In this document: positions 1 to 64,000 of the stretch, in pieces
How positions within the stretch are numbered: the first letter of the stretch is position 1
Layout: each line of letters begins with the position of its first letter
Assembly: GCA_903910555.1 (NCBI GenBank)
Contig: CAIVZZ010000015.1
Location: forward strand, 62,001-126,000
Source of the DNA: an uncultured Gemmatimonadota bacterium
Lineage (GTDB): Bacteria > Gemmatimonadota > Gemmatimonadetes > Gemmatimonadales > Gemmatimonadaceae
DNA: 64,000 bases
Direction: 5' to 3'
Translations under genes and position numbers: made by a program
Notes under the pieces: generated by a model
The model's database searches: none
What the model was told of the DNA's origin: nothing
Seen by the model: only the letters and a program-made list of their open reading frames with translations

Positions 1-332
1 GCGCCGCGACCGGATCGGCGGACGGCGCGACAAAGATCGTCCAGGATGATTTGGAGATTGATCTCGACAAACGCGCCGTGAAACTCGGCGGCTCGCCCGT
101 GCACGTCACTCCCATCGAATGGGATTTGCTCGTCGCGCTCGCAACGCAACCGGGGCGCGTCATGACGCACCAGCAGCTGTTCACGGCGGTCTGGCGTGGC
201 CGCGATCACGGTGACGCCCAGCAGTATCTGCGTGTGTACGTCGCCCACCTTCGCCGAAAACTCGAGAGCGACCCCGTGCACCCCCGGTTCATCTTCACCA
301 TCCCCGCCGTGGGCTATCGGTTCGGGCCGTGA
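1..332 (+). CDS. kdpE: KdpE-type response regulator, C-terminal part (cut by window start)
   Basis: The reading frame is open from the first bases and ends at a TGA at 330-332, so only the DNA-binding half is visible. It shows an OmpR/PhoB winged helix: a short beta segment, the PIEWDLL helix, GRVMTHQQLF, the recognition-helix region ending VAHLRRKLE, and the terminal wing GYRFGP. The receiver domain with its phospho-Asp lies upstream of the window. The stop overlaps the start of the next gene by 4 nt, and that gene is a KdpD-like kinase, which supports KdpE over other OmpR-family regulators. Its likely role is phosphorylation-dependent activation of the kdp operon that starts about 3.6 kb downstream. 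Confidence 0.85.
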   Translation, partial: AATGSADGATKIVQDDLEIDLDKRAVKLGGSPVHVTPIEWDLLVALATQPGRVMTHQQLFTAVWRGRDHGDAQQYLRVYVAHLRRKLESDPVHPRFIFTIPAVGYRFGP

Positions 333-1870
333 GCCGGCAGCGACGGCTGCGCGACGCAGCGCTCTGGCTCGCGGTGCTCGCCGTCACGACGGCGATTCTC
401 ATTCCGTTTCGCGCCGATCTCGACAAAGCACACATCACGCTCGTGCTCCTGCTCGTCGTGCTTGGCGCGGGCGCGCAGGGCGGTCGCGTGCTCGGCGTTG
501 GCATCGGCGCTGCTTCGTTCTTGATTTTTGATTGGTTTTTCCTGCCGCCGCTGCACACGCTGGTCGTAGCGAACCCGGTCGACTGGCTCGTGCTCATCGC
601 GTTCCTCGCGACGAGCATCGTCGCGGCCCAACTGCTGCACCGCGAGCAGGAATCCGCCCGCATGGCCGGTGCGCGCGCCGATGAAGTCGACCGCCTCGCC
701 ACACTCGGCGCTGAGGCGCTCGCCGCCGCCCGCGCGGAGGATGCGCTCGCGGCCGTCGCTGCCGTGATTCGCGAATCGACCCGCGCTGAATCGTGCACCG
801 TGTATTTCGCAGGCGAGCGGGGCATGCAGTTCGGCGCGTCGAGTCCGCCGCGTGCCGATGGGGTGGGTGCGGTGCCAATGCCGCCGCTCGTCGATTGGGT
901 CGCCACGGAACGCGCGCCAGCGGCCGAAACGGCTGAGGGGACCTCGCGGCTGGGGCGGGCGCACACACCGGTGCGAGAGATCGTTCGCGAATCGGACAAT
1001 GCCGTGCGCGCGATCCTGGTCCCGCTGACTGTTCGCCAGCAAACCGTTGGCGTGCTGCGGCTGGAAGGAGGCAGCGTCGCGCACCTCGACGATTCGCAAT
1101 GGCGCTTTCTCGATGCGCTCTCATACTACGCCGCGCTGGGCACCGAGCGCGTGCGGCTTGCGGCTGACGTCGCGCGCGTCGAGGCGCTGCGTGAGGCGGA
1201 CCGGCTCAAGGACGCGCTGCTCGCGTCGGTATCGCACGACCTGCGCACGCCGCTGACGACTATCAAAGCGCTCGCGCACGAGCTTGGTGCGCTCGGCGAT
1301 GAGCGATCGCAAATCATCGAGGAACAGGCAGATCGATTGAATCGGTTGGTGGCCGATCTGCTTGACCTCTCCCGCTTGAGTGCGGGTGCGATGCCGCGGC
1401 ATCTCGAACTGAATGCCGTTGACGATCTGCTAAGCGCGTCGCTGCAGGACACCGAACCACTGTTGAAAGACCGCGAATTGATCGCCGACTTGCCGGTCGA
1501 CGGAGCGATGCTCGTCGGCCGCTTCGATCTCGCGCTCTCGATTCGCGTCGTCGTGAACTTGATTGAGAACGCCATCAAGTACTCATCGCCGGGCACGACG
1601 ATCCGTCTTGCCGTGCGGAGAGACGGCCAGAAACTCCTCGTGAGTGTCTCGGACACCGGGCCTGGTGTGCCGGCCGGCGAGGAGGAGCGCATCTTCACGC
1701 CGTTTTATCGACCGGCAGGGGAGCGGCCCGACGCGGGGAGCGCGGGGCTCGGTCTCGCGATCGCACGCCAGATGGCGGAGGCGCAGAGCGGCGCGGTGAG
1801 GTACACGCGGATGCCGGCAGGAAGCACGTTCACCCTCGAACTTCCCGCCGCTGACGTCTCGGCGCCCTGA
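329..1870 (+). CDS. kdpD: KdpD C-terminal half: membrane sensor histidine kinase without the N-terminal KdpD/Usp domains
   Basis: A GTG start overlaps the kdpE stop (GTGA). The 513-aa protein opens with the four-helix DUF4118 membrane block typical of KdpD (roughly residues 10-105, including FDWFFLPPLHTL). A GAF-like region follows (about 120-280), then the phosphoacceptor box SHDLRTPL with His303, and a HATPase domain with an N-box (NLIENAIKYS), DTGPGVP and GLGLAIAR. All catalytic motifs are intact, so it should autophosphorylate and pass phosphate to the adjacent KdpE. E. coli KdpD is about 890 aa and begins with a nucleotide-binding sensor plus a Usp domain. Both are absent here and are encoded separately at 9944-11101. 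It ends 1 nt before the convergent kup gene. Confidence 0.9.
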   Translation: MSRQRRLRDAALWLAVLAVTTAILIPFRADLDKAHITLVLLLVVLGAGAQGGRVLGVGIGAASFLIFDWFFLPPLHTLVVANPVDWLVLIAFLATSIVAAQLLHREQESARMAGARADEVDRLATLGAEALAAARAEDALAAVAAVIRESTRAESCTVYFAGERGMQFGASSPPRADGVGAVPMPPLVDWVATERAPAAETAEGTSRLGRAHTPVREIVRESDNAVRAILVPLTVRQQTVGVLRLEGGSVAHLDDSQWRFLDALSYYAALGTERVRLAADVARVEALREADRLKDALLASVSHDLRTPLTTIKALAHELGALGDERSQIIEEQADRLNRLVADLLDLSRLSAGAMPRHLELNAVDDLLSASLQDTEPLLKDRELIADLPVDGAMLVGRFDLALSIRVVVNLIENAIKYSSPGTTIRLAVRRDGQKLLVSVSDTGPGVPAGEEERIFTPFYRPAGERPDAGSAGLGLAIARQMAEAQSGAVRYTRMPAGSTFTLELPAADVSAP

Positions 1871-1871
1871 T

Positions 1872-3836
1872 TCAGATCTCGACTTGAGCGCCTAGCTCCA
1901 CAACGCGGTTCGGCGGGATACGGAAGTACGCTGTCGCGGGGCTCGCATTTCGCACCATCACGCCGAACAGCCGCTCGCGCCAGCCTGCCATCCCCGGTTT
2001 CGCTGACGAAATAATCGTCTCGCGACCAAGGAAGTACGTCGTCTCCATGGGGCGAAACTCGAGTCCCTGTGCGGCGGCGAGCGCGAGCAGCGCGGGAACG
2101 TCGGGCTCCTCGATGAATCCGTAGCGCGCAACGATGCGCCAGAAACCGTCGGCGAGTGCGGTCACGGTCATCCGCTCCGCGGGCGCGATCGTCGGCACGT
2201 TGGCAACGAGTACCGTGAGGAACACCACGCGCGAGTGCACGACGCGATTGTGCTTCAGGTTGTGGAGCAGCGCGCGCGGTACGCCGTCGATGGCACCGTG
2301 GAGGTAGATCGCCGTGCCGCGCACGTGCGCGGCGGAACCCGAGGCGATCGACGCGAGGACCGAGTCCACGCCGGCCGCCGTGCCGGAGCGTTCCGACTCT
2401 GCGAGATTCAGCAGTTCACGGCCGCGCCGCCACGTCGATAGCAGCAGAAACACAACCGCGCCGATCACGAGCGGGATCCATCCACCATCCCGGATTTTCA
2501 GCAGGTTTGCCCCGAGGAACGCGAGATCGATCATCAGGAACGCTCCCGCGATCACCGTCACGCGAGCAATGCTCCACCGCCAGCGCCCACGCGCGACCGC
2601 AATGAACAGCAGGGTCGTGATCGCCATCGTCCCTGACACGGCCAGTCCGAACGCTGCCGCAAGCCTTGTCGATGACTGAAATCCGAGGACGAGCGCGACA
2701 CACGCGATCATCAACGTCCAGTTCAGCGCAGGGAGATAGATCTGGCCGATCTCGCGCGACGACGTGTGCAGCACCTTGAAGCGCGGACTCAGACCGAGCT
2801 GCACCGCCTGACTCGTAAGCGAAAACACTGCGGTAATGAGTCCCTGCGAAGCAATAATCGTTGCGGCGGTCGCGAGCACGACGAGCGGATAGAGGCACCA
2901 CGCCGGCGCAGAGAGAAAGAACGGATTCTGCGCGGCGGCGGGATTCGTGAGGAGTACGCCGCCCTGACCCAGGTAGCTCAGCACGAGGCTTGGAAACGCG
3001 AGTGCGAACCACGCGATGCGTATCGGGCGACGGCCGAAATGGCCCATGTCCGCATACAGCGCTTCGCCTCCGGTCAGGCAGAGCACCACCGCGCCCAGCA
3101 CGGGAAAGCCGGCCCACCCGTGCGCGACAAAGTACTCCACGCCAAAACGCGGGTCGAACGCCCGCAGGACTTCGGGCGCGCGAGCGATCCCCCAAATACC
3201 AATCGCCGCGATCACCACAAACCAGAGTGCGAGCACGGGGCCGAACACCCGGCCAATCCGTCCCGAACCAAGTGACTGGGCGGCAAAGAGCGCGATCAGG
3301 ATGACGACGGTGAGCGGAACGACGTAGGCGTGAAACGCCGTGGTGGCAACCTCGAGGCCCTCGACCGCACTCAGCACGGAGATCGCCGGCGTGATGACGC
3401 CGTCTCCGTAAAGCAGCGCTGCGCCGGCGATCCCGAGCAAGAGCAGCATCGACGTGCGTCGCATGGCTGCCCGAGAAGGGCTGGCGCTGCCGGCGGCGGC
3501 CGGAGTAGTCGTCGCCCCCGTCAGCGCGAGGAGGGCGAAGATGCCGCCTTCGCCATCGTTGTCGGCGCGCATCATCACCGTGAGGTATTTCCCGCTCACG
3601 ACTACGATCAGCGACCAAACGAACAGCGACAAAATTCCAAGGACGTTTGCTCGCGTAACCGCGACTGGATGCGAGCCAACGAACGTGTCGTGCAGCGCAT
3701 AAAGGGGGCTCGTGCCAAGATCGCCGAATACAACGCCCAGCGCGGCGAGCGCCAGCGCGGCATCTCGCGCCTTATCCGGCGATGACTGTTCGCTCCGTGC
3801 TTCCAACGACCGGCTCCTGAAGTGTGCGCGATCCAT
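1872..3836 (-). CDS. kup: Kup potassium uptake permease
   Basis: This is a roughly 654-aa KUP/HAK/KT protein with the family opening ALGVVFGDLGTSPLYAL and twelve predicted membrane helices, followed by a hydrophilic C-terminal domain. Kup proteins are low-affinity, proton-coupled K+ importers of the inner membrane. I chose the ATG at 3836 (MDRAHFR...). An in-frame TTG at 3857 would add seven residues, and neither has a clear Shine-Dalgarno. It is transcribed against the kdpDE genes, with stops 1 nt apart, and diverges from the kdp structural operon, so a constitutive-type importer is embedded inside the inducible Kdp locus. Motif retention and full length indicate a functional gene. Confidence 0.95.
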   Translation of the reverse strand: MDRAHFRSRSLEARSEQSSPDKARDAALALAALGVVFGDLGTSPLYALHDTFVGSHPVAVTRANVLGILSLFVWSLIVVVSGKYLTVMMRADNDGEGGIFALLALTGATTTPAAAGSASPSRAAMRRTSMLLLLGIAGAALLYGDGVITPAISVLSAVEGLEVATTAFHAYVVPLTVVILIALFAAQSLGSGRIGRVFGPVLALWFVVIAAIGIWGIARAPEVLRAFDPRFGVEYFVAHGWAGFPVLGAVVLCLTGGEALYADMGHFGRRPIRIAWFALAFPSLVLSYLGQGGVLLTNPAAAQNPFFLSAPAWCLYPLVVLATAATIIASQGLITAVFSLTSQAVQLGLSPRFKVLHTSSREIGQIYLPALNWTLMIACVALVLGFQSSTRLAAAFGLAVSGTMAITTLLFIAVARGRWRWSIARVTVIAGAFLMIDLAFLGANLLKIRDGGWIPLVIGAVVFLLLSTWRRGRELLNLAESERSGTAAGVDSVLASIASGSAAHVRGTAIYLHGAIDGVPRALLHNLKHNRVVHSRVVFLTVLVANVPTIAPAERMTVTALADGFWRIVARYGFIEEPDVPALLALAAAQGLEFRPMETTYFLGRETIISSAKPGMAGWRERLFGVMVRNASPATAYFRIPPNRVVELGAQVEI

Positions 3837-3857
3837 AGGATAGCCGTTCGACGCCAA

Positions 3858-3986
3858 TTCGGCCGATGCCGGGTTGCCGCTTTAACGAAACTTTAGCACC
3901 CCCCGCGCTTCGTTTTTGTGCGCCGTTCACGCCTCGCGCGGCATCATGATCCCCGTTGGAGACTCGTTTCCCAATCGGAGTAGATC
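3858..3986. promoter_or_regulatory. Divergent kup / kdp intergenic region
   Basis: This 129-bp spacer must contain the promoters for kup (left) and the kdp operon (right). An AT-richer patch at 3881-3895 carries two TTTA blocks around CGAAAC and is the only segment faintly like a T-rich KdpE site, but the match is too weak to assert. ATCATGAT at 3943-3950 is a perfect 8-bp palindrome. GGAG at 3977-3980 is the ribosome site of the next small gene. No convincing -35/-10 pair and no long riboswitch fold was recognised. Confidence 0.4.
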
Positions 3987-4109
3987 ATGCTCGACATTCT
4001 GTACATCGCCGGCTCCGTCGCGTTCTTCGCGATCATGCTCGCGTACGTGCGCTTCTGCCTCAGTCTCGCCGGGAAACCGGACGCGGAGGGCACTCGCCAT
4101 GACGCTTGA
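3987..4109 (+). CDS. 40-residue single-span membrane peptide at the head of the kdp operon
   Basis: ATG at 3987 is preceded by GGAG six bases upstream and opens a 40-codon frame ending TGA at 4107-4109. The peptide starts MLDILYIAGSVAFFAIML and has one hydrophobic helix (about residues 4-28), then a polar tail [13 protein letters not shown]. It overlaps the kdpF start by 11 nt, so translation is probably coupled. Its size, topology and position immediately before kdpF suggest a small accessory or regulatory subunit of KdpFABC, analogous to but distinct from KdpF. I know of similar tiny reading frames upstream of kdp genes in other phyla but cannot name a characterised family. Function is inferred from position only. 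Confidence 0.6.
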   Translation: MLDILYIAGSVAFFAIMLAYVRFCLSLAGKPDAEGTRHDA

Positions 4110-4188
4110 TTCGGTCGTTGGCGGTCTCGTCGCCCTCTGCCTTCTCGCCTACCTGCTCTACACGCTGGTGAGGCCGGAGAAGTTTTGA
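4099..4188 (+). CDS. kdpF: KdpF, small stabilising subunit of the K+ ATPase
   Basis: This is a 29-aa peptide, [20 protein letters not shown] followed by YTLVRPEKF. It is a single helix ending in the ALxRPExF tail typical of KdpF. GGAGGG at 4085-4090 is a good ribosome site eight bases before the ATG. KdpF sits in the membrane against KdpA and stabilises the KdpFABC complex. The stop at 4186-4188 is one base before the kdpA start. Confidence 0.92.
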
Positions 4189-4189
4189 A

Positions 4190-5905
<1,716 letters not shown>

Positions 5906-7963
5906 ATGTCAGCATCCAAACGCCCGCTCTTTGACGGGCCGATTGTCCGGCGCGCCGCGCGCGAATCGTTCACGAAGCTCGCGCCGAAAAAGATGGTGCG
6001 GAATCCGGTCATGTTCGTCGTGCTGGTCGGAAGCGTCCTGACGACGCTCGTGCTCGCGCGGGATCTCGCACTGGGCCACGGCGGAATTGGTTTCACGATT
6101 CAGATCGCGCTCTGGCTCTGGTTCACGGTGCTTTTCGCAAATTTCGCCGAAGCGATGGCCGAAGGCCGCGGCAAGGCGCAGGCGGACAGCCTGCGTGCCA
6201 CGCGTACGCAGACGATGGCCAAGCAGCTCAAAGATCCAAAACAGAAAGGTGCGATTGTCGCGGCATCGTCCGCGCAGCTGCGCGTCGGTGACTATGTCAT
6301 CTGCACACCCGGCGATGTCATTCCCGGCGACGGCGAAGTGTACGAAGGCGTCGCGTCAGTGGATGAGTCGGCGATCACCGGCGAGTCCGCACCGGTCATT
6401 CGCGAATCTGGCGGCGATCGCTCCGCAGTCACGGGCGGCACCAAGGTGTTGTCCGACTATTTGATCATCCGCATCACCGCGAACCCCGGCGAGACCTTTC
6501 TCGATCGGATGATCGCCCTGGTGGAAGGCGCTTCGCGTCAGAAGACACCGAACGAAATCGCGCTGACGATTCTGCTCTCCGGCCTCACGATCATCTTCGT
6601 GCTCGCGGTGGCCACCCTGCAGCCGTTCGCGGTGTATAGCGGCGGGTCGGTCAGCATCCCCGTGCTCATCTCGCTTCTCGTCTGTCTGATTCCCACGACG
6701 ATCGGCGGACTGCTTTCCGCGATTGGCATCGCGGGGATGGACCGGCTCATTCAGCAGAATGTAATTGCAATGAGCGGACGATCCGTTGAAGCCGCGGGCG
6801 ACGTGAACACACTGTTGCTCGACAAAACGGGAACGATCACGCTCGGAAACCGGCAAGCCGCCGAATTCATTCCGGTCGCCGGCGTGACGGTCGAGCAACT
6901 CGCAGATCGCGCGCAGTACGCGTCGCTTCCCGACGAAACGCCCGAGGGCCGCAGCATCGTCGTGCTCGCGAAAGAACGCTTTGCAATTCGCGGACGCACG
7001 CTTGAGGCGGGCGAGGCACAGTTCGTTCCGTTCTCCGCGACGACTCGCATGAGTGGAGTCGATATGGGCTCGCTGCAGGTCCGCAAAGGCGCGGGCGATG
7101 CGGTGATGCGCTGGGTCAGTGAGCAGGATGGCTCGCTTGCTCCGGATCTCGCGGGCATCGTCGAGCGAATCGCGCGTGAGGGCGGCACACCGTTGGTGGT
7201 TGCCGAGTCCGACAACGGCGTTGCACGCGCGCTTGGCGTCATCTATCTCAAGGACGTCGTGAAGGGCGGCATCCGCGAGCGCTTCTCGCGGCTTCGGGCG
7301 ATGGGAATTCGCACCGTCATGATCACGGGCGACAATCCGCTCACGGCGGCTGCGATCGCAAAGGAAGCGGGCGTCGACGAGTTCCTCGCCGAGGCGACGC
7401 CCGAGGACAAAATGGCGCTGATCAAGCGCGAGCAGGCCGGCGGGCGGCTTGTGGCGATGACCGGTGACGGCACCAATGACGCGCCCGCGCTCGCTCAGGC
7501 GGACGTGGGCGTCGCAATGAACAGCGGCACGCAAGCCGCGAAAGAAGCAGGGAACATGATCGATCTCGACTCGAACCCGACGAAGTTGATTGAAGTCGTC
7601 GAGATCGGGAAACAGCTGCTGATGACGCTCGGTGCGCTCACGACGTTTTCGATCGCGAACGACGTCGCGAAGTACTTCGCGATTATCCCGGCGATGTTCG
7701 TCGTGACGTTCCCGGCGCTGCAGGCGCTGAACGTGATGCGGCTGCATTCACCGGCGTCGGCCATTCTCGCGAGCGTGATTTTCAATGCGCTCATCATCAT
7801 CGCACTCATTCCGCTCGCGCTTCGCGGCGTGAAGTACCGGCCCGCGCCCGCGGCGATGGTCCTTCGCACGAACCTCGCGATCTACGGGCTCGGCGGGCTG
7901 CTGGTGCCGTTCGTCGGAATAAAACTGATCGATATGGCGCTCGTCCTCTTCAGGCTGGTTTAA
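5906..7963 (+). CDS. kdpB: KdpB, P-type ATPase subunit of the K+ pump
   Basis: This is a 685-aa P-type ATPase with the actuator motif DESAITGES (about residues 152-160), phosphorylation motif LLDKTGTIT with Asp306, and hinge motif [17 protein letters not shown]. The N-domain contains the KGAGDAV nucleotide-site segment. It hydrolyses ATP to drive K+ taken up through KdpA. Its start directly abuts the kdpA stop. Length and motifs match functional KdpB proteins. Confidence 0.98.
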
Positions 7964-7965
7964 TC

Positions 7966-8562
7966 ATGCTTCGCAAACAACTTCGCCCCGCAGTGATGCT
8001 GACGCTGCTGCTCTGCGTCATCACAGGGCTCGTCTATCCAGGGATCGTCACCGGTCTCGCGCGCGCCCTCTTCCCGAGACAGGCCGACGGGTCGCTCATC
8101 ACGTCTGCTGATGGCGCGGTGATCGGCAGTGCTTTGATCGGCCAGCCGTTCGCAAAGCCGGAATACTTCCATCCTCGTCCGTCTGCGGCAGGCAACGGGT
8201 ACGACGACACGCTCTCCGGCGGAACCAACCTCGGCCCGACGAGCGCGAAGCTCGCCGACACGCTCATCGCGCAGGCTGTCGACAGCGCGATCAAGAATGA
8301 TGGGGCCCGCAAGGGAAGCGTCCCCTCAGATCTGGCGACGTCATCTGCATCCGGCCTCGATCCGCACATCTCGCCGGCAAACGCGTTCTTGCAAGTCGCG
8401 CGCGTCGCGCGTGCGCGTCACGCCGACAGTTCGGCTGTGCGCGCGATCGTGCAGAAGCATCTCGAAGATCGTCAGTTCGGATTCTTCGGCGAACCGCGCG
8501 TGAATGTCCTGCTGCTCAACCTCGACCTCGACCACACGCTGCCGGTTCATCCGGCGCCGTAA
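7966..8562 (+). CDS. kdpC: KdpC, accessory subunit of the K+ ATPase
   Basis: The 198-aa protein has one N-terminal membrane helix (about residues 8-30, ending TGLVYPG) and a soluble domain containing GSALIGQPFAKPEYFHPRPSAA and the conserved GGTNLGPTS and SASGLDPHISPANA blocks of KdpC. KdpC bridges KdpA and KdpB and raises ATP affinity. It starts two bases after the kdpB stop, completing a canonical kdpFABC order. No anomalies were seen. Confidence 0.97.
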   Translation: MLRKQLRPAVMLTLLLCVITGLVYPGIVTGLARALFPRQADGSLITSADGAVIGSALIGQPFAKPEYFHPRPSAAGNGYDDTLSGGTNLGPTSAKLADTLIAQAVDSAIKNDGARKGSVPSDLATSSASGLDPHISPANAFLQVARVARARHADSSAVRAIVQKHLEDRQFGFFGEPRVNVLLLNLDLDHTLPVHPAP

Positions 8563-8581
8563 CTCTCCAGGAATCCAGAAT

Positions 8582-9943
8582 ATGAAATACCGCACGATTC
8601 TCTCCCTCTTGACCCTCACGCCGGCGCTCGCGTTCGCGCAGGCCGATTCTGCGAAGGCGACTGCGCCGGCAACGGCACCGGCAAAACCGGTTCCGTTCGA
8701 CTGGGCCGACTGGACCTGGCTCACCGGCAACGCACGTACGAAAGACTCGCCGCTCGATTCGAAAATGTTCACCGGTGAATTCCGGCTCGACGCGACGTAC
8801 GTGCAGGATTTCAACAATCCGCAGGACCACACGCTCACCGGTTCAAGTGAGCAGGCGCGCACTCAAGAGTTCCAAGTCGCGCAACTGGGCGTGGGCGGCG
8901 ATTTCCATTACGACAACGTGCGCGGACGTCTGATGACGCAGTTCGGTATTTACTCCGAGCTGGTCCCGCGCAACGACGCGAGCCCGGCCCGAGGACAATG
9001 GAATCTCGGCGACGCCTACCGCTACATCTCCGAGGCATACGGCGGCTACCACTTCGACAAAGGCAACGGCATCAACGTCGACGCCGGCATCTTTATGTCG
9101 TACATCGGACTTTACAGCTACTACAACTTCGACAATTGGTCGTACCAGCCGTCGTATGTCTCGTCGAACACGCCCTGGTTTTTCAACGGGCTGCGTATCC
9201 AGACCTTTCCGACGCAGAAGCTGAAACTCGAATACTGGATCATCAACGGCTGGCAGTCGTACGGAATGTTCAACTCGACGCCGGGCCTCGGCGCGCAGGT
9301 GCTCTGGCGCCCGACGTCGGCGCTGTCGATCGTCTCCAACGACTACTGGGGATACGACACGCCGGGAAACTCGGCGCGGATGCGCGTGCACAGCGACAAC
9401 AGCATTCAGGTGAAATATTTCGAAGACTCGACGCAGACAATGAGCAAGGGCGCGTTCAGCGTGACCGTCGACCTGGGCTGTGAAAACGGCGGCGGCGTTT
9501 CCTGCTCGAGCGGAACCGCTGCAGCGCCGGGGCAATATTTCCTCGGCTTCATGGTCTACGACCGGATGTGGTTTGCCAAGGACAAGTACGGTGTGACGAT
9601 CGGAGGTGGCGCGATCGATAACCCCGGTCGCTATCTCGTCCTCCTTCCGCCGGTGAACGGCGCGACGGCGGCGACAGGCACGCCGTACTTCACGGCGAAT
9701 CCCGGCGACCCGTACCATGCATGGGATGCGTCAGTGACATTTGACTATATGCCCAGTCAGTTCTGCACCATGCGACTCGAGTACAACTATCGCGCATCAG
9801 ATCAGCCCTATTTCGCGGGCCCCGGCGGCGTGACTCCGCCCGGCGGCAACAACGGCAACCCGTCCGTGAAAATTCCAAACTGGAGCCCGGACCTCCGTAA
9901 GATGGAGAACCGGATGACACTGGCGATGCTCGTCAAGCTATAA
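8582..9943 (+). CDS. Outer-membrane beta-barrel (BBP2/OmpL-like porin) inside the kdp operon
   Basis: The ATG at 8582 opens a 453-aa protein with a signal peptide ending PALAFA|QADS. The rest is rich in alternating aromatic/polar beta strands (for example LDATYVQDFNNPQDH, YGGYHFDKGNGINVDAGIFM, LKLEYWIINGWQSYG), and it closes with a terminal strand MTLAMLVKL. This resembles the 'putative beta-barrel porin-2' group. It lies 19 nt after kdpC, and its stop abuts the KdpD sensor gene, so it is almost certainly co-transcribed with kdp. The likely role is outer-membrane permeation under K+ limitation. Substrate specificity cannot be read from sequence. Confidence 0.8.
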   Translation: MKYRTILSLLTLTPALAFAQADSAKATAPATAPAKPVPFDWADWTWLTGNARTKDSPLDSKMFTGEFRLDATYVQDFNNPQDHTLTGSSEQARTQEFQVAQLGVGGDFHYDNVRGRLMTQFGIYSELVPRNDASPARGQWNLGDAYRYISEAYGGYHFDKGNGINVDAGIFMSYIGLYSYYNFDNWSYQPSYVSSNTPWFFNGLRIQTFPTQKLKLEYWIINGWQSYGMFNSTPGLGAQVLWRPTSALSIVSNDYWGYDTPGNSARMRVHSDNSIQVKYFEDSTQTMSKGAFSVTVDLGCENGGGVSCSSGTAAAPGQYFLGFMVYDRMWFAKDKYGVTIGGGAIDNPGRYLVLLPPVNGATAATGTPYFTANPGDPYHAWDASVTFDYMPSQFCTMRLEYNYRASDQPYFAGPGGVTPPGGNNGNPSVKIPNWSPDLRKMENRMTLAMLVKL

Positions 9944-11101
9944 ATGGCCGGCACTGAGCCGGTCGGCGCCGCAGAGTTTCTCACGCTCGTCAAACAACGC
10001 GAGCGTGGGAGACTCAAGGTCTACATCGGTTCGTCCGCAGGCACCGGCAAGACGTATCGCATGCTCAACGAGGCGCATGATTTGCGGCGCCGTGGGATAG
10101 ACGTTGTCGTCGGAGTGGTCGAGACACACGGCCGTGCCGACACCGCCGCGCAGATCCGCGACCTCGAAATCGTTCCGCGGCGCCGGATCGATTATCGCGG
10201 CGTGACGCTCGAAGACATGGACCTCGAGCGCATCATCGAGCGCCGCCCGAGTGTCGTGCTCGTCGATGAACTCGCACATACCAACGTTCCCGGCTTGAAA
10301 AACGGAAAGCGCTGGCAGGACGTGCGTGAGCTCGTCGACGAGGGGATCAGTGTGATCACCACCGTGAACGTCCAGCACCTCGAGTCGCTCAACGACGTCA
10401 TCCAGCAGAACCTCGGCGTCACCGTTCGTGAGACCGTGCCCGATTGGCTCGTGGCGTCGGCGGATCAGGTCATCAACCTCGACATTTCCGCGGAGGATCT
10501 GCAGGAACGGCTGCGCGAGGGAAAGATCTATTCCGCGGAAAAAGTCCCGGCGGCGCTCGCGAATTTCTTTACCGAAGAAAATCTCACGACCCTGCGCGAA
10601 CTCGCGCTGCGCGAAGTCGCCAACACCGTCGACCGCGCGCGCGAGGGAATCGTCCGGCGCGAGGAGGGACGTGCGCCGGCGAAAACCGTTGACCGCATGC
10701 TGGTCGCGATGTCGAGCGATCCTGCGATGACGGCGGCACTGATCCGGCGCGCGAGCCGCGCCGCGGGCCGCCTCAACAGCGACTGGTATTGCGTCTATGT
10801 GCAAACGCGCGACGAACAGGCCGACCGAATCGACAGCGCCGTGCAGCGGAAACTCGTCGACAATATCCAACTCGCGCAGAGTCTCGGCGCAGAAGTCGTG
10901 ACGCTCGAGAGCGAAGATGTTGCGCGGGAGATTATTCGGTTCGCGCGCGAGAAGGGAATCTCTCTTGTTGTCGTCGGTCAGTCGCGACAGTCGTGGTGGC
11001 GCCGGCTTCGCCACGGTTCCGTATCGGAGCGCATCGTCGAGAACAGCGACGGCCTCGACGTGCTTGTCGTCGCGGCCCCGCTCGCCGCGAGGCCAGCGTG
11101 A
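9944..11101 (+). CDS. kdpD: Stand-alone KdpD N-terminal sensor (KdpD domain plus universal-stress domain)
   Basis: This is a 385-aa soluble protein. Residues about 20-230 form the KdpD sensor domain: Walker A GSSAGTGKTY (G29-Y38), GVVETHGR, Walker B VVLVDELAHTNVPG and TTVNVQHLESLND. Residues about 245-385 form a Usp-like domain starting VDRMLVAMSSD and ending IVENSDGLDVLVVA. There is no membrane, GAF or kinase part. Those pieces are on a separate gene at 329-1870, 8 kb away. It starts immediately after the porin stop and overlaps the next gene by 4 nt (GTGA). In E. coli KdpD this domain binds ATP and responds to K+ status. Here it must act in trans. Confidence 0.92.
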   Translation: MAGTEPVGAAEFLTLVKQRERGRLKVYIGSSAGTGKTYRMLNEAHDLRRRGIDVVVGVVETHGRADTAAQIRDLEIVPRRRIDYRGVTLEDMDLERIIERRPSVVLVDELAHTNVPGLKNGKRWQDVRELVDEGISVITTVNVQHLESLNDVIQQNLGVTVRETVPDWLVASADQVINLDISAEDLQERLREGKIYSAEKVPAALANFFTEENLTTLRELALREVANTVDRAREGIVRREEGRAPAKTVDRMLVAMSSDPAMTAALIRRASRAAGRLNSDWYCVYVQTRDEQADRIDSAVQRKLVDNIQLAQSLGAEVVTLESEDVAREIIRFAREKGISLVVVGQSRQSWWRRLRHGSVSERIVENSDGLDVLVVAAPLAARPA

Positions 11102-12045
11102 AGACGAGTCAGCGGCTGTTCCTCGCAGTCATCCCGGCGGTGCTCGGTGTTCTCACAGTCGCCGGACTCGCCTATTGGGGCGAATACGCGCGCGCCGCCC
11201 CCGAGATCGTCGTGATCATCGCCGCACTTGCGGCCGTTGGTTCGCTCGTGATGGCGTGGTACAACACACGCTACGTCGCACAGCGCATCGCGCAGCTTGC
11301 CGCGAAAGTCGAGGTGAAATCCGGGCTCGACGAACTCGACGCAATCGAGACCGTTGTCGATCGCTACACGAGCGCGCTGCGCGAAGCCGAACAACGACGT
11401 GCGAAGGCGCAGGCCGCCGCCGACACGCGCATCCGCGAGCACGGCGAGCTGATGTCGCAGGTTGCGTCGACGGTGTCGAAGGGCATCGACGAGATCCGCC
11501 TTCCACTCTACATCTTGCTCGAGAACCGCTTCGGCGACCTCAACGACAATCAGGAAGAAATGCTGGAATCCGCCCGCACCGCGGCGGAGCAGGTGAACAC
11601 AGACGCCGACCGGCTGGCGGAGATCGGTGCGCTCGATCGGGGTGCGCTGACGCTGCGCAGCGATCGCGTGCACGTCGCCGATGTGATCCAATCATTGAGA
11701 CCCACGGTCGACAGCGAAGGCGCGCGCGCAGGAGTCCGGGTTGAAGTCGACATCGAGCCCGCGCTCCCGCCGGTCACCGGCGATCGCGGACGCCTTCAGG
11801 AAGCGCTCGCGCTCGTACTCGCAGATTCCGTCCGGCGCACGCCGTCCGGAGGGAAGGTGCGCATAGTCATCGGCGCGAAAGGCCACGCGATCTCTATAGT
11901 GGTGGAGCACGGCGCACCGCCCGCACCTGACGTGGCTTCCGCACTCGCGCAGCGTCTGATCGAAGCGCACGGAGCAACTTTCGAACGCTCGCCCGGTCAA
12001 ATCTCGGTCAATCTTCCCGTAGCGCGGGTGTCTGGCACCGTGTAG
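11098..12045 (+). CDS. Degenerate histidine-kinase-like membrane protein coupled to the KdpD sensor
   Basis: A GTG at 11098 overlaps the preceding stop. The 315-aa product has two N-terminal helices (about residues 8-27 and 38-58), a HAMP-like linker, a long helical DHp-like segment (about 85-175) and a HATPase-like fold (about 190-310). The phosphoacceptor position reads STVSKGIDEIRLPLYILLEN, with no His where SHELRTPL is expected. The N-box is changed (LVLADSVRRTP) and the G1 and G2 glycine boxes are missing. It is therefore probably a non-catalytic pseudokinase, perhaps a membrane scaffold linking the soluble KdpD sensor to the kinase at 329-1870. The fold assignment is moderately sure. 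The role is inference. Confidence 0.7.
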   Translation: MKTSQRLFLAVIPAVLGVLTVAGLAYWGEYARAAPEIVVIIAALAAVGSLVMAWYNTRYVAQRIAQLAAKVEVKSGLDELDAIETVVDRYTSALREAEQRRAKAQAAADTRIREHGELMSQVASTVSKGIDEIRLPLYILLENRFGDLNDNQEEMLESARTAAEQVNTDADRLAEIGALDRGALTLRSDRVHVADVIQSLRPTVDSEGARAGVRVEVDIEPALPPVTGDRGRLQEALALVLADSVRRTPSGGKVRIVIGAKGHAISIVVEHGAPPAPDVASALAQRLIEAHGATFERSPGQISVNLPVARVSGTV

Positions 12046-12055
12046 CCTTACCGCG

Positions 12056-14002
12056 ATGCCCGGCATCTCATTTAAGCGTTATCTGATCGGCAAGCCGCTC
12101 TCCAACGAGCGGATGGATCACGAACGTCTCAACAAAAAGACGGCGCTCGCCGTGCTTTCGTCCGACGCCATCTCGTCCGTGGCGTACGCGACCGACCAAA
12201 TTCTGTTCGTACTCGGCGGCGCGATCGGCGTTGCCGCGGTGCAATACGTTTTCCCGATTTCCGCCGTTATCGTCGCGCTGCTGGTGCTCGTTGGGATCAG
12301 CTACCAGCAGACGATCCACGCGTATCCGGGGGGCGGCGGATCGTACACGGTCGCCAAGGAAAACCTCGGACAGCGCGCCGGGCTGATCGCCGCGGCCGCG
12401 CTTCTCACCGACTACATCCTGACCGTTGCCGTGTCGGTTTCCGGCGGCGTCGCGGCGATCACCTCCGCGTATCCCGCGCTCGTCCCGCACACCGTCGCGA
12501 TTGGCATTGGCGCGATTCTCCTGCTGATGGTGGTGAACCTGCGAGGCGTGCGCGAAGCGGGGATCGCGTTCAGCCTGCCGACGTATGCGTTCATCGGCAT
12601 GATGCTCGTGCTGATTGGAGTTGGACTGTGGAAACTCCGGAATGGCGTAACCCCTGTCGCAGTTGTCGCGCCGCTCGATGTCGATCGCACAACCGCCGGC
12701 CACGCGTTCCCGGCAGGATACGCGCTGCTCTTCCTGCTGCTGCGCGGCTTCGCTGAAGGGTGCGCCGCGATGACCGGCACCGAGGCCATCTCGAACGGCG
12801 TGCAGGCCTTCAGGGCCCCCACGCAGAAGAACGCCGCGATCACCCTGTCGTGGATGGTCGCGATCCTCGCAACGTTCTTCCTCGGTGTCAGCTACATGGC
12901 ACATCAGTACGCCGTGATGCCGACGACCGCCGAGACGGTATTGTCGCAGCTCGGCCACCACGTATTCGGCGCCGGGCTCGCGTACTACGCGCTTCAGTAT
13001 TCGACCTTTGCGATTCTCGTGCTCGCGGCGAATACCGCGTTCGCCGATTTTCCACGCCTCGCTGGAATCCTCGCGAACGACAAGTTCATGCCCAGCCAGC
13101 TTGCTGCGCGCGGCGATCGTCTCGCGTTCTCGAACGGCATTATAAGTCTCGCGCTCATCGCGATGCTGCTCGTATGGCTCTTCCATGGCGACACGAACGC
13201 GCTGATCCCGCTCTATGCGATTGGTGTGTTCGTGTGCTTCACGCTCTCGCAGGCCGGCATGGTGATGCACTGGCTGCGCACGAAAGAGCAGGGATGGCGG
13301 TGGAGGGCAGCGCTGAACGGCGTCGGCGCATTCGCAACGGGGATAGTCTCGATCATTCAGATCGTGACGAAGTTCGCGGCTGGGGCGTGGATTGTCGCAC
13401 TGATCATTCCGTTGTTCATTCTGATCCTGCAGTCGATTCAGACGCATTACCGCCGGTTTGCGATCGACATCGCGTTCCGCGGGAGGAGTCCGATTCTGCC
13501 GCACGAGCACACGGTGGTGGTTCCGATCGGCGCGGTGAACAAGGCGACAGCGGCGGCGCTGGTCTACGCGACTACGCTATCACGTAACGTGCGCGCGATC
13601 CACATCGAAGTAGACGCGAAGGCGACGCCAAAGCTCGAGCGCGAGTGGGACCGCTGGGACATCGGGTACGAACTTGAAATTCTTTCTTCGCCATACCGCA
13701 GCATCGTGCGGCCGCTCGTCGAGTACGTGCTGAAGCTGCAGGATGAAACGCCGGGCGCGCTCGTGACGGTGGTGACACCTGAGCTCGTGCCGCGCCATTG
13801 GTGGGAGTACCTGCTGCACAACAAGACTGCGCTGTATATCCGCACCGCGTTCGTGTTCAAGCCGAACGTTGTCGTGGTAGCTGTGCCGTATCTGCTCGGC
13901 CACGACTACGAGCACGAGGAGCGTGGGCCGCGATGGACCGCCGAGGCATCGGTGATTACCGGCGAAGTGTCGGCCGCAATCAGGCCACGGAACACTCCGT
14001 AG
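12056..14002 (+). CDS. kimA: KimA-type high-affinity potassium importer (APC superfamily)
   Basis: The 648-aa protein begins FKRYLIGKPLSNER, then has the segments ALAVLSSDAISSVAYATDQIL, HAYPGGGGSYTVAKENLG and GFAEGCAAMTGTEAISNGV. These correspond segment by segment to Bacillus subtilis KimA (YdaO) as I remember it. The C-terminal cytosolic domain also matches, ending LLHNKTALYIRT and VVAVPYLL. About twelve membrane helices precede this roughly 150-residue domain. KimA is a proton-coupled K+ importer, inhibited by c-di-AMP in Firmicutes. Database labels often call this family 'amino acid permease', but the kdp/kup context supports K+. It starts 10 nt after the pseudokinase gene and probably ends the operon. 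Confidence 0.85.
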   Translation: MPGISFKRYLIGKPLSNERMDHERLNKKTALAVLSSDAISSVAYATDQILFVLGGAIGVAAVQYVFPISAVIVALLVLVGISYQQTIHAYPGGGGSYTVAKENLGQRAGLIAAAALLTDYILTVAVSVSGGVAAITSAYPALVPHTVAIGIGAILLLMVVNLRGVREAGIAFSLPTYAFIGMMLVLIGVGLWKLRNGVTPVAVVAPLDVDRTTAGHAFPAGYALLFLLLRGFAEGCAAMTGTEAISNGVQAFRAPTQKNAAITLSWMVAILATFFLGVSYMAHQYAVMPTTAETVLSQLGHHVFGAGLAYYALQYSTFAILVLAANTAFADFPRLAGILANDKFMPSQLAARGDRLAFSNGIISLALIAMLLVWLFHGDTNALIPLYAIGVFVCFTLSQAGMVMHWLRTKEQGWRWRAALNGVGAFATGIVSIIQIVTKFAAGAWIVALIIPLFILILQSIQTHYRRFAIDIAFRGRSPILPHEHTVVVPIGAVNKATAAALVYATTLSRNVRAIHIEVDAKATPKLEREWDRWDIGYELEILSSPYRSIVRPLVEYVLKLQDETPGALVTVVTPELVPRHWWEYLLHNKTALYIRTAFVFKPNVVVVAVPYLLGHDYEHEERGPRWTAEASVITGEVSAAIRPRNTP

Positions 14003-14006
14003 CGAG

Positions 14007-14069
14007 CGTCGGTAAGAGGGGATCTGGCAGGACAGATGGCAGAGGGCACAGATCGGTCCCCCACCGACG
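14007..14069 (+). promoter_or_regulatory. 63-nt interrupted hairpin in the leader of the next gene
   Basis: The outer arms CGTCGGT (14007-14013) and ACCGACG (14063-14069) pair perfectly. The inner strands GGGGATCTG (14018-14026) and CAGATC plus CCCCC (14049-14062) pair with a small bulge. The 3' arm ends at the first base of the ribosome site GGAGAG (14069-14074) of the gene at 14080, so folding could affect translation. The loop contains GACAGATGGCAGAGGGCACAG-like purine-rich repeats often seen in dispersed intergenic elements. It could be a leader structure, a terminator for the upstream operon (though there is no T tract), or a mobile repeat. Confidence 0.5.
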
Positions 14070-14079
14070 GAGAGCTCCA

Positions 14080-14997
14080 TTGCGAACGCTGACCGCTGTA
14101 GGTCTCGCCCTGATTTGCGCGGTTCCCTCCGTTCTACAGGCGCAGAAGGCGCTCGCCCCGGTGCGCGGAACCGTCGTCGACAGCGCGGGGCATCCGATTG
14201 AGAGCGTTGAGGTTTCCGCGACCGCGGTCGGCCGCGCGACGCGCACGGACAGCGATGGGCATTTCGAGATCGACACGCTCGTCGCCGGGACGAATCGTCT
14301 GTTGGTCCGGCGACTCGGATGGAAGGCCATCGACACGACGTTCATACTCGACGCGAAGAATCCGCGCGAGATGCATTTCGTACTGTCGCGCCTCGCGCAG
14401 TCGCTCGACGAAGTTCGCATTGTGTCACATGACGATTGCCCGACAAAAACGCTTGAGGGGTTTGAATGCCGTCGCCGGGCCGGGATCGGCGCGTTCCGCG
14501 ACAGCGCTGACCTGGCCGACCTCAAGCCCGTTTGCGCCGCGAACATGTTTCAGGGAATGGAGGGAGTGCGCCTCGTGCCGTCATTGGGATGTCCGCGGCT
14601 CGAATCGACGAAGGGATGGCGCTGCATGCGTACGCTCGTCGACGGAAAGGTGCCGACGAATTCCTTCCAGTTCAAAATGTCGGACTATGTTGCCGTCGAG
14701 TTCTACGACGAAGAAGACAAAGTTCCTGAGTGGTACAAGAACTATGCATATGCGAACTCGACGCAGGGTGTGGCGACGCGCCAGATGAAAAAGGGTGGCG
14801 ACATAATTTACCGCCAGCCGTCGATGCCCGGCCGCTCGTGCGCGCTCCTCATGTACTGGACGAAACTCGCGACACGATCTGATCCGTCGCTCGACCAGAA
14901 CAAAACCACAACGCGGTTGATGCAGGCCCGCCGCGATTCGATCGCAGCGCGTCAACGAGCGATTGTCGATTCGCTCGCCGCGGCAAAGAGGCCTTAG
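14080..14997 (+). CDS. Secreted protein with carboxypeptidase-regulatory-like domain and plug-like region
   Basis: The TTG at 14080 follows GGAGAG by five bases and gives a 305-aa product with a signal peptide (LRTLTAVGLALICAVPSVLQA|QK). Residues about 28-110 form a CarboxypepD_reg/transthyretin-like sandwich (VRGTVVDSAGHPIESVEVSA, TDSDGHFEI). The remainder resembles a TonB plug-like stretch with paired cysteines and no following beta barrel. Gemmatimonadota and Bacteroidota encode many such proteins, some fused to TonB-dependent receptors. Its substrate is unknown. The stop overlaps that of the minus-strand gene by 4 nt. It could be a periplasmic binding or accessory protein, or a remnant of a receptor. 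Confidence 0.65.
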   Translation: MRTLTAVGLALICAVPSVLQAQKALAPVRGTVVDSAGHPIESVEVSATAVGRATRTDSDGHFEIDTLVAGTNRLLVRRLGWKAIDTTFILDAKNPREMHFVLSRLAQSLDEVRIVSHDDCPTKTLEGFECRRRAGIGAFRDSADLADLKPVCAANMFQGMEGVRLVPSLGCPRLESTKGWRCMRTLVDGKVPTNSFQFKMSDYVAVEFYDEEDKVPEWYKNYAYANSTQGVATRQMKKGGDIIYRQPSMPGRSCALLMYWTKLATRSDPSLDQNKTTTRLMQARRDSIAARQRAIVDSLAAAKRP

Positions 14998-16133
14998 CCT
15001 TCGGCCTGCAGGCGCAAATAATACTGCCGCTTGAACTCTTCGAGCGTCGCGTCCGCGAACATATCGTCGGCAATCGCGGCAATCTCTTCGGCCTCGCGCC
15101 ACGCTTCGCGCAGCTCGTCGAGCTCACCAGCGAGCGCGCGACGCTCCGCGTCTTCGTTCGCCGCCATTTCCAGCGCGAGTCTATTCACCGACGGCAAACG
15201 ATAGAGCGGCATCGCCGGTTCACTCCCCGTGCCGCCATGCCCCCAGAACGAACGGTTCGCCAGCCGCAGTGCGAGCCGTTCGGCGACACTCGCCGCCGCA
15301 GGTTCTGCAGGTCCGGTGTCGGGCGCATCCGGATGCAGTCCCCACTCCGTGCGCATCGCGAGCGATGCAATGCGCGTAAAGAAACCGGAGGGATCGCTCG
15401 CATCTCCCAGCTTCGAAATCGCCCACTGAACTTCGGAGTTGCTGGCGGCCGCAAAGTTGAGTACGGCGAGCAGTTTGCCCGCGGTATGCAGCCCCGACCC
15501 CTCGGCGAGCATCGACTGCCCGTCATCGTGCGTCACGCGCACGCGCCACGGCAGATCACGCTCGGGCCGGATGAGTTCGGCCTGCGCGAGGTGGCTGTAG
15601 CGGATCACAATGCGCCGGTTGTTCTCGTCGGTGCCGTGCGCGAGGACGGAATCCCCGCGGCGCATCGTGCTCACGCGGAGGACGGCGGCATCACTCAGTC
15701 CGGCAACCGACGCGCCGTTGGCCAGCAACGCGGCGATTTTGCGCGCGACATATCTGCCGCCGCGCTTGACGAGTCCGCGCGCCGGTTCGGCGCTGCGCGC
15801 CCAGCGCTGGAGCTTCGCGCCGTAGCGCCATGAGGCGATCTCGGAGGGAAGGGCATCGCCGATCCGCACGAGCTCAAGACGGGATTTTGTTCGCGCGAGC
15901 CCGATGTTCTCTATCGTGTAGCGCTGCCACGTATCACGAAACAGCCGCTCACACTTCTCGATCGGCTCCCAGCGTTCCTCGAGCGGTGTGAGGTTCCAGC
16001 GGCCGCAGTGCGTGCACACCACCCACAGCCGTCCTTTCTTCGCATCGAATGCAAGGCGCTGCCCAACGGGGCACTCAGCAACAGTGTCGTTCGCACCCAG
16101 ATCAACGTGACAGAAAAGACAGGTGGAGAACAT
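14994..16133 (-). CDS. Uncharacterised 379-aa protein with N-terminal zinc ribbon
   Basis: I do not recognise a named family. The N-terminus has two CxxC pairs (CLFC at 5-8 and CTHC at about 40-43) with another Cys near 21, suggesting a treble-clef or ribbon Zn site. The middle is alpha/beta without an obvious enzyme motif. Residues about 320-365 are charged and strongly helical (RALAGELDELREAWREAEE), probably a coiled coil. There is no signal peptide or membrane span, so it is likely cytoplasmic. A purine-rich ribosome site (GGTAGGTAG) precedes the ATG at 16133. It is the last gene of a minus-strand run after dcd and the M3 peptidase, with a 15-nt gap to the latter. Coding-type third-position GC supports a real gene. 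Confidence 0.75.
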   Translation of the reverse strand: MFSTCLFCHVDLGANDTVAECPVGQRLAFDAKKGRLWVVCTHCGRWNLTPLEERWEPIEKCERLFRDTWQRYTIENIGLARTKSRLELVRIGDALPSEIASWRYGAKLQRWARSAEPARGLVKRGGRYVARKIAALLANGASVAGLSDAAVLRVSTMRRGDSVLAHGTDENNRRIVIRYSHLAQAELIRPERDLPWRVRVTHDDGQSMLAEGSGLHTAGKLLAVLNFAAASNSEVQWAISKLGDASDPSGFFTRIASLAMRTEWGLHPDAPDTGPAEPAAASVAERLALRLANRSFWGHGGTGSEPAMPLYRLPSVNRLALEMAANEDAERRALAGELDELREAWREAEEIAAIADDMFADATLEEFKRQYYLRLQAEG

Positions 16134-16148
16134 CGTGCTGCTACCTAC

Positions 16149-18293
16149 CTATTTGAGCCCTCTCTGTTCGAGCAGAGCGCCGACCTGAGGATCGCGTCCG
16201 CGGAACTTCCGGTAAAGAACCGCGACATCGTCGGTCCCTCCTTTAGACAAGATCATGTCGCGGAATCGTTGCCCGTTGGCGCGCGTGAGGCCGCCGTGCT
16301 CGGTGAACCACTGGTACGCGTCATCGTCGAGCACTTCGCTCCACATGTACGCGTAGTAGTTCGCGCTGTACCCGCCGCTCCAGATGTGCGCGAAGTACGC
16401 GCTGCGGTAACGGGGTGGAATCAGCGGCATCTCAACATTGAAGTGCTTGAGCGCCGCACTTTCAAATGCGTCGACGTCGGCCTGTTTTTCACCGGGCGCC
16501 AGCGTGTGCCACGCCATGTCGAGGAGCATCGCTTGAACGGTTTCGCCTGTTGCGAATCCCTGATTGAAGGTCTTCGCCTTCTTCAGCTTTTCCACTAAAT
16601 CCGCAGGCATCGGCTTGCCCGTCTGATAATGCTTCGCGTAGTTCGCGAGCACGCTCGGATAGAGCGCCCAGTGTTCGTTGAACTGCGACGGAAACTCCAC
16701 GAAATCCGTCGGCACGTTCGTTCCCGTGAGACGCGGATACTCGACATGCGTCATCATCGCGTGCAGCGCGTGTCCGAACTCATGAAACATCGTCGTCGCG
16801 TCGTCGAACGTGAGGAGGGCGGGCTGCCCGGCACTCGGCTTCACGAAATTCGTGACGTTGTAAATCACGGGCTTCGTCTTGAGCAGACCCGTGCCGTCGA
16901 CAAAACTATTTTCCCACGCGCCGCCAATTTTATTGTCGCGCTTGAAATAGTCGCAGTACCAGAGCGCCATCGATGATCCATCGGCGTCGAACACTTCAAA
17001 GACGCGCACGTCCGGATGATACACCGGGAGATCTTTGCGCTCCTTGAATGTCAGGCCGTACAGCTCGTGCGCCGCGAAGAACACACCATCGTGCAAGACG
17101 CGGTCGAGCTCGAAGTACGGCTTCAGCTGCGCGTCATCCAGCGCGTACTGCGCCTTTCTCACCTGCTCGGCGTAGTACTGCCAGTCCCACGGCTCGACCT
17201 TGAAGCCGCCTTTTTGCTGATCGACGAGCGCTTGAATGGCCTTGGCCTCACCGTCTGCTTTTGCTTTGACCGCCGGAACCATATCGGTCAGGAGTTTGAT
17301 CGCGCGATCGGGCGTCTTCGCCATCTGATCGTCGGTGACGTACGCGGCGAGATTCGGGAACCCGAGCAGCTTGGCGCGTTCAGCACGGAGCTGGGCGAGA
17401 CGGAGGATCAGCGCGCGCGTGTCGTTTGAATCGCCGTGTTCGGTGCGCGTGGTGGAGGCGCGAAAGAGTTTCTCGCGCGTCGCGCGATCGCTGAGGGAAG
17501 TCTGATAAGGCTGCTGCGTGGTGTTCTGGAGGGGGAGCACCCATTTGCCGTCGAGATTGCGCGCCTTCGCAGCGTCAGCCGCGGCGGCGATCGCCGCATC
17601 GCTCATGCCGGCGAGCTCAGCTTTGTCCGAGACGACGACGCCGCCGGCCTTCGTGGCTTCGAGCAGGCGATTCTGGAAGTCGGTGGTGAGCTTCGATTCT
17701 TCCTGGTTGAGCGCGCGCAGTTTCGTTTTGTCGGGTTCGGAAAGCAGCGCTCCCGAGCGAACGAAGTCCTTGTAGTACCGCTCGACCAGAAAGCGCTGCA
17801 CGCTGTCGAGTCCAAGCGTCGCGCGCTTGTCATACAGCGCCTTGATGCGCGCGAACAGTGCGGGATTCATGTGGATCGCGTCGAAGTGCGCCGCGAGTTT
17901 CGGAGCGATCGCCGCCTGCACCTGCTGAAGCGTGTCGTTCGTGTTCGCCTGCGTAACCGCTTGGAACACATTGTTCGCGCGGGTGAGCATATCACCCGTT
18001 TTTTCGAGCGCGACGATGGTGTTGTCGAAAGTCGGCTCGGCGGAATCCGCGATCTTCGTCACTTCGGCGATCTGCACGCGCATTCCTTCTTCGAGCGCCG
18101 GCTGATAGTCGTCGTTGTGGATCTTGTCGAACGGCGGCGCCTGATAGAGCAGGGTGCTCGCGTTCGCAAACGGGTTCGAGGGCGAAAATGGTTTGACGGT
18201 GGTGTTCGGTGTGTTCATGGCCGTTTTCGAGCCGCCGCACGCGGCGAGGAAGATTGCAAATCCCAGAGCGAGCGGGCGACGGTCGGGCATCAT
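16149..18293 (-). CDS. dcp: M3-family metallopeptidase lipoprotein (peptidyl-dipeptidase Dcp-like)
   Basis: Starting at ATG 18293, the 714-aa product has a lipoprotein signal ending FLAA|CGG, so the mature enzyme is probably anchored in the envelope. The zinc site is intact: MFHEFGHALHAMM supplies HExxH, and the downstream Glu lies in DFVEFPSQFNEHW. The overall layout is that of oligopeptidase A/Dcp (about 680 aa), which removes dipeptides from the C-termini of oligopeptides. The frame stays open upstream into the dcd gene, but those codons give no peptidase homology and the lipobox fixes the start. It sits 47 nt after dcd on the same strand. Confidence 0.92.
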   Translation of the reverse strand: MMPDRRPLALGFAIFLAACGGSKTAMNTPNTTVKPFSPSNPFANASTLLYQAPPFDKIHNDDYQPALEEGMRVQIAEVTKIADSAEPTFDNTIVALEKTGDMLTRANNVFQAVTQANTNDTLQQVQAAIAPKLAAHFDAIHMNPALFARIKALYDKRATLGLDSVQRFLVERYYKDFVRSGALLSEPDKTKLRALNQEESKLTTDFQNRLLEATKAGGVVVSDKAELAGMSDAAIAAAADAAKARNLDGKWVLPLQNTTQQPYQTSLSDRATREKLFRASTTRTEHGDSNDTRALILRLAQLRAERAKLLGFPNLAAYVTDDQMAKTPDRAIKLLTDMVPAVKAKADGEAKAIQALVDQQKGGFKVEPWDWQYYAEQVRKAQYALDDAQLKPYFELDRVLHDGVFFAAHELYGLTFKERKDLPVYHPDVRVFEVFDADGSSMALWYCDYFKRDNKIGGAWENSFVDGTGLLKTKPVIYNVTNFVKPSAGQPALLTFDDATTMFHEFGHALHAMMTHVEYPRLTGTNVPTDFVEFPSQFNEHWALYPSVLANYAKHYQTGKPMPADLVEKLKKAKTFNQGFATGETVQAMLLDMAWHTLAPGEKQADVDAFESAALKHFNVEMPLIPPRYRSAYFAHIWSGGYSANYYAYMWSEVLDDDAYQWFTEHGGLTRANGQRFRDMILSKGGTDDVAVLYRKFRGRDPQVGALLEQRGLK

Positions 18294-18340
18294 GAACCTC
18301 GTAGTTAAGCGCAGGCTGTGCGACGCACGCCTGTGAGCGT

Positions 18341-18895
18341 TCAGATTTTCGGAAGCGTGATTCCGGTCTGTGACTGATACTTCCCCTTCTTGTCCTTGTA
18401 GCTCACTTCGGGCGGCTCGTCTCCCTCGAAGAACAGCACCTGCGCGATCCCTTCGTTCGCGTAAATCTTCGCGGGAAGCGGCGTTGTGTTCGAGATTTCG
18501 AGCGTCACATGACCTTCCCACTCCGGCTCGAATGGCGTGACGTTCGTGATGATTCCGCAGCGCGCGTACGTCGACTTGCCGACGGTGATCGTCATGACGT
18601 TTCGCGGAATCCGGAAATATTCCACCGAGCGTGACAGCGCGAACGAGTTCGGCGGCACGATGCACACATCGCCCTCGAACTCCACGAACGACTTCGGATC
18701 GAAGTGCTTGGGGTCAACGATCGAGCTCAGGACGTTCGTAAAGATCTTGAACTCGCGAGCCACGCGCATGTCATAGCCATATGAACTGACGCCGTAGGAG
18801 ATCACGCCGGAGCGAACCTGACTCGACTCATACGGTTCGATCATCCCGTGCTCTTTGGCCATCTTCGTGATCCAGCGGTCGTTCTTGATGCTCAT
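18341..18895 (-). CDS. dcd: dCTP deaminase
   Basis: The 184-aa protein begins [23 protein letters not shown], the usual Dcd N-terminus. It carries [21 protein letters not shown] and [20 protein letters not shown], which hold the nucleotide-binding and catalytic residues of the trimeric dUTPase/Dcd fold. It deaminates dCTP to dUTP for dTMP synthesis, or to dUMP if bifunctional (not distinguishable here). No Shine-Dalgarno is visible before the ATG. It is the first gene of the minus-strand run and diverges from nuoA across a 214-bp spacer. Confidence 0.95.
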
Positions 18896-19039
18896 GAGAG
18901 ATTCGTCGCAGGAATTTTGGAGGGAAATTGAGGCCGCGCGGGGAATCTACCGCTCAGTCGCGGTCCATCGCCATTCGATTGTAACTCGGCACTCGAAACC
19001 GGCAGCTGTCGTCTCACAGCTTTGCCTTTGCAGTGTCCG

Positions 19040-19069
19040 TTGACACGTACCGAACCCCCTCCCTAACTT
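19040..19069 (+). promoter_or_regulatory. Candidate nuo operon promoter
   Basis: TTGACA at 19040-19045 is a perfect -35 hexamer. TAACTT at 19064-19069 follows after 18 bp as a -10. A transcript would start near 19076, leaving a leader of about 34 nt before nuoA that contains the palindrome at 19079-19096. It lies in the dcd/nuoA divergent spacer (18896-19109), the only noncoding DNA before fourteen coupled nuo genes. Confidence 0.5.
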
Positions 19070-19078
19070 TACGGGCGT

Positions 19079-19096
19079 TCGTGAAATCTTTCACGA
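19079..19096. promoter_or_regulatory. 18-bp palindrome in the nuo leader
   Basis: TCGTGAAA-TC-TTTCACGA is a perfect 8-bp inverted repeat with a 2-bp centre. It starts just after the predicted transcription start and ends 13 bp before the nuoA ATG. The size and symmetry suit a dimeric repressor site better than an RNA hairpin, because the 2-nt loop is too tight. No ribosome site is visible between it and the ATG. Confidence 0.5.
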
Positions 19097-19109
19097 GCAA
19101 CTATTAGAC

Positions 19110-19514
19110 ATGGATCGCAACTACTTTCCAGTCCTCATCCTCCTCGGGTTCGTCGTCGCCAATGCGGTGATGATGCTTGCGCTCTCGCACTTCACACTGC
19201 GGGCGCACCCGACGCCGGAAAAACAGGTTCCCTACGAGTCCGGAATTCCGCCTCTCGGTGATGCCCGCGAGCGCTTTTCCGTCAAGTTTTACATGGTCGC
19301 GATGCTGTTTATCGTGTTCGACATCGAGACCGTGTTCATGATTCCGTGGGGCGTCTACTTCCGCCAGCTCTCCTGCTCGGTGCCGCTCGTCAACGGCGCC
19401 TGTCCGCCCGCTCAGATCCAGTTCTTCGGGCTTGGCGAGATGCTGGTCTTCATGGTCATCCTGCTCGTGGGATACGTATACGTCTGGAAGAAGGGAGCAT
19501 TGCAATGGGATTGA
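19110..19514 (+). CDS. nuoA: NADH-quinone oxidoreductase subunit A
   Basis: This 134-aa membrane subunit has three predicted helices and the conserved loop [21 protein letters not shown], then [11 protein letters not shown]. This loop lines the quinone-side hinge of complex I. It is the first gene of a complete nuoA-N operon. No Shine-Dalgarno precedes the ATG. Its 3' end overlaps nuoB by 10 nt. Confidence 0.97.
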
Positions 19515-20155
19515 TCACCAAGCCGGAAGCCGGAGGCGCGGAAGCCGGAATGCCGCACATCGTTTCGGCTGAGCCGGCGGGCGGAGAGGGGTGGGTCACC
19601 ACCCGCCTCGACTTCCTCGTGAATTGGGGACGTTCAAACTCCCTGTGGCCGATGCCGTTCGGAACGGCCTGCTGCGCCATCGAGTTCATGGCAACCGCGG
19701 CCAGCAAGTTCGACCTCGCGCGCTTCGGCATGGAGCGCATGAGCTTCTCCCCGCGCCAGGCCGACGTGCTCATCTGCGCCGGCCGTGTCCCATTCAAACT
19801 CGCACCGGTTCTGCGCCGCATTTGGGAACAGATGCCGCAGCCGAAATGGGCGATCTCGATGGGCGCGTGCGCGTCGAGCGGCGGAATGTTCGACAACTAC
19901 GCCGTGGTGCAGGGCATCGATACGATCATTCCGGTGGATGTCTACGTGCCCGGCTGTCCGCCGCGTCCCGAAGGACTCATTTACGGGATCATGATGCTCC
20001 AGAAAAAAATCATGACCGAGCGGATGTCCAATAAATCCCTCCGCGATGAGATGGATCCGGATCCGATCTCCAAGCTCTACATCCCGGCGTCCCGCATCGA
20101 TGAGATCTCCGAGCCGTTCGGAAACTCGGTTCATCAGACGAGATCCGCGCCGTGA
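19505..20155 (+). CDS. nuoB: NADH-quinone oxidoreductase subunit B (N2 cluster)
   Basis: The ATG at 19505 gives 216 aa. The N2 [4Fe-4S] ligands are visible in [11 protein letters not shown] (adjacent Cys pair), GACASSGG and [11 protein letters not shown]. The subunit carries the terminal iron-sulfur cluster, which reduces the quinone. It has an N-terminal extension of about 30 residues and a C-terminal tail of about 40 residues beyond the core. The stop overlaps nuoC by 4 nt. Confidence 0.97.
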
Positions 20156-20841
20156 AGTTTGAAATCGTCAAACCCGGCTCCGGCAATCCCGTTGAGCCGT
20201 CGACGCCTAAGAACGTGCCGAACCGCGGTGGCGAAGCGAATCCATCTGGAGCGGCGCTCAAGGCGCAGTTCGGAAACGCGATTCTTCGTATCGACGTCGT
20301 GAACGGTGAGACGACCGTCCTCGTCGAGACCGCGAAAGTTCTGGACATCGTGCGCTGGCTCCACGACGACGCAACGCAATCGTACGAATACCTCTCCGAC
20401 GTCACCGCCGTCGAGCATCGCGATCTGTCGATGCCGATGGAAGTCGTCTGGCATCTGCGCTCGATCAAGTACCGCCGCTTCGTCCGCATCAAGACGCAGC
20501 TGCAGAAAGGCGCGAAGCTCGAAGTGCCGAGTGTATGGCCCGTGTACAAGGGCGCGGATTGGCTCGAGCGCGAGTGCTACGACATGTTCGGCATCACCTT
20601 TGCCGGCCACTACGATCTCCGCCGCATCCTGATGTGGGAGCAGTACAAGGAAGGATTCCCGCTTCGCAAAGATTTTCCCCTTCGCGGGCGCTTCAGCCGG
20701 TCCGAGCAGCTCCGTCAGGCGCTCGATGCAAATCCAGAGGCGAAGTACTCGATGGAAGAACTGAAAGTCGCCGACGCCTTTGAAGAACTCCCGCTCGACA
20801 TGCGCGCGCGCATCGCGTCGGGCGAGAAGACGGGAGAATAG
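20152..20841 (+). CDS. nuoC: NADH-quinone oxidoreductase subunit C
   Basis: The GTG at 20152 overlaps the nuoB stop. This is a 229-aa peripheral-arm subunit with the family signature [29 protein letters not shown]. The first 50 or so residues (Pro/Gly-rich, [17 protein letters not shown]) are a poorly conserved extension. It is separate from nuoD rather than fused as in E. coli NuoCD. Confidence 0.96.
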
Positions 20842-20843
20842 TC

Positions 20844-22145
20844 GTGGCCACCAAACGCACGATCGAAGTCGAACTCTCGACCAGCGGTCTCAATAGAGAA
20901 GGGCGTCCGCAGCGTGTTCCCCTCGTAACGGGCGGAGACACGGGGGTCGCGCTCGCCGAGCCGCCGTCGCTGGAACTCGACGGCGAGCACATGCTGATCA
21001 ACATCGGTCCGCAGCATCCCGCCACACATGGAGTGCTGCGGCTCGTACTGGAACTCGACGGCGAAACCGTCGTCCGCTGCATTCCGCACGTCGGCTACCT
21101 GCACTGCGGCTTCGAGAAGATCGGCGAATACCGCCAGTACAACCAGATCATTCCGTGGACCGATCGCGAGGACTACCTCAACTCGATCGGCAACAACGTC
21201 GCGTTCGCACTTGGCGCGGAGCGGTTGTTCGGAATTGAAATCACGGAGCGCTGCAAAGTGCTGCGCGTCATTGCGATGGAACTGTCGCGCATTGCGTCGC
21301 ACCTGGTCTGGCTCGGCACGACCTGCATCGACATCGGGGCATTCACGCCGTTCCTCTGGTCGTTCCAGGAACGTGAAAATATTTACAACCTGCTCGAAGG
21401 GTGGGTTGGCGCGCGCCTGACAACGAGCGCGACGCGCGTCGGCGGCATGGCGGCTGACATTCCGGACAAGTGGCTCGAGGGGCTTCGCGGATTCGTCAGC
21501 ACATTCCCGAAGACCATCTATGAAGTGGATCGCATGCTCACCAAGAATGCGATCTGGGTCGGACGTACAATCGGCCTCGGCGTGATGTCGCCGGACGAGG
21601 CGCTCAACTACGGCCTGAGCGGTCCGATGCTTCGCGCGTCGGGTGTCGCGTATGACGTTCGCAAGGACTTCCCGTATCTCGACTACGAGACGTACGATTT
21701 TGACGTGCCGGTCGGAACGAACGGAGATGTGTACGATCGCTTCCTCGTCCGCGTCGAAGAACTCCGTCAGTCCGTGCGCATTCTCGAGCAGTGCATCAAA
21801 CGCCTGCCCGACGGCCCGGTGAACGTCGATGATCCGCGCGTGATTCTCCCGCCGAAGCACAAGGCGACGAGCGAAATGGAATCGATGATCCATCACTTCA
21901 AGAATGTGATGGAAGGACCGCGGCCGCCTGTTGGCGAGTGCTACGTCGCAGTCGAAAGTCCGAAGGGAGAGAAGGGCTACTACTTCGTGTCCGATGGCAC
22001 GTCGAAGCCGGCGCGCTGGCGCATTCGTCCGCCGAGCTTTGTGAACCTCTCGGCGATTCCGAAAATGGTCGAAGGGCATTTGCTCTCGGACGTGATCGCG
22101 ATCAACGCGTCGATTGATATCGTCATGGGAGAGATCGACCGATGA
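20844..22145 (+). CDS. nuoD: NADH-quinone oxidoreductase subunit D (49-kDa type)
   Basis: The GTG start two bases after nuoC gives a 433-aa protein. GPQHPATHGVLRLVLELDGE and the HVGYLHCGFEKIGEYR segment mark the quinone-chamber subunit. A DxxR-type C-terminus (IDIVMGEIDR) is present. A 40-residue N-terminal leader precedes the conserved core. It forms the quinone site with NuoB. The stop overlaps nuoE (ATGA). Confidence 0.97.
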   Translation: MATKRTIEVELSTSGLNREGRPQRVPLVTGGDTGVALAEPPSLELDGEHMLINIGPQHPATHGVLRLVLELDGETVVRCIPHVGYLHCGFEKIGEYRQYNQIIPWTDREDYLNSIGNNVAFALGAERLFGIEITERCKVLRVIAMELSRIASHLVWLGTTCIDIGAFTPFLWSFQERENIYNLLEGWVGARLTTSATRVGGMAADIPDKWLEGLRGFVSTFPKTIYEVDRMLTKNAIWVGRTIGLGVMSPDEALNYGLSGPMLRASGVAYDVRKDFPYLDYETYDFDVPVGTNGDVYDRFLVRVEELRQSVRILEQCIKRLPDGPVNVDDPRVILPPKHKATSEMESMIHHFKNVMEGPRPPVGECYVAVESPKGEKGYYFVSDGTSKPARWRIRPPSFVNLSAIPKMVEGHLLSDVIAINASIDIVMGEIDR

Positions 22146-22639
22146 GCGGTCACGCTGAAGCATACGCGCCGGTATTTGTCGGCAAGAGAAAAGAAGAGAT
22201 CACCGAACTGCTCAAGCGCTATCCGACCAAGATGGCCGGGTTGCTCCCAGCGCTCTGGATGGTGCAGGAAGACCGCGGCTGGGTGAGCGAGCAGGCGATG
22301 ACCGAGGTCGCAGAGGTTCTTGAGCTGACGGCTGCGTACGTGAAAGGTGTCGTCTCCTTCTACACGATGTACCACCAGCACCCGGTCGGAAAACATTTCA
22401 TCCAGGTGTGCACCACGTCACCGTGCCTCTGCAACGGCGCGGACAAGGTCGTGAATGCATTCCTCGAACACACCGGCTGCAAAGAACTCGGCATCACCTC
22501 AGCCGACGGCAAATACACAGTCATCGAAGTCGAGTGCCTTGGCGCGTGCGGATTCTCGACGCCGGTGCAGATCAATGCGGATACGATCGAAAACGTCACG
22601 CCCGATAAAGTCCCCGTGATTCTCGCGGGACTGAAATGA
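22142..22639 (+). CDS. nuoE: NADH-quinone oxidoreductase subunit E (24-kDa type)
   Basis: The 165-aa thioredoxin-like ferredoxin has the N1a [2Fe-2S] ligands: CTTSPC (CxxxxC) and, about 40 residues later, CLGAC (CxxxC). It forms the NADH-oxidising module with NuoF and NuoG. It overlaps nuoD by 4 nt and is followed by a 14-nt gap with a GAACGAG ribosome-site-like sequence before nuoF. Confidence 0.97.
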   Translation: MSGHAEAYAPVFVGKRKEEITELLKRYPTKMAGLLPALWMVQEDRGWVSEQAMTEVAEVLELTAAYVKGVVSFYTMYHQHPVGKHFIQVCTTSPCLCNGADKVVNAFLEHTGCKELGITSADGKYTVIEVECLGACGFSTPVQINADTIENVTPDKVPVILAGLK

Positions 22640-22653
22640 GAACGAGCTGAATC

Positions 22654-24009
22654 ATGGGATATCCGCACAAATCGCATCCGCGCGAGACGCCGGTTCTCTC
22701 CAAGCACTTTGGTGATGGAGAGTCGCGCTCGCTCGACGGCTGGAAGAAGCGCGGCGGCTACAAGGCGCTGGAGCTCGCGCTCGGGATGACTCCTGCACAA
22801 ATCGTCGACATCGTGAAGGCCTCGGGCCTCCGCGGTCGCGGCGGCGCAGGGTTCCCGACCGGCGTGAAGTGGTCGTTCATGAAGCCGGGCGACGGCAAGC
22901 CGCACTATCTCCTCTGCAACGCCGACGAATCCGAGCCGGGCACTTTCAAAGATCGCGAGATCATGCGCTGGACGCCGCACGCGCTCGTTGAAGGGTGCGC
23001 GATCGGTGCGTATGCGATCGGCGCGGAAACCGCCTTCATCTATATCAGAGGCGAGTTTCAGGAGCCGATCGATCGCATGGAAGCGGCGCTGAAGGAAGCG
23101 TACGCAGCGAATATTCTCGGCAAGAACGCGATGGGCACGGGCAAGACGATCAACGTCTACGTGCACAAGGGCGCGGGCGCGTACATCTGCGGCGAAGAAA
23201 CCGCGCTGATGGAATCGCTCGAGGGGAAGCGCGGCAACCCGCGCATCAAGCCGCCGTTCCCGGCGGTCTCGGGTGCGTTCGGTCAGCCGACAACGATCAA
23301 CAACGTCGAGACGCTCGTTGCGGTGCCGCACATTCTCGTGAATGGCGCCGAGTGGTACAAGGCGATGTGCCTGTCGAACGCGAAGAGCACGGGAACGAAA
23401 CTGTTTTCGGTTTGCGGAAATATTTCGAAGCCGGGCAACTATGAAATTGTCCTCGGATTTCCGTTCAAGGATTTTCTATATGATCTCTGTGGCGGGCCGA
23501 CCGCGGGTCGCCGCTTCAAGGCGATTATCCCAGGCGGCGCTTCTGTTCCGATCCAGACGATGGATGAGGCCGAAGCCACGCTGATGGACTACGAAGGTTT
23601 TGTGGCGCAGGGCACGATGCTCGGATCAGGCGGCGTCATCGTGTTCGATGATGCGCAGTCGATCCCGCGTCAGGTCGCGCGGCTCACGCGTTTCTTTGCG
23701 CACGAGAGCTGCGGCCAGTGCACGCAGTGCCGCGAGGGAACCTCGTGGACGACGCGCATTCTCGATCGCATCGTTGCGGGACAGGGAACATACGAAGATC
23801 TCGATACGCTGCTGGAGATGGCGGAGAATATGACGGGCAAAACGATTTGCGTGCTTTCGGATTCGTGCGCGGCGCCGGTGGTGAGTGGGCTGCAAAAATT
23901 CAGACATGAGTTTGAGGCGCTGATTACGGGCAAGAGAAGTTCGACTGTCGCGGGGGGCTCTCAGACGACAGCTGCAAGCGCTAAGCTGTCGGTCGGAGCG
24001 GGCGCATGA
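22654..24009 (+). CDS. nuoF: NADH-quinone oxidoreductase subunit F (51-kDa, FMN/NADH site)
   Basis: The 451-aa protein has the FMN/NADH glycine motif SGLRGRGGAGFPTG, CNADESEPGTFKDRE, GAYICGEETALMESLEGKRG and the N3 [4Fe-4S] ligands ESCGQCTQCREG. It binds NADH and starts electron flow into complex I. Its last 25 residues are low-complexity Ser/Thr/Ala. The stop overlaps nuoG by 4 nt. Confidence 0.98.
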   Translation: MGYPHKSHPRETPVLSKHFGDGESRSLDGWKKRGGYKALELALGMTPAQIVDIVKASGLRGRGGAGFPTGVKWSFMKPGDGKPHYLLCNADESEPGTFKDREIMRWTPHALVEGCAIGAYAIGAETAFIYIRGEFQEPIDRMEAALKEAYAANILGKNAMGTGKTINVYVHKGAGAYICGEETALMESLEGKRGNPRIKPPFPAVSGAFGQPTTINNVETLVAVPHILVNGAEWYKAMCLSNAKSTGTKLFSVCGNISKPGNYEIVLGFPFKDFLYDLCGGPTAGRRFKAIIPGGASVPIQTMDEAEATLMDYEGFVAQGTMLGSGGVIVFDDAQSIPRQVARLTRFFAHESCGQCTQCREGTSWTTRILDRIVAGQGTYEDLDTLLEMAENMTGKTICVLSDSCAAPVVSGLQKFRHEFEALITGKRSSTVAGGSQTTAASAKLSVGAGA

Positions 24010-25556
24010 CAGAGACCATGGTCAATCTCACGATCGAAGGCCGCACAGTCTCCGTTCCGGCCGGAACATCGATTCTTGAAGCGGCGAAAACCGCTGGCAT
24101 TCTGATTCCGCATTACTGCTATCACCCGGGGCTTCCAGTCGCCGGGGTGTGCCGCATGTGCCTGGTGGAAGTCGAGAAGGCGCCGAAGCTCGCGCCTGGC
24201 TGCGCGACCGCGGTTGCCGAGGGCCAGGTCGTGCACGTCTACAGCGAGAAAGCACTCGAAGCCCGCAAAGGCGTGCTCGAGATGCTGCTCATCAATCATC
24301 CGCTCGACTGCCCGATCTGCGATCAATCGGGCGAGTGCGAGCTGCAGGACTACACGTTTCAGGAAGGGCGCGCCGACTCGCGTTATCGCGAGGCGAAGCG
24401 CTTCAATCCAGTCGAAGATTTCGGCGGCGACGTCATGTACGTCCCGAACCGCTGCATTCTCTGCACGCGCTGCGTCCGCTTCATGGATGACATTCACGAT
24501 GCGCCCGTGCTCAATGTCAGCGAGCGCGGTGATCGCGCGTACATCGGCAAGGCGCCGGACGCAGACCTCACGCAGCCGTGGGCCGCGAACGTCGTCGATC
24601 TCTGCCCGGTGGGCGCGCTGCTCTCGAAAGATTTCCTGAACAAAGCGCGCGCATGGGAACTCGACCGCACGGCAAGCGTGTGCACCGGCTGCTCGCAAGG
24701 TTGCAACGTCACGCTCGAACTGCGCGACCAGCAGGTTGTCCGCATTCGTCCGCGCGGCAACACCGACGTGAACAAGTTCTTCATGTGCGATCACGGCCGC
24801 ATGAATTACAGATGGATGAACCGCCCGGATCGACTCGAGGCGCCGATGGCAGGCGGCCACGCTGTCGACTGGGAGATCGCGCTCGAAGCCGCGGCCAAGA
24901 CGCTCAAGGGGAAGCGGGCGTTCGTCGTGGCAAATGCGTCGCTCTCAAACGAGGCGCTTTACCTGTTGAAGCGGCTCATCGAGAAGACCGGCGGCACTGG
25001 TCATTACAACGTCCCGCAGGGTGACGAGGCGCCGTTGCCCGGCGTGCCGGATCTCGCGCTCCGCGCGGATCGTGCCGCCAACGGCACCGCCGCGGAACTC
25101 CTCGGCTTCGTGCGAGATGCAAAGCCGCTGACGAAGATTGGTGCGGGCGACGTTGCAATCCTCGTCGACGTTGAGCCGCACGCCGCCGCCGCCGAAGCAC
25201 TCGCCAAGGCCGACGCGGTAATCGTGATCGGCACGGCGATGCCGGCGATCGTGAAATCGGCCGCCGCGGTGCTCCCGATCGCGAACGTCGCGGAAGAAGA
25301 GGGAACGCTCACGAACCTTCGCGGACGCGTGCAGCGTTTTCTGCAGGCAAAAGCCGCGCCCGGCATGGCACGGCCCTCATGGTTCGTGCTCGCCGATCTT
25401 CTCAACGCAGTCGGCGACAAAGCTGATTACCTCACGGCCAGCGCGGTATTCGACGCGCTCGCCGCATCTGAGAAATCGTTCGCCGGCATGTCCTACGATG
25501 CGCTCGCTCTGCGCGGCATCGAAGCCGCCGGTGTCCGCGCGGGGGTGAGCGCGTGA
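24006..25556 (+). CDS. nuoG: NADH-quinone oxidoreductase subunit G (75-kDa), short form with N7 site
   Basis: This 516-aa protein has ligands for several clusters: CYHPGLPVAGVCRMC (N1b), HPLDCPICDQSGECELQD (N5), NRCILCTRC with VVDLCPVGALL (N4), and CTGCSQGC followed 27 residues later by Cys261 (CxxCxxxCx27C, C226/C229/C233/C261), the off-pathway N7 cluster. The C-terminal molybdopterin-oxidoreductase-like region is only about 250 residues, against about 520-650 in Thermus or E. coli, so the distal domain is strongly reduced. It is coupled to nuoF and nuoH by 4-nt overlaps. Confidence 0.95.
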   Translation: MTETMVNLTIEGRTVSVPAGTSILEAAKTAGILIPHYCYHPGLPVAGVCRMCLVEVEKAPKLAPGCATAVAEGQVVHVYSEKALEARKGVLEMLLINHPLDCPICDQSGECELQDYTFQEGRADSRYREAKRFNPVEDFGGDVMYVPNRCILCTRCVRFMDDIHDAPVLNVSERGDRAYIGKAPDADLTQPWAANVVDLCPVGALLSKDFLNKARAWELDRTASVCTGCSQGCNVTLELRDQQVVRIRPRGNTDVNKFFMCDHGRMNYRWMNRPDRLEAPMAGGHAVDWEIALEAAAKTLKGKRAFVVANASLSNEALYLLKRLIEKTGGTGHYNVPQGDEAPLPGVPDLALRADRAANGTAAELLGFVRDAKPLTKIGAGDVAILVDVEPHAAAAEALAKADAVIVIGTAMPAIVKSAAAVLPIANVAEEEGTLTNLRGRVQRFLQAKAAPGMARPSWFVLADLLNAVGDKADYLTASAVFDALAASEKSFAGMSYDALALRGIEAAGVRAGVSA

Positions 25557-26833
25557 TTCACCTCGCGTTGCAGCCGCTGATGCAAGTCGCAGACTCACAG
25601 CTCCCGCCTACGGAGGGAGTCTTTCTCATCGGCACAGTCGTGAAGATGCTCATCGTCTTCACCGTTTATATGGTCGGCGTCGCGATGCTGACGCTCGCCG
25701 AAAGAAAAATCTCCGCGTGGATTCAGGATCGTCACGGCCCGAACCGCGTCGGCTACGGCTGGCTCCAGCCCGCGGCCGACGGCGTGAAGAACATCATGAA
25801 GGAAGAGACCTACCCGGACGCGGCAAATCTGCCGCTCTTCATTCTCGCGCCGGCGATCTCGTTCATTCCTGCGATGATCACCTGGGCGGTGATTCCGTTC
25901 GCGAGCCCGCTGCCGACGCCGTGGGGCCGCATCGACATGGTCGTCGCAGATCTCCCGGTCGGATTCCTCTTCTGTCTCGCGATCTCCTCGCTGGGCGTTT
26001 ATGGCATCGTGCTCGCCGGCTGGAGCTCGAACAACAAGTACGCGCTGCTCGGCGGTCTCCGTGCGAGTGCGCAGATGATCAGCTACGAGATCGCGATGGG
26101 CATGGCGACAGTTTGCGTGCTCCTGCTGTCCGGCAACGTCTCGCTCAGCACGATCATTCAGCAGCAGTCGACGATGGGATGGAATGTATTTCTCCTTTCC
26201 ATTGCCTTCTTCATTTTTCTGATCGCTGCATTTGCGGAGACGAACCGCCTTCCGTTCGATATGCCCGAGGCGGAGTCTGAACTGATCGCCGGATACCACA
26301 CCGAATATTCGGCAATGAAGTTCTCGCTCTTCTTCATTGCCGAGTATGCCAACATGGTGACGGCCAGCGCGCTGATCACCTCGTTGTTTTTCGGCGGGTG
26401 GGACATTCCGTTCACGCAGTGGGACAACCTGCCGCCGTTCACGGTGCTCAAAACGGTGCTGACGCTCGGCGCGTTCCTGACGAAGGTGTTGTTCTTCCTG
26501 TTCTTCTTCATGTGGATCCGCTGGACGCTGCCGCGGTTCCGCTACGACCAGCTCATGTCGCTCGGCTGGAAGATCATGCTGCCGATGGCGCTCGCGTACA
26601 TCACGATCATCGGGACCGTGGTGCTCGCACTCGATCGCGCGGGGATCGCCCGCGGGCCGACCTACGGCGCAATCATGTTCGGAATGAATGTCGTGCTCGT
26701 GGTGCTGCTGTTCGTGGTGCTCGACCGCGGCCGCATCGTGAGCCCTGCGTACTCGAGACTTGACCGCGAGGAAGTCGCGCGGCTCCGCGATATCAGCAGC
26801 GGCAAGTCGACACTGGCGGAGAAGAACGCATGA
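25553..26833 (+). CDS. nuoH: NADH-quinone oxidoreductase subunit H
   Basis: The 426-aa membrane subunit has the conserved motifs ERKISAWIQDRHGPNRVG, GWLQPAADGVKNIMKEE, AETNRLPFDMPEAESELIAGYHTEYS and FLWIRWTLPRFRYDQLM-like residues (here FFMWIRWTLPRFRYDQ). It couples the peripheral arm to the proton pumps and lines the quinone entry channel. A GTG start overlaps nuoG, and the stop overlaps nuoI. Confidence 0.97.
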   Translation: MIHLALQPLMQVADSQLPPTEGVFLIGTVVKMLIVFTVYMVGVAMLTLAERKISAWIQDRHGPNRVGYGWLQPAADGVKNIMKEETYPDAANLPLFILAPAISFIPAMITWAVIPFASPLPTPWGRIDMVVADLPVGFLFCLAISSLGVYGIVLAGWSSNNKYALLGGLRASAQMISYEIAMGMATVCVLLLSGNVSLSTIIQQQSTMGWNVFLLSIAFFIFLIAAFAETNRLPFDMPEAESELIAGYHTEYSAMKFSLFFIAEYANMVTASALITSLFFGGWDIPFTQWDNLPPFTVLKTVLTLGAFLTKVLFFLFFFMWIRWTLPRFRYDQLMSLGWKIMLPMALAYITIIGTVVLALDRAGIARGPTYGAIMFGMNVVLVVLLFVVLDRGRIVSPAYSRLDREEVARLRDISSGKSTLAEKNA

Positions 26834-27327
26834 CGATCGGAGTAAAAGTTCTCGACCGGCCGATTGAAGAGGTCAGCTACGTGCGTGCCACGCTCAGCGG
26901 CATGGCGCTCACGTTCAAGCACCTCGTCGATCCGCACAAGGTCACCGTGCAGTATCCCGACGAAAAGTGGGACCTCTCGCCGCGCTGGCGCGGAACGCAC
27001 CGCATGCTCACCACCGAAGACGGCAAGTCGAAGTGCGTGGCGTGCGGACTCTGCCCGACGGTGTGCCCCGCGAACTGCATCAAGCTCGTGCCGGGTGAAG
27101 ACGAGCAGGGCAATCGCTATCCGCTCGTTTTCGAGATCGACGAATTCCGCTGCATCTTCTGCGGCTACTGCCAGGAAGTCTGCCCGGAAGAGGCGATCCA
27201 CATGGGCCGCCACTACGAGAACGCCGAGTACAGCCGCGACAAGTTCGTGTACGACCTTGATCGGTTGAGCACGCAGACGCATCCGGTGTGCGAGATGTGG
27301 GATCCCGCAGATCCGAAGGGTGAGTGA
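26830..27327 (+). CDS. nuoI: NADH-quinone oxidoreductase subunit I (two 4Fe-4S clusters)
   Basis: The 165-aa ferredoxin-type subunit has CVACGLCPTVCPANC and CIFCGYCQEVCPEEA, giving clusters N6a and N6b between NuoG and NuoB. The N-terminal amphipathic helix region contains GMALTFKHL, typical for membrane docking. It overlaps nuoH by 4 nt and is followed directly by nuoJ. Confidence 0.98.
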   Translation: MTIGVKVLDRPIEEVSYVRATLSGMALTFKHLVDPHKVTVQYPDEKWDLSPRWRGTHRMLTTEDGKSKCVACGLCPTVCPANCIKLVPGEDEQGNRYPLVFEIDEFRCIFCGYCQEVCPEEAIHMGRHYENAEYSRDKFVYDLDRLSTQTHPVCEMWDPADPKGE

Positions 27328-27328
27328 G

Positions 27329-27874
27329 ATGGGCAACGAATTTCTCCCGCTCCTTTACTCGTTCCACTTTTATTTGTTCGGCCTCATTTCCATTGCGGCC
27401 GCGATTGCATTTGTCACGCGCAAGAGTCCCGTCGCCGCGGCGATGTGGCTCGTCGTGACGATGTTCGCACTCGCCGCGCTGTATGTAATGATGGACGCGC
27501 AGTTCATCGGCGTGATGCAGGTGCTCGTGTATGCGGGCGCGATCATGGTGGTGTTCCTGTTTGTGGTGATGCTGCTCAACCTCGGGCATCCGTCCGAGCT
27601 GTCCGATATTCGCGGCAAGTGGGGAAGGATTATCGCCGGCTTCCTCGGCCTCGCGCTGCTGGCGGAGATCATGACGCTCACGCGGAGTCCGCTGGAGCTG
27701 AAGCTCGTCGTACCGGCGATCGCGGTGTCGGTGAACTCCACCGGCGGCATTATCGGCGGCGTCGCGGGCCCGCTCTTCCGCGAGTATCTGCTCGCATTTG
27801 AACTCACGAGCATCCTGCTGCTGGTCGCGATTGCCGGCGCGGTGGTGCTCGGTCGAAAGAGGAGCGCCAACTAA
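27329..27874 (+). CDS. nuoJ: NADH-quinone oxidoreductase subunit J
   Basis: This is a 181-aa membrane protein with five helices. The helix that forms the pi-bulge region reads [23 protein letters not shown], typical of NuoJ. I prefer the ATG at 27329, with GAAGGGTGAG just upstream. A GTG at 27320 overlapping nuoI would add three residues. The stop shares one base with the nuoK start. Confidence 0.95.
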
Positions 27875-28163
27875 TGCTTGCCGAAGCGCTCGCACTGTCC
27901 GGTGTGCTGTTCGTAATCGGCGTGATCGGCGTACTCACGCGCCGCAACGCGATCATCGTCTTCATGTCGGTTGAGTTGATGCTCAACGCAGTGAATCTCA
28001 GCTTCGTCGCGTTCTCCAAGCTGTACGGAGCGACGGGGCAGGTGTTCGTCATTTTCGTGATGACCGTCGCCGCGGCTGAGGCCGCCGTCGGGCTCGCGAT
28101 TATCATCTCGATCTTCAGGCATCAGGAGACCGTGAATCTCAAGGACATCAACCTGCTGCGCGG

Positions 28164-28167
<4 letters not shown>
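27874..28167 (+). CDS. nuoK: NADH-quinone oxidoreductase subunit K
   Basis: The 97-aa three-helix subunit has [24 protein letters not shown], which holds the conserved membrane Glu of the proton path, then [16 protein letters not shown]. The length matches NuoK (about 100 aa). The stop overlaps nuoL (ATGA). Confidence 0.97.
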
Positions 28168-30368
<2,201 letters not shown>

Positions 30369-30383
30369 GCGCCGCCTCCTACT

Positions 30384-31976
30384 ATGAATGATTTCCTGAC
30401 GACGCTGAACTACAACAGCTGGATCCTGCCGGTCCTGCTGCTGCTGCCGCTGGCCGGCGCGGCGGCAGTATTGCTGCATGGCCGCCTCGCCGCAGCTGGA
30501 ACACCGGAACAGGCAGAGGGCGCCCGGCACCAGCTGCGCCGGATGGTGCTCGCGATCTTCGCCATTGAAGCACTGCTCTCGCTCGGGCTCTGGTGGTCGG
30601 TCGACACCACCAGCTCCACGTGGCAGGCGTACTTCAGCCGCGCGTGGATTCCGATGTGGGGCATGCGCATCTCGCTCGGCGTGGATGGCATCGCGGAGAT
30701 GCTGATCCTCCTGACCACGCTGATGATGCCACTCGCCGTGCTCGGCGGCTGGACCAGCGTGAAGGAAAAGCTGCACACGTATTTCGCGTTGCTGCTCGTG
30801 CTCACGACCGGCATGCTCGGCGTGTTCATGTCGCTCGACCTGATGCTGTTCTTCGTGATGTGGGAACTGATGCTCGTGCCGATGTACATGATCATTGGCA
30901 TCTGGGGCGGACAGCGTCGCCTGTACGCGAGTCTCAAGTTCTTCATCTATACGATGCTCGGTTCGATGCCGATGCTCGTCGCGATTCTGTTCATCGGTGT
31001 AAAGACCGGCGACTCCTTCGGGCGGCCGAGTTTCAGCTACGACTGGATTCTGGCACACGGGAGCTTCGCGGCGCACACGCAGCTCTGGCTCTTTGCGGCC
31101 TTCTTTATCGCGTTTGCGGTGAAGGTGCCGATGTGGCCGTTCCACACATGGCTTCCCGATGCGCACGTCGAAGCGCCCACCGCGGGATCAGTGATCCTCG
31201 CGGCGATCATGCTGAAGATGGGAACGTTCGGCTTCCTGCGTTTTGCGATTCCGCTTTTCCCCGGCGTCGCCGCTTATCCACCGGTGCGCTTCGCGATTCT
31301 CACGCTCGCGGTCATCGGCATCGTGTACGGTGCGCTCGTGGCGATGGTGCAGCCGGACTTCAAGAAGCTCGTCGCGTATTCGTCGGTCAGTCACATGGGC
31401 TTCGTGATACTCGGCATTTTCGCGATGTCGGTGCAGTCGGTGCAGGGAGCGCTGATCGTGAACCTCGCCCACGGAGTTTCCACGGGCGCGCTCTTCCTGC
31501 TCGTCGGCATGATCTATGAACGAAGACATTCGCGTCTCATTGAAGATTACGGCGGCATCGCGAAAGTGATGCCGGTGTTTGCGACGATCCTCACGATCGT
31601 GTCGCTCAGCTCGATCGGCGTTCCGGGAACCAATGGATTCGTCGGCGAATTTCTCGTGCTCATCGGTTCGTTCCGCACGCAGCCGATATTCGCGCTCATC
31701 GCGGCAACTGCGGTGATCTTCGCCGCGGCGTATCTGCTCTGGGCTCTCCAGCGCATCATTTACAATCCGCTCACGAAGCCGGAGAACAAAATTCTTCCCG
31801 ACCTCAACTGGCGCGAAGTCGGCCTCCTGTTGCCGCTGCTCTTTGCGATCATCTGGCTCGGTGTGTATCCGGGGCCGGTGCTCGACAAGACTCGTGATGC
31901 CGCCGCACGTTTCGTGCACCGGGTTGAAACGTCCTCGCTGGATCTCAGCGTAGGCGCGAACGTCGAGATCCGCTGA
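30384..31976 (+). CDS. nuoM: NADH-quinone oxidoreductase subunit M
   Basis: The 530-aa antiporter-like subunit has MWELMLVPMYMIIGIWGG (the conserved Glu), KVPMWPFHTWLPDAHVEAPTAGSVILAAIMLKMG and KKLVAYSSVSHMGFV. The 15-nt spacer before its ATG has no Shine-Dalgarno; it reads CCGCCTCCT instead. The stop shares a base with the nuoN start. Confidence 0.97.
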   Translation: MNDFLTTLNYNSWILPVLLLLPLAGAAAVLLHGRLAAAGTPEQAEGARHQLRRMVLAIFAIEALLSLGLWWSVDTTSSTWQAYFSRAWIPMWGMRISLGVDGIAEMLILLTTLMMPLAVLGGWTSVKEKLHTYFALLLVLTTGMLGVFMSLDLMLFFVMWELMLVPMYMIIGIWGGQRRLYASLKFFIYTMLGSMPMLVAILFIGVKTGDSFGRPSFSYDWILAHGSFAAHTQLWLFAAFFIAFAVKVPMWPFHTWLPDAHVEAPTAGSVILAAIMLKMGTFGFLRFAIPLFPGVAAYPPVRFAILTLAVIGIVYGALVAMVQPDFKKLVAYSSVSHMGFVILGIFAMSVQSVQGALIVNLAHGVSTGALFLLVGMIYERRHSRLIEDYGGIAKVMPVFATILTIVSLSSIGVPGTNGFVGEFLVLIGSFRTQPIFALIAATAVIFAAAYLLWALQRIIYNPLTKPENKILPDLNWREVGLLLPLLFAIIWLGVYPGPVLDKTRDAAARFVHRVETSSLDLSVGANVEIR

Positions 31977-33487
31977 TGAACTTCGATCTTTCAGTCCCCA
32001 CGCAGCTGATGCAGGCGCTGACACCCGACGTCTTCCTGATGGTCGGTGCGATGGCGCTCATGCTCGTGTCCGCGCTGCGCCCCGACAGCGACGAACACCA
32101 GCGCCTTGTCGGCTATTGCAGCATCGGCGTCTTGCTGGCGACGCTTGGCATCGTCATCTGGTTCGGTTCGCGCGGATTCACCAGCGGACCCGGAGTGATT
32201 GCGGTCGACGGCTACCGACTCGCCGCCGATATGCTGTTCATTCTCGCCGCGCTGGGCGCGATCGCGCTCGGCATCGAATACAACGGGCGCGAAGGAATCT
32301 GGAACGCGGAGTCACACGTTCTCGTGCTGTTCGCGACATCGGGCATGATGATCATGGCCGCGGCGCGCGATCTCATGATCGTGTTCATCGGCATCGAGAT
32401 CATGTCGATCGCCGTGTATGTGCTCGCGGGAATGAACCGGCGCAGCCCGCGTTCGGCCGAGGGTGCGCTCAAGTATTTCCTGCTCGGGGCGTTCTCGACC
32501 GGATTCCTGCTGTATGGAATCGCGCTCGTCTATGGATCGACAGGATCCACGAACTTTACGACGATCGGCCACAACATCGTGCAGTACAAGCTGGCGCATC
32601 AGGGGATGCTCCTCATGGGCGTCGGCCTGCTGCTCGTCGGCTTTGCGTTCAAGGTGGCCGCCGTTCCGTTCCACATGTGGGCCCCGGACGTCTACGAGGG
32701 CGCGCCAACGCCGATCACGGCGTACATGGCCGCAGCGGTAAAGGCCGCGGCGTTCGCGACTTTCCTGCGCCTCTGGCGCGAGTCGTTCGACCTGCTCGAC
32801 TTCGCGTGGCTCATGCCGGTGTGGTGGATTGCCGCGGCCACAATGATCTACGGCAATCTCGTCGCGCTCGCACAGCGCAACGTGAAACGTCTGCTCGCGT
32901 ATTCGAGCATCGTTCACAGTGGATATCTGCTCGTCGCGATCGCGGCCGGCACGAACAGCGGCTCGGCGGCATTTCTCTTTTATCTCCTGGCCTATACGCT
33001 TGCGACGTTCGGCGCATTTGCAGTCGTGTGCGCGATGAGCAGGCCTGGTGATCGCGACTTGGAGATCACCGACTACGAAGGGCTCTGGCGCGTCCGGCCC
33101 GGCCTCGCGATCGGCATGGCGATCTGCATGCTCGCGCTGCTGGGCTTCCCGGTTTTCGGCGGCGCCGGATTCTGGGCCAAGGTGTATGTGCTGGCGGCCG
33201 CCGAGGCGACACCGTTCCGGCAACTCATGCCGCTGACGGTGCTGCTGGTGCTCGCATCGGTGATATCCGCCGGCTACTACCTGCAGATCGTGCGCGTGAT
33301 GTTCATGAAGCCGCGCCCTGAAGGCGCACAAGTGCCCGCGGCGACGGGCGCGCTGACGCGTCTGGTGCTGGCGATTTCGGTGGCGCTCGTGATTCTGGTC
33401 GGATTGATTCCGGCGCGAGCCGTTGGCTGGGCGCGAAACAATCAGCCCACCGCGCCGGTTACACTCAGCACCGCGAAGGCTCCCTGA
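31976..33487 (+). CDS. nuoN: NADH-quinone oxidoreductase subunit N
   Basis: This 503-aa antiporter-like subunit completes the 14-gene set. It has FIGIEIMSIAVYVLAGMNR, FKVAAVPFHMWAPDVYEGAPTPITAYM and KRLLAYSSIVHSGYLLV, the usual proton-channel motifs. The gene ends TGA at 33485-33487, where the following mutase frame begins in overlap. Confidence 0.97.
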   Translation: MNFDLSVPTQLMQALTPDVFLMVGAMALMLVSALRPDSDEHQRLVGYCSIGVLLATLGIVIWFGSRGFTSGPGVIAVDGYRLAADMLFILAALGAIALGIEYNGREGIWNAESHVLVLFATSGMMIMAAARDLMIVFIGIEIMSIAVYVLAGMNRRSPRSAEGALKYFLLGAFSTGFLLYGIALVYGSTGSTNFTTIGHNIVQYKLAHQGMLLMGVGLLLVGFAFKVAAVPFHMWAPDVYEGAPTPITAYMAAAVKAAAFATFLRLWRESFDLLDFAWLMPVWWIAAATMIYGNLVALAQRNVKRLLAYSSIVHSGYLLVAIAAGTNSGSAAFLFYLLAYTLATFGAFAVVCAMSRPGDRDLEITDYEGLWRVRPGLAIGMAICMLALLGFPVFGGAGFWAKVYVLAAAEATPFRQLMPLTVLLVLASVISAGYYLQIVRVMFMKPRPEGAQVPAATGALTRLVLAISVALVILVGLIPARAVGWARNNQPTAPVTLSTAKAP

Positions 33488-34875
33488 TACCCCCGGGGAT
33501 TTTCCGGGAGTATGACATTCGCGGGGTGGTGGGGAAGGATCTCACCGTAGAAGCCGCGGACGCGGTCGGACGCGCGTTCGCGACGCTGCTCGCAGAGAGA
33601 AATATTCCGCTCGTCGTCGCCGTCGGCCGTGACAACCGGCCGAACGGCGTTGCGCTGCGCGACGCACTTGTTGCAGGCCTCCTCGCTGCCGGCGCCGACG
33701 TCGTGGATATCGGCGTCGTGCCGACTCCGCTCCTGTATTGGAGCCTGCACCATCTCGCGGTGCATGCCGGCATCCAGATCACCGGCTCGCACAACCCCGC
33801 CGAGTTCAACGGCTTCAAGATCTGCGTTGGTACGGCTTCGCTCTACGGCGACGGAATCCAGCGGCTGCGGGCAATCGTCGACTCGGGAGTGTTCGCGATC
33901 GGAAGCGGCAGCGTTCGCCACGAAGCGGTGATAGACCGCTACGAAGACGACATCGTCGCGCGGATCGGAAAACTTTCTCGCCCCCTGAAAGTCGTGCTCG
34001 ATTGCGGGAATGGCGCCGGAGCGCTCGTCGCGCCGACACTCTTTCCACGACTGGGGATCGAACCGGTGCTGCTCTTTGCCGAGAGCGACGGCACCTTTCC
34101 GAACCATCATCCCGATCCAACCGTCGTCGAGAATCTGCAAGATCTCATTGCGGCGGTGCGGCGCGAGGGTGCCGATGTCGGGATTGGTTTTGACGGCGAC
34201 GCCGACCGTATCGGGATAGTCGACAAGCGCGGCACGATTATCTGGGGTGATTATCTCTTGATCATCTATGCGCGCGATGTGCTCGCTCGCGCTGCGAAAT
34301 CGGCGGAGAAGCAGTCGATCATTTTTGACGTGAAATGCTCGCAGGCGCTGCCGACGGCTATCGAAGGCGCGGGCGGAACGCCGGTGATGTGGAAGACCGG
34401 CCACTCGCTGATCAAAGAGAAGATGAAGGAGCTGCACGCGCCGGTGGCGGGCGAGATGTCTGGGCACATGTTTTTTACTGAAGGCTTTTACGGGCACGAC
34501 GACGCGCTCTACGGCGCCGCGCGGCTGCTGCGGATCGTGGCGGATTCAGGGAAGGGTGTCGACGAACTGCTCGCGGATATCCCGCAGTATGTATCGACGC
34601 CGGAAATTCGCATCGACTGTCCCGACGAAAAAAAGTTTGCCATCGTCGCCGCGGCCGTCACGCATTTCAAGAAGCAGCATGATGTAATTGAAGTCGACGG
34701 GGCGCGCGTGCTCTACGGCGACGGCTGGGGACTGATCCGTGCGTCGAACACGCAGCCGATCATCGTCGCGCGCTTCGAGGCACTCACGCAGCGCCGTGTC
34801 GACGAGATTCGCGCCGACATCGCCGGCTGGCTCGCCACACAGGGCGTCGCTTTCCCAGTTCTATCTTCGGACTGA
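33484..34875 (+). CDS. Phosphomannomutase/phosphoglucomutase (alpha-D-phosphohexomutase), probable CTG start
   Basis: The product has the family N-terminus IFREYDIRGVVGKDL, catalytic serine loop GSHNPAEFNGFK, metal loop FDGDADR and sugar loop GEMSGHMFF, about 460 aa in all. The N-terminal motif extends upstream of the first GTG (33526). No ATG, GTG or TTG lies between the nuoN stop and that motif. CTG at 33484 overlaps the nuoN stop by 4 nt and follows GAAGG at 33475-33479, which makes it the most plausible start. The enzyme interconverts hexose 1- and 6-phosphates for envelope sugars. The exact substrate (mannose or glucose) is undecided. Confidence 0.88.
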   Translation: MIPPGIFREYDIRGVVGKDLTVEAADAVGRAFATLLAERNIPLVVAVGRDNRPNGVALRDALVAGLLAAGADVVDIGVVPTPLLYWSLHHLAVHAGIQITGSHNPAEFNGFKICVGTASLYGDGIQRLRAIVDSGVFAIGSGSVRHEAVIDRYEDDIVARIGKLSRPLKVVLDCGNGAGALVAPTLFPRLGIEPVLLFAESDGTFPNHHPDPTVVENLQDLIAAVRREGADVGIGFDGDADRIGIVDKRGTIIWGDYLLIIYARDVLARAAKSAEKQSIIFDVKCSQALPTAIEGAGGTPVMWKTGHSLIKEKMKELHAPVAGEMSGHMFFTEGFYGHDDALYGAARLLRIVADSGKGVDELLADIPQYVSTPEIRIDCPDEKKFAIVAAAVTHFKKQHDVIEVDGARVLYGDGWGLIRASNTQPIIVARFEALTQRRVDEIRADIAGWLATQGVAFPVLSSD

Positions 34876-34876
34876 C

Positions 34877-37321
34877 ATGACGCGGCGGAGCTGGGTGGTC
34901 GTCTCGCTCGCCGGAGTCGCGCTGTTGATACTCGCCGGCCGTTTCGCGGCCGGCATTTACGCAGAATGGACCTGGTACGCCGCGATGGGCGCGCTCCCGA
35001 TGTATCGGAGCAAGCTCGCGCATGAAAGCGCGCTGCTCAGCGGCACGCTGATCGCGGGATTCATTCTTGCGTTCGCGAATTTGTACGCCGTACGAAGCTC
35101 TATCGTCTCGCTCGTGCTGCCGCGGAAGCTGGGGAACCTCGACTTCGGCGAGGCCGTACCGGGACGACGGCTCACCGCGCTCGTTTTCGTCGCATCGACG
35201 GTCCTCGCGGTACTGCTCTCGCTGCAGCAGGACGACTGGACGATCCTCGCACTCGCGCGATTCGGCTTGCCGTTTCACGAGACCGATCCGTTCAACGATC
35301 GGGACTTCGGGAACTACGTCTACCGCCTCCCATTCGAACGATCGCTCTTCACGTGGGCGGTCGGCGCGCTGATCACGACGGCGTTCGTGGTGGTTTTTCT
35401 CTACGCGATAACGCCGAGCCTCAAATGGGAGAGGGGAAAACTCTATATCTCGGCATACGTGCGCCGGCACTTTGCCGCGCTCGGGGCGCTCGCGATGGCG
35501 CTGCTCGCGTGGCATTACAGGATCGACAGTCTTGAGATTCTGTCGAACGGCTCCGGCCGGCTCGGCGCGTTCAATGCATTCGATGCGAAGATCGCGTTGC
35601 CGTTGCTCACCGGTCTTTCGATCGGTGCTCTCGTCGCCGCGCCACTCGTACTCTGGTCGGGATGGCACGGCTATCGACGCGTCACGCTCGGGATCGTTGT
35701 CGTCACGCTGATCGCCGGTCCTGGCGCGCGCACCGTCCTGCCGACGCTCGCCGCATGGTACGGCCCGGATTCCGAAGTCGCGCGCGAGCGGTCGTACATG
35801 CGCACGGAGACGCTCTTTACGCGCCGCGCGTTCGGACTCGAAACGATCCTCGGCCCGGATTCCGCCCCCGGGACGACGGTGTCGCGCGATGCGATGGCGC
35901 GCGGCGTGTCGTCGTGGGATCCCGCAGCGCTGATTCGCACTTCATCACTCGACCGGCGCGGCCTGCCAGTTGCCGCACTCGCATGGCTGCCGACGTCACG
36001 CGGTCTGTCAGCAGCGATGGCGCAGCGCGCATCGAGCGGCGGTGTCACCGAGTGGACATTCACCGCCACCGATGCGACGAGCGCGGATGAGCGTGGGCGC
36101 GCGCTGCCGCGACCGATGGAATTCGCAGCATCGTCTGACGGCGGGATTCCGCCGGTGCTGGTGGAAGACGACGCCCAGGGATGGGCGGTTGTTGCGGATA
36201 GCGGCGGAAGACTCCCGGCGCCGCCGTTCGCGTCGTTCTGGGAACGCCTCGCACACGCGTGGCATCTGCAGAGTCCGCGGCTGATGGGAATCGATATCCC
36301 CGAGCCGCGCGCGCGCATCGAATTTCACCGAGATGTTCGCGAACGTATCAGCGCAATCGCGCCGTTCTTCACGATCGGGCCGACGCTGCTCACCGCCGCT
36401 CGCGGCGACTCGCTCTATTGGGTCGCGGACCTGTTTGTCACGAGCGACGACTACCCGCTTTCCGAGGCCGTTGTCTTCGCCGGCGTACCAAGGCATTACG
36501 TGCGCAAGGCGGCCACGGCGATCGTGCAAGCGCAGACCGGCCGCGTGACGATCGTTGCGGATGCGCATCCGGACATCATCACGCGGAGCTGGATGCGGCG
36601 CTATCCGTGGCTTTTTGTGCAGCACACGGAGCTTCCCGCGGACGTTGAAGCGCTGCTGCCGCCGGCCGTTGACTGGGCGACTGTGCAGGGGAGAGCGCTC
36701 GTGCGCGTCGGCTTGGCGGGTGACAACACGCTTCCCGGCTCGCTCGCGACCAACGATGACGCTGATGCCGACCTCGCGGGCGCGGGACCAACGTTCTTCG
36801 CGCCACTCGGCGACCGCGGGCCGCTGGCATGGTCGCTCGGGCTCATCGACGCGGGCGCACGTACGACCGGCGCGCTGGTCGCTCTGGGAGGAGCGACTCC
36901 GCGCATTGAATGGCATCCGATGCAGCCGTCGTACCGACTCGAGCTGCGAACGGCATTGCAGCACGCGGCGGATACCGCCGGTTTCGGTCACCAGCGAAAA
37001 TTCGCACGACGCGGACACATCCAGCTCATCCCGACGGCGACCGGAATGGCGGCCGTGCAGTCCTTCTATGAATGGCCTCCGGATGCGCCGCCCTCGCTCG
37101 CCGGCGTGGTCGTGCTGCAAAAAAGCGGCATTTCAACCGGTGCGTCGCTCAGCGAGGCTCTCGGTGTCACGCGTCCAATTGCGGCCGACGCCAGCGCATC
37201 GCTTCGGTCGCGAGTCGCCGCCCTTTACGACGCGATGAGCGCGGCGATGCGCCGCGGTGACTGGCTCGCTTTCGGGCAGGCATATTCACAGCTAGGAAGG
37301 CTTCTCAGATCGCCGCCATGA
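34877..37321 (+). CDS. UPF0182 family membrane protein
   Basis: The ATG at 34877, one base after the mutase stop, gives 814 aa. About seven membrane helices occupy residues 1-310. UPF0182 (COG1615) landmarks include WYAAMGALPMYRSKL, DPFNDRDFGNYVYRLPF, LKWERGKLYISAYVRRH and WHYRIDSLEIL. The long C-terminal extracytoplasmic domain is Gly/Ala-rich and less conserved. No biochemical function is established for the family. It may share transcription with nuo and the mutase. It is slightly shorter than the usual 900-1000 aa. Confidence 0.85.
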   Translation: MTRRSWVVVSLAGVALLILAGRFAAGIYAEWTWYAAMGALPMYRSKLAHESALLSGTLIAGFILAFANLYAVRSSIVSLVLPRKLGNLDFGEAVPGRRLTALVFVASTVLAVLLSLQQDDWTILALARFGLPFHETDPFNDRDFGNYVYRLPFERSLFTWAVGALITTAFVVVFLYAITPSLKWERGKLYISAYVRRHFAALGALAMALLAWHYRIDSLEILSNGSGRLGAFNAFDAKIALPLLTGLSIGALVAAPLVLWSGWHGYRRVTLGIVVVTLIAGPGARTVLPTLAAWYGPDSEVARERSYMRTETLFTRRAFGLETILGPDSAPGTTVSRDAMARGVSSWDPAALIRTSSLDRRGLPVAALAWLPTSRGLSAAMAQRASSGGVTEWTFTATDATSADERGRALPRPMEFAASSDGGIPPVLVEDDAQGWAVVADSGGRLPAPPFASFWERLAHAWHLQSPRLMGIDIPEPRARIEFHRDVRERISAIAPFFTIGPTLLTAARGDSLYWVADLFVTSDDYPLSEAVVFAGVPRHYVRKAATAIVQAQTGRVTIVADAHPDIITRSWMRRYPWLFVQHTELPADVEALLPPAVDWATVQGRALVRVGLAGDNTLPGSLATNDDADADLAGAGPTFFAPLGDRGPLAWSLGLIDAGARTTGALVALGGATPRIEWHPMQPSYRLELRTALQHAADTAGFGHQRKFARRGHIQLIPTATGMAAVQSFYEWPPDAPPSLAGVVVLQKSGISTGASLSEALGVTRPIAADASASLRSRVAALYDAMSAAMRRGDWLAFGQAYSQLGRLLRSPP

Positions 37322-37323
37322 GC

Positions 37324-37329
37324 TAACTT
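37324..37329 (+). promoter_or_regulatory. Candidate -10 element of a leaderless sucC promoter
   Basis: TAACTT at 37324-37329 ends seven bases before the sucC ATG, and no Shine-Dalgarno exists in the 15-nt gap after the UPF0182 gene. A weak -35 (TTCTCA at 37302-37307) lies 16 bp upstream. Transcription would begin at or next to the ATG. The same TAACTT-type box appears in the nuo promoter. Confidence 0.35.
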
Positions 37330-37336
37330 TAGCGGC

Positions 37337-38482
37337 ATGAATCTCCACGAATATCAGGCAAAAGAAATCCTTCGCCGTTTCGGCGTCGCGATTCCGCCGG
37401 GTGAGGTTGCGACCACACCCGCCCAGGCAGAGGCCCTCGCGGTGAAGTTCGGAACCGCCGTCATGGTGAAAGCGCAGGTTCACGCAGGCGGCCGCGGCAA
37501 AGCGGGCGGCGTGAAGTTCTGCAAGACGCCAGCCGACGCAAAAGAGAAAGCCACCGCGATTCTCGGCATGAAAATCAAAGGACTCACGGTCGAGAAAGTC
37601 CTCGTGACCGTCGCCGCTGATATCGGCAGCGAGGCCTACGTCGGCATCATCGTCGATCGCGCGTCAAAGAAGCCGGTCTTCATGGTGAGCGCGGCGGGAG
37701 GCATCGACATTGAAGAAGTCGCGGCCAAGACGCCCGAGAAAATCAAATATCATCCGGTCGATGTCCGCTACGGACTTCAGACCTATGAAGCCATGCAGCT
37801 TGGCTTTTTCCTCTACAGCGATGTGAAACTCGCGCGCGCGGCGGCGAAGGTGATGCAACAGCTGTACGCGGCGTTCATCGCGACCGGCTGCTCGCTCGCC
37901 GAGATCAACCCGCTCGTGGTGACACCGCAGGGCGAGATTCTCGCGGTCGACGGCAAGATGGTCGTCGACGACAACGAACTCGACCGCCGCCCGGACATCG
38001 AAGCGCTGCGCGACGAATCAAGCGAAGAGCAGAGCGAAGTCGACGCGCGCAAGCACAGCCTCACGTTCATCAAGCTCGAAGGCAACGTGGGCTGCGTCGT
38101 GAACGGCGCCGGCCTCGCGATGGCGACGATGGACCTCGTGAAATACTACGGCGGCGAACCGGCGAACTTTCTCGATATCGGCGGATCGTCGAATCCGGAG
38201 AAAGTTGTTAACGCGCTGCGCATCATCACCGAAGATCCGAATGTGAAGGCGATCCTGTTCAACATTTTCGGCGGCATCACGCGCACGGACGATGTTGCGA
38301 ACGGCATCGTGACGGCCACGAAAGCAAACCCGCTGAAGGTGCCGCTCGTGATTCGTCTTACGGGAACGAACGAAGAACTCGCCATGAAGATTCTTACAGA
38401 AAACGGATTCGCTGCCTCGAGCGACATGGATGAGGCAGTGCGCCACGTCGTCGCGATCGTGAAGGGGGAGAAAGCAGCGTGA
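37337..38482 (+). CDS. sucC: Succinyl-CoA synthetase beta subunit
   Basis: The 381-aa ATP-grasp protein starts [17 protein letters not shown], followed by [32 protein letters not shown] and the CoA-ligase segment [13 protein letters not shown]. With SucD it interconverts succinyl-CoA and succinate with NTP formation in the TCA cycle. The length is normal (about 390 aa). The stop overlaps sucD by 4 nt. Confidence 0.97.
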
Positions 38483-39351
38483 GCATCTTCATCGATAAAA
38501 ACACGAAGCTGGTGGTGCAGGGAATCACGGGCCGCGACGGTTCGTTCCACACCAAGCAGATGATCGAGTACGGCACGCAGGTCGTCGCCGGCGTCACGCC
38601 GGGCAAGGGCGGCCAGCTGTTCGAGGGTACCGTCCCGATTTTCAACACCGTTGAAGACGCCGTGAAGGCGACTGGCGCGAACACGAGCGTGATCTACGTG
38701 CCGCCGCCGTTCGCGGCTGACGCGATCATGGAAGCTGCGTCGAGCGGTGTGCAGCTCGTCGTCTGCATCACCGAAGGCGTGCCGGTGCTCGACATGACGC
38801 GCGTGTACCCGTTTGTGAAAGAGCGCGGCGTGCGCCTGCTCGGACCGAACTGCCCGGGGCTCATCTCACCGGGGCAGAGCAAGGTCGGAATTATTCCGGG
38901 ACGTATTTGCGCTGAAGGTCCGGTCGGCGTCGTGAGCCGTTCCGGAACGCTCACGTATGAAATTGTGTTCCAGCTTACGCGCGCGGGAATCGGACAGACG
39001 AGCTGCGTCGGCATCGGCGGCGATCCGATCAATGGCACCAACTTCATCGACTGCCTGATGGCGTTCGAGAAAGATCCGCATACGAAAGCCATTGCGATGA
39101 TGGGCGAGATCGGGGGCACCGATGAACAGGACGCCGCGAAGTTCATCAAGGAAAACATGAAGAAGCCGGTGGTCGGCTTCATTGCCGGACAGACCGCACC
39201 GCCGGGACGCCGCATGGGTCACGCGGGCGCAATCATTTCCGGATCGGCCGGAACAGCGGCGGAGAAGATCGAAGCGTTCGAGGCGGCCGGCATGGGCGTC
39301 GCGAAACGGCCGATTGATTTCGTCGATCTTATCAAAGCACGACTCAAGTAA
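38479..39351 (+). CDS. sucD: Succinyl-CoA synthetase alpha subunit
   Basis: A GTG start overlaps the sucC stop (GTGA). The 290-aa protein has a CoA-binding Rossmann N-terminus ([20 protein letters not shown]), [11 protein letters not shown], and the phospho-histidine loop [18 protein letters not shown]. It pairs with SucC as the catalytic subunit. The next gene, ndk, follows after 18 nt, a sensible partner for NTP balance. Confidence 0.98.
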
Positions 39352-39369
39352 TCCATCCAATAACAGACC

Positions 39370-39792
39370 ATGGCTGCCAACAGAACGCTTACGATCATCA
39401 AGCCCGATGCTTTCGCCGGCAACAAAGCCGGTCTCATTCTCGCGCATCTCGAAAAGGGCGGCTTCCGCCTGATCGCGTCGCGCGTGATGAAGCTGACGCA
39501 GGAGCAGGCCGGCGAGTTTTACGGCGTACACAAGGGTCGCCCGTTTTACGGCGAACTCGTCGAATTCATGACCAGCGGCTACTGCATGCCGATGGTTCTT
39601 GAGCGCGACAACGCCGTTTTGACCCTCCGGGACGCGATCGGCGCCACCGATCCGGCCGAAGCCGCCGCGGGCACCGTGCGGAAGCTGTACGCCGAGTCCA
39701 AGGGGAAGAACGCCATCCACGCCTCGGATTCGGACGAAAACGCCGCGCGGGAAGCCCGGTTTTTCTTTGCGGAGACCGACCTGATCCGCTAG
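39370..39792 (+). CDS. ndk: Nucleoside diphosphate kinase
   Basis: This 140-aa protein begins [15 protein letters not shown], with conserved [22 protein letters not shown] and the active-site His in [15 protein letters not shown]. It transfers the gamma phosphate between nucleotides through phospho-His. It lies 18 nt after sucD, probably in one transcript, and is followed by a short repeat tract rather than a classic terminator. Confidence 0.97.
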
Positions 39793-39795
39793 CCG

Positions 39796-39837
39796 TGAGC
39801 GGCAAGCTTTGAGCGGCCGGCTGTGAGCCTGCAAAAC
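39796..39837. repeat. Three imperfect 14-bp tandem copies downstream of ndk
   Basis: TGAGCGGCAAGCTT, TGAGCGGCCGGCTG and TGAGCCTGCAAAAC follow one another with an exact 14-bp period starting four bases after the ndk stop. The third copy is degenerate. AAGCTT and the GC-rich centre could fold weakly, but there is no T tract, so a factor-independent terminator is not supported. Confidence 0.55.
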
Positions 39838-39862
39838 CCCTAAGTCACGGAAACAAGCAGAG

Positions 39863-39891
39863 TTGCCCGACGGGGGTGCATCGGGTATAAT
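39863..39891 (+). promoter_or_regulatory. Strong sigma-70-type promoter for the yceD-rpmF-fab cluster
   Basis: TTGCCC (39863-39868), a 17-bp spacer and a perfect TATAAT (39886-39891). The ATG of yceD begins at 39900, so the expected start (about 39898) leaves almost no leader. No Shine-Dalgarno precedes the ATG, consistent with a leaderless mRNA. Confidence 0.65.
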
Positions 39892-39899
39892 TCGCTGCT

Positions 39900-40382
39900 A
39901 TGCTGTCGTTTCCAACGCAGTCGCTCTCCGTCGCGGCGATCCAGGTAAAAGGCAATTTGGACCGCGACGATCAGGTCTGGTTGGAGGGCGATGTGCGTCC
40001 CGTGGAGAACGTCCTTGTCACCGGGCGGCTCTCGACGGCTGGGGCGGGGCGGTACTACTTCGTGGGCAAGTTTTCTGGTGCCACGAATGGAGAATGCCGG
40101 CGTTGCCTGGTGGAAGTCTCGAATGATGTTAGCGGCGACGCGAATCTCATTTTTGCCGACACCGAAGCAGTGGAAGAAAGCGGCGAAGATCCGGATGTGT
40201 TCCCACTGGGCCGAGGGCGCAGCGGGCTCGAAGTGGATCTGCGTCCCGCTCTGCGTGAACAATGGCTCCTCGAAGCTCCCGCGTTTGTGCTGTGCCGCCC
40301 CGACTGCAAGGGGTTATGTCTGACGTGCGGTGCAAACTTGAACCTTGGCGCCTGCAGCTGCGCCCAGAATACCAACGAGTAA
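39900..40382 (+). CDS. yceD: DUF177 (YceD-like) protein
   Basis: The 160-aa protein has two cysteine-rich sites typical of DUF177: GECRRCLVEV in the middle and CRPDCKGLCLTCGANLN ending ACSC, likely binding Zn. The family almost always precedes rpmF and has been linked to 23S rRNA metabolism in bacteria and plastids. Here it is three bases before rpmF, the conserved arrangement. It appears to be the leading gene of the transcript. Confidence 0.9.
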   Translation: MLSFPTQSLSVAAIQVKGNLDRDDQVWLEGDVRPVENVLVTGRLSTAGAGRYYFVGKFSGATNGECRRCLVEVSNDVSGDANLIFADTEAVEESGEDPDVFPLGRGRSGLEVDLRPALREQWLLEAPAFVLCRPDCKGLCLTCGANLNLGACSCAQNTNE

Positions 40383-40385
40383 ACA

Positions 40386-40568
40386 ATGGCCGTTCCAAAG
40401 CGACGTACTTCCAAGCGTAAGAAGCGTGCTCGCAACACGCACAACAAAGCGGCGACCGCCGCCATTCAGAAATGCCCGAAGTGCGGCGCGCAAAAGCGCC
40501 CGCATCGTGTATGCGCCGAATGCGGCTTTTACGCGGGCAAACTGCGGGTAGCGGCAAAGGAAGCCTGA
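40386..40568 (+). CDS. rpmF: 50S ribosomal protein L32 (zinc-binding form)
   Basis: This 60-aa basic protein starts MAVPKRRTSKRKKRARNTH, with CPKCG and CAECG pairs forming the zinc ribbon. The C+ form suggests zinc-replete expression. It is flanked by yceD and plsX, as in most bacteria. Confidence 0.98.
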   Translation: MAVPKRRTSKRKKRARNTHNKAATAAIQKCPKCGAQKRPHRVCAECGFYAGKLRVAAKEA

Positions 40569-40570
40569 CC

Positions 40571-41602
40571 TTGGCTCGCATCGCGCTTGACGCGATGGGA
40601 GGGGATCGCGCGCCCGCGGCGACAGTCGCGGGCGCGCTGCTCGCTCTAGAGGACTTCGGATCGAAACATGTGATCCAGCTCATAGGGCGAGAACAGGTCA
40701 TCCGCGCTGAATTGGCACGGCAGCTTGCCGGCGAGTTCGCCGGCAAGGCTGTCGATGTTTCGCGCCTTCAGTTTGTCGATGCGCCCGACGTCATCGAAAT
40801 GTCGGACAAGCCGACCGTCGCGATCCGCGGAAAACCGAAAAGCTCGATGGTCGTTGGCCTCCGCATGCAGGCGGACGGTGCGTCCGATGCGTTCGTCTCC
40901 GCCGGCAACACGGGCGCGCAGATGGCCGCATCGATTTTTATTTTTCGCCTGCACGACGGCCTCACGCGCCCTGCGATCCCGACTCTCTTTCCGACCGCGC
41001 GCATTCCGATCGTCGTGCTCGACTCCGGCGCGAACGTCGATTGCTCAGCCGACGAGCTCGTGCAGTTCGCCCGCCTCGGCTGCGTCTACGCCGAAGACGT
41101 GCTTGGCCGCGCGAACCCCTCGGTTGGCCTCCTGTCCATTGGTGAAGAACCAGAGAAGGGAAACGCGGTCACGAAAGAGGCGCACGCGCTGCTCGCCGCC
41201 GCCGGTCTGAATTTTCAGGGTAACGTCGAAGGACGCGATCTTCCAATGGGCGCGAGCGAACGCGGCCCTGTCGATGTCGTGGTGTGCGATGGATTCGTCG
41301 GCAATGTGATGCTCAAGTTCTACGAAGCGGTCGCGCCGATGATCGTGAAGCTGATTGCAGACGCCGGCGCCGGGCCGGACGTGCTCGCGGGCGCGATGAA
41401 AAAACTCGACTATGCATCGACAGGCGGCGCACCGCTGCTCGGCGTGCGCGGCGTGAGCATCATCGCGCACGGAAAATCTTCCGCGAATGCGATTCGCAAC
41501 GCGCTGCACGTCGCAGCGCGCACGTTCGACACAGGGATGAGCGCACACATCGGGCAGCGTCTCGCGCAGCGCGCGGCGGAGCAGCAGGGGGCGTTATCGT
41601 GA
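40571..41602 (+). CDS. plsX: Phosphate acyltransferase PlsX
   Basis: I place the start at TTG 40571, two bases after the rpmF stop, with AAAGGAAG about eight bases upstream. It gives 343 aa beginning LARIALDAMGGDRAP, the standard PlsX N-terminus. FVSAGNTGAQMAAS, LLSIGEEPEKGN and VCDGFVGNVMLKFYE are also present. It makes acyl-phosphate from acyl-ACP for phospholipid synthesis. The frame stays open upstream across rpmF, but that is not PlsX sequence. The stop overlaps fabH. Confidence 0.95.
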   Translation: MARIALDAMGGDRAPAATVAGALLALEDFGSKHVIQLIGREQVIRAELARQLAGEFAGKAVDVSRLQFVDAPDVIEMSDKPTVAIRGKPKSSMVVGLRMQADGASDAFVSAGNTGAQMAASIFIFRLHDGLTRPAIPTLFPTARIPIVVLDSGANVDCSADELVQFARLGCVYAEDVLGRANPSVGLLSIGEEPEKGNAVTKEAHALLAAAGLNFQGNVEGRDLPMGASERGPVDVVVCDGFVGNVMLKFYEAVAPMIVKLIADAGAGPDVLAGAMKKLDYASTGGAPLLGVRGVSIIAHGKSSANAIRNALHVAARTFDTGMSAHIGQRLAQRAAEQQGALS

Positions 41603-42588
41603 AGCGTCCTTGGGCCATGATCACCGGCACGGGCCACGCCGTTCCCAAACGTGTGTTCCGCAATGAGGAATTCGTCGGCATCGGGATCGACACGAGCGAC
41701 GAATGGATTCGCGATCGCACGGGAATCCGTCAGCGCCACATTGCCGGCGAAGGCGAGACGCTCACGTCTATTTCGGCCGAAGCATCGCTCAAGGCGATGG
41801 CCGTCGCAGGCGTAACGGCCGCAGAACTCGACATGATCATCGTCGGCACCTGCTCACCGGATCGTTTGCTTCCGTCAGCCGCCGCTGAACTTCAGGCGGC
41901 GCTCGGCGCGACGCGCGCCGTGGCGTTCGACGTCGGCGCGGCTTGCAGCGGCTGGCTGTACGGTATGCAGGTGGCCGAGGGAATGATGGCCGCCGGCAAC
42001 GCAGAAACGATTCTGGTTGTCGGGGCCGAGCTCCTCAGCCGCATCGTGAACTGGAAAGACCGCAATACCTGCGTGCTGTTCGGCGACGGCGCGGGCGCGA
42101 CGATCGTCAAGCGCAGCACAAAGCAGCGCGGCATTCTCTCGACCTACATGCGCAGCGACGGTGCGCTCGCGAATCTGCTGTACCGTCCGAAAGGCGGTGC
42201 CGCCGAACCGATGACGCAGCAGATCCTCGATGAGGGTTCGCACCTCGTGAGCATGCAGGGGCGCGACGTGTTCAAGAATGCCGTGCGATCGATGGCCGAT
42301 GCCGTCGATCGCGCACTCGACGGCGCGAAGCTTTCCGCGAATGACATCGACCTGCTGATTCCGCATCAGGCGAATGTGCGCATCATCGAAGCCACGGCGA
42401 AGCACGCCAGCGTCTCGATGGACAAGGTGTTCGTCAACGTCGACCGCTTCGGCAACACATCAGCCGCGTCGATCCCGATCGCACTAGATGAAGCAATCGC
42501 GCAGGGGCGCGTGAAAGAAGGAACCATCGTGATGTTCGTCGCCTTTGGCGCCGGCTTCACGTGGGGAAGCATGGTGGAAAGGTTTTAG
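41599..42588 (+). CDS. fabH: 3-oxoacyl-ACP synthase III
   Basis: The GTG at 41599 overlaps the plsX stop and gives 329 aa. The catalytic triad is visible: Cys116 in DVGAACSGWLYG, His in IPHQANVRI and Asn in RFGNTSAASIP. The GTCSPDRLLPS motif is also typical. It condenses an acyl-CoA primer with malonyl-ACP to start fatty acid synthesis. The start is fixed by the coupling and the KRPWAMITGTGHAVP N-terminus. Confidence 0.97.
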   Translation: MKRPWAMITGTGHAVPKRVFRNEEFVGIGIDTSDEWIRDRTGIRQRHIAGEGETLTSISAEASLKAMAVAGVTAAELDMIIVGTCSPDRLLPSAAAELQAALGATRAVAFDVGAACSGWLYGMQVAEGMMAAGNAETILVVGAELLSRIVNWKDRNTCVLFGDGAGATIVKRSTKQRGILSTYMRSDGALANLLYRPKGGAAEPMTQQILDEGSHLVSMQGRDVFKNAVRSMADAVDRALDGAKLSANDIDLLIPHQANVRIIEATAKHASVSMDKVFVNVDRFGNTSAASIPIALDEAIAQGRVKEGTIVMFVAFGAGFTWGSMVERF

Positions 42589-42636
42589 CAGTTGGCGAAT
42601 TACAAATAACCAACGACCAACAACTTTCTACTCGCT
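42589..42636 (+). other. AT-rich spacer between fabH and fabD
   Basis: This 48-bp gap is the only real break between plsX and fabG. It is unusually AT-rich for this genome and contains CCAACGACCAACAAC-type short repeats. No Shine-Dalgarno is present before the fabD TTG. It looks like the remains of a dispersed intergenic repeat. Confidence 0.4.
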
Positions 42637-43575
42637 TTGGAAATCCTTCTCCTATTCCCCGGCCAGGGTTCGCAGAAACCCGGCATGTCGAAAGACCTCG
42701 CCGAGGCCTTTCCCGCGGCGCGCGATATCTGGAATCGCGCGGATTCGGCCCTCGGCACAAATCTCAGCACGCTGGCGTTCGAAGGCCCCGCCGAAGAGCT
42801 GACACAGACCCACAACGCCCAGCCCGCGTTGCTCACGCACGGCGCCGCAGTGTGGGCAGTCGTGAAAGAACGCGTTGCCCCGCACGTCAGAGCGGCCGCC
42901 GGCCACTCGCTCGGTGAGCTCACCGCGTATCACACCGCGGGCGCGCTGTCGCTCGAAGACGCTGTGCGTTTAGTGCGCAAACGCGGCGAACTCATGTACG
43001 AAACCGGCACGAGCCGCCCGGGCGCGATGGCGGCGATTCTCGGCGAGATGCAGCGCCCGATTGAGGAGATCTGCACGGAAGCGAGCGCTGCGGGCGAAGT
43101 CGTTCCCGCGAACTACAACGCGCTCGAGCAGGTCGTGGTATCGGGTGAAGTCGCCGGTGTGGAAAAGGCGATGGAGCTCGCGAAGGCTGCTGGTGCAAAG
43201 CGCGCGGTGCGCCTCGGAGTGAGCGGCGCCTTTCATTCGCCCCTTATGAAGCCTGCGGCCGCCGGACTCGACGCCGCACTCGCCGCTGCAACGTTCACAA
43301 CGGCGAACTGGCCCATTTACTCGAATGTTTCGGTGGAACCAGTCCGCGATCCGGCAGCCGCACGCCGACTGCTCCTCACCCAGCTCACCAGCCCGGTGCG
43401 CTGGGTCGAAATTATTCATACCATGGCCGCCGCATATCCGGGCGCCTTTTTTGTCGAAATGGGACCGGGGAACGTACTCACCGGACTTCTCAAACGGCTC
43501 GCCCCGGGCAATCCCGCCATGACGTGCGGCACGGTTGCCGATGTGAATGCACTCCTCGAGCGGGTGACCCAGTGA
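42637..43575 (+). CDS. fabD: Malonyl-CoA:ACP transacylase
   Basis: The 312-aa product from TTG 42637 reads MEILLLFPGQGSQKPGM, the standard FabD opening. The nucleophile is Ser91 in AAGHSLGELTAY, with catalytic His in GAFHSPLMKPA. It loads malonyl groups onto ACP. No alternative start lies close upstream in frame, and the TTG lacks a ribosome site, so initiation may be weak or leaderless. The stop overlaps fabG. Confidence 0.94.
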   Translation: MEILLLFPGQGSQKPGMSKDLAEAFPAARDIWNRADSALGTNLSTLAFEGPAEELTQTHNAQPALLTHGAAVWAVVKERVAPHVRAAAGHSLGELTAYHTAGALSLEDAVRLVRKRGELMYETGTSRPGAMAAILGEMQRPIEEICTEASAAGEVVPANYNALEQVVVSGEVAGVEKAMELAKAAGAKRAVRLGVSGAFHSPLMKPAAAGLDAALAAATFTTANWPIYSNVSVEPVRDPAAARRLLLTQLTSPVRWVEIIHTMAAAYPGAFFVEMGPGNVLTGLLKRLAPGNPAMTCGTVADVNALLERVTQ

Positions 43576-44306
43576 AGATCGATCTGACGGGCAAGACCGC
43601 ACTCGTGACTGGCAGCACCCGCGGAATCGGCCGTGCCATTGCCGACACGCTCGCGACCTGCGGCGCACGCGTCGCAGTCGTGGGACGCGACAAAGCGAAA
43701 GCCGACGCCGTAGCCGCCGAGATTGCGAATGCCCGTGGTTTTGGCTGCGACGTTTCGGCGCCCGCCGACGTGTTGAGGCTGGTCGAGAACGTCGAAAAAG
43801 AGTTCGGCTCGCTCGACATTCTCGTGAACAACGCCGGGATCACGAAAGACAACCTGATGCTGCGCATCAAGGACGATGACTGGGATGCCGTGATCGACTC
43901 CAACCTGCGGTCGGCTTTCCTCGCGATCCGTGCGTCCAGCCGCGGCATGATGAAGCGGCGGTGGGGACGGATCATCAACATCTCCAGTGTCGTAGGACTG
44001 ACAGGGAATAAAGGGCAGACGAACTATGCGGCGAGCAAGGCCGGCTTGATTGGCCTGACGAAGTCCGTCGCCAAGGAACTCGCCTCCCGCAACATCCTTT
44101 GCAATGCGATTGCCCCCGGCTTTATCGAGACGGATATGACGGCGGCGATGCCCGAAGAGGCCCGTACGGCAATGATGGCCCAGATCCCGCTGGCAAGGCT
44201 CGGCGCGCCCGCTGATATCGCCTGGACCACGGCTTTTCTATGCTCCGAATACGCCTCGTACATCACCGGCCAGGTGCTGGTGGTGGACGGGGGCTTGGTG
44301 ATGTGA
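43572..44306 (+). CDS. fabG: 3-oxoacyl-ACP reductase
   Basis: The GTG at 43572 overlaps the fabD stop. This 244-aa SDR protein has the nucleotide motif TGSTRGIGRA, NNAGIT, catalytic Ser/Tyr/Lys in NISSVVG and YAASKAG, and the C-terminal QVLVVDGGLVM. It reduces 3-oxoacyl-ACP with NADPH. A 70-bp gap with a possible promoter separates it from acpP. Confidence 0.97.
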   Translation: MKIDLTGKTALVTGSTRGIGRAIADTLATCGARVAVVGRDKAKADAVAAEIANARGFGCDVSAPADVLRLVENVEKEFGSLDILVNNAGITKDNLMLRIKDDDWDAVIDSNLRSAFLAIRASSRGMMKRRWGRIINISSVVGLTGNKGQTNYAASKAGLIGLTKSVAKELASRNILCNAIAPGFIETDMTAAMPEEARTAMMAQIPLARLGAPADIAWTTAFLCSEYASYITGQVLVVDGGLVM

Positions 44307-44332
44307 CGAATTCGCAGTCCTCCAACTATATT
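44304..44332 (+). promoter_or_regulatory. Possible acpP promoter
   Basis: TATATT at 44327-44332 lies in the fabG-acpP gap. TGACGA at 44304-44309, 17 bp upstream, is only a weak -35 match. A separate promoter for acpP would fit the high demand for ACP. GAGGA at 44364-44368 is a good ribosome site for acpP. Confidence 0.3.
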
Positions 44333-44376
44333 TCTGCAGGCTGATTTACCCCCTTTACGCACCGAGGATTTGAGTC

Positions 44377-44616
44377 ATGGCTGATCATTCAGCGAAGGTC
44401 AAGGACATCATCGAAAAGGAACTCGGTGTCGAACGTGAGAAACTCACGCCCGAAGCGAGCTTCATCGAAGACCTTGGCGCAGATAGCCTCGACATCGTCG
44501 AGCTCGTGATGGAATTCGAAAAGGAGTTCAACATCGACATTCCAGACGAAGACGCCGAGAAGCTTCGGACCGTCGGCGACGCGATCAAGTACCTGGACTC
44601 GAAGATCGGCGCCTGA
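44377..44616 (+). CDS. acpP: Acyl carrier protein
   Basis: This is a 79-aa acidic protein with the 4'-phosphopantetheine attachment site Ser37 in [14 protein letters not shown]. It carries acyl intermediates for the surrounding Fab enzymes. GAGGA lies eight bases before the ATG. The stop shares a base with the fabF start. Confidence 0.98.
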
Positions 44617-45860
44617 TGAAGCGTCGCGTCGTTGTTACCGGAATCGGGTGCGTCACGCCCGTCGGAAACGACGTCGCGGCGACGTGGTCGGCTATTCTCG
44701 AGGGCAAGTCGGGCGCGGCGGCGATCACGAAGTTTGACGCATCGCAGTGGCCCGTGCGATTTGCCTGTGAGCTCAAGGGTTTCGACCCGATGAGCTGCAT
44801 GGATCGCAAAGAAGCAAAGCGGGCAGATCCGTACACGCAGTACGCGATGGCTGCAGCTGTGCAGGCGATGAACGACGCGGGGTTCGGCGAGGGGAAGGGC
44901 TACACCCCCGAAGAAACCGGCGTGATCATCGGCAGCGGAATCGGCGGGCTCTCCAGCTTCGAGGATGAGCACGACGTGTATCGTGAGCGCGGGCAGAGTA
45001 AAATCTCTCCGTTCTTCATTCCGAAGTTCATTGCCGATATCGCCGCCGGAATCGTCTCCATGAGATTCCACGCGAAAGGACCGAACTACGCGACAGTCTC
45101 AGCGTGCGCCACGAGCGCGCACGCGATCGGCGATGCGACGCGCACGATTCAGTACGGCGACGCTGACGTGATCATTGCCGGCGGATCGGAGGCGGCCGTT
45201 ACGCCGATGTCCATCGGTGGCTTCGCGAACATGAAGGCGCTGTCGGAGCGGAACGAATCTCCCGCGACGGCGAGCCGCCCATTCGATGCCACGCGCGACG
45301 GCTTTGTGATGGGAGAGGGCGCTGGGATTGTGATTCTGGAAGAACTCGAGCACGCGAAACGCCGCGGAGCGCGCATCTACGCTGAAGTCGGCGGGTATGG
45401 TGCCACCGGCGACGCACATCACCTCACCGCACCGGCGCCCGAGGGTGAAGGCGCGCAGCGTGCGATGCGGCGTGCGCTGAAGGACGCGGGACTCGAGCCG
45501 AGCGGCGTGCAGTACATCAACGCGCACGGCACCTCCACACCGGCGAACGATCTGAACGAAACGAAAGCCATCAAGGCAGTGTTCGGATCTCATGCAGCCG
45601 GCGTCAACGTGAGCTCCACCAAGGGCGCGACGGGCCACATGCTCGGCGCCGCCGGATCTGTAGAGTTCATTCTCGGCGCGCTGGCGATCCAGCACAACAT
45701 CATTCCGCCGACGATCAACTACGAGACGCCGGATCCGGAGTGCGATCTCGACTACACGCCGAACAAGCCTGTGCACCGGCGCGTGGATGTGGTGCTGAGC
45801 AACTCATTCGGATTCGGCGGCCATAACGTCTGCCTCGCAATCCGACGCTTCGCTGAGTAG
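44616..45860 (+). CDS. fabF: 3-oxoacyl-ACP synthase II
   Basis: The 414-aa elongating ketosynthase has Cys164 in TVSACATSAHA and the two His in INAHGTSTPAND and KGATGHMLGAAG. It elongates acyl-ACP chains. The start overlaps the acpP stop by one base. TAGGAG, which includes the fabF stop, is the ribosome site for the next gene. Confidence 0.97.
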   Translation: MKRRVVVTGIGCVTPVGNDVAATWSAILEGKSGAAAITKFDASQWPVRFACELKGFDPMSCMDRKEAKRADPYTQYAMAAAVQAMNDAGFGEGKGYTPEETGVIIGSGIGGLSSFEDEHDVYRERGQSKISPFFIPKFIADIAAGIVSMRFHAKGPNYATVSACATSAHAIGDATRTIQYGDADVIIAGGSEAAVTPMSIGGFANMKALSERNESPATASRPFDATRDGFVMGEGAGIVILEELEHAKRRGARIYAEVGGYGATGDAHHLTAPAPEGEGAQRAMRRALKDAGLEPSGVQYINAHGTSTPANDLNETKAIKAVFGSHAAGVNVSSTKGATGHMLGAAGSVEFILGALAIQHNIIPPTINYETPDPECDLDYTPNKPVHRRVDVVLSNSFGFGGHNVCLAIRRFAE

Positions 45861-45869
45861 GAGTTTTTC

Positions 45870-47003
45870 GTGACCGACCCGGTCGTCACGCGCATCGCTG
45901 AAAAAATCTCCGCCGGCGAACGGCTCAGCGGCGCGGACGCGCTTGCGCTGTACGAATCGCACGACCTCATCGAAATCGGAAAACTTGCGGACCGCGTCAA
46001 CCGGGCAAAAAACGGTGATGTCGTCACGTTCGCCTCGAATCAGCACATCAATCCGACCAACGTCTGCACGCTGCGCAAGACGTGCACCTTCTGCGGCTAT
46101 GCGCGATTGCCGAAAGAAGAAGGTGCGTACCGCTACACGCTCGAGCAGACGCTTGCCGAAGCGGCCAACGCCGCGGATGGCCTGACGCGAGAGTTTCATA
46201 TCGTCGGCGGACTCGATATGAAAGCGGGGCTCGCGTACTACCAGGAAATGTTTCGCGCGCTGAAGTCGAACTTCCCCCACGTGCACATCAAGGCGTTGAC
46301 CGCCGTGGAAATCGCGCATATCGCCCGCATCGAGAAGATGTCATGGCGCGATGTGCTTATCGCGCTGCGCGAGGCCGGGCTCGATACCATGCCCGGCGGC
46401 GGTGCCGAGACATTCAGCGCCGCGGTGCGCGAGCAGATCGCGGGAAAGAAACTCGCCGGCGCCGACTACATCGGCGTGCATCGCGCCGCGCACGAGCTCG
46501 GCATTCGCACGAACTGCACGATGCTCTACGGCCATGTTGAAACGCGTGCGGATCGCGTCGAGCATCTCATGATGCTCCGCGATCTCCAGGATGAAACGGG
46601 CGGATTCCTCGCCTACATTCCGCTCGCGTATCATCCCGACGGCAACGTGCTCGGCAAAGAACTCGGTCGCGAGGGAACGGCGACGACAGGCGTCGACGAT
46701 CTGAAGATGCTCGCCGTCGGCCGGCTCTTTCTCGACAACTTCCAGCACATCAAGTCGCACTGGATCATGGTGTCGACGGCGCTGTCGCAGCTCTCGCTGC
46801 ACTTCGGCGTGAACGATCTCGAAGGGACCGTCGTCCGCGAGAAGATCTACCACGCCGTTGGTGCGCACACGCCGCAGGGGATGACGCTTGAGGGGCTCCT
46901 GAAGCTCATTCGCGGCGCGGGGAAGACTCCTGCGGAGCGCGATTCGTTCTACAACGTGTTGCGTCAGTTCGAAGCGCGCGCGCCGGAGACGGTCGGCGCA
47001 TGA
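45870..47003 (+). CDS. mqnE: Aminofutalosine synthase (radical SAM), altered cysteine spacing
   Basis: The GTG at 45870 with TAGGAG upstream gives 377 aa. The core reads HINPTNVC66TLRKTC72TFC75GYAR, then EFHIVGGLDM, IKALTAVEIAH, AGLDTMPGGGAE and LHFGVNDLEGT, the MqnE/MqnC/CofH family pattern. MqnE joins the MqnA product to a SAM-derived adenosyl radical, giving aminofutalosine on the way to menaquinone. The Cys spacing is CX5CX2C instead of CX3CX2C (see findings). It is coupled to mqnA, and mqnC follows, which supports the identity. Confidence 0.9.
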   Translation: MTDPVVTRIAEKISAGERLSGADALALYESHDLIEIGKLADRVNRAKNGDVVTFASNQHINPTNVCTLRKTCTFCGYARLPKEEGAYRYTLEQTLAEAANAADGLTREFHIVGGLDMKAGLAYYQEMFRALKSNFPHVHIKALTAVEIAHIARIEKMSWRDVLIALREAGLDTMPGGGAETFSAAVREQIAGKKLAGADYIGVHRAAHELGIRTNCTMLYGHVETRADRVEHLMMLRDLQDETGGFLAYIPLAYHPDGNVLGKELGREGTATTGVDDLKMLAVGRLFLDNFQHIKSHWIMVSTALSQLSLHFGVNDLEGTVVREKIYHAVGAHTPQGMTLEGLLKLIRGAGKTPAERDSFYNVLRQFEARAPETVGA

Positions 47004-47851
47004 GCGACGCCGCGCGGGCCCTGCGCGTCGGTCGCATTCCCTATATCAACTGCTATCCGGTGTACGGAGCGGTTGACCGGCGGATCGTGCCGCTCGGTGC
47101 AGAGCTCGTCGATGGCGTGCCCACGGCACTGAACCAGCAGATGGCCGACGGTACGCTCGACGTGAGCGTCGTCTCGGCCGTTGAGTACGCGCGCGACTGG
47201 GAGCGCTATCTGCTCCTGCCCGATCTCGCAATTTCGTGCGACGGTGCCGTGCGCAGCGTCATGCTCTTCTCGCGCGTGCCCGCGGAACAGCTCGGCGGGC
47301 AGCAGGTGCTCGTGAGCCGCAGTTCGATGACGAGCGTGCACTTGCTCGAGCTCTTGTTCGAAAATGTGTGGAAGACGAAGCCGGTGTTTGTTGCGGGCGA
47401 CGCCGAGGCGTCCGACCTGCGCGATGACGGCAGTTCGTCGATCGTCGCGCGGCTCGTGATTGGCGATGCCGCGCTCATGCTTGGAACCGGCGCGATTGCA
47501 TCGCCGTACGAACATGTGAACGACCTTGGCCTCGAATGGAAGAAGTGGACCGGCTTGCCGTTCGTGTTCGCCGTCTGGGTCGCGCAGCGCACCGTCGATA
47601 CGCAGCAGGCGCTCGCGGTTCACGCGTCGCTGATCGAATCGAGAAACTGGGGGCTGAAACACTTGGACGTTCTCGCAGCACAAGCGCATGAGAACACCGG
47701 CGTGCCGCCCGCGGCATGCAGCGAATATCTCAGTGGCCTCGACTACGGGCTGAGCTATCCGCATCTCGGCGGGCTCACCGAGTTTTATCGTCGTTTGACC
47801 CTCGCCGGAAAGGTTGCCCCCGGCCGTCTCGCTTTCTTATCTGCCGCATGA
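47000..47851 (+). CDS. mqnA: Chorismate dehydratase
   Basis: The 283-aa periplasmic-binding-protein-like fold opens LRVGRIPYINCYPVYGA, a typical MqnA start. VSVVSAVEYARDW and LVSRSSMTSVHLLELLF line the chorismate site. It converts chorismate to 3-enolpyruvoyl-benzoate, the first step of the futalosine menaquinone route. ATGA overlaps couple it to mqnE and mqnC. There is no signal peptide, so it is cytoplasmic. Confidence 0.92.
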   Translation: MSDAARALRVGRIPYINCYPVYGAVDRRIVPLGAELVDGVPTALNQQMADGTLDVSVVSAVEYARDWERYLLLPDLAISCDGAVRSVMLFSRVPAEQLGGQQVLVSRSSMTSVHLLELLFENVWKTKPVFVAGDAEASDLRDDGSSSIVARLVIGDAALMLGTGAIASPYEHVNDLGLEWKKWTGLPFVFAVWVAQRTVDTQQALAVHASLIESRNWGLKHLDVLAAQAHENTGVPPAACSEYLSGLDYGLSYPHLGGLTEFYRRLTLAGKVAPGRLAFLSAA

Positions 47852-48885
47852 CTCGTGACCTGGTCGATTGGTTCAAGAACGCTCCGCTGCTGGAGCTCGG
47901 CGCCGAAGCCGATGCCGTGCGAAAGGCCCTCCATCCCGAGGGGATCGTCACCTATATCGTCGACCGCAACATCAACTACACGAACGTGTGCGTCGCCGAC
48001 TGCGGCTTCTGCGCGTTCTACCGCCGTCCCAAGCACAATGAGGGATGGACGCTGAGCTATGAACAGATCGGCGCAAAGATCGACGAAGTAAAGGCGCTCG
48101 GCGGCGTACAGATTCTCATTCAGGGTGGTCACAACCCGTACATCCCGTTCGAGTGGTATCTCGATCTGCTGCGTTATATCAAGCAATACCATCCGATCCA
48201 CGTGCACGGCTTCAGCCCGAGCGAAGTGGATTTTTGGAGCACGCTGTATCGCATGCCGGCCGTCGAAGTAATTCGCGAGCTCGTGAAGGCCGGCCTCGAC
48301 TCGATTCCCGGCGGCGGCGGCGAAATCCTTGTGCAGCGCGTGCGCGATCAGGTGGCCAAGAAGAAGGCCGGCGCGGATCGCTGGCTCGAGATTATGGAAA
48401 TCGCGCACGGCGAGGGATTAAAGACTTCGTGCACGATGATGTACGGCATTGGCGAGACGCTCGAGGAAAGATTCGAACATCTCACGCGGCTCCGCGACCT
48501 TCAGGCGCGCACCGGCGGTTTCACCGCGTTCATCTGCTGGCCGTTGCAGCCGGAGAACACGCCGACCATGAGCGCGCAGCCGAAGACCGACGCCGTCGAT
48601 TACCTGCGCACGACCGCATTCGCGCGCGTCGTGCTCGACAACATTCCGAACTTGCAGGCGAGCTGGGTGACGATGGGAATGAAAGTCGGGCAGACCGCGC
48701 TGCATTTCGGCTGCAACGATTTCGGCTCGCTGATGCTCGAGGAGAATGTCGTCTCCGCAGCCAACACGACGTACCGCACATCGATCGCAGAAATGGAGCG
48801 GCTGATTCGCGAAGCCGGCTTCACGCCCCGTAAGCGCAGACAGAACTACCAATTCATCGAAGAAGCCACGACGGCTGCAGCGTGA
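47848..48885 (+). CDS. mqnC: Dehypoxanthine futalosine cyclase (radical SAM)
   Basis: The ATG at 47848 overlaps the mqnA stop and gives 345 aa. The cluster motif is canonical: NYTNVCVADCGFCAFYR (CX3CX2C). IQGGHNPYIPFEWY, AGLDSIPGGGGEIL and FGCNDFGSLMLEENV also fit MqnC. It cyclises dehypoxanthine futalosine. mqnB and mqnD are not in this window. The gene frame is open further upstream, but the coupling and alignment fix this start. Confidence 0.94.
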   Translation: MTRDLVDWFKNAPLLELGAEADAVRKALHPEGIVTYIVDRNINYTNVCVADCGFCAFYRRPKHNEGWTLSYEQIGAKIDEVKALGGVQILIQGGHNPYIPFEWYLDLLRYIKQYHPIHVHGFSPSEVDFWSTLYRMPAVEVIRELVKAGLDSIPGGGGEILVQRVRDQVAKKKAGADRWLEIMEIAHGEGLKTSCTMMYGIGETLEERFEHLTRLRDLQARTGGFTAFICWPLQPENTPTMSAQPKTDAVDYLRTTAFARVVLDNIPNLQASWVTMGMKVGQTALHFGCNDFGSLMLEENVVSAANTTYRTSIAEMERLIREAGFTPRKRRQNYQFIEEATTAAA

Positions 48886-48895
48886 GGTCTGAGCG

Positions 48896-49375
48896 GTGAA
48901 AACGCGTGTTGGCATTGGGTACGATTCGCATCGATTTGCAGAGGGCACCGGCGTCCTGCTTGGAGGCGTCCGGATTCCCGCGCCGTTCAAGCTCGTCGGT
49001 CACTCGGATGGCGACGCCGTTGCGCACGCGATCACCGATGCAATCCTCGGTGGGTCGGGAGTCGGTGATATCGGTGAACTCTTTCCTGATTCCGACGCGG
49101 CCAACAAAGGACGCGACTCGATCGAGATGCTCCACCTCGCACTGCATCGCGTGCGCGCCGCGGGATGGACTCCGGTTCAGGTCGACGTCTCTGTGATTTG
49201 CGAGCGCCCGAAAATCGGACCGTACCGCGACGAGATGCGCGTGTCGCTGGCAAAGGCGCTCGGCATCGAACTCAATGCCGTGATGGTGAAGGGCAAGACC
49301 AATGAAAAGCTCGGCTGGATCGGCAAGGAAAAGGGACTGGCCGTCATCGCAGTCGCCACGCTCGAAGCGGTCTGA
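48896..49375 (+). CDS. ispF: 2-C-methyl-D-erythritol 2,4-cyclodiphosphate synthase
   Basis: The 159-aa protein from GTG 48896 has the metal ligands Asp10 and His12 in GIGYDSHRF, GHSDGDAVAHAITDA, GDIGELFPDSDA and VKGKTNEKLGWIGK. It cyclises CDP-methylerythritol 2-phosphate in the MEP isoprenoid pathway. Isoprenoids supply the menaquinone tail, so its place after mqn genes is sensible. It is not fused to IspD. Confidence 0.97.
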   Translation: MKTRVGIGYDSHRFAEGTGVLLGGVRIPAPFKLVGHSDGDAVAHAITDAILGGSGVGDIGELFPDSDAANKGRDSIEMLHLALHRVRAAGWTPVQVDVSVICERPKIGPYRDEMRVSLAKALGIELNAVMVKGKTNEKLGWIGKEKGLAVIAVATLEAV

Positions 49376-49378
49376 CCG

Positions 49379-50107
49379 ATGGCCGCGTTCCTCGATACCG
49401 TCAGCAACTGGGTCGCATCGATGCCGATCGGCGCGCTCTACGCGCTCCTCGGTCTCGCCGCGTTCATCGAGGGAATATTTCCGCCGGTTCCCGCGGATCT
49501 CGTCGTCGCGCTCGGAAGTTTTCTTGCGGCGCGCCGCGGTGCGAGCCTCCCTGTAACCGCAGCGTGCATCGTCGCGGGAAGTGTCGGTGGAGCGATGGTC
49601 GTGTACGCGATCGTCAGACGATTCGGCGCTTCATGGCTGCATGCGCGCCTGAAGAAAGCCGGCATCGACAACGTCGAGAAGCGCCTTGAGGTGATGTATT
49701 CGCACTACGGGATGACGGCGCTGTTCGTCAGCCGCTTTCTGCCCGTGTTTCGCGCGGTCGCGCCACCGATGGCGGGCGCAATGCGCGTTCCGCCGGTGCG
49801 CACAGCCGGTGTGTTCGTGCTCGCCTCGGCAATCTGGTACGGCGCAATCGCATGGATTGCGTTCCGGGTGGGCGACGACTGGATCGTGATGCAGGCCGCC
49901 GTGCGCCACTTTGCGCGCCGCGTAGGCGTGGTCGCGCTGGTCGCCGCGGCGCTTTTCGCGATCATCGTGTTCATCGTTGTTCGCCGCCGCGCGGCCGAAC
50001 GTCTCGCCGAAGTGATGGCCGCGGAGCAGACGGGGGAGTCGGCCGTCGTGCGACTGAGCGGAGAATCGGCTGCCGTGCAGGATACGCCGGAGTCCAAGGA
50101 CGGCTGA
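49379..50107 (+). CDS. DedA family membrane protein
   Basis: This 242-aa protein has the SNARE-associated/DedA domain: LAAFIEGIFPPVPADLVVALGSFLA, then FGASWLHARLKKAGID and SRFLPVFRAVAPPMAGAMR with the conserved re-entrant segments. Family members flip or transport undecaprenyl phosphate or other lipids and depend on the proton gradient. The C-terminus is a charged cytoplasmic tail. It starts three bases after ispF and two before xerD. Confidence 0.9.
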   Translation: MAAFLDTVSNWVASMPIGALYALLGLAAFIEGIFPPVPADLVVALGSFLAARRGASLPVTAACIVAGSVGGAMVVYAIVRRFGASWLHARLKKAGIDNVEKRLEVMYSHYGMTALFVSRFLPVFRAVAPPMAGAMRVPPVRTAGVFVLASAIWYGAIAWIAFRVGDDWIVMQAAVRHFARRVGVVALVAAALFAIIVFIVVRRRAAERLAEVMAAEQTGESAVVRLSGESAAVQDTPESKDG

Positions 50108-50108
50108 G

Positions 50109-51017
50109 ATGCTCGAGGACGGCGTCGCGCGCGCCTTCCTGCTGGAGCGATTCCAGGAGTATCTGGCGCTGGAAGACGGCGCCTCGCCGCGTACCCTTGA
50201 GGCCTACGGGCGCGATTTGGAGCGAATGGTCGTCTGGTGCGTGACGAAGAGTGTCAGCGCACCTACCGCGCTGACGCCCGCACTGTTGCGCGACTTCGTG
50301 TATCACTTGAAAGACATAGGGCTATCGCCAGCCAGCATAAGGCGTTCCGTGTCCGCAACACGGACCTATTTCAAGTTCATGATCGGCGAAGGGCAGATGC
50401 ACAGCGATCCGAGCGAGAGGCTCGAAACGCCGCGGAAATGGCGGACGCTGCCGGAGGTGCTCTCGGTTGATGAGGTCACGAAGCTGCTCTCCGCCGTGTC
50501 ACTCGACGAGCCGCTCGTATTTCGCGATCGCGCGATGCTTGAACTCGCGTACGGTGCCGGCCTGCGCGTGAGCGAATGGATCGACCTTGGCACGCAAGAC
50601 CTCATGCTCGATGAGGGCGTGCTCCGCGTGTTCGGCAAAGGATCCAAGGAACGGCTCGTGCCGATCGGGCGGTCGGCGATCGGAGCCGTCGGCATGTATT
50701 TGAGAGAGCTGCGCCCGCGCCTCGAACGAGGTGAGGGGAAGGGACGGCTCTTTTTGAATTCGCGCGGAACGCCGCTCACTCGCATGGGAGCGTGGAAAAT
50801 TCTGCGTAAATACGTCGAGCTCGCCGGCATCGAGAAACATGTGAGCCCTCACACGCTGCGCCATTCGTTCGCGACGCACCTGCTCGAAGGCGGCGCGGAT
50901 CTGCGCGCGGTGCAGGAGATGCTCGGCCACGCGGATATCTCGACGACGCAGATCTACACGCATGTCGATCGCGAATACCTGCGCTCGGTCCATAAGCAGT
51001 TTCACCCCCGCGGTTAA
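50109..51017 (+). CDS. xerD: Tyrosine recombinase XerD
   Basis: The 302-aa protein has an N-terminal SAM-like core-binding domain (about 8-100) and a catalytic domain with Arg in GAGLRVSEW, Lys in GKGSKERLVP, HxxR in PHTLRHSFATHL, His in LGHADISTTQ and Tyr in IYTHVDREYLR. It resolves chromosome dimers at dif with XerC. Housekeeping context and length argue against a phage integrase. It ends the mqn-ispF-dedA run. Confidence 0.93.
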   Translation: MLEDGVARAFLLERFQEYLALEDGASPRTLEAYGRDLERMVVWCVTKSVSAPTALTPALLRDFVYHLKDIGLSPASIRRSVSATRTYFKFMIGEGQMHSDPSERLETPRKWRTLPEVLSVDEVTKLLSAVSLDEPLVFRDRAMLELAYGAGLRVSEWIDLGTQDLMLDEGVLRVFGKGSKERLVPIGRSAIGAVGMYLRELRPRLERGEGKGRLFLNSRGTPLTRMGAWKILRKYVELAGIEKHVSPHTLRHSFATHLLEGGADLRAVQEMLGHADISTTQIYTHVDREYLRSVHKQFHPRG

Positions 51018-51052
51018 GACCCAGAGCTCACAGCACAATCAGGCCACCCGCG

Positions 51053-51088
51053 TAATCGTCCAATTACGTTCGCATTACGAGACGATTA
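51053..51088. promoter_or_regulatory. Inverted repeat 1 between xerD and the efflux operon
   Basis: TAATCGTC (51053-51060) and GACGATTA (51081-51088) pair perfectly around a 20-nt loop that contains two ATTACG copies. It lies 36 bp after the xerD stop. It may be an operator or the tail structure of the xerD transcript. No T run follows. Confidence 0.4.
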
Positions 51089-51130
51089 ACGCTGATGCGC
51101 CGCGCGCCAAAGACCCGCATTGTGTAGCGG

Positions 51131-51151
51131 GGCCGATCAACCAAATCGGCC
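51131..51151 (+). promoter_or_regulatory. Inverted repeat 2, GGCCGAT hairpin
   Basis: GGCCGAT and ATCGGCC form a perfect 7-bp stem with a CAACCAA loop. Downstream is TTGGTGG rather than a T tract, so a classic terminator is doubtful. It could slow or stop transcription from xerD or bind a regulator. Confidence 0.4.
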
Positions 51152-51197
51152 TTGGTGGTGTCTCATGGCTGTTGCATGCACTATGCGTTCCGGCTTC

Positions 51198-51221
51198 AGT
51201 GTACTATATTTGTAATACACT
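51198..51221. promoter_or_regulatory. Operator-like palindrome upstream of the efflux operon
   Basis: AGTGTA-N12-TACACT is a 24-bp palindrome (9 of 12 positions symmetric) lying 20 bp before the adaptor ATG. GTGTACTA...TAATACAC-type sites are bound by YtrA-type GntR regulators, which often control ABC exporters. A weak promoter (TTCCGG, 17 bp, TGTAAT at 51211-51216) overlaps it. No regulator gene is adjacent. Confidence 0.5.
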
Positions 51222-51240
51222 ACAATCACGGACCCCCTCC

Positions 51241-52608
51241 ATGAAGCGCCTCCTCCGTACACGCCGGTTCATTATCGCGGCGATCATCGTGCTGATCGGC
51301 GCGCCGGCTGCGTGGCTCCTCGCCCGCGACACCAAGGTCGACGACACGCTGATCGCGAAAGTGAAGAAAGGCGATTTCAAAATCACAGTGACATCCTCTG
51401 GCGAACTGAAGGCTCCAAAATTCGTCCAGATCACGCTGCCGCAAAATGCCCAGCAGGCTGAGTCGTTCCAGCTGAAGATCGCGTCGCTCGTGCCCGAGGG
51501 AACGGTGGTGAAGGAAGGCGATGTGGTCGCCGACATCGATCGCACCACCGTCGCGCAGAAGCTCGCGGATTACCAGCTGGCGCTGGTGAAAGCCGACGCC
51601 GTGTATGAGCAGGCCATGCTCGACTCGACGCTCAACCTCTCGAAGGCCCGTGAGGATATTCACACCGGCCAGCTCGATCTCGAAGGGAAGAAGCTCGCGA
51701 AGGAGCAGTCGAAGTACGAAGCGCCGAGTGTGCAGCGCCAGGCCGATATCGACTATGAAAAGGCGGACCGCGCACTCGCCCAGTCGAAGATGGATTACAA
51801 CACGAAGACCGAGCAGGCGAAAGCAAAAATGCGCGAGGTAGGTTCGGATCTCGACCGGCAGAAGAACAAAGTGAAGGTCATTCAGGACATCATGGCCGGC
51901 TTCACCATCAAGGCGCCGTCGGCGGGCATGGTGATTTACATCAAAGAGTGGAACGGCAAGAAACGCGCGGTGGGATCGAGCGTGAATCCATGGGATCCCG
52001 GAGTCGCGACGCTGCCGGATCTGACGCAACTGGAGTCGATCACCTACGTAAACGAGATCGACGTCCGCAAACTCGCCGTCGGCCAGCCTGTGATGGTCAC
52101 ACTCGACGCCGATGCGTCCAAGAAACTTCCCGGCAAAGTGAGCGCCGTCGCAAACGTCGGCGAGCAGCGCCCGAATGCCGACGCGAAAGTATTCGAAGTG
52201 AAGGTGGCCATCGAAAAGTCGGACACCACACTGCGTCCCGGCATGACGACCGCCAACAATATCGAGACCTTCTCGATCAAAGACGTCATGAACGTGCCGC
52301 TCGAGGCCATCACGACTGAAGGCGGCATTCCGTACGTCTTCAAGAAAAGCGGCGGCGGTTCGATCAAACAGGAAGTCGAGCTTGGCGCGCTCAACGACAA
52401 CGACGTCGTGATTCAGCGCGGGCTCGACATCAACGATCGCGTGCTCCTTTCACCGCCGCCCGACAAGGACAAGGTGAAGGTCGAAAAACTGGCAGGCTCG
52501 CGAAACGTCCCGAGCGCGAAACCCGGCGACGACGCCAAGCCCTCACCGCAGTCCGTTCCCGTGAAGCCCGCGCCAAGCGCCACCGCGCCCGCCGCAAAGA
52601 AGGGCTGA
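51241..52608 (+). CDS. Efflux periplasmic adaptor (MacA/HlyD family)
   Basis: The ATG at 51241 gives 455 aa with one N-terminal membrane anchor (about 8-27). A lipoyl-type half-motif follows, then a long alpha hairpin (about 105-220, rich in K/E/Q), the second lipoyl half (FTIKAPSAGMVIYIKEW), a beta-barrel and a membrane-proximal domain. The last 40 residues are Pro/Ala/Lys low complexity. It would connect the permease at 52613 to TolC. The frame extends upstream into xerD, but the hydrophobic anchor and the palindrome place the start here. Confidence 0.9.
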   Translation: MKRLLRTRRFIIAAIIVLIGAPAAWLLARDTKVDDTLIAKVKKGDFKITVTSSGELKAPKFVQITLPQNAQQAESFQLKIASLVPEGTVVKEGDVVADIDRTTVAQKLADYQLALVKADAVYEQAMLDSTLNLSKAREDIHTGQLDLEGKKLAKEQSKYEAPSVQRQADIDYEKADRALAQSKMDYNTKTEQAKAKMREVGSDLDRQKNKVKVIQDIMAGFTIKAPSAGMVIYIKEWNGKKRAVGSSVNPWDPGVATLPDLTQLESITYVNEIDVRKLAVGQPVMVTLDADASKKLPGKVSAVANVGEQRPNADAKVFEVKVAIEKSDTTLRPGMTTANNIETFSIKDVMNVPLEAITTEGGIPYVFKKSGGGSIKQEVELGALNDNDVVIQRGLDINDRVLLSPPPDKDKVKVEKLAGSRNVPSAKPGDDAKPSPQSVPVKPAPSATAPAAKKG

Positions 52609-52612
52609 GCGA

Positions 52613-54007
52613 ATGAAGTTCGATCGCGAACGCCTCGCACGACTGCGCGGCGCTTTCACCGCGCACGTTGCGTTCTCGATGCGCACGGCCATCGAGGCCG
52701 TCGGGCACAACAAACTGCGCGCGGCGCTCACATCGCTCGGCATTTTATTCGGCGTCGCGTCGGTCATCGCGATGCTGGCGATCGGCAAAGGTGCCGAGTC
52801 GGAAATTCTCGCGCAGATGAAACTGCTCGGCACGAACAACATTCTGATCACGCCGATCGTCGAGCAGAAAGACGAGAAAGCAAAGGACGACGGCGACAAA
52901 AAGCCGAAGAAATTTTCGCCCGGCCTCACGTTCAAGGACGCCGAGGCGCTGCGGCAGACGATTCCCGACGTCGACGCGGCAAGCTCCGAAGTCGTGTTCA
53001 ACACGCTCATCACGCGTGAGGGGCGCCGTCGCACCGGCAAACTCGTCGGCGTCGACACGGCATACTTCCGCCTGATGAATCTTGATATCGTAGCCGGATC
53101 CGCCTTCACGACGTCGCAGGTCGAGCAGGGACGCCTGGTTGCGATCATTGGCTACGGCGTGAAGACGCGATTCTTCACGAGCGTCGATCCGATCGGCCAG
53201 CCGCTGAAAGTCGGCGACGGATGGGTGACGGTGGTCGGCGTACTCGCGGACCGCAAACTCGCCGGCCAAAACTCGCAGAAACTCGGCATTCGCGATGCAA
53301 ATCTCGACGTGTACATCCCGCTCTCGACGATGTTGCTGCGTTTCCGAAATCGCGGTGAGGTGACGCAGCGCGACATCGAAGCGGCCGCCAGTCAGTTCAA
53401 CGTTGATCCCAACGCTGCGCCGGCGGACCCGGACGCGCAGGCGGAGCGCACGAACTTCAACCAGCTCGACCGGATCATCGTACGCGTGAAGGACGCCGCA
53501 CTCGTGCCCGGTGTTGCCGACGTCGCGCGCCGCATGCTCGGCCGCCGGCACAACACGGTTGTGGACTACGAGATCACCGTCCCCGAACTGCTGCTAAAAC
53601 AAGAGCAGCACACGAAAGACATTTTCAACGTGGTCCTCGGCGCCATTGCGTCGATCTCGCTGATCGTCGGCGGCATCGGAATCATGAACATCATGCTCGC
53701 GTCGATCCTCGAGCGCATCAAGGAGATCGGCGTGCGCCGCGCACTCGGTGCCACGCAGAACGACATCCTCTTTCAGTTCTTGAGTGAGGCCGTGCTGATC
53801 AGCGTGGCCGGCGGAACGGCGGGGATCATCGTCGGCGTTTTGATCAGCGTCGGGATCGAGCACTTCGCCGCCATCAAAACGATCGTGAGCTTCATGTCCG
53901 TGTTCGTCGCGTTCGGCGTGTCGTGCACCGTCGGCCTCGCATTTGGAATCGTCCCCGCGCATCGCGCGGCGAAGCAGGACCCCATCACCTGTCTCCGGTA
54001 CGAATGA
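52613..54007 (+). CDS. MacB-type ABC transporter permease (no ATPase domain)
   Basis: The 464-aa protein has the MacB periplasmic core domain between helix 1 (LGILFGVASVIAMLAIG) and helices 2-4, which form an FtsX domain with GGIGIMNIMLASILERIKEIGVRRALGAT and PAHRAAKQDPITCLRYE. There are no Walker motifs, so ATP must come from a separate protein, and none is encoded in this window's operon. A Lys/Asp-rich insert (about residues 83-98) interrupts the core domain. It overlaps the TolC gene by 4 nt. Confidence 0.9.
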   Translation: MKFDRERLARLRGAFTAHVAFSMRTAIEAVGHNKLRAALTSLGILFGVASVIAMLAIGKGAESEILAQMKLLGTNNILITPIVEQKDEKAKDDGDKKPKKFSPGLTFKDAEALRQTIPDVDAASSEVVFNTLITREGRRRTGKLVGVDTAYFRLMNLDIVAGSAFTTSQVEQGRLVAIIGYGVKTRFFTSVDPIGQPLKVGDGWVTVVGVLADRKLAGQNSQKLGIRDANLDVYIPLSTMLLRFRNRGEVTQRDIEAAASQFNVDPNAAPADPDAQAERTNFNQLDRIIVRVKDAALVPGVADVARRMLGRRHNTVVDYEITVPELLLKQEQHTKDIFNVVLGAIASISLIVGGIGIMNIMLASILERIKEIGVRRALGATQNDILFQFLSEAVLISVAGGTAGIIVGVLISVGIEHFAAIKTIVSFMSVFVAFGVSCTVGLAFGIVPAHRAAKQDPITCLRYE

Positions 54008-55473
54008 CTTTCATGGCGAAGACGTCAGCGTTGCTGTGCGCACTTCTCGTCGCGGCAGTACCGCGTGGAGCACATGCGCAGCTGCCTGCGGAAGCGATCA
54101 CACTCCGGCAGGCGATCGAGATGGCGCAGCGCCAGGGCCCGCAGGCGCGCGCCGCAATGGCGCAGCGCGAAGCCGCGCGCCAGCACGACCGCGCGTTCAA
54201 CGCGCGCCTCCTGCCGCAGATTTCGCTCGCCGGAACCGTCCCCGCATATCAGCGTGCGATCACGCCGGTCCTGCAGCCCGACGGCACCACGCTCTACACG
54301 CCGCTGCAGCAGACGAGCTCAAATCTTGGCGTGAACATCACACAGCAAGTGCCGCTCACGGGCGGACAGCTGTCGTTTGGATCGTCGGTCTCGCAGCTCC
54401 AGCTCAGCGGCGGCCAACAGTACAAAAGCTACACGACCGTGCCGTATCAGGTCTCGCTGCAGCAGCCGATTTTCCGGCCGAACGAGACACGGTGGAACGA
54501 TCGCGAGCAGGCGATCAGCATCGAAATCGCCGAGCGTCAGTACCTCGAGACGCGCGAGCAGATAGCCATCGCGACGACCAATGCGTTCTTCGCGTTTTAC
54601 TCGGCGCGCATCAACCTGAGCAATTCCGTCGCCAACGCCGCGGTGAACGACACGGTGTACACGCTGAACAAAGGGCGGTTTGAAGTCGGCAAGATCGGCG
54701 AAAACGACCTTCTCCAGAGCGAACTGGCACTGCTGAGAGCGCGCGCGGCGCTCGACCAGGCCAAGCTGGACTTCGACCGATCGCGCGCAGCGCTGAAAAT
54801 CGCGATCAACGTCCCGCAGTCGGCTGCACTCGATGTCATCGTGACGTCGGAAGTTTCCGATTTCCGCGTGGACACGCTCGTCGCCGTGCAGCAGGCGCTG
54901 CGGAATCAGTCGCAGTCACGGTTGAACGAGTTCAACGACGTCGACGCGAATCGGCGGATTGCCGAGGCGAAACTGTTTGGAGGTCCCGGCGCGTCGGTGA
55001 CCGCGAGCTACGGTGTGAACCAGACCGCCGGGATCCTGAGTCAGGCGTATCAGAATCCGCTCGAGTCGCAGGCCGTGGCGATCTCGCTCTCGACGCCGCT
55101 GTATCTGTTCGGCGCGCACTCAGCAGACGTGCAGGCGGCGCAGGCAACGCGCGAGGCGGTGCTCAATAACAACAAGCTCGCCGCGTCGAACATCGAGCAG
55201 GGCGCGCGGTATGCCGCGCTCGGCCTCGATCAAGCGCGGCGTGGACTGATTATATCGGCCAAGGGCGACACGGTGGGCTCGAAGCGGTACGAGGTCGCGT
55301 ACAACCGCTATGTGATCGGCAAGATCACGTATGCCGACCTCTACCTCTCGCAGCAGGAAAAGGACGCGGCGCTTCAAGCGTACGTGGCCGCGCTGCAGCA
55401 GTACTGGGTGTCGTACTACACGCTGCGGCTCGTCACGCTGTATGACTTTGAGAAGGGCGCGCCGCTCAGGTAA
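54004..55473 (+). CDS. TolC-family outer-membrane efflux protein
   Basis: The 489-aa product from ATG 54004 has signal PRGAHA|QLP and two OEP repeats of long helices (EQLARAAL-like Q/A/R-rich segments) with short strands. The periodic pattern AKLDFDRSRAALKIAINVP is typical. It forms the outer-membrane exit duct for the adaptor and permease encoded upstream. It ends the efflux operon; the next gene starts nine bases later but is unrelated. Confidence 0.9.
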   Translation: MTFMAKTSALLCALLVAAVPRGAHAQLPAEAITLRQAIEMAQRQGPQARAAMAQREAARQHDRAFNARLLPQISLAGTVPAYQRAITPVLQPDGTTLYTPLQQTSSNLGVNITQQVPLTGGQLSFGSSVSQLQLSGGQQYKSYTTVPYQVSLQQPIFRPNETRWNDREQAISIEIAERQYLETREQIAIATTNAFFAFYSARINLSNSVANAAVNDTVYTLNKGRFEVGKIGENDLLQSELALLRARAALDQAKLDFDRSRAALKIAINVPQSAALDVIVTSEVSDFRVDTLVAVQQALRNQSQSRLNEFNDVDANRRIAEAKLFGGPGASVTASYGVNQTAGILSQAYQNPLESQAVAISLSTPLYLFGAHSADVQAAQATREAVLNNNKLAASNIEQGARYAALGLDQARRGLIISAKGDTVGSKRYEVAYNRYVIGKITYADLYLSQQEKDAALQAYVAALQQYWVSYYTLRLVTLYDFEKGAPLR

Positions 55474-55481
55474 CTTCCGGC

Positions 55482-56081
55482 ATGCTGCTCGTCATCGACA
55501 ACTACGATTCCTTCACCTACAACCTCGTCCAGTACCTCGGCGAGTTGGGTGAGAATCCGCATGTGATCCGCAACGACGCGATGCGCGTTGAGGAGATCGC
55601 GGCGCTCGCGCCGAGCGCGATCGTCATCAGCCCGGGGCCGAAAACGCCGGCCGAGGCGGGAATCTGCATTCCGCTTATTCAGCGCTACGGCGCTGCCATT
55701 CCGATTCTCGGTGTGTGCCTTGGCCATCAGTCGATCGGCGAGGCGTACGGTGGAAAGGTCGTGCGCGCGCCGCGCGGGGTGATGCACGGGAAGACGTCGA
55801 AGGTGACGCACGATGGGACCGGGTTGTTTGAGGGGGTGCCGAGTCCGTTGGAGGTGATGCGGTACCACTCGCTGGTAGTCGAGTCGTCATCGCTGCCGTC
55901 GTCCCTCGTGGTTACCGCCGCTGCGGTTGACGACAAAACCGAGATCCACGCCATGCGCCACGCGACGCATCCGGTGTGGGGCGTGCAATTCCATCCTGAG
56001 TCGATTTTGACTCAGCATGGGAAGAGGATTCTGCAGAATTTCCTGACCATGGCTGGAACAGCGGCGACTAGCGACTCGTAA
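55482..56081 (+). CDS. Glutamine amidotransferase subunit of anthranilate or aminodeoxychorismate synthase
   Basis: The 199-aa class I amidotransferase begins MLLVIDNYDSFTYNLVQYL. It has SPGPKTPAEAG, nucleophile Cys in GVCLGHQSIGEAYGG, and the His/Glu pair in QFHPESILT. It feeds ammonia to TrpE or PabB, and many bacteria use one protein for both, so I do not choose between trpG and pabA. No trpE/pabB partner is adjacent. It follows the TolC gene by eight bases. Confidence 0.92.
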   Translation: MLLVIDNYDSFTYNLVQYLGELGENPHVIRNDAMRVEEIAALAPSAIVISPGPKTPAEAGICIPLIQRYGAAIPILGVCLGHQSIGEAYGGKVVRAPRGVMHGKTSKVTHDGTGLFEGVPSPLEVMRYHSLVVESSSLPSSLVVTAAAVDDKTEIHAMRHATHPVWGVQFHPESILTQHGKRILQNFLTMAGTAATSDS

Positions 56082-56091
56082 TCGGCGATCT

Positions 56092-56156
56092 GGTGCATAG
56101 CGAATGGCGAGTAGCGCCGAGACGGTCTCCGCGCTACTCGCCATTCGCTATGCACC
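56092..56156. repeat. Near-perfect 65-bp palindrome
   Basis: The arms at 56092-56117 and 56131-56156 are perfect 26-bp inverted copies. The 13-bp centre is itself C-GAGAC-G-GTCTC-C, so pairing continues for five more bases after one C:C mismatch. It lies 11 bp after the amidotransferase stop in a 207-bp spacer. The arm contains GCGAATGGCGAGTAGCG, resembling dispersed intergenic repeats. There is no T run and no open frame. It may be a REP- or MITE-like element or a strong transcript-end hairpin. Confidence 0.85.
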
Positions 56157-56288
56157 CAATTGCCATTTACCGGTCGCCAGTCGCCGGTTCAAACCGATTT
56201 CTGCCAAAGCTTTGCGCTATGCTACCCCGCCGTTTATCTTCCGTGGCGTGGATTTTGCGTCCGCGCCGCCTCAGCCGAGGGTGCTCCA
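56157..56288 (+). promoter_or_regulatory. Spacer upstream of the kdsB operon
   Basis: These 132 bp must hold the promoter for kdsB and the genes after it. ACCGG and CCGGT flank a 10-bp centre near 56168-56187. TATGCT at 56218-56223 is the best -10 guess, without a clear -35. Nothing else is recognised. Confidence 0.3.
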
Positions 56289-58777
<2,489 letters not shown>

Positions 58778-59611
58778 ATGGCGGGTCGACCAACGTTGTT
58801 TCCGCACGACCGCCTTTTTCTGATTGCGGGACCGTGCGTCGTGGAAGGCGACGACCTGATGTTTCGGGTCGCCGACCATCTCGCGCGGCTCGCTGAAAGA
58901 GTACCGGGCGGAATTATTTTCAAAGCCAGCTTCGACAAAGCGAACAGATCGAATCCCGGCGCGCATCGCGGCCCCGGTCTCGACGAAGGGCTCGCCGCGC
59001 TCGATCGCGTTCGCGCGCGCACCGGGCTCCCCGTGCTGACCGATGTTCACCTGCCGGATCAGTGCGCTGCGGCGGCGCAGGTCGCCGATGTTTTACAGAT
59101 CCCTGCGTTTCTCTGCCGCCAAACGGACCTGCTCGTTGCCGCGGGCGCGACAGGCAAACCGGTGAACGTGAAGAAAGGGCAGTGGCTTCAGCCCGAGGGA
59201 ATGATCGGCGCGGTGAATAAAGTGGCCGAAGGGCGGACGACGGCAACGCACGATTCCAAGAGTGGAATCGCCGTAACGGAGCGCGGCACATTTTTCGGCT
59301 ACGGCGATCTCGTCGTCGACATGAGAAACTTCCCGCGGCTGAAAGCGGCAACGAACTGCCCGGTCGTGTTCGACGGAACGCATTCCGTGCAGCAGCCCGG
59401 CAAAGGCGAGGGTGGCAGCAGCGGCGGCGTGCGCGAGATGATTCCGCCGCTGACGTTCGCCGCGCTCGCCGCTGGCGCAGACGGACTCTTTCTCGAGACG
59501 CATCCGGATCCGGCGCACGCGCCGAGCGACGGCCCGAACATGATTCCGCTGGATAAACTCGACGACCTTATCAAGCGGGCCGTCGAGATCTGGAGCGCCG
59601 CACGCAATTGA
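58778..59611 (+). CDS. kdsA: Kdo-8-phosphate synthase, metal-dependent type
   Basis: The 277-aa barrel enzyme condenses arabinose 5-phosphate with PEP. Cys20 in LIAGPCVVEGD marks the metal-dependent class (metal-independent E. coli KdsA has Asn here). The other ligands are present: His in FDGTHSVQQPG, Glu in FLETHPDP and Asp in APSDGPNM. KASFDKANRSN binds substrate. It abuts the pyrG stop, with AAGG upstream. Confidence 0.96.
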   Translation: MAGRPTLFPHDRLFLIAGPCVVEGDDLMFRVADHLARLAERVPGGIIFKASFDKANRSNPGAHRGPGLDEGLAALDRVRARTGLPVLTDVHLPDQCAAAAQVADVLQIPAFLCRQTDLLVAAGATGKPVNVKKGQWLQPEGMIGAVNKVAEGRTTATHDSKSGIAVTERGTFFGYGDLVVDMRNFPRLKAATNCPVVFDGTHSVQQPGKGEGGSSGGVREMIPPLTFAALAAGADGLFLETHPDPAHAPSDGPNMIPLDKLDDLIKRAVEIWSAARN

Positions 59612-59618
59612 AAACATC

Positions 59619-60170
59619 ATGATCGCACCAGCGGCGGCGAAGCGCGTGAAGTTCGTCGGACTCGATGTCGACGGCGTCCTCACCGACGGCGGCATTTTCC
59701 TCGGCGACGCCGACGGGAAGCGCGTCGAGCTCAAGCGCTATGAAATTCAGGACGGACTCGGCGTCGTGCTCATGCGCAGCGCGGGGATCAAAGTCGGAAT
59801 TATTACGGGGAGAGAATCCGAAAGCGTGCGCCTTCGCGGCGAAGAGTTGAAAGTCGACGCTGTTGCGCAGGATTCAAAAGCACGAAAGCTCTCGGCACTA
59901 AAAACAATGCTCGCGCAGTTTGCGATCGCGCCGGAAGACGCCGCGTTCGTCGGCGACGATCTGCCGGACCTGAGCGTTCTGCGCGCGGTGGGAATGTCGG
60001 TCGCGGTCGCAAACGCGTCGAAGGAAGTCAAAGAGGTCGCGAACGTTCACCTCACGCGGGCCGGCGGGTATGGCGCCGTCCGTGAGTTCGCCGAGCTGCT
60101 GCTCACTGCGCGCGGCGAGTGGGCCGCTGTGGTTGAGCGCTACGTCGCTGCAACAGAGGAACCGGTATGA
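59619..60170 (+). CDS. kdsC: Kdo-8-phosphate phosphatase (HAD family)
   Basis: This small 183-aa HAD protein without a cap has the nucleophile motif LDVDGVLTDG, the Thr motif IITGRES, a conserved Lys in DSKARK and the acidic motif FVGDDLPDLSVL. It removes phosphate from Kdo-8-P. The seven-base gap after kdsA has no Shine-Dalgarno. The stop overlaps kdsD by 4 nt. Confidence 0.94.
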   Translation: MIAPAAAKRVKFVGLDVDGVLTDGGIFLGDADGKRVELKRYEIQDGLGVVLMRSAGIKVGIITGRESESVRLRGEELKVDAVAQDSKARKLSALKTMLAQFAIAPEDAAFVGDDLPDLSVLRAVGMSVAVANASKEVKEVANVHLTRAGGYGAVREFAELLLTARGEWAAVVERYVAATEEPV

Positions 60171-61132
60171 CGCGCGACGAAATCATTGGTAGCGGCCGGC
60201 GCGTCGTCCGGCTGGAGCGTGAGGCGCTCGCCGAAACCGAGCCGCGAATCGGAGAGTCGTTCGCGCGCGCCGTCGAACTCATTGCAGCGAGCACGGGGCG
60301 GGTGATCGTCGCGGGTGTCGGGAAATCGGGGTTGATCGGACGAAAGATCGCCGCAACGATGACATCAACCGGAACGCCCGCAACATTTTTGCATCCGACC
60401 GAGAGCGTGCACGGCGATCTCGGGATTGTTTCCAGCAACGATGTCGCGATCCTCATTTCAAAGAGCGGCGAAACCGAGGAGCTGCTTCCGCTCCTGGAAC
60501 AGCTCAAACGGCTCGGTGTACGGACCGTCGCGATCGCAGGCGAGAGCACGTCGACACTCGCGCGTCATGCGGACGTCTGGCTCGACGCCTCCGTTCGCGA
60601 AGAAGCCTGCCCGCACGATCTCGCGCCGACCACCAGCACGACGGTAACGCTCGCGCTCGGCGACGCGCTCGCCGTGACCTTGCTCGAAGTAAAGGGATTT
60701 CGCCGTGAGGATTTTGCGCGACTGCACCCGGGCGGTGCGCTCGGCAAGCGGCTGCTGCTCGCTGTACGCGATGTGATGCTGACGGAGGACCTGCCGATTC
60801 TCGGACCTGGAGCGACGATGCGCGAGGCCGTTGTGCAGCTGGCGAAACGTCGCGGCATTGCGATCGTTGCAGATGAATCCGGCGCGCTCAAGGGCGTGAT
60901 TACGACCGGTGATCTGACGCGCCTCATGGAAAAGGAAGGAGACTTTCTCGGAGTGCGCGTCGATGCGGTGATGTCGAAATCGCCGAAATCCGCGTCTCCC
61001 GAAGAGCTCGGCAGCGCGGTCGTCTACCGGATGGAACAGTCCGGCATCATGGCGGTTCCCGTCACCGATGCCGCCGCGCGAGTGATTGGCGTTGTGCACT
61101 TGCACGATCTCATGCGGGCGGGTGCCGCATGA
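60167..61132 (+). CDS. kdsD: Arabinose-5-phosphate isomerase
   Basis: The 321-aa protein has a SIS domain (about 40-190, with GVGKSGLIGRKIAATMTSTG, HGDLGIV and SKSGETEELL) and two CBS repeats (about 205-320, DVMLTEDLP and VITTGDLTRLM). It converts ribulose 5-phosphate to arabinose 5-phosphate, the first step to Kdo. Position between kdsC and lptC is the classical arrangement. Confidence 0.95.
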   Translation: MTRDEIIGSGRRVVRLEREALAETEPRIGESFARAVELIAASTGRVIVAGVGKSGLIGRKIAATMTSTGTPATFLHPTESVHGDLGIVSSNDVAILISKSGETEELLPLLEQLKRLGVRTVAIAGESTSTLARHADVWLDASVREEACPHDLAPTTSTTVTLALGDALAVTLLEVKGFRREDFARLHPGGALGKRLLLAVRDVMLTEDLPILGPGATMREAVVQLAKRRGIAIVADESGALKGVITTGDLTRLMEKEGDFLGVRVDAVMSKSPKSASPEELGSAVVYRMEQSGIMAVPVTDAAARVIGVVHLHDLMRAGAA

Positions 61133-61671
61133 GGCGTGCGCTCGCAGTCGTCGCCATGCTGCTGTGCGCGTGCAAGGACCCCAAAGGTCCGCCGATTGCC
61201 GCGAACAAACAGACGCTCGCGGATTCGGCTGATCAGGTGCTCTTTAACCAGCGCATGCTGATTACAGACCGCGGGCTCAACCGCGCGGAGATCGACTCCG
61301 ACACCGCGTATTTCTTCGACGAGAACACGCGCAGTGACATGCGCGTTGTGCGCGGTATCTTTTTCGATTCCGATGGGAAGAAGGATGCCGTGATGACGTC
61401 GCGCACGGGGCAGTTCAATCAGCGCCTCAACTCGCTCGAGGCGCGCGGCGATGTCGTGATCACCGGAATGGACGGCCGCACGCTCGTAACCCCGCACGTG
61501 CGCTACGATCAGCGCGTCAACCTGATTTCCGGCGACACGATTTTCACGCTCACGACATCCGACGGAAAAGTTCTCCACGGAATCGGTTTCACGAGCGACC
61601 CCGATCTCAACACCGTGCGCGTGCTGAAAGAAATCAGCAGCAAGGCCGGTGCTGTCGTGATCCCTAAATAA
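61129..61671 (+). CDS. lptC: LptC-like LPS transport protein, apparently a lipoprotein
   Basis: The 180-aa product has an N-terminus ALAVVAMLLCA|CKDPKG that reads as a lipoprotein signal (Cys15), unlike the transmembrane anchor of E. coli LptC. The rest is an OstA/LptC beta jellyroll with repeated D-S/T-A-Y-F and ARGDVVITGMDG strand motifs. It would receive LPS from the inner-membrane LptBFG complex. The start overlaps the kdsD stop. lptA follows after two bases. Confidence 0.88.
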   Translation: MRRALAVVAMLLCACKDPKGPPIAANKQTLADSADQVLFNQRMLITDRGLNRAEIDSDTAYFFDENTRSDMRVVRGIFFDSDGKKDAVMTSRTGQFNQRLNSLEARGDVVITGMDGRTLVTPHVRYDQRVNLISGDTIFTLTTSDGKVLHGIGFTSDPDLNTVRVLKEISSKAGAVVIPK

Positions 61672-61673
61672 CT

Positions 61674-63080
61674 ATGCGCACACTCGCACTCGTGCCAATG
61701 CTGATCGCGTGCGCCGCACTTCCGGCGTACGCGCAGCGTGGCGCGCAGCGCGGGGCACCTGCGGGCGCGGCAGCGAAAGAGTGTGTCGTGATCAGCACCG
61801 GTGTGATTGTGGACGGCAAGACGACGACAAGCTTGCTGCTGAACGGAAAGGGAGACACGACCTGGGTGAGCGGAGGGTTCGACGCGAAGTGCGAGGGCAC
61901 GGACCAGCGCGTGATCTCCGACAGCGCAGAGCACTATACGGACAAGAAGCTGCTGGTCCTGATCGGCCACGTGCACTACACCGAGGACCGCCTCAAACTC
62001 GACGCCGACCGCATCACCTATTTCATGGGCGAAGAGCGGCTCGTTGCCGAAGGAAACGTGGTCGGCGTCACGAACACCGGCACGCGCTTCATCGGCCCGC
62101 GCGCCGAATATTGGCGCCCGGCAGTCGGCATCCGCGAGAAGTCGCACCTCATTGCCGACCCGCGCTCGAATCTCTGGATCAGTCCAACGGACGCCGGCAA
62201 AGACTCGAAAGATTCGGTCAACATCCAGGCCGATCGCATCATCATGGACAACGACTCGCTGATCTACGCAAAGGGTGTCGTCGTCATCGAACGTCCCGAT
62301 CTGCTGTCGACCAGCGATTCAGCGTTCGTAGACAAGTTCAAGGAATTCGCGCGGCTCACATTCACCCCGAGAGTCGTCGGCCGCGGCGACCGCCACTTCA
62401 CGCTCGACGGCGACATCATCGACATCTTCTCCAAAGATCACGAAGTCGAGCGCGTAAAAAGTCTCGGCCACGCGCATGCCACCAGCGACGATGTCACGCT
62501 GCAGTCCGACACGATCGATCTCCGCGTCAAGACTCAGAAACTCGACGAAGCCTTCTCGTGGGGAAAGAGCCGCGCGCACGCGCACTCGAAAGACGAGGAC
62601 ATCACCGCAGATTCGATCGACGTCATGATGCCCGGCCAGACGATCCGCACCATGCGCGCGATCGGGCGCGCGGTTGCCGAGAGCGTTCCGGACTCTGCCA
62701 AGATTATTTCGAAGCAGCCGGATTTTCTTCAGGGCGACACGATCACCGCGCACTTCGACACGCTCACCGCGTCCGACACCGCGAAGCAGCCGGCGATCCG
62801 CGAAATCTTTGCACGCGGCACTCCCACGGCACGCGCGAAGTCGTACTACCAGGTCGCGCGCAGCGGTGAGCCCAAGACCGACAAGCCCAACCAGAACTAC
62901 GTGCTCGGCGACAGCATCACGGTCACGTTCCTGAAGAAACAGATCCATGACATCGATGTGCACGGACACGTGGAAGGATTCTACGTGGAGCTCGCCGTCG
63001 ACAGCAGCAAGACCGCGGCCGCAAAGGATTCCACTGCAAAAAAGCCGGATGCAAAGCCGGCGGAGAAGAAGAAACCTTGA
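61674..63080 (+). CDS. lptA: LptA/OstA-like periplasmic LPS bridge protein, extra long
   Basis: The 468-aa secreted protein has signal PAYA|QRG. OstA-type repeats recur: [74 protein letters not shown] and [26 protein letters not shown]. coli LptA is about 185 aa, so this one holds roughly twice the jellyroll length and could span the periplasm with fewer subunits. It ends in a Lys/Pro/Ala-rich tail. The stop overlaps the lptB start. Confidence 0.85.
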
Positions 63081-64000
63081 TCGGCAACGGCGCAATCCCC
63101 GGAGCAAGCGAACAGGTCCGCGCCATAGCTGAGCGCTACGCCGGTGAAGATCGCTCGGCTGCGCTCGCGCTTCTCGCGCTCGTGCGCCTCGCAGACGACA
63201 ACGGCGCGGCGACGTTCCACGACGTCGCGCTCGGGCTGCGCACCGACTACCTCGCCGCCGTGCGCGCCGAAGGGCGTGACGCGGACGCAGAGGCGGGGAG
63301 ACTCAGCCTCGATGAAGTGCGATTCCACCTCGAAAACGTCGTGGTGCCACGCCTCGTCGGCAGCGGCGCCGTTGAAAAACTCGAAGGCGATTCAGAGATG
63401 CCAACGCTCCGCATCGCGCCGGAACTCTGGGGTCAGGTGCGAGATCTCCGCGGTGAGCTCACGGCCGCGCTGCGCGAGACCGGTGAGTTCGCGACGCAGC
63501 GCCGGCTCTCCGGTGCCGCGCGCGTTGCAGGATCCAGTGTGCTGCGCGCCGAGGGTCTGGTAAAGACGTACCGCCGCCGAAACGTGGTGAACGACGTCGC
63601 GATCGACGTGAAGCAGGGCGAGATCGTCGGATTGCTCGGACCGAACGGCGCCGGAAAGACGACGACCTTCTATATGATCGTCGGCCTCATCCCGCCGCAG
63701 CACGGGCGAATCCTGTTCGACGATGAAGACATCACCAACATGCCGATGTACAAACGCGCGCGGCATGGCATCGGCTATCTGTCGCAGGAGCCTTCGGTAT
63801 TTCGCAAGCTCACGGTCGAGGAGAACATCCTCGCGATTCTCGAAACGCTTCCGATCAGCAAGAAGGAATGTGAGCTGCGCCTCGAAGGATTGCTCGACGA
63901 GCTGAACATCAAGCATCTCCGCCACAACAAAGCGTTCTCGCTTTCTGGTGGCGAACGTCGTCGACTGGAGATCACGCGGGCGCTCGTGACGCAGCCGAAG
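63077..64000 (+). CDS. lptB: LptB ABC ATPase with a novel N-terminal domain (3' end cut by window)
   Basis: A TTG at 63077 overlaps the lptA stop (TTGA). The frame runs open to the window end, 308 codons. Residues from about 155 are Lpt[21 protein letters not shown], Walker [11 protein letters not shown] (188 on), Q-loop [18 protein letters not shown], and signature [15 protein letters not shown] (289 on). Residues 1-150 are an added helical domain with a winged-helix-like pattern ([14 protein letters not shown], then [29 protein letters not shown]). Third-position GC is high throughout, so the extension is coding. Normal LptB is about 240 aa. It powers LPS extraction with LptFG. Confidence 0.85.

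Follow-up and report, generated by a model that had tools for sequence, protein, structure and literature searches.

The 3' end of a trpG/pabA-like gene in the window, the 64,000 nt stretch of DNA analysed here, is overlapped by a long palindrome lying upstream of a kdsB-like gene, and long palindromes are expected to be unstable; the question is what this structure is, and how it came to be there. The first-pass annotation reported a near-perfect palindrome of 65 bp, which is exact: it reads GGTGCATAGCGAATGGCGAGTAGCGCCGAGAC-G-GTCTCCGCGCTACTCGCCATTCGCTATGCACC, having 26 pairs followed, towards the centre, by one mismatch and five more pairs around a single G. At 26 pairs, this uninterrupted run is the longest in the window, as against 10-11 in each of six order-2 Markov simulations of 64 kb. 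The limits originally given were too narrow, since these 65 bp are nested within an imperfect palindrome of 125 bp, the left arm of which takes in the stop and final codons of the upstream gene; with its terminal AAC/GTT motif the structure spans about 56057-56189 (see table). As RNA, positions 56058-56192 have a predicted fold of -100.1 kcal/mol, with a z score of -14.8 relative to shuffled sequences.

Table. Features of the palindrome and its surroundings (positions are those of the window)
Feature	Position	Strand	Remarks
Upstream gene, glutamine amidotransferase (trpG/pabA-like)	55482..56081	+	Pfam GATase
TAA stop of trpG/pabA-like gene	56079..56081	+	inside heptad 3 of left arm
Left terminal motif, AAC plus AG	56057..56061	+	degenerate relative to the AACTRCG consensus just outside the arms in G000/G002
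Whole imperfect palindrome	56062..56186	.	arms 62 nt, 85% complementary
Family core, 121 bp	56064..56184	.	covariance model R1: 118.9 bits on +, 115.2 on -
Left arm heptads	56064..56119	+	GCGACTA GCGACTC GTAATCG GCGATCTG GTGCATA GCGAATG GCGAGTA GCG...
Inner near-perfect palindrome	56092..56156	.	31/32 pairs around G56124
Right terminal motif GTT (reverse complement AAC)	56187..56189	-	
Downstream gene, kdsB-like	56289..57068	+	Pfam CTP_transf_3; start 104 bp past the 121-bp core

Counting copies in the genome and its relatives, as had been proposed, revealed that the palindrome is one copy of a dispersed, hairpin-shaped repeat family of around 120 bp. A 131 bp query returned 21 BLAST matches in its own genome (G000; 3.2 Mb in 32 contigs), the closest being 89-91% identical over approximately 122-124 bp, and the combination of BLAST and a covariance model (R1, built from 19 copies) identified at least 17 full and four half copies there, all with unique flanks. 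The model also found at least 35 copies in the congener G010, at least 28 in G012 and at least about 26 in G002, these being lower bounds obtained by scoring the best 150 first-look candidates per genome. No copies were detected by the model in twelve other members of the genus, and G003 and G005 gave marginal scores only. An assembly artefact is ruled out, as the independent metagenome-assembled genome (MAG) G010 carries the same element 3' of the same trpG gene, and the family recurs at orthologous junctions across four genomes.

Centre-deleted forms of the element are also present, and half elements with a single arm (L102-L105 in G000, L235 and L245 in G010) look like deletion products of full palindromes. 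Several relatives' copies, including those at the end of contig G010:C78 and the start of G010:C47 (L175, L215), lie near contig ends; the contigs of metagenomes break at the palindromes or close to them, so draft genomes probably contain more copies than are counted.

The named records containing the pattern are Gemmatimonadaceae MAGs, the isolate names of which include 'fen' (one) and 'Chersky' (one). In other genera of the family, hits are weaker and correspond to palindromes with different heptad units, GTGACTG among them; at L271, L274, L275 and L276, the units are GTGACTG, GTGATTG or GGTGAGT. This suggests that the heptad-palindrome architecture is commoner in the Gemmatimonadaceae than the GYGANNR family alone. 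Carriage by phage or plasmids was rejected: 50,697 phage and 72,556 plasmid records contained no match, and neither did viral contigs searched by pattern. Nothing in Rfam matched the palindrome above the gathering threshold, the sub-threshold matches being mainly to microRNA hairpins, and a search of the literature for bacterial genomes with long palindromes, or for Gemmatimonadetes with palindromic repeats, returned nothing on point.

Each arm is composed of about eight degenerate heptads with the consensus GYGANNR. Across 91 copies, the fraction of self-matching positions is 49.8% at a lag of 7 and 0.42 at a lag of 14, and 0.22-0.38 at other lags (22-33% at those below 14); for the left arm in the window, the equivalent values are 54%, 39% and 16-32%. 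Cores in G000 are 97-129 bp long with paired ends, and have two interior dialects, GCGACTGGCGACTGGTAAATGG and GGGACGAGCGAAGCATGAGGGG, whilst G010 and G012 share the dialect GCGACGGGCGACGGGTGAGGGG. In the 14 nt flanking each arm on its outer side, AACTRC is present at 14 of 34 G000 ends and 15 of 32 G002 ends, relative to 0.25% by chance, giving copies in these two species conserved terminal inverted repeats of the kind that characterise ERIC and MITE elements; the AACTRCG motif is common to two interior dialects as well as to the two species. G010 and G012 ends have a weaker AAC-type motif only. At L195, on the reverse strand 3' of a stop codon, a 14 bp terminal unit, GAACTACAGGGACG, is present approximately four times in tandem outside the arm, and similar end repeats are found in G010 and G012 copies.

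The elements are concentrated at the ends of genes. Of 79 copies, 34 lie between convergent, 13 between divergent and 32 between tandem genes, against 18, 37 and 204 of the 259 background gene pairs (p ~1e-14), such that convergent junctions account for 43% of elements and 7% of the background. In the 32 tandem copies, the median distance to the palindrome is ~11 bp from the upstream stop codon and ~80 bp from the next start, with the palindrome closer to the stop (p 3e-4); single distances are approximate, because genes were called with a basic scorer of codon usage trained on window sequence. This 3' end intergenic placement is that of REP sequences, which lie between genes that are convergent or point in one direction, as a rule <20 bp from a 3' end, and the termini of which sometimes supply stop codons (PMC3733652). 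Several other copies of the family, like that in the window, contain the stop codon of the upstream gene inside the third heptad. Further downstream in the window, at ~56225-56265 and upstream of kdsB, is a promoter- or leader-like motif, TATNTTNCGTGGCGTGGATTTTGCATC; it is recognisable in most of the congeners examined, the remaining intergenic sequence being different.

Sites were compared between species through flanking genes and through a dedicated search with 15 flanking proteins, the latter added to lessen the bias that arises because site sharing was partly ascertained among element-bearing loci. For about ten of the 17 G000 sites, one or more of the other carriers have a palindrome of the same family, or a remnant of one, at the corresponding junction; two of these sites were identified from a single flanking gene. 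At the junction in the window, trpG is followed by the element in G010, with contigs ending nearby, and by a short arm remnant in G012; in seven other congeners with the same gene pair the junction is 56-165 bp long and lacks such a palindrome. G000 copies and their orthologues in other species have a mean identity of 0.71-0.74, compared with 0.71-0.73 for non-orthologous copies, whilst the best identity between copies within a genome is about 0.83-0.93, and within G000 0.83-0.91. In the closer pair, G010 and G012, the identities of some orthologous copies are 0.89-0.97, those of others not above the random level. Orthologous sites in the more distant species are hence occupied by copies no closer than random, indicating that the sites are older than their sequences, although the sharing of sites could instead represent long functional retention. 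The earlier suggestion of a recent mobile insertion consequently holds loosely for the sequence, which is species-specific, but not for the site, which is also occupied in G010 and bears a remnant in G012.

No clean empty site was found at base resolution. The best case is L097, where a different 23 bp hairpin occupies, in G012, exactly the stop-to-stop interval that is filled by the element in G000; at L090 and L094, short hairpins resembling terminators are present in G006 and G015, which do not carry the family. Four pairs of copies related by vertical descent showed 31 pairing changes in a single arm and no compensatory changes. Covariation at 15 of 37 pairs in the cross-species alignment is for this reason better accounted for, we infer, by new palindromic copies arriving than by the arms co-evolving gradually.

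The reading we favour, with a probability of roughly 0.6, is that these are non-autonomous, non-coding, MITE- or REP-like intergenic palindromes, copied into gene-end sites by a putative mechanism and then decaying. A family of palindromes of about 120-130 bp in four species of one Gemmatimonadaceae genus, their arms built of some eight GYGANNR heptads and, in two species, often flanked by AACTRCG, would generate new copies at the 3' ends of genes, mostly between convergent genes or a few bp past a stop codon, where some relatives have an ordinary terminator-like hairpin. Copies at such positions would do little harm, and might even supply the stop codon. Once in place they are inherited, lose their pairing as either arm gathers independent substitutions, and are truncated by loss of the centre or of an arm; in the longer term they would be overwritten or replaced by fresh copies of the current consensus of the species. 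The family and its anatomy, its placement, the orthologous sites, the turnover of sequence and the uncompensated decay are all observed, whereas the copying machinery is likely to be either an enzyme acting in trans or ectopic gene conversion, and any effect on the host is probably weak at most.

The main rival, which we consider possible but unlikely, is growth in place: a terminator hairpin would lengthen through duplication of 7-base units and template switching of one arm onto the other, and ectopic gene conversion, perhaps from breaks at extruded cruciforms, would homogenise the sites in a genome without any transposition. This would account for the coincidence of element sites with the short hairpins of relatives at L090, L094 and L097, and for the heptad architecture with its nested tandem units at the outer ends; it also suits the lack of target-site duplications, direct repeats flanking the 91 copies being no commoner than in shuffled flanks. 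However, an AACTRCG motif common to different dialects and species is a better fit to the ends of a mobile element, and recent orthologues have no compensatory changes. Mismatches have no centre-to-outside gradient of the type that template-switch correction might produce, leading us to reject correction proceeding outwards from the centre.

Growth in place is also favoured by long palindromes of the same build, but unrelated sequence, at the same junctions. G012 has GATGCGG-type palindromes of 219 bp and 168 bp at the L091 and L092 junctions, two places where G000 has the heptad element, and a 111 bp palindrome of the CCGGAAGC type at L098. A gene-end junction can carry the GYGANNR, GATGCGG or CCGGAAGC type in different species. 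The GATGCGG type, which occurs in multiple copies in G012 and G010, was also seen in G000 and G002; palindromes of this unit were observed at L282/L286 (G000:C13:16847-17057) and at L280, L284 and L288 in G012. G016 has a GTGGGA hexad family of its own. A 310 bp palindrome at L222 (G000:C30, ~44.2-44.5 kb; locus 1383-1692), of the unrelated GAGTGGGA type, is of the same GTGGGA-hexad kind as in G016 and lies 19 and 42 bp from the flanking genes. In total, G000 holds at least two palindromic repeat families besides the heptad element. A more speculative proposal, which we regard as rather doubtful, is that the Gemmatimonadaceae have a transposase-free process by which short tandem units are built up into long palindromes and spread, the architecture and site being inherited or re-created while the sequence is swapped; the swap would occur, for instance, when breaks at cruciforms are repaired, or through copying from one locus to another on a hairpin template.

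An RNA hairpin with a function at the 3' ends of transcripts, kept by selection as a terminator, bidirectional terminator, 3' stabiliser or RNase III site, is less likely than growth in place, and to us improbable. The very stable predicted fold, the marked 3' end and convergent placement and the conservation of sites between species are all consistent with such a role, and at least four T in the six bases after the hairpin are found on the sense side in 22.5% of cases, compared with 2.9% antisense and 5.1% at random. Though modest, this enrichment leaves room for a role in termination at some loci. Against this, 13 of the 79 copies are between divergent genes, the element is absent from the window junction in the seven congeners, and the window hairpin is followed by the tail GTTCAAACC, which has no U-tract, with no terminator being predicted there. 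On the transcript strand of tandem copies, G.U pairs are no commoner than A.C (114 against 101, p 0.41); neither this comparison nor the absence of compensatory change supports selection at the RNA level, whether for RNase III or other processing, and on these two indirect tests selection on RNA pairing was rejected. An array bound by a nucleoid or regulatory protein, as proposed for the heptad/octad pairs of Geobacter metallireducens, would explain the heptad periodicity and conserved GYGA core, with analogous paired arrays on record (PMC2700814), but is very hard to reconcile with placement at 3' ends instead of promoters, species-specific dialects and the many degenerate or half copies.

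Despite their expected instability, dozens of palindromes of 100-300 bp are held in these genomes. Homologues of the SbcD nuclease, scoring below the curated cut-off, are found in 18 of 18 genomes, carriers and non-carriers alike, so simple loss of the nuclease does not explain this tolerance and was rejected as its cause. As the sites persist between species whilst the sequences are rewritten within each genome, the family offers a natural system for studying where bacterial palindromic repeats come from, how they spread when no transposase is obvious and how they come to be fixed at the ends of genes. There is also a practical aspect, in that several contigs assembled from metagenomes end at one of these repeats or close to it.

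In its behaviour, as a dispersed, multi-copy intergenic palindrome, the element merits the description 'REP/MITE-like' that it was first given. It resembles REP and REPIN sequences with RAYT transposases (the GTAG and CGTC families) in its 3' end placement and supply of stop codons, but these are 20-40 bp palindromes with an unpaired GTAG or CGTC tag, whereas the heptad-built elements are ~100-130 bp or more, with paired ends. The proposed search for a REP-associated tyrosine transposase found the Y1 (IS200-like) domain, PF01797, in none of 14 genus genomes, with controls positive in five; with the size and build also wrong, a REP/RAYT origin was rejected. Nor was a transposase flanked by copies, or an autonomous element with the same ends, found among the BLAST matches in the draft assembly of the window's own genome. 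ERIC (127 bp) and YPAL (168 bp) of the enterobacteria, the latter targeting sites within or adjoining dyad symmetry (PMC2229807), are similar in length, in their long palindromic stem-loops and in being intergenic and non-coding, but differ in phylum; the Gemmatimonadaceae family has no target-site duplications, no TA ends, and heptad-repeat arms. Given the lack of target duplications, and with no parent element among those BLAST matches, we do not claim membership of the MITE or ERIC classes. Tandem 7 bp units in inverted pairs are shared with the GGGAATC heptamer arrays of Xanthomonas, intergenic convergent pairs of which there are 70-75 cases per genome, 16% being between convergent genes (PMC4692102); here the unit and host are different, the convergent proportion is 43%, and the arms form one continuous hairpin with a nearly fixed 121 bp core. 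The 'global regulator sites' of G. metallireducens are likewise multi-copy inverted pairs of short tandem octads or heptads unique to one species, but have variable pair spacing and a regulatory interpretation (PMC2700814), in contrast to a continuous palindrome placed at 3' ends. In its workings the family is like ERIC, YPAL and REP, and in construction it resembles the paired heptamer arrays found in Xanthomonas and Geobacter.
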